DNA from: an uncultured Clostridia bacterium
GTDB lineage: Bacteria > Bacillota > Clostridia > Oscillospirales > Oscillospiraceae
NCBI GenBank assembly: GCA_945926565.1
Contig: CAMELY010000040.1
Location: forward strand, 1 to 10,224
DNA: 10,224 nucleotides
Direction of reading: 5' to 3'
Position 1 is the stretch's first letter, and the number at the start of each line of letters is the position of its first letter. The notes beneath the pieces were generated by a model. That model was not told the origin of the DNA. It made no database searches and worked only from the letters and a program-made list of their open reading frames with translations. The position numbers and the translations under genes are program-made. Shown here piece by piece: positions 1-10,224 of this stretch.

Positions 1-187
1 CCTGCTCGGCGAACTCCACCGCCCGGGTGGCCCGGCCCACAAAGACGGGCAGCACTCCGGTGGCCATGGGATCCAGGGTGCCGGCGTGGCCCACCCGGCG
101 CTCGCCCATCAGACGGCGCAGCTTGCCGCACACGTCCATGCTGGTCCAGTCCTGGGGCTTGTCGATGATGATAATTCCGCTGGGCAT
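1..187 (-). CDS. truB: tRNA pseudouridine(55) synthase TruB, N-terminal part (cut by window edge)
   Basis: TruB converts U55 in the T-loop of tRNAs to pseudouridine. Only the first 62 codons are in the window; the rest lies beyond base 1. The ATG at 187-185 is preceded by an AAAGGAG ribosome binding site. The peptide begins [16 protein letters not shown], the usual TruB opening (G-[IV]-[IL]-x-[IV]-DKP-x-G/D-x-TS), and carries the signature [16 protein letters not shown] at residues 33-48, in which Asp39 of GTLDP is the catalytic aspartate. It is the last visible gene of the nusA-infB operon. It is separated from nrnA by about 190 bases that hold a MITE-like inverted repeat, so its translation depends on a message with a large hairpin just upstream. 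The identity is firm; completeness of the gene cannot be judged. Confidence 0.95.
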
Positions 188-228
188 GGGGTGGCTCCTT
201 TCGTTTCTTTCAGCCTGGAGGGGGATGG

Positions 229-348
229 CCCTCATCCGTCACGGCTTCGCCGTGCCACCTTCCCCCAGAGGGGGAAGGCTTGGGATGTGCATCCAAAAGG
301 CTTCCCCCTGGGGGGAAGCTGGCAGCCCGAAGGGCTGACTGATGAGGG
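229..348. repeat. MITE-like 120-base inverted repeat between nrnA and truB
   Basis: The two halves are imperfect inverted copies of about 52 bases: 229-281 against the reverse complement of 297-348, both starting CCCTCATC. Each half contains two hairpins of its own. They are CACGGC-TTC-GCCGTG (240-254) and CCTTCCCCC-AGA-GGGGGAAGG (258-278) on the left, and GCTTCCCCC-TG-GGGGGAAGC (300-319) and CAGCCC-GAA-GGGCTG (323-337) on the right. Between the halves the first hairpin differs at several stem positions but stays paired. There is no coding capacity and I see no clear target-site duplication. Similar CCCTCA...GTCA...CCTTCCCCC palindromes are, from memory, common intergenic repeats in Oscillospiraceae; that is unverified recall. 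Confidence 0.75.
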
Positions 349-379
349 GACGATCAGAACATGTTTCCGTAAAACAGTG

Positions 380-1330
380 TTATTTCAAATTTTTCCGAAC
401 CGCCTCCAGCACCCGCCGCTCCATCTCCGCCAGGTCCACGCCGGACTGCCGGGCGCCGGAGGCGGCGGCGTGGCCGCCTCCCCCCAGCAGAGCGCAGGTG
501 TCGGTGGCATTGAGATAGTCCGGGTCGGTGCGCAGGCTCAGCTTCCAGCTGCCGTCCGCCAGCTCCCGGAGGGTGGCGGCGGCCTTGACCCCCTCCACCT
601 GCCGGAGCAGGGAGGAGAGCTCCTCGCTGTCCGCCTCAGAGGCACCCACCTCTTCTATATCCCGGAGAGAGGTGGCGCCGATGACCACCTTGCCGTCCTC
701 ATAGTAGTGGGCGCTCTGGAGCAGGCGGCTCTCCAGCTCCAACCGCTTGCGGCTTTTCGTCTGGAAGCAGCGCTGATTGATCTCCTTGAAGAAGTCCCCG
801 TACTCCATCAGCTCCGCGGCGATCCGGTGGGTGGTGGGGGTGGTGTTGCTGTAGACAAAGCAGCCGCAGTCGGTGGAGATGGCCAGATACAGGGCCTTGG
901 CGATCTCCCCGTCCATGACCCCCATCTCTTCCTTGCAGACGCGGTAGATCACCTCGCCGCAGGCGGCGGCGGAGGCGTCCAGGCAGAGGTTGGGGGCGTA
1001 GTGCTCATTGGAGGGGTGGTGGTCGATGCAGAGCTCCGCCTTGCCCTTATACCCCTCAAACTCGGGGGGAAACAGATTCTCCGTGGCGATGTCCACCGCC
1101 ACAATGTGCTCGGGGACATAGTCCTCCGGGGCGAACCAGGGCTGAATATCCCCCAGATAGGTGGCGGTGACCCCCAGATTGGGGGCAACCCAGACGGTCT
1201 TGCCCTTTTTCCGCAGGGCGGCGCACAGGGCGGCGGCGCAGCCTAACGTGTCCCCGTCGGGACGGATGTGGGTGAGAATAAGGAAGTTGTCCCGCTCCAG
1301 CAGCCAGCGGGCGGCCTCACGTTCTGTCAT
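380..1330 (-). CDS. nrnA: DHH-family bifunctional oligoribonuclease/PAP phosphatase (NrnA)
   Basis: A cytoplasmic Mn-dependent phosphoesterase. NrnA proteins degrade 2-5 nt RNAs to mononucleotides, and many also dephosphorylate 3'-phosphoadenosine 5'-phosphate; some relatives hydrolyse pApA. The 316-residue length matches the family. Motifs seen: THIRPDGDTLG at 20-30 (motif I), VAVDIA with Asp80, the eponymous IDHH at 102-105, a TDCGCF motif with Asp154, and the DHHA1 glycine-rich substrate loop GGGGHAAASG at 283-292. All expected metal and substrate residues are present. The ATG at 1330 lies inside the end of rbfA (14-base overlap), pointing to translational coupling; a GGAGG lies about 12 bases upstream within rbfA. 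The order rbfA-nrnA-truB is the usual one in Firmicutes. A c-di-AMP/pApA-specific relative cannot be excluded from sequence alone. Confidence 0.93.
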   Translation of the reverse strand: MTEREAARWLLERDNFLILTHIRPDGDTLGCAAALCAALRKKGKTVWVAPNLGVTATYLGDIQPWFAPEDYVPEHIVAVDIATENLFPPEFEGYKGKAELCIDHHPSNEHYAPNLCLDASAAACGEVIYRVCKEEMGVMDGEIAKALYLAISTDCGCFVYSNTTPTTHRIAAELMEYGDFFKEINQRCFQTKSRKRLELESRLLQSAHYYEDGKVVIGATSLRDIEEVGASEADSEELSSLLRQVEGVKAAATLRELADGSWKLSLRTDPDYLNATDTCALLGGGGHAAASGARQSGVDLAEMERRVLEAVRKNLK

Positions 1331-1676
1331 GCTCTTTGGCCTCCAGGTCGTTCATCAGCTGAATGATCTTGGCGCCCTCGCCAATGGAGTTGTCCAGGAT
1401 AAACTGGAGCTCCGGGGTGTGGCGCAGATTGAGGGCCCGGCTCAGCTCCCGGCGGAGGTAGCCGGAGGCGGACTTCAGGCCCCGGCGGATCTCCTTCTCA
1501 TCCCCCTGATCCAGGGAGCTGATAAAGACCTTGCAGGAGCCCAGATCGCTGGCGGTGTCCACCCGGACGATGGACAGCAGGTGGCCGCCCACCCGGGGAT
1601 CCTTCACCGTCCGCAGCAGGGCGGACAGCTCCCGCTGAATGTCCTCGTTGATGCGGCCCAAACGATAGCTTGGCAT
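1317..1676 (-). CDS. rbfA: 30S ribosome-binding factor RbfA
   Basis: RbfA binds the 30S subunit near the 5' end of 16S rRNA (helix 1), assists late maturation and supports growth in the cold. It is a single KH-like domain protein. The 119-residue product matches the usual length. It opens MPSYRLGRINEDIQRELSAL, has the conserved DPRV at 26-29, and has the central VRVDTASDLGSCKVFIS segment followed by RHTPEL-x-FILDNSIGEG-x-KI near residues 86-104. The ATG at 1676 was chosen over a long upstream extension because AAGGAG sits 7-8 bases before it and the protein then begins where RbfA begins. Its 3' end overlaps nrnA by 14 bases. Upstream, instead of direct contact with infB, there are about 300 bases of palindromes and a structured repeat. 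Confidence 0.95.
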   Translation of the reverse strand: MPSYRLGRINEDIQRELSALLRTVKDPRVGGHLLSIVRVDTASDLGSCKVFISSLDQGDEKEIRRGLKSASGYLRRELSRALNLRHTPELQFILDNSIGEGAKIIQLMNDLEAKEHDRT

Positions 1677-1703
1677 AGTGTTCTCCTTTTCCTTCCGGAA
1701 TGA

Positions 1704-1816
1704 CAGGTGCAGGAGGCAGGAGCACCGTTGTGCCTGTTCTGCCTCCTGCACCGGGGTTTTGGTATGGGGTTGTAGAGGCCGTTCATGAACGGCCCCTGGT
1801 GACAGCTCCTTGTCAC
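1704..1816. other. Cluster of three palindromes upstream of rbfA
   Basis: Three separate inverted repeats lie between the structured repeat and the rbfA ribosome binding site. The first is a 14-bp perfect stem, GGTGCAGGAGGCAG (1706-1719) with CTGCCTCCTGCACC (1739-1752), enclosing a 19-base loop that contains GCAC/GTGC. The second is an 18-base perfect palindrome, GGCCGTTCATGAACGGCC (1777-1794). The third is GTGACA/TGTCAC (1799-1804 and 1811-1816). None is followed by a T-run on either strand, so they do not look like intrinsic terminators. They would be part of the rbfA leader if the operon message runs through from infB. Function unknown. Confidence 0.55.
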
Positions 1817-1821
1817 ACGTC

Positions 1822-1979
1822 AGCCTCGCAGAGTTCCGCCAGCTTGCTGGCGGAATCAAATGAAATCCGTTTTTCGGACGGACATGTGCCGGCCGAAAAA
1901 CACAGGGAGGCCGGGAGTGTGCCCGTAAGGGCGCGCGGTTCGGCCGCACACTCCAAGAAAATGCTTGCATTTTCTTGGA
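1822..1979. repeat. Dispersed structured element, copy 1 (infB-rbfA gap)
   Basis: Read on the plus strand, the element is a row of hairpins around a nearly invariant core, and it recurs at 8479-8641. Hairpins here: CTC-GCA-GAG (1825-1833); A, a 9-bp stem with CTTG loop (1834-1855); B, a long stem with an A/G mismatch and loop ACATGTG (1869-1901); GCCC-GTAA-GGGC (1921-1932); GCGG-TTCGG-CCGC (1935-1947); and D, a 12-bp stem TCCAAGAAAATG with loop CTTG (1952-1979). GGAGTGTG (1914-1921) can also pair with CACACTCC (1947-1954), closing a branched core in competition with D. Stems A, B and D differ in sequence from copy 2 yet pair fully. CTTG and GTAA loops favour the plus strand as the RNA, which is antisense to the operon. 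There is no coding capacity consistent with both copies. Confidence 0.8.
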
Positions 1980-1984
1980 AGAGT

Positions 1985-4384
1985 TTATGCCTCCACCTGC
2001 TCCATCTGGAAGCACTCGAAGATGTCGCCCACCTTGATGTCGCTGAACTTCTCCAGGCCGATGCCGCACTCGAAGTTGGTGGCGACCTCCTTCACGTCGT
2101 CCTTGAACCGGCGGAGAGAGGCGATGGAGCCCTCGTGGATGACCACGCCGTCCCGGACGAGCCGGATCTGGGCGTTGCGGACAACCTTGCCCTCCTTGAC
2201 GTAGCAGCCTGCGATAATGCCGGCGCCGGTGATCTTGTAGACCTCCCGGACCTCCACACGGCCCAGCTCCACTTCCTTGAACTTGGGGGCCAGCATGCCC
2301 TTCATGGCCGCCTCGATCTCCTCGATGCAGTCGTAGATGACCCGGTACAGCCGCACGTCCACCTTGTCCCGCTCGATCATGGTGCGGGCCACGTTGTCCG
2401 GACGGACGGAGAAGCCCACGATAATGGCGTTGGAGGTGGCGGCCAGCATGACGTCGCTCTCGTTGATGGCGCCCACGCCGGAGTGGATGACGTGCACCCG
2501 CACCTCGTCGTTGGACAGCTTCTCCAGATTCTGGCGCACTGCCTCGGCGGAGCCCTGGACGTCGGCCTTGACGATGACCTTCAGCTCCTTCACCTCGCCC
2601 ACCTGGATCTGGTCGAACAGGTCGTCCAGGCTCACCTTCTTGGCGGCGGGGGCGGAGAGGGCGTCCTTCTTCTCCTGCTTGCGCTGCTCGGCCAGCTCCC
2701 GGGCCATCCGCTCGTCCGCCACGGCGTAGAAGTCGTCGCCGGCGGAGGGCACCTCGGCCATACCGGTGATCTCCACCGGCACAGAGGGGCCGGCGGCCTT
2801 GACGGGCTTGCCCCGGTAATCGGTCATGGCGCGGACACGGCCCACGGCGGTGCCGGCGATGATGATGTCGCCCTGCTTGAGGGTGCCGTTCTGCACCAGC
2901 AGGGTGGCCACAGGGCCGCGGCCCTTGTCCAGACGGGCCTCCACCACGGCGCCCCGGGCGGCCCGGTTGGGATTGGCCTTCAGCTCCCGCATCTCGGCCA
3001 CCAGCAGCACGTTCTCCAGCAGGTCGTCGATGCCCTCGCCGGTCTTGGCGGAGATGGGGCAGATAATGGTGTCGCCGCCCCAGTCCTCAGACAGCAGGCC
3101 GTACTGGGTCAGCTGCTGCTTGATGTTCTCGGGGTTGGCGTTGGGCAGATCCATCTTGTTGATGGCCACCACGATGGGGATCTCGGCGGCCTTGGCGTGG
3201 TTGATGGCCTCCACCGTCTGGGGCATAATGCCGTCGTCGGCGGCCACCACCAGGATGGCGATATCGGTGACCATGGCGCCCCGGGCGCGCATGGCGGTAA
3301 AGGCCTCGTGGCCGGGGGTATCCAGGAAGGTGACCACCTTGTCCCGGCCGGTCTCCTCGTCCTTGCCCACCGTCACCTGATAGGCGCCGATGGCCTGGGT
3401 GATGCCGCCCGCCTCGCCGGCGGTGACGTTGGTGGAGCGGATATAGTCCAACAGGGAGGTCTTGCCGTGGTCGACGTGGCCCATGACCACGATGACCGGG
3501 GGACGGGAGACCAGATCCTCCTCCTTGTCCTCGGCGGTGTCGATCAGCTTCTCCTCGATGGTGACGACAACTTCCTTTTCCACCTTGCAGCCCATCTCCT
3601 CGGCCACAATGGCGGCGGTGTCGAAGTCGATGATCTCGCTGAGAGAGGCCATGACGCCCATCTTCATCAGCTCTTTCACCACGCTGGCGCCGGTCTTCTT
3701 CATCCGGCTGGCCAGCTCGCCCACCGAGATCTCGTCAGGGATCTGCACCTTCACCGGGGCCTTTTTGGCCACCTCCTGCTGGAGCCGGCGCATCTGCTGC
3801 TTCTGCTCCTCCTGGCGGCGCTTGGCGCCCTGAGCGCCCTTGCGCTTTTGCTGGCTGCGGTTGCTCTTGAGCTTCTGCTTGCCCTGCTGCATCTTGTCCG
3901 CCTTGTCGGGGGCCAGCTCATCCAGACGGGCGTCATACCGGTCCAGGTTGACGTCGGCGCTCTTGCGGGTGTTGACCACCTTTTTCTGAGGCACCCGGCT
4001 CACCGAGGCGTCCGCCGGAGCGGCCTCCTCCTGGGCGGGGGCAGCGGCAGGCTGCTGCTCCTGGGGCTTGGCCGGCTGCTGGGCCTTGGGCTGCTGCTTC
4101 TGGGCAGGCGCGGGGGCGGGCTTCTGGCCGGCCTTGGGAGCCGGAGCGGCCGCCTTGGGGGCGGCGGGGGCCAGCACCTCCTCCAGGCTGGAGACCTGGT
4201 TGTGCTGGGTCAGATACTCAAAGATCAGGGAGAGCTCCATCTCGTTGAGGGCAGCCATATGGCTGGAGGGAGTCTGAGCGTATTTGGTCAGAATTTCCGT
4301 GATCTTTTTGGAGCCCACAGACTTGCCCTTGATCTTAAAATCCTTGGCTACCTCGTGGACTCTGTACTTCATGTCAATACCCAA
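1985..4384 (-). CDS. infB: Translation initiation factor IF-2
   Basis: GTPase that brings fMet-tRNA to the 30S subunit and promotes 50S joining. With the chosen start it has 799 residues. Domains: an N-terminal IF2_N-like helix bundle (about 4-70); an Ala/Pro/Gln/Lys-rich low-complexity linker (about 71-205, strongly basic toward its end); a second IF2_N domain (about 215-280); then the G domain with G1 GHVDHGKT (302-309), G2 GGITQAIG (326-333), G3 DTPGH (355-359), G4 NKMD (409-412) and G5 SAK (445-447). Beta-barrel domains and the C-terminal fMet-tRNA-binding domain follow. The start is taken as TTG at 4384 because AGGAGG (4398-4393) is 8 bases away. GTG at 4393 overlaps that site, and ATG at 4372 is 20 bases from it. 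It is flanked by ylxQ upstream and a structured repeat downstream. Confidence 0.97.
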
Positions 4385-4411
4385 ATGGGACACCTCCTAT
4401 AATTGAAGGCC

Positions 4412-4460
4412 TGTGCCAACGGGAAAGCCCCGCAACCTGCGGGACATTCCCGCTGGCACA
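4412..4460 (-). promoter_or_regulatory. Compound hairpin in the ylxQ-infB gap (infB leader)
   Basis: A three-tier stem lies just upstream of the infB ribosome binding site: TGTGCCA/TGGCACA (4412-4418 with 4454-4460), one A/C mismatch, CGGGAA/TTCCCG (4420-4425 with 4447-4452), a small internal loop, then CCCGCA-ACC-TGCGGG (4429-4443). On the minus strand it is followed by GGCCTTCAATTATAGGAGG, with no U-run, so it is not an intrinsic terminator. It could stabilise or process the message between ylxQ and infB, or regulate infB translation. Whether it is a repeat copy cannot be told from one instance. Confidence 0.5.
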
Positions 4461-4483
4461 AACAAACGGTTGAAACACATCTC

Positions 4484-4888
4484 TTACTTGCCGGGCCGGC
4501 TGTGCTTGCCCGGCTTGACCGCCTTGCGGTGGGCGATCTTGTCGCGCTTTTCGGTGAGCGCCTCCAGGACGGGGGCGTGACGGGGGTCAGCCTCCGCCAT
4601 CTTTTGAGCAAAGGCCAGGGCCATGCCCAGGTCGGTGACGGCGGCGGCAGCGCACTGCTCCCAGCCCAGGGCTGCTCCCAGAGCGGCTTTATCACTCTCC
4701 AGGTACAGGATGGGCAGCCGCCCCTGGGAGCGCAGCTCCATCCGGCGGACGGTATTCTCCCCCGCGTCGGCGGCCAGCAGCAGCAGCCGCACCTTGCCGG
4801 CCTGGAGGGCGGCGAGCACCCCGTCCTCTCCGGCGGCCAGCTTGCCCGCCCGCTTGGTCAGGCCCAGAAATCCCAGCGGCTCACACAT
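4484..4888 (-). CDS. ylxQ: YlxQ-like L7Ae-family RNA-binding protein
   Basis: Small RNA-binding protein of the L7Ae/eL30/YlxQ family. Members bind kink-turn RNA, but the physiological target of YlxQ is not settled. The ATG at 4888 gives 134 residues beginning MCEPLGFLGLTKRAGKLAAG, the typical YlxQ opening with the LGLAxRAGK-like motif, followed by a hydrophobic strand VRLLLLAADAGENT (residues 33-46) and the alpha/beta fold through about residue 95. It is longer than typical YlxQ (about 100 residues) because of a basic tail rich in Lys, Arg and His at 112-134. The ATG overlaps the ylxR stop by 8 bases (ATGTGTGA) and a GGAGG lies just upstream inside ylxR, so the two are probably coupled. It sits between ylxR and infB, its standard place in Firmicutes. 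Confidence 0.88.
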   Translation of the reverse strand: MCEPLGFLGLTKRAGKLAAGEDGVLAALQAGKVRLLLLAADAGENTVRRMELRSQGRLPILYLESDKAALGAALGWEQCAAAAVTDLGMALAFAQKMAEADPRHAPVLEALTEKRDKIAHRKAVKPGKHSRPGK

Positions 4889-5150
4889 GGGGCGCCTCCA
4901 TCTGGGCCTCCAGGGCCTCGTATACCTCTGGGGGAATGGGGGTGGAGAAGGCCCGCTCCAGAGCCTTGCTCTTCCGGGCCTTGGCCAGGCACGCCGGACT
5001 GGGACAGACATAGGCCCCCCGGCCCGGCTTCTTGCCCCGGAAGTCCAGGGAGATCTCCCCCTCCGGGGAGCGAACCACCCGGATCAGCTCCCGCTTGGCT
5101 TTCATCTCCCGGCAGCCCAGACATTGGCGCATGGGGATCTTTTTCGGCAT
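4881..5150 (-). CDS. ylxR: YlxR/DUF448 RNA-binding protein (RNase P modulator RnpM family)
   Basis: The 89-residue protein matches the YlxR (DUF448) family: RQCLGCREM at 8-16, ELIRVVR at 21-27, GRGAYVC at 43-49, then SPACLAKARK. Four cysteines (10, 13, 49, 54) are placed as a potential metal site; not all family members keep such cysteines. In Bacillus subtilis the homologue has been renamed RnpM after evidence that it binds RNase P RNA and modulates its activity; transfer of that role here is inference. AAGGAGG lies 9 bases before the ATG. The gene follows nusA after 34 bases and overlaps ylxQ by 8 bases, as expected for a coupled operon pair. Confidence 0.93.
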   Translation of the reverse strand: MPKKIPMRQCLGCREMKAKRELIRVVRSPEGEISLDFRGKKPGRGAYVCPSPACLAKARKSKALERAFSTPIPPEVYEALEAQMEAPHV

Positions 5151-5184
5151 GGCTTACGCCTCCTTCTCCGCCCTTGCGGACGGC

Positions 5185-6357
5185 TTACTCTTCCTCAGCG
5201 AAGAGGCTTTCGTCCTCCTCCTCGTCGGCAAACAGGGCGTCCGCCTCTGCCTCCGCCTGGGCGGCGCCGGAGACGCTCTTGATGTCAATCTTGAAACCGG
5301 TGAGCTTGGCGGCCAGGCGGGCGTTCTGGCCCTCCTTGCCGATGGCCAGGCTGAGCTGATCGTCGGGGACGATGACCCGGCAGCTCTTGCCCTCCTCCAG
5401 GGTCTCCACGCTGACCACATCGGCGGGGGAGAGGGCGGCGGCCACATACTGGACGGGATCCTCGCTGTACTTAATGATGTCCACCTTCTCGCCGTGGAGC
5501 TCCTCCACAATGGCGTTGACCCGCTGGCCCCGGGTGCCCACGCAGGCGCCGATGGGGTCTACCTCCGGGTTGTTGGACCAGACGGCCATCTTGGTGCGGC
5601 TGCCCGCCTCCCGGGCGATGGACTTGATCTCCACCGTGCCGTCGAAGATCTCGGGCACCTCCAGCTCAAACAGCCGCTTGACCAGGCCGAAGTGGGTGCG
5701 GGAGATGAGCACCTTGGTGCCCCGGGTGTCCCGGCGAACCTCCACCACATAGACCTTGATCCGGTCGCCCTCCTTGTAGGTCTCCCCCTTGACCTGCTCG
5801 TTGGCGGTGAGCAGGGCGTCGGTGGTCTCCTTGCCGGAGCCGATGCGCACATGCAGGGCGCCGGTGCGGGGATCGATGCGGGAGACGGTGCCGGTGATCA
5901 GCTCCTGGGTCTTGGTGTTGAACTCGTCAAACACCATGTTCCGCTCCGCCTCCCGGATGCCCTGGATGATCACCTGGCGGGCGTTCTGGGCGGCGATGCG
6001 GCCCAGGTTCTTGGTCTTGATCTCGCTGGAGACCACGTCGCCCAGCTGCACCCGGGGCAGCACCTTCCGGGCCTCCTCCAGGGAGATCTCGGTGCAGGGG
6101 TTATCCACCGTCTCCACCACGTCCCGGCGGACGATCATCCGCAGCAGGTTCTTCTCCGGGTCGGCCTGGATAAAGATGTTCTCCCCGGCGCCCTCATGAT
6201 CCTTCTTGTAGGCGGCAACCAGGGCCTGGGTGATCTTCTCCAGCATATATTCCTTCTTGATGCCCCGCTCCCGCTCCAGCAGGTCGAGGGCCAGGAAAAA
6301 GTCCTGGGCGTCCTCTTCGGGCGTCGGGCCTTTCTTCTTTGTCATTCTCTTGGCCAT
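5185..6357 (-). CDS. nusA: Transcription termination/antitermination factor NusA
   Basis: NusA binds RNA polymerase and nascent RNA, enhancing pausing and hairpin-dependent termination and serving antitermination complexes. The 390 residues show the N-terminal RNAP-binding domain (about 15-145), an S1 domain (about 152-222, with GTVSRID and EGDRIKVYV), KH1 with GACVGTRGQRVNAI (270-283) and KH2 with AIGKEGQNARLA (338-349). A short acidic, Glu/Asp-rich tail (366-390) ends the protein. The E. coli-type C-terminal acidic repeats are absent, as in other Firmicutes. The ATG at 6357 has AAGGAG 9 bases upstream; an in-frame ATG 12 bases later lacks a comparable site. It lies 40 bases after rimP and 34 bases before ylxR. 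A terminator-like hairpin in the operon leader offers a route for NusA autoregulation, which is inference. Confidence 0.97.
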   Translation of the reverse strand: MAKRMTKKKGPTPEEDAQDFFLALDLLERERGIKKEYMLEKITQALVAAYKKDHEGAGENIFIQADPEKNLLRMIVRRDVVETVDNPCTEISLEEARKVLPRVQLGDVVSSEIKTKNLGRIAAQNARQVIIQGIREAERNMVFDEFNTKTQELITGTVSRIDPRTGALHVRIGSGKETTDALLTANEQVKGETYKEGDRIKVYVVEVRRDTRGTKVLISRTHFGLVKRLFELEVPEIFDGTVEIKSIAREAGSRTKMAVWSNNPEVDPIGACVGTRGQRVNAIVEELHGEKVDIIKYSEDPVQYVAAALSPADVVSVETLEEGKSCRVIVPDDQLSLAIGKEGQNARLAAKLTGFKIDIKSVSGAAQAEAEADALFADEEEDESLFAEEE

Positions 6358-6397
6358 TATCCTTCACTCCTTATTGAAATCCATGCAAAGGTTCGAA

Positions 6398-6856
6398 TTA
6401 AAAGCTGACGTACAGGCGAACCAGGGCGGTCTCCTTTTTGGGGAAGACCCGGTCCGTGCCGTCCGCCATGGTCAGGGTCACATCTCCCTGGTCATAGCCC
6501 TTGAGCACGCCGTGAAACTCCTTGCGGCCCTCCACCGGGCGGTACAGCCGCACCTCTACCTCATGGCCCAGGAAAGCCGCAAAATGCTCCGGCTTTTTCA
6601 GGGGCCGGTCGGCGCCGGCGGAGGAGACCTCCAGCACATAGCTTCCCTCGATGGGGTCGGCCACATCCAGGGCGTCGGAGAGAGGACGGCTCACCGCTTC
6701 GCACTGATCCACGCTCACCCCGCCGGGGCAGTCGATATAGATCCGCAGAAACCAGGTGCCCGCCTCCCGGACGTACTCCACATCCCACAGGGTGCAGCCC
6801 GCCGCCTGGACAAAGGGAAGGGCCAGCTCAGCGGCCACGGCAGTCACTTTTTTCAT
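6398..6856 (-). CDS. rimP: Ribosome maturation factor RimP
   Basis: RimP binds the 30S subunit and helps its maturation, including S12 incorporation. The product has 152 residues, the family's usual length. Landmarks are LWDVEYVREAGTWFLRIYID near residues 24-43 (N-terminal alpha/beta domain), the VSVDQCEAVSR segment, and SSAGADRPL near 78-86, corresponding to the conserved SSPGLDRPL. A small C-terminal Sm-like beta-barrel follows, with FHGVLKGYDQGDVTLTM. The ATG at 6856 is preferred over the in-frame GTG at 6865, because the GTG forms part of the ribosome binding site GAGGTG (6868-6863), which is 6 bases from the ATG. It is the first gene of the operon, about 70 bases from the predicted transcription start. 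Confidence 0.95.
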   Translation of the reverse strand: MKKVTAVAAELALPFVQAAGCTLWDVEYVREAGTWFLRIYIDCPGGVSVDQCEAVSRPLSDALDVADPIEGSYVLEVSSAGADRPLKKPEHFAAFLGHEVEVRLYRPVEGRKEFHGVLKGYDQGDVTLTMADGTDRVFPKKETALVRLYVSF

Positions 6857-6876
6857 GGTGTACACCTCAAAATGCT

Positions 6877-6906
6877 GAAAAGAAAGAGCGGGGCAAGCCC
6901 CACTCT
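6877..6906 (-). terminator. Terminator-like hairpin (possible attenuator) in the rimP-nusA leader
   Basis: On the minus strand AGAGTGGGG pairs with CCCCGCTCT around a CTTG tetraloop (9 bp, one G-U) and is followed at once by TTCTTTTC. The G-U pair becomes a C/A mismatch on the other strand, so the structure suits minus-strand RNA. It lies between the operon promoter (-10 at 6934-6939) and the rimP start at 6856, so it would terminate the operon's own message. That placement is that of an attenuator. No competing antiterminator helix was identified. Confidence 0.6.
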
Positions 6907-6911
6907 CAGGT

Positions 6912-6928
6912 TGATACTATCATTGATA
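6912..6928. promoter_or_regulatory. Overlapping TGATA palindromes at the operon start site
   Basis: The sequence TGATACTATCATTGATA is three TGATA half-sites in alternating orientation, giving two overlapping palindromes (TGATA-C-TATCA and TATCA-T-TGATA). It lies just downstream of the -10 box, covering the predicted transcription start (about 6927), where a bound repressor would block initiation. No regulator can be named. Chance in an AT-rich stretch is possible. Confidence 0.35.
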
Positions 6929-6933
6929 AGTGC

Positions 6934-6962
6934 AGTATAGCATTGTCCTTCGCAGAATGCAA
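6934..6962 (-). promoter_or_regulatory. Promoter of the rimP-nusA-infB operon
   Basis: On the minus strand TTGCAT (6962-6957), a 17-base spacer, then TATACT (6939-6934), preceded by TGC, which makes an extended -10. The start of transcription would be near 6927, giving a leader of about 70 bases to rimP that contains the terminator-like hairpin. Confidence 0.7.
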
Positions 6963-6991
6963 GGATATTTTGGATTTTCCCTCTGTCAGAA

Positions 6992-7020
6992 GTGACAAAT
7001 TTATCCTCTTTCCCATAAGA
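6992..7020 (+). promoter_or_regulatory. Probable promoter of the ferritin-like gene
   Basis: GTGACA (6992-6997), 17 bases, TAAGAT (7015-7020). A second -10-like hexamer, TAGAAT (7021-7026), adjoins it but would be 23 bases from the -35. It is divergent from the nusA operon promoter, with about 30 bases between the two -35 boxes. Confidence 0.5.
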
Positions 7021-7047
7021 TAGAATAAAAAACAGGAGGGATGCGCC

Positions 7048-7560
7048 ATGCAGGAGAACAATCGCCCCGAGCTGGAGGACGCCCAGCGGTTCCGCCGGGT
7101 CTGGCAGCGGGTTCAGGGGGGCCGGGAGGAGGCGGAGCTTGCCGCCGCGGAGGAGGCTGCGCTGCCGGTTCCGTCCTCCGGCCCCTGGGAGCCCACCGCC
7201 TTTCTCCAGGACGCCATCGTCCGCTCCCGGCTCCGGGGCAGCGCCTACCGCCAGTGGGGGCGGCTGGCACCGCTGGCAGGGCTGACGCTCAGCCAGGCCA
7301 GGCGTCTCAACGCCGCCCTGCTTCTGCTCCGGGGCATCCGGACGGTGCCGCCGGTACAGACTCCGGGGCAACGCTGGGCCAGCCTGGAGGAGAGCTGCCG
7401 GCAGCTCTTTCTCTGGGAGCGCAGGGAGGAGGCAGGGTATCGGGTGGCGCTGGGCCGCACGGGCGATCCGGAGCTGCAGGCCCTGTTCCGGGAGCTGGCG
7501 GGAGAGTGCGCCATTCAGCAGCAGCGGCTGCGGGGGATATTGGAGGAGATTTTGGAGTAG
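7048..7560 (+). CDS. Ferritin-like-fold protein lacking metal ligands (degenerate, function unknown)
   Basis: A 170-residue protein with two repeated helical halves that read like the ferritin-like (rubrerythrin-type) proteins common in Clostridia. The first half is FLQDAIVRSRLRGSAYRQW (52-70) then LSQARRLNAALLLLRGIR (81-98). The second half is SCRQLFLWERREEAGYRVAL (116-135) then TGDPELQALFRELAGECAIQQQRLRGI (138-164). In active relatives each half supplies Glu and an ExxH; here the protein contains no histidine at all, and the ExxH positions read SQARR and ECAIQQ. If the assignment is right, the di-iron site is gone and the fold may be structural. It also contains no lysine and only the initiator methionine, and is Arg-rich. 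AGGAGG at 7034-7039 supports the ATG at 7048. It could instead be an unrelated helical protein. Confidence 0.6.
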   Translation: MQENNRPELEDAQRFRRVWQRVQGGREEAELAAAEEAALPVPSSGPWEPTAFLQDAIVRSRLRGSAYRQWGRLAPLAGLTLSQARRLNAALLLLRGIRTVPPVQTPGQRWASLEESCRQLFLWERREEAGYRVALGRTGDPELQALFRELAGECAIQQQRLRGILEEILE

Positions 7561-7583
7561 ACACAAGGGGGAGCAGGCAAAAC

Positions 7584-7613
7584 AAAGCCGCCCGGAGATC
7601 CGAGCGGCTTTTT
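7584..7613. terminator. Bidirectional intrinsic terminator (ferritin-like gene / tRNA-Gln)
   Basis: AAAGCCGC (7584-7591) pairs with GCGGCTTT (7604-7611), and the loop contains CGG-AGAT-CCG. On the plus strand the stem runs into TTTTT (7609-7613), ending the gene at 7048-7560. On the minus strand GCGGCTTT is followed by GTTTTG, ending the convergent tRNA transcript. Confidence 0.85.
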
Positions 7614-7616
7614 CAG

Positions 7617-7687
7617 CAGCGGGAGAAGGATTCGAACCCTCACATACAGAGTCAGAGTCTGCTGTGCTACCCTTACACAATCCCGCT
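7617..7687 (-). tRNA. tRNA-Gln (anticodon CUG)
   Basis: Cloverleaf on the minus strand: acceptor AGCGGGA/TCCCGCT, D-arm GTGT-AAGGGTA-GCAC, anticodon stem GCAGA/TCTGT around loop CTCTGAC (U33, anticodon CUG, A37), a 4-base variable loop ATGT, and T-arm GAGGG-TTCGAAT-CCTTC. The discriminator base is G73, as expected for tRNA-Gln. CCA is not encoded (CTG follows), so it must be added by nucleotidyltransferase. The gene has its own strong promoter at 7726-7753 and a terminator at 7584-7613, so it is a single-gene unit convergent with the ferritin-like gene. CUG reads the CAG codon, which should be abundant in a GC-rich genome. Confidence 0.93.
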
Positions 7688-7725
7688 AAATACAGTTTTC
7701 TGTCGTCTTGCTGACGACTTTTATT

Positions 7726-7753
7726 ATTATATCCATTTTCTCTCTGTTGTCAA
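7726..7753 (-). promoter_or_regulatory. Consensus sigma-A promoter of tRNA-Gln
   Basis: On the minus strand a perfect TTGACA (7753-7748), a 16-base spacer, and a perfect TATAAT (7731-7726). Transcription would start near 7719, about 32 bases before the mature tRNA. The 5' leader carries a small hairpin GTCGTC-AGCAA-GACGAC (7702-7718) that RNase P would remove. A promoter this close to consensus fits a stable RNA gene. Confidence 0.88.
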
Positions 7754-7796
7754 GGCCTATTTCCCGATTTTTTCAATTTCCTATTTTCCGCCCCTG

Positions 7797-7805
7797 TGGT
7801 AGAAT
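7797..7805 (+). promoter_or_regulatory. Extended -10 promoter of the uracil-DNA glycosylase gene
   Basis: TGGTAGAAT is a TGn-extended -10 (TAGAAT at 7800-7805). The region 17 bases upstream (TTTCCT) is a poor -35, which an extended -10 can tolerate. The leader to the ATG at 7842 would be about 30 bases and includes AGAGGAGG at 7827-7834. Confidence 0.5.
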
Positions 7806-7841
7806 AGAGCACACAGTATTTTTTACAGAGGAGGGCGTAAT

Positions 7842-8423
7842 ATGGATTGGGAGAGCCTGCGGCAGACCTGTGAGCAGTGCCATAACTGTCCCCTGGGAGA
7901 GACCCGCACCAATCTGGTGTTCGGGGACGGCAATCCCAGGGCCAAGCTGATGCTGGTGGGCGAGGGCCCGGGCCAGCAGGAGGATCTCTCCGGCGTCCCC
8001 TTTGTGGGCCCGGCAGGGCAGCTGCTGGACCGGATGCTGGAGATCATCGACCTGGACCGGAGCCGCTACTATATTACCAACATCGTCAAATGCCGCCCGC
8101 CCCACAACCGGGATCCTCTGGCCCAGGAGCAGGACGCCTGCATCGGCTATCTGCGCACCCAGACCCGGCTGATCCGCCCCAAGCTGATTGTCTGCCTGGG
8201 CCGCATCGCCGCCATGCGGCTGATCCGTCCGGACTACCGGATCACCCGGGAGCACGGCCAGTGGGTGCAGAAGGGGGACTTCTGGATGACCGCCATCTAT
8301 CACCCCTCCGCCCTGCTCCGGGACGAGAGCAAGCGGCCGGAGGCCTTTGACGATCTCATCGGCATCCGGGACAAGATCCGGGAAGTCTGCCCGGAGATCT
8401 ACGGAGACCGGCCGGCGGACTGA
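7842..8423 (+). CDS. Type-4 uracil-DNA glycosylase (4Fe-4S)
   Basis: Removes uracil from DNA arising by cytosine deamination or dUTP misincorporation, starting base excision repair. The 193 residues fit family 4 of the UDG superfamily. The four cluster cysteines are placed as expected: Cys13 and Cys16 (C-x2-C), Cys84 in VKCRPP, and Cys100. Catalytic and binding motifs are GEGPGQQED at 40-48 (motif A), YITNIVKCRPPHNRD at 77-91, and HPSALLR at 154-160 (motif B). A central LIVCLG strand precedes the last third, as is typical. AGAGGAGG lies 7 bases before the ATG. No terminator is evident after the stop; the structured repeat at 8479-8641 lies between this gene and mazF. Archaeal-type and bacterial type-4 enzymes cannot be split further here, but the family is clear. 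Confidence 0.94.
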   Translation: MDWESLRQTCEQCHNCPLGETRTNLVFGDGNPRAKLMLVGEGPGQQEDLSGVPFVGPAGQLLDRMLEIIDLDRSRYYITNIVKCRPPHNRDPLAQEQDACIGYLRTQTRLIRPKLIVCLGRIAAMRLIRPDYRITREHGQWVQKGDFWMTAIYHPSALLRDESKRPEAFDDLIGIRDKIREVCPEIYGDRPAD

Positions 8424-8478
8424 AATACGGCCCGGAAAGGATTGTCTATCAATTTGAAGCAGGACTGAAAGTTTAAGA

Positions 8479-8641
8479 AGCCCTCCGCAGGAGTTTTGTT
8501 GCGTCAGCAACAAAATAAAACGAAATCCGTGCTTTTAGCCGGACCTGTGCCGGCAAAAAGCACACAGGGAGGCCGGGAGTGTGCCCGTAGGGCGCGCGGT
8601 TCGGCCGCATAATTCCAAACAAATGCTTGCATTTGTTTGGA
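8479..8641. repeat. Dispersed structured element, copy 2 (udg-mazF gap)
   Basis: Second copy of the element at 1822-1979, in the same orientation on the plus strand. Hairpins: CTCC-GCA-GGAG (8483-8493, one pair longer than copy 1); A, TTTTGTTGC-GTCA-GCAACAAAA (8494-8515); B, GTGCTTTT-A-GCCGG with loop ACCTGTG (8529-8563); then a core nearly identical to copy 1; and D, TCCAAACAAATG with loop CTTG (8614-8641). Hairpins A and D have exactly the same stem and loop lengths as in copy 1. The branched-core closing stem is weaker here: GGAGT (8576-8580) pairs with ATTCC (8612-8616), including one G-U, after which pairing is lost. It fills most of the 373-base gap between the two genes; the rest holds only the mazF promoter and leader. 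Confidence 0.8.
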
Positions 8642-8708
8642 GATCCTGCCGCACCCCGTCGCATTTCGCCGCATAGGCTGGACTATCCCCGTTTTTCTGC
8701 CGGCCGGG

Positions 8709-8714
8709 TATAAT
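8709..8714 (+). promoter_or_regulatory. Possible -10 box for mazF
   Basis: A perfect TATAAT with no good -35 at the standard distance and no TGn extension. It would start transcription near 8721, leaving a leader of about 75 bases to the GTG at 8797 or about 13 bases to the ATG at 8734. It lies 68 bases after the structured repeat. Confidence 0.4.
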
Positions 8715-8796
8715 CCCGCCGCCCTTGGGGAGAATGAAAGTACCTCGTTACATAGGATGTGTGACGGGTAGATTTGATTCGGCGGAGTGTGAGATT

Positions 8797-9165
8797 GTGG
8801 ATACCAGCGTCAGAAGAGGAGACATTTTTTACGCCGACCTGAGCCCGGTGGTGGGCAGCGAGCAAGGCGGCGTCCGGCCCGTGCTGATCATTCAGAACGA
8901 CATGGGCAACCGGCACAGCCCCACGGTGATCGCGGCGGCCATTACCTCCCAGCTCAATAAAGCAAAGCTGCCCACCCATATCGAGCTGATCGACCAGCAC
9001 TGCGGCCTGACCCGGGACTCGGTGGTTCTGCTGGAGCAGATCCGCACCCTGGATAAGCGGCGGCTGCGGGAGCGGATGGGCCATCTGGACGAGGCAATGA
9101 TGGAGGAGGTAGACACCGCCATCGCCGTCAGCTTCGGCCTGCGCCCCCGGGAGCGGGAGGTATAA
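8797..9165 (+). CDS. mazF: MazF/EndoA (PemK-family) mRNA endoribonuclease
   Basis: Ribosome-independent endoribonuclease toxin, close in sequence to Bacillus subtilis EndoA (NdoA), which cuts at UACAU. With the GTG start it has 122 residues: [20 protein letters not shown] at 6-25, catalytic Arg27 in GVRPVL and Thr50 in AAIT (equivalent to Arg25 and Thr48 of EndoA), then KAKLPTH and [12 protein letters not shown] at 73-84. GTG at 8797 places the start where the family begins and has GGCGGAG 9-15 bases upstream. An in-frame ATG at 8734 would add 21 residues with no family match. No antitoxin gene (MazE/EndoAI type) is visible upstream, where the structured repeat lies, or downstream, where a terminator follows at once. 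The antitoxin may be elsewhere, or this may be a stand-alone enzyme. Confidence 0.93.
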
Positions 9166-9170
9166 ATTCA

Positions 9171-9216
9171 GCGCCAGCACAGCCCGGCAGAAGCGGGTAT
9201 GTGCTGGCGCTTTTTT
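9171..9216 (+). terminator. Intrinsic terminator of mazF
   Basis: GCGCCAGCACA (9171-9181) pairs perfectly with TGTGCTGGCGC (9200-9210). The loop contains CCCG/CGGG, and six Ts follow (9211-9216). It begins 5 bases after the mazF stop. Confidence 0.93.
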
Positions 9217-9273
9217 GGCAAAAAAGCTCATACAGAGATCATCGGTGTGAGACGGTTCCTGTATACGCCGTAG

Positions 9274-9295
9274 GGGAGGGCCTCTGTGCCCTCCC
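9274..9295. other. Hairpin between mazF and the GntR gene
   Basis: GGGAGGGC-CTCTGT-GCCCTCCC, an 8-bp perfect stem in the convergent gap about 30 bases after the stop of the minus-strand regulator. No T-run follows on either strand (TTCTC on plus, CTACG on minus), so at most it is a weak terminator for the GntR gene. Confidence 0.4.
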
Positions 9296-9328
9296 TTCTC
9301 GCGAACTGCTTCGGGCGGACTCCATTTC

Positions 9329-10048
9329 TCACAGATGAAACTGCAGCAGATAGTGCTCCGGCAGAAAATACAGCTTGTTCCGGGCCAGCGGCCGGCTCTC
9401 CTCGTCCCGGAGGATGACCTCCATCAGAATCATAGGCCGGCCCTCCTCAATTTCTAGGAAGGTCTTCTCCATCTCGTTGGCGAAGATCAGCTTGATGACC
9501 AGATCCCACTGCTGGGCGGCCTCAAAGATGACCTGGGTGGAGAGCTGCTCAATCGCCCCCTCCTGAGACAGATCCACATTCAGCTCCTTGAACACCGCCA
9601 CCGGAATCTGGGTGAAGGCGTATCCGATGGCCTGGCCGGCGGAGCGGTAGACGATGTCGCAGGCCAGGACAATGTCCGTCTTGTCCAGAGACAGCTTGGT
9701 TCGGGCAATGTCGGTGGGAGCGTTGTAGTTGTACTGGATCTGAATCTGATCCACCTTCTGCCGGGCCAGGTCGATGAGGGGATTTTTGTGCTTGTCCGGG
9801 GCCAGGGGCTTTTTCTGAGGCGCCACCAGCGTCTCCCGGCCCTGAGAGCGGACGATCAGCCCGTCCTCCGCCAGAATGGCCAGGGCCTGGCGAAGGGTGT
9901 TGCGGCTGACATGGTACTTTTCCGCCAGAGCGGTCTCTCCCGGCAGCGCCTCGTTCTCCCGATAGACGCCGGAACGAAGGTCAGAATACAGGGAATTGTA
10001 GACCGCCACATAGGCTGGCATTTTGCTTCCGGTCAGTGTCTGCTTCAT
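9329..10048 (-). CDS. GntR/HutC-family transcriptional regulator (UTRA domain)
   Basis: A 239-residue one-component regulator. An N-terminal winged helix covers about 11-76: PAYVAVYNSLYSDLRSG, then LPGETALAEKYHVSRNTLRQ (35-54), the GntR recognition-helix region, then the wing ILAEDGLIVRSQGRETLVA. The wing glycine of the common QGKGTFV pattern is Glu here. The C-terminal part (about 90-235) reads as a UTRA effector-binding domain of the HutC subfamily, ending with the usual LARNKLYFLPEHY-type strand. HutC members respond to small metabolites such as sugar phosphates; the ligand cannot be inferred, and the neighbours beyond 10224 are not visible. The ATG at 10048 has GGAGGGG 6-7 bases upstream; the open frame beyond it has no support. 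It is convergent with mazF. Confidence 0.9.
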   Translation of the reverse strand: MKQTLTGSKMPAYVAVYNSLYSDLRSGVYRENEALPGETALAEKYHVSRNTLRQALAILAEDGLIVRSQGRETLVAPQKKPLAPDKHKNPLIDLARQKVDQIQIQYNYNAPTDIARTKLSLDKTDIVLACDIVYRSAGQAIGYAFTQIPVAVFKELNVDLSQEGAIEQLSTQVIFEAAQQWDLVIKLIFANEMEKTFLEIEEGRPMILMEVILRDEESRPLARNKLYFLPEHYLLQFHL

Positions 10049-10093
10049 CGCTGGCCCCTCCTTTTCCGCTTTGCAGGTTTTTGCAGTTATTTT

Positions 10094-10122
10094 ATTATAG
10101 CACACCTCCCGCCCGGGTACAA
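10094..10122 (-). promoter_or_regulatory. Promoter of the GntR-family regulator
   Basis: On the minus strand TTGTAC (10122-10117), a 17-base spacer, and a perfect TATAAT (10099-10094) preceded by TGC (extended -10). The start site would be near 10087, leaving a leader of about 39 bases. No convincing operator palindrome was found around it. The remaining 102 bases to the window end hold no gene or clear site that I can support. Confidence 0.82.
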
Positions 10123-10224
10123 GTTGAACAAGCAGCTGTGCAAACAGTCTTTCAGTACCTGCCAAAATCATTTTGAGAGCTCTGTCCGTTTTTCGCTTAT
10201 TCCCAAAAGACAGCCTGCTTTTTG

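Follow-up and report, generated by a model that had tools for sequence, protein, structure and literature searches.

BOX, ERIC, Correia and REP repeats are small, dispersed, intergenic and hairpin-rich, as is the element described here. REP or BIME sequences consist of a single palindrome with a GTAG-type head and are mobilised by a Y1 (RAYT) transposase. To our knowledge, neither IS1182-type ends nor duplications of a whole target hairpin are known for BOX, ERIC, Correia or REP repeats. DDE transposases join the ends of an element to staggered target positions, and direct repeats of up to 60 bases are found in the IS1182 family. Two staphylococcal members of this family, IS1272 and TnSha1, target hairpins that are often terminators and share no sequence consensus, according to the accessible parts of two accounts (PMC4923244, PMC5678879). 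In those parts, the target hairpin of IS1272 is partly deleted or replaced with no duplication reported, and no small non-autonomous or structured derivative of either element is described. In the model drawn for IS1272, attack at the 3' feet of a cruciform leads to replacement of the stem-loop, and attack at the 5' feet to duplication of the whole stem-loop (PMC5678879, Fig. 13). Prokaryotic MITEs, QMITE among them, are shorter than 500 bases and have terminal inverted repeats and target duplications; their transcripts fold stably and some yield small RNAs, as stated in the accessible part of a review from which the term IS1182 is absent (PMC10969869).

Here we analyse a stretch of 10,224 nucleotides (the window) from the draft genome of an uncultured Clostridia bacterium of the Oscillospiraceae, which holds two copies of a multi-hairpin element. 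We are fairly confident that this element is a dispersed mobile element (a MITE) that duplicates a predicted terminator hairpin whole, that an IS1182-family transposase acting in trans likely moves it, and that the segment at 1822-1979 is likely a decayed copy of it. The transposase family and the hairpin targets are the same as for IS1272 and TnSha1; the whole target hairpin is duplicated in the present family, whereas for IS1272 such a duplication is a path of the model only in the accessible parts of the accounts. The duplications of QMITE2 measure 7-9 bp in the accessible part of the review (PMC10969869), compared with 19-61 bases, mostly a whole hairpin, in this family.

Results

Two collinear copies of a multi-hairpin element

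A first-pass annotation of the window had pointed out two collinear segments, at 1822-1979 (copy 1) and 8479-8641 (copy 2), with paired changes in their stems, and the sequence bears this out: the mini-hairpin, hairpin A, hairpin B, the core and hairpin D align in the same order. Both copies are real and lie on the + strand, but their extent is larger than described, and the draft genome carries the element at 11 places rather than two. Local alignment with another copy (L101) extended copy 1 to 1809..1982, with a match of 141.8 bits to covariance model R1 at 1821-1979. Copy 1 aligned in this way to a copy with a short left end, starting at the end motif of the latter, and its left part CTTGTCACACG is similar to the end CAGCTTGTCAAAGAACC of L101 and of an IS1182 copy (L124). 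Copy 2 extends by local alignment over 8436..8651, with an R1 match of 174.7 bits at 8478-8641; its counterpart in L004, a copy of 244 bases, is the stretch from position 13 to 227.

Copy 1 begins with the mini-hairpin CTC-GCA-GAG (1825..1833), which was read from the sequence and is conserved in alignment A2. It is followed by hairpin A (P1; 1834..1855, arms TTCCGCCAG/CTGGCGGAA), hairpin B (P2; 1869..1901, with the 7-nt loop ACATGTG at 1882-1888), the core with the inner hairpin C (P3; 1905..1951) and hairpin D (P4; 1952..1979, arms TCCAAGAAAATG/CATTTTCTTGGA). The corresponding parts of copy 2 are the mini-hairpin CTCC-GCA-GGAG (8483..8493), also read from the sequence, P1 (8494..8515, arms TTTTGTTGC/GCAACAAAA), P2 (8529..8563, loop ACCTGTG at 8543-8549) and P4 (8614..8641, arms TCCAAACAAATG/CATTTGTTTGGA). 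All these parts are given on the + strand; in both copies P1 was assigned from sequence, fold and covariation and P4 from sequence, repeat families and covariation, and the core of copy 1 from repeat families, fold and covariation. The core is nearly identical between the two copies and corresponds to the repeat families D14 and D15. Compared with dinucleotide shuffles, the folds of copy 1 and copy 2 had z-scores of -5.54 and -6.48, respectively, and none of 200 shuffles equalled either of them. The reverse strand of copy 1 also folded better than its shuffles (z -5.92).

Copy 1 fills 174 of the 311 bases between ORF 1985..4393 (-) and ORF 1317..1676 (-), which we take to be infB and rbfA. Copy 2 lies downstream of ORF 7842..8423 (+), presumably a uracil-DNA glycosylase-like gene, and upstream of ORF 8725..9165 (+), presumably a MazF/PemK-like gene with an uncertain start codon; no sigma-70-type promoter and no terminator-like site were found at 8380-8800, around this copy. 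The genus gave 30 infB loci, and rbfA adjoins infB in 21 of these; the element was matched in the locus of the own genome only. At the orthologue of the copy 2 locus (L018) the gene order is kept and the element is absent. The sole tRNA match of the window, at 7617-7687, lies away from the element, and a tRNA-derived origin was rejected.

Other repeats were seen in addition. The infB-rbfA gap of several sister species (L329-L334) contains the short repeats GTTAGCTCTTAGCTTTTAGCC and GCAATTAGCAATGTGCAATG, and a separate imperfect palindrome, CCCTCATCCGTCACGGC ... GACTGATGAGGGG, lies between two genes at 222-349 of the window, in an arrangement like one in L101; it is possibly another dispersed repeat of the same bacterial group.

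Distribution of the family

The own genome was one of 14 among 40 in which BLAST with copy 1 gave matches, and each of its 11 places was found at an E value of 2.4e-19 or better. Covariance model R1, built from 24 copies (alignment A1), had matches in 50 of 148 relatives; a covariance search of related genomes, proposed in the first-pass annotation, returned many copies and not just two. Model R2 retained just 11 pairs, P1 having been misaligned by MAFFT, and was set aside. Model R3 was built from 57 diverged copies (alignment A4) and was run against the order and a sample of the phylum with stricter filters and a limit on the number of candidates scored, so that the resulting counts are lower bounds. 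Among 245 genomes of the order, at least 32 carry the element, and they belong to families f1, f3, f7, f13, f15, f16, f19 and f23; in the phylum sample it was found in at least 2 of 398 genomes, both of f1, the family of the window. In a search of fewer genomes, G030 and G136 of family f7 gave 39 and 41 matches. The element was also matched (E <=0.01) in 8 of 80 named loci that had been fetched for another gene, one of them from Flavonifractor sp. An10 (L058). By these loci, the relatives belong to the Oscillospiraceae and to neighbouring Clostridia, with gut and rumen as common sources.

No Rfam family fits the element. Searching the window against Rfam 15 (E <=5) gave nothing over it, and in 20 fetched loci (E <=1) the matches over or beside the elements were weak and far under gathering: naRNA4 (25.9 of 59.5 bits) and BTH_s1 (22.9 of 74 bits) in L221, with anti-hemB in L284 at 25.3 of 49.5 bits. 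The Rfam comparison suggested earlier therefore ended with no match above the gathering score over the element. A kinship with IS200/IS605, HEARO or group II introns was considered and dropped, since there was no Rfam match and the ends point to IS1182.

Covariation and strand bias in the body

Of the 40 pairs in alignment A4, 39 have both partners substituted in one copy or more. Pairing holds in 95.5% of the cells, against 68.9% after shuffling, and the covariation score of 0.638 falls to 0.179 on shuffling and to no more than 0.113 when the partners are slid. Covariation over many copies, which had been put forward as a check of the two-copy observation, was thus found at many pairs. The long-range helix of model R1 (5 pairs) is kept in only 70.2% of the cells; it is probably a trait of the own genus.

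Because A4 was fitted to R1, which favours pairing, P1 and P2 were re-measured with a hairpin finder that scores Watson-Crick pairs only. Among 79 distinct P2 hairpins, the + strand exhibited 36 G-T against 4 A-C mismatches, with a binomial p of 2e-7 that is uncorrected for kinship and includes a few mis-found hairpins. The 49 P1 hairpins, a few of them also mis-found, gave 6 G-T against 4 A-C and no strand bias. On the fitted A4, the ratio of wobble to A-C was 40:4 for P1, 20:0 for P2, 100:1 for P3, 7:5 for P4 and 15:9 for the long-range helix; a crude unfitted scan of P3 that mixes several hairpins gave 65:41. If only double-stranded DNA mattered, G-T and A-C mismatches would be equally common, and the ratio in P2 therefore suggests selection on RNA. 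We infer that P2 is under selection as an RNA read from the + strand, P3 probably and P1 perhaps. In 44 of 160 elements, P3 contains a motif that could form tandem G-A pairs.

The body might instead not be RNA at all, its stems being kept perfect by DNA processes, either template-switch correction of quasi-palindromes or selection on cruciforms. Hairpin P4, beside the right end, agrees with this explanation, since it gave no evidence of strand choice (7 wobble and 5 A-C among 672 cells) and its arms are nearly perfect Watson-Crick; the 6:4 ratio of P1 in the unfitted scan and the good folding of both strands point in the same direction. The wobble bias of P2, on the other hand, speaks against it, as do the 7-base P2 loop, closed by G..A in 36, A..G in 17 and A..T in 4 of 57 rows, and the unpaired bases at columns 54, 93 and 96 of A4, which are conserved throughout. 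We judge this DNA-level explanation to be somewhat improbable. By its covariation and the strand-biased wobble in one stem, the element may also be a functional RNA. A covarying body of several hairpins is unusual for a MITE.

Duplication of a whole hairpin around the element

A locus-specific hairpin brackets many of the copies, once on each side. The best alignment score between left and right flanks was 36 or more at 67 of 167 distinct loci; of 831 random pairings of left and right flanks, 1 scored as high. These 67 take in two nested cases (L180, L228), and three of the loci (L106, L171, L172) share a single insertion site. Seven of the 11 places in the own genome have duplicated flanks and two (L010, L011) are cut by contig ends. 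The remaining two are the window copies, where no duplication was detectable (left-right scores of 15 and 16); both are likely decayed copies of the element. In a second set of loci, 12 of 19 element copies outside f7 had duplicated flanks, one of which (L395) repeats element sequence and was excluded from the repeat analysis. The duplications also reach beyond f1, to G659 of family f13. In f7, examined with long flanks in G030 and G136, none of 21 copies had a duplicated flank and IS1182 ends were not seen.

The repeat set comprised the 67 loci and 11 of the 12 positives of the second set, 78 in total, which became 76 in 63 clusters after removal of the two nested cases. The repeats of the 63 clusters have a median length of 34 bases (range 19-61) and are mostly a whole hairpin. 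Their median folding energy is -23.6 kcal/mol. Control segments of the same length from the same loci (1260 in number) have a median of -7.0, and 48 of the 63 clusters lie under the 5th percentile of the control folding energies. With their A and T tracts and their location at gene ends, the duplicated hairpins look like predicted intrinsic terminators. At two loci (L292 of G216 and L305 of G602), the duplicated flank is a non-palindromic stretch of 28-29 bases resembling a gene end with its stop codon.

Filled and empty forms of one site were found in the own genus. A 31-bp hairpin is present once in G018 and G017, with matching DNA on both sides, and once at the same locus of G002, where the right side matches and the left is 548 bases of other DNA. 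The same hairpin is present twice in G004, G042 and G021, around 223, 222 and 329 bases of element, respectively; the locus pattern had no match in the remaining 26 of the 32 genomes. One hairpin without the element and two around it show that the element was inserted and the whole hairpin duplicated; formally, the empty sites could also have arisen by precise excision.

Non-mobile structured RNA genes or cis-regulators, flanked by tandem terminators that were selected in place, would also produce strong covariation and would accommodate the f7 copies that have no duplicated flank. This explanation is nevertheless highly improbable in our view: the hairpin is single in the three genomes without the element and double in the three that carry it, the presence of the element is patchy (one of the 30 infB loci, and the empty orthologue of the copy 2 locus in L018), and its ends resemble those of IS1182.

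Size, subfamilies and inserts

Among 65 copies with duplicated flanks, the length between the repeats is 175-329 bases, and 213-250 bases in 50 of them; without inserts, the element would measure about 175-250 bases. By length, 175-329 bases are too short to encode transposases of 439-476 residues. In the own genus, copies with duplicated flanks have an additional hairpin at their right end.

Eight loci (L106, L114, L274, L275, L284, L285, L287 and L289) have extra inserts in the body, tens of bases long and carrying hairpins, at several positions, the remainder of the element being intact. A second subfamily has short left ends (L278-L281 of G046, L137 of G010, and L101 and L138, which are one locus of G003) and a right-end hairpin GAGGCTGTCAAAAACACTTTTTTGACAGCCTC, which reads GAGACTG..CAGTCTC in G003 and is near-perfect in L280; duplicated flanks were scored at 5 of its 6 loci, the exception being L278. 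A pattern search for perfect end hairpins matched in 2 of 32 genomes, in another subfamily. The high-copy members of f7 (G030, G118 and G136; L212-L221, L374-L393) have neither IS1182 ends nor duplications and are often followed by recurrent hairpin modules, e.g. TCGCGGCAAATTGGTAAG...CGATTTGCCGCGA, which gives them a modular look like that of BOX elements.

Ends shared with IS1182 insertion sequences

Many elements begin with CAGNYTGTCAAAAAAG, and IS1182 copies have CAGCCTGTCAAAGAAG, CAGTCTGTCAAAAAAGG and CAGTCTGTCGAAAAAG. Agreement between the ends of the element and of IS1182 was seen with L101, L142, L144 and L124, the best being that of L101, whose start CAGCTTGTCAAAGAACC is identical over 17 bases to the far end of the insertion sequence of the own genome (L124). 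Of 65 elements with duplicated flanks, 38 have a left-junction motif, AG.YTGTMR, which was found in just 1 of 65 control windows; it is absent in the other 27 elements (e.g. L106 and L171), whose ends are diverged or unrecognised. A looser right-end motif is present in 29 of the 65 and absent in 36, and the right end of the own genus has GAG instead of CAG.

The own genome contains one IS1182-family transposase gene (NF033551, 381 bits, cut-off 270) with Pfam DUF772 and DDE domains, and the left end of this insertion sequence comes after a hairpin. Fourteen IS1182-like loci were scanned: identical palindromes flank two of them, measuring 34 bases at L142 (G121) and 30 bases at L144 (G123), and no flanking palindrome repeat was found at the other 12, many of which are fragmentary or cut by contig ends. 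The present family is akin to IS1182 in its ends, with transposase relatives in the same order and two insertion sequence copies between palindromes, and differs from it in being too short for a transposase and in having a conserved multi-hairpin body. In L125, an IS1182 locus, the hairpins at the two ends are different. Upstream of the IS1182 transposase start in L124 and L125, a stable hairpin was also observed that has a TATAAT-like motif within the loop or close to it, suggesting a promoter buried in a palindrome.

In the order sample, 9 of 32 element genomes had an IS1182 transposase (E <=1e-20), against 4.2 expected (Fisher p 0.012, two draws of 245 being taken as identical genomes). The other 23 gave no match at this threshold; in these genomes either the transposase was lost or missed in drafts, or another enzyme is at work.

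The shared ends, the duplication of a whole target hairpin and the empty site lead us to class the element as a MITE of the IS1182 type, which a transposase of that type probably mobilises in trans. The same ends and target duplication point away from REP or BIME. The first-pass annotation had put forward two readings, structured RNAs dispersed as a family or a mobile palindrome of the REP kind; the family is indeed dispersed, mobile and covarying, but by its ends and target duplication it appears IS1182-type rather than REP-like.

The body could also predate the IS1182-type ends and be independent of them, having been captured by them in f1 and f13 and spreading in f7 by a different route. 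The f7 copies, in high numbers (39 and 41), share the domain of mini-hairpin, P1 and P2 and have neither ends nor duplications, G030 has no IS1182 transposase match, and duplications occur outside f1, in G659 of f13, all of which fits such a capture. The f7 copies may, however, be old and decayed or have been moved by a transposase since lost, and the f7 sample with long flanks is two genomes and 21 copies only. We regard the capture as a serious possibility, rated a little short of even.

Discussion

For the IS1182-type MITE, the following course of events may be proposed. An IS1182-family transposase would act in trans on the shared ends of the element; the target hairpin would be extruded as a cruciform, and the transposase would join the element ends at the foot of each arm. 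Gap repair would then copy the whole hairpin to both sides of the element, an outcome corresponding to path 3b-6b of the IS1272 model (PMC5678879, Fig. 13). The neighbouring genes would be left with a terminator on either side of the element, which would make insertions nearly harmless and would help to explain the spread of the family. Selection would meanwhile act on the body (P2, probably P3 and perhaps P1) as a folded + strand RNA. A bolder reading, which we offer tentatively and consider rather doubtful, is that of a mobile non-coding RNA gene: a structured RNA between IS1182 ends that duplicates a terminator on insertion, would form its own insulated transcription unit harming neither neighbour, and would have spread in this way through the whole order.

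That IS1182 members target palindromes is already in print, in the IS1272 and TnSha1 accounts (PMC4923244, PMC5678879). In the open PMC literature, we found no IS1182 MITE, no observed duplication of a whole terminator and no description of this RNA family. The present family brings comparative evidence, with an empty site, for the duplication of an entire target stem-loop, which is otherwise a path of the IS1272 model only, as far as the accessible accounts go. It also adds a large covarying structured family without a match in Rfam 15; since sister species provide both filled and empty sites, its role is directly testable. Each insertion would restore a terminator, which suggests how such elements could reach dozens of copies.
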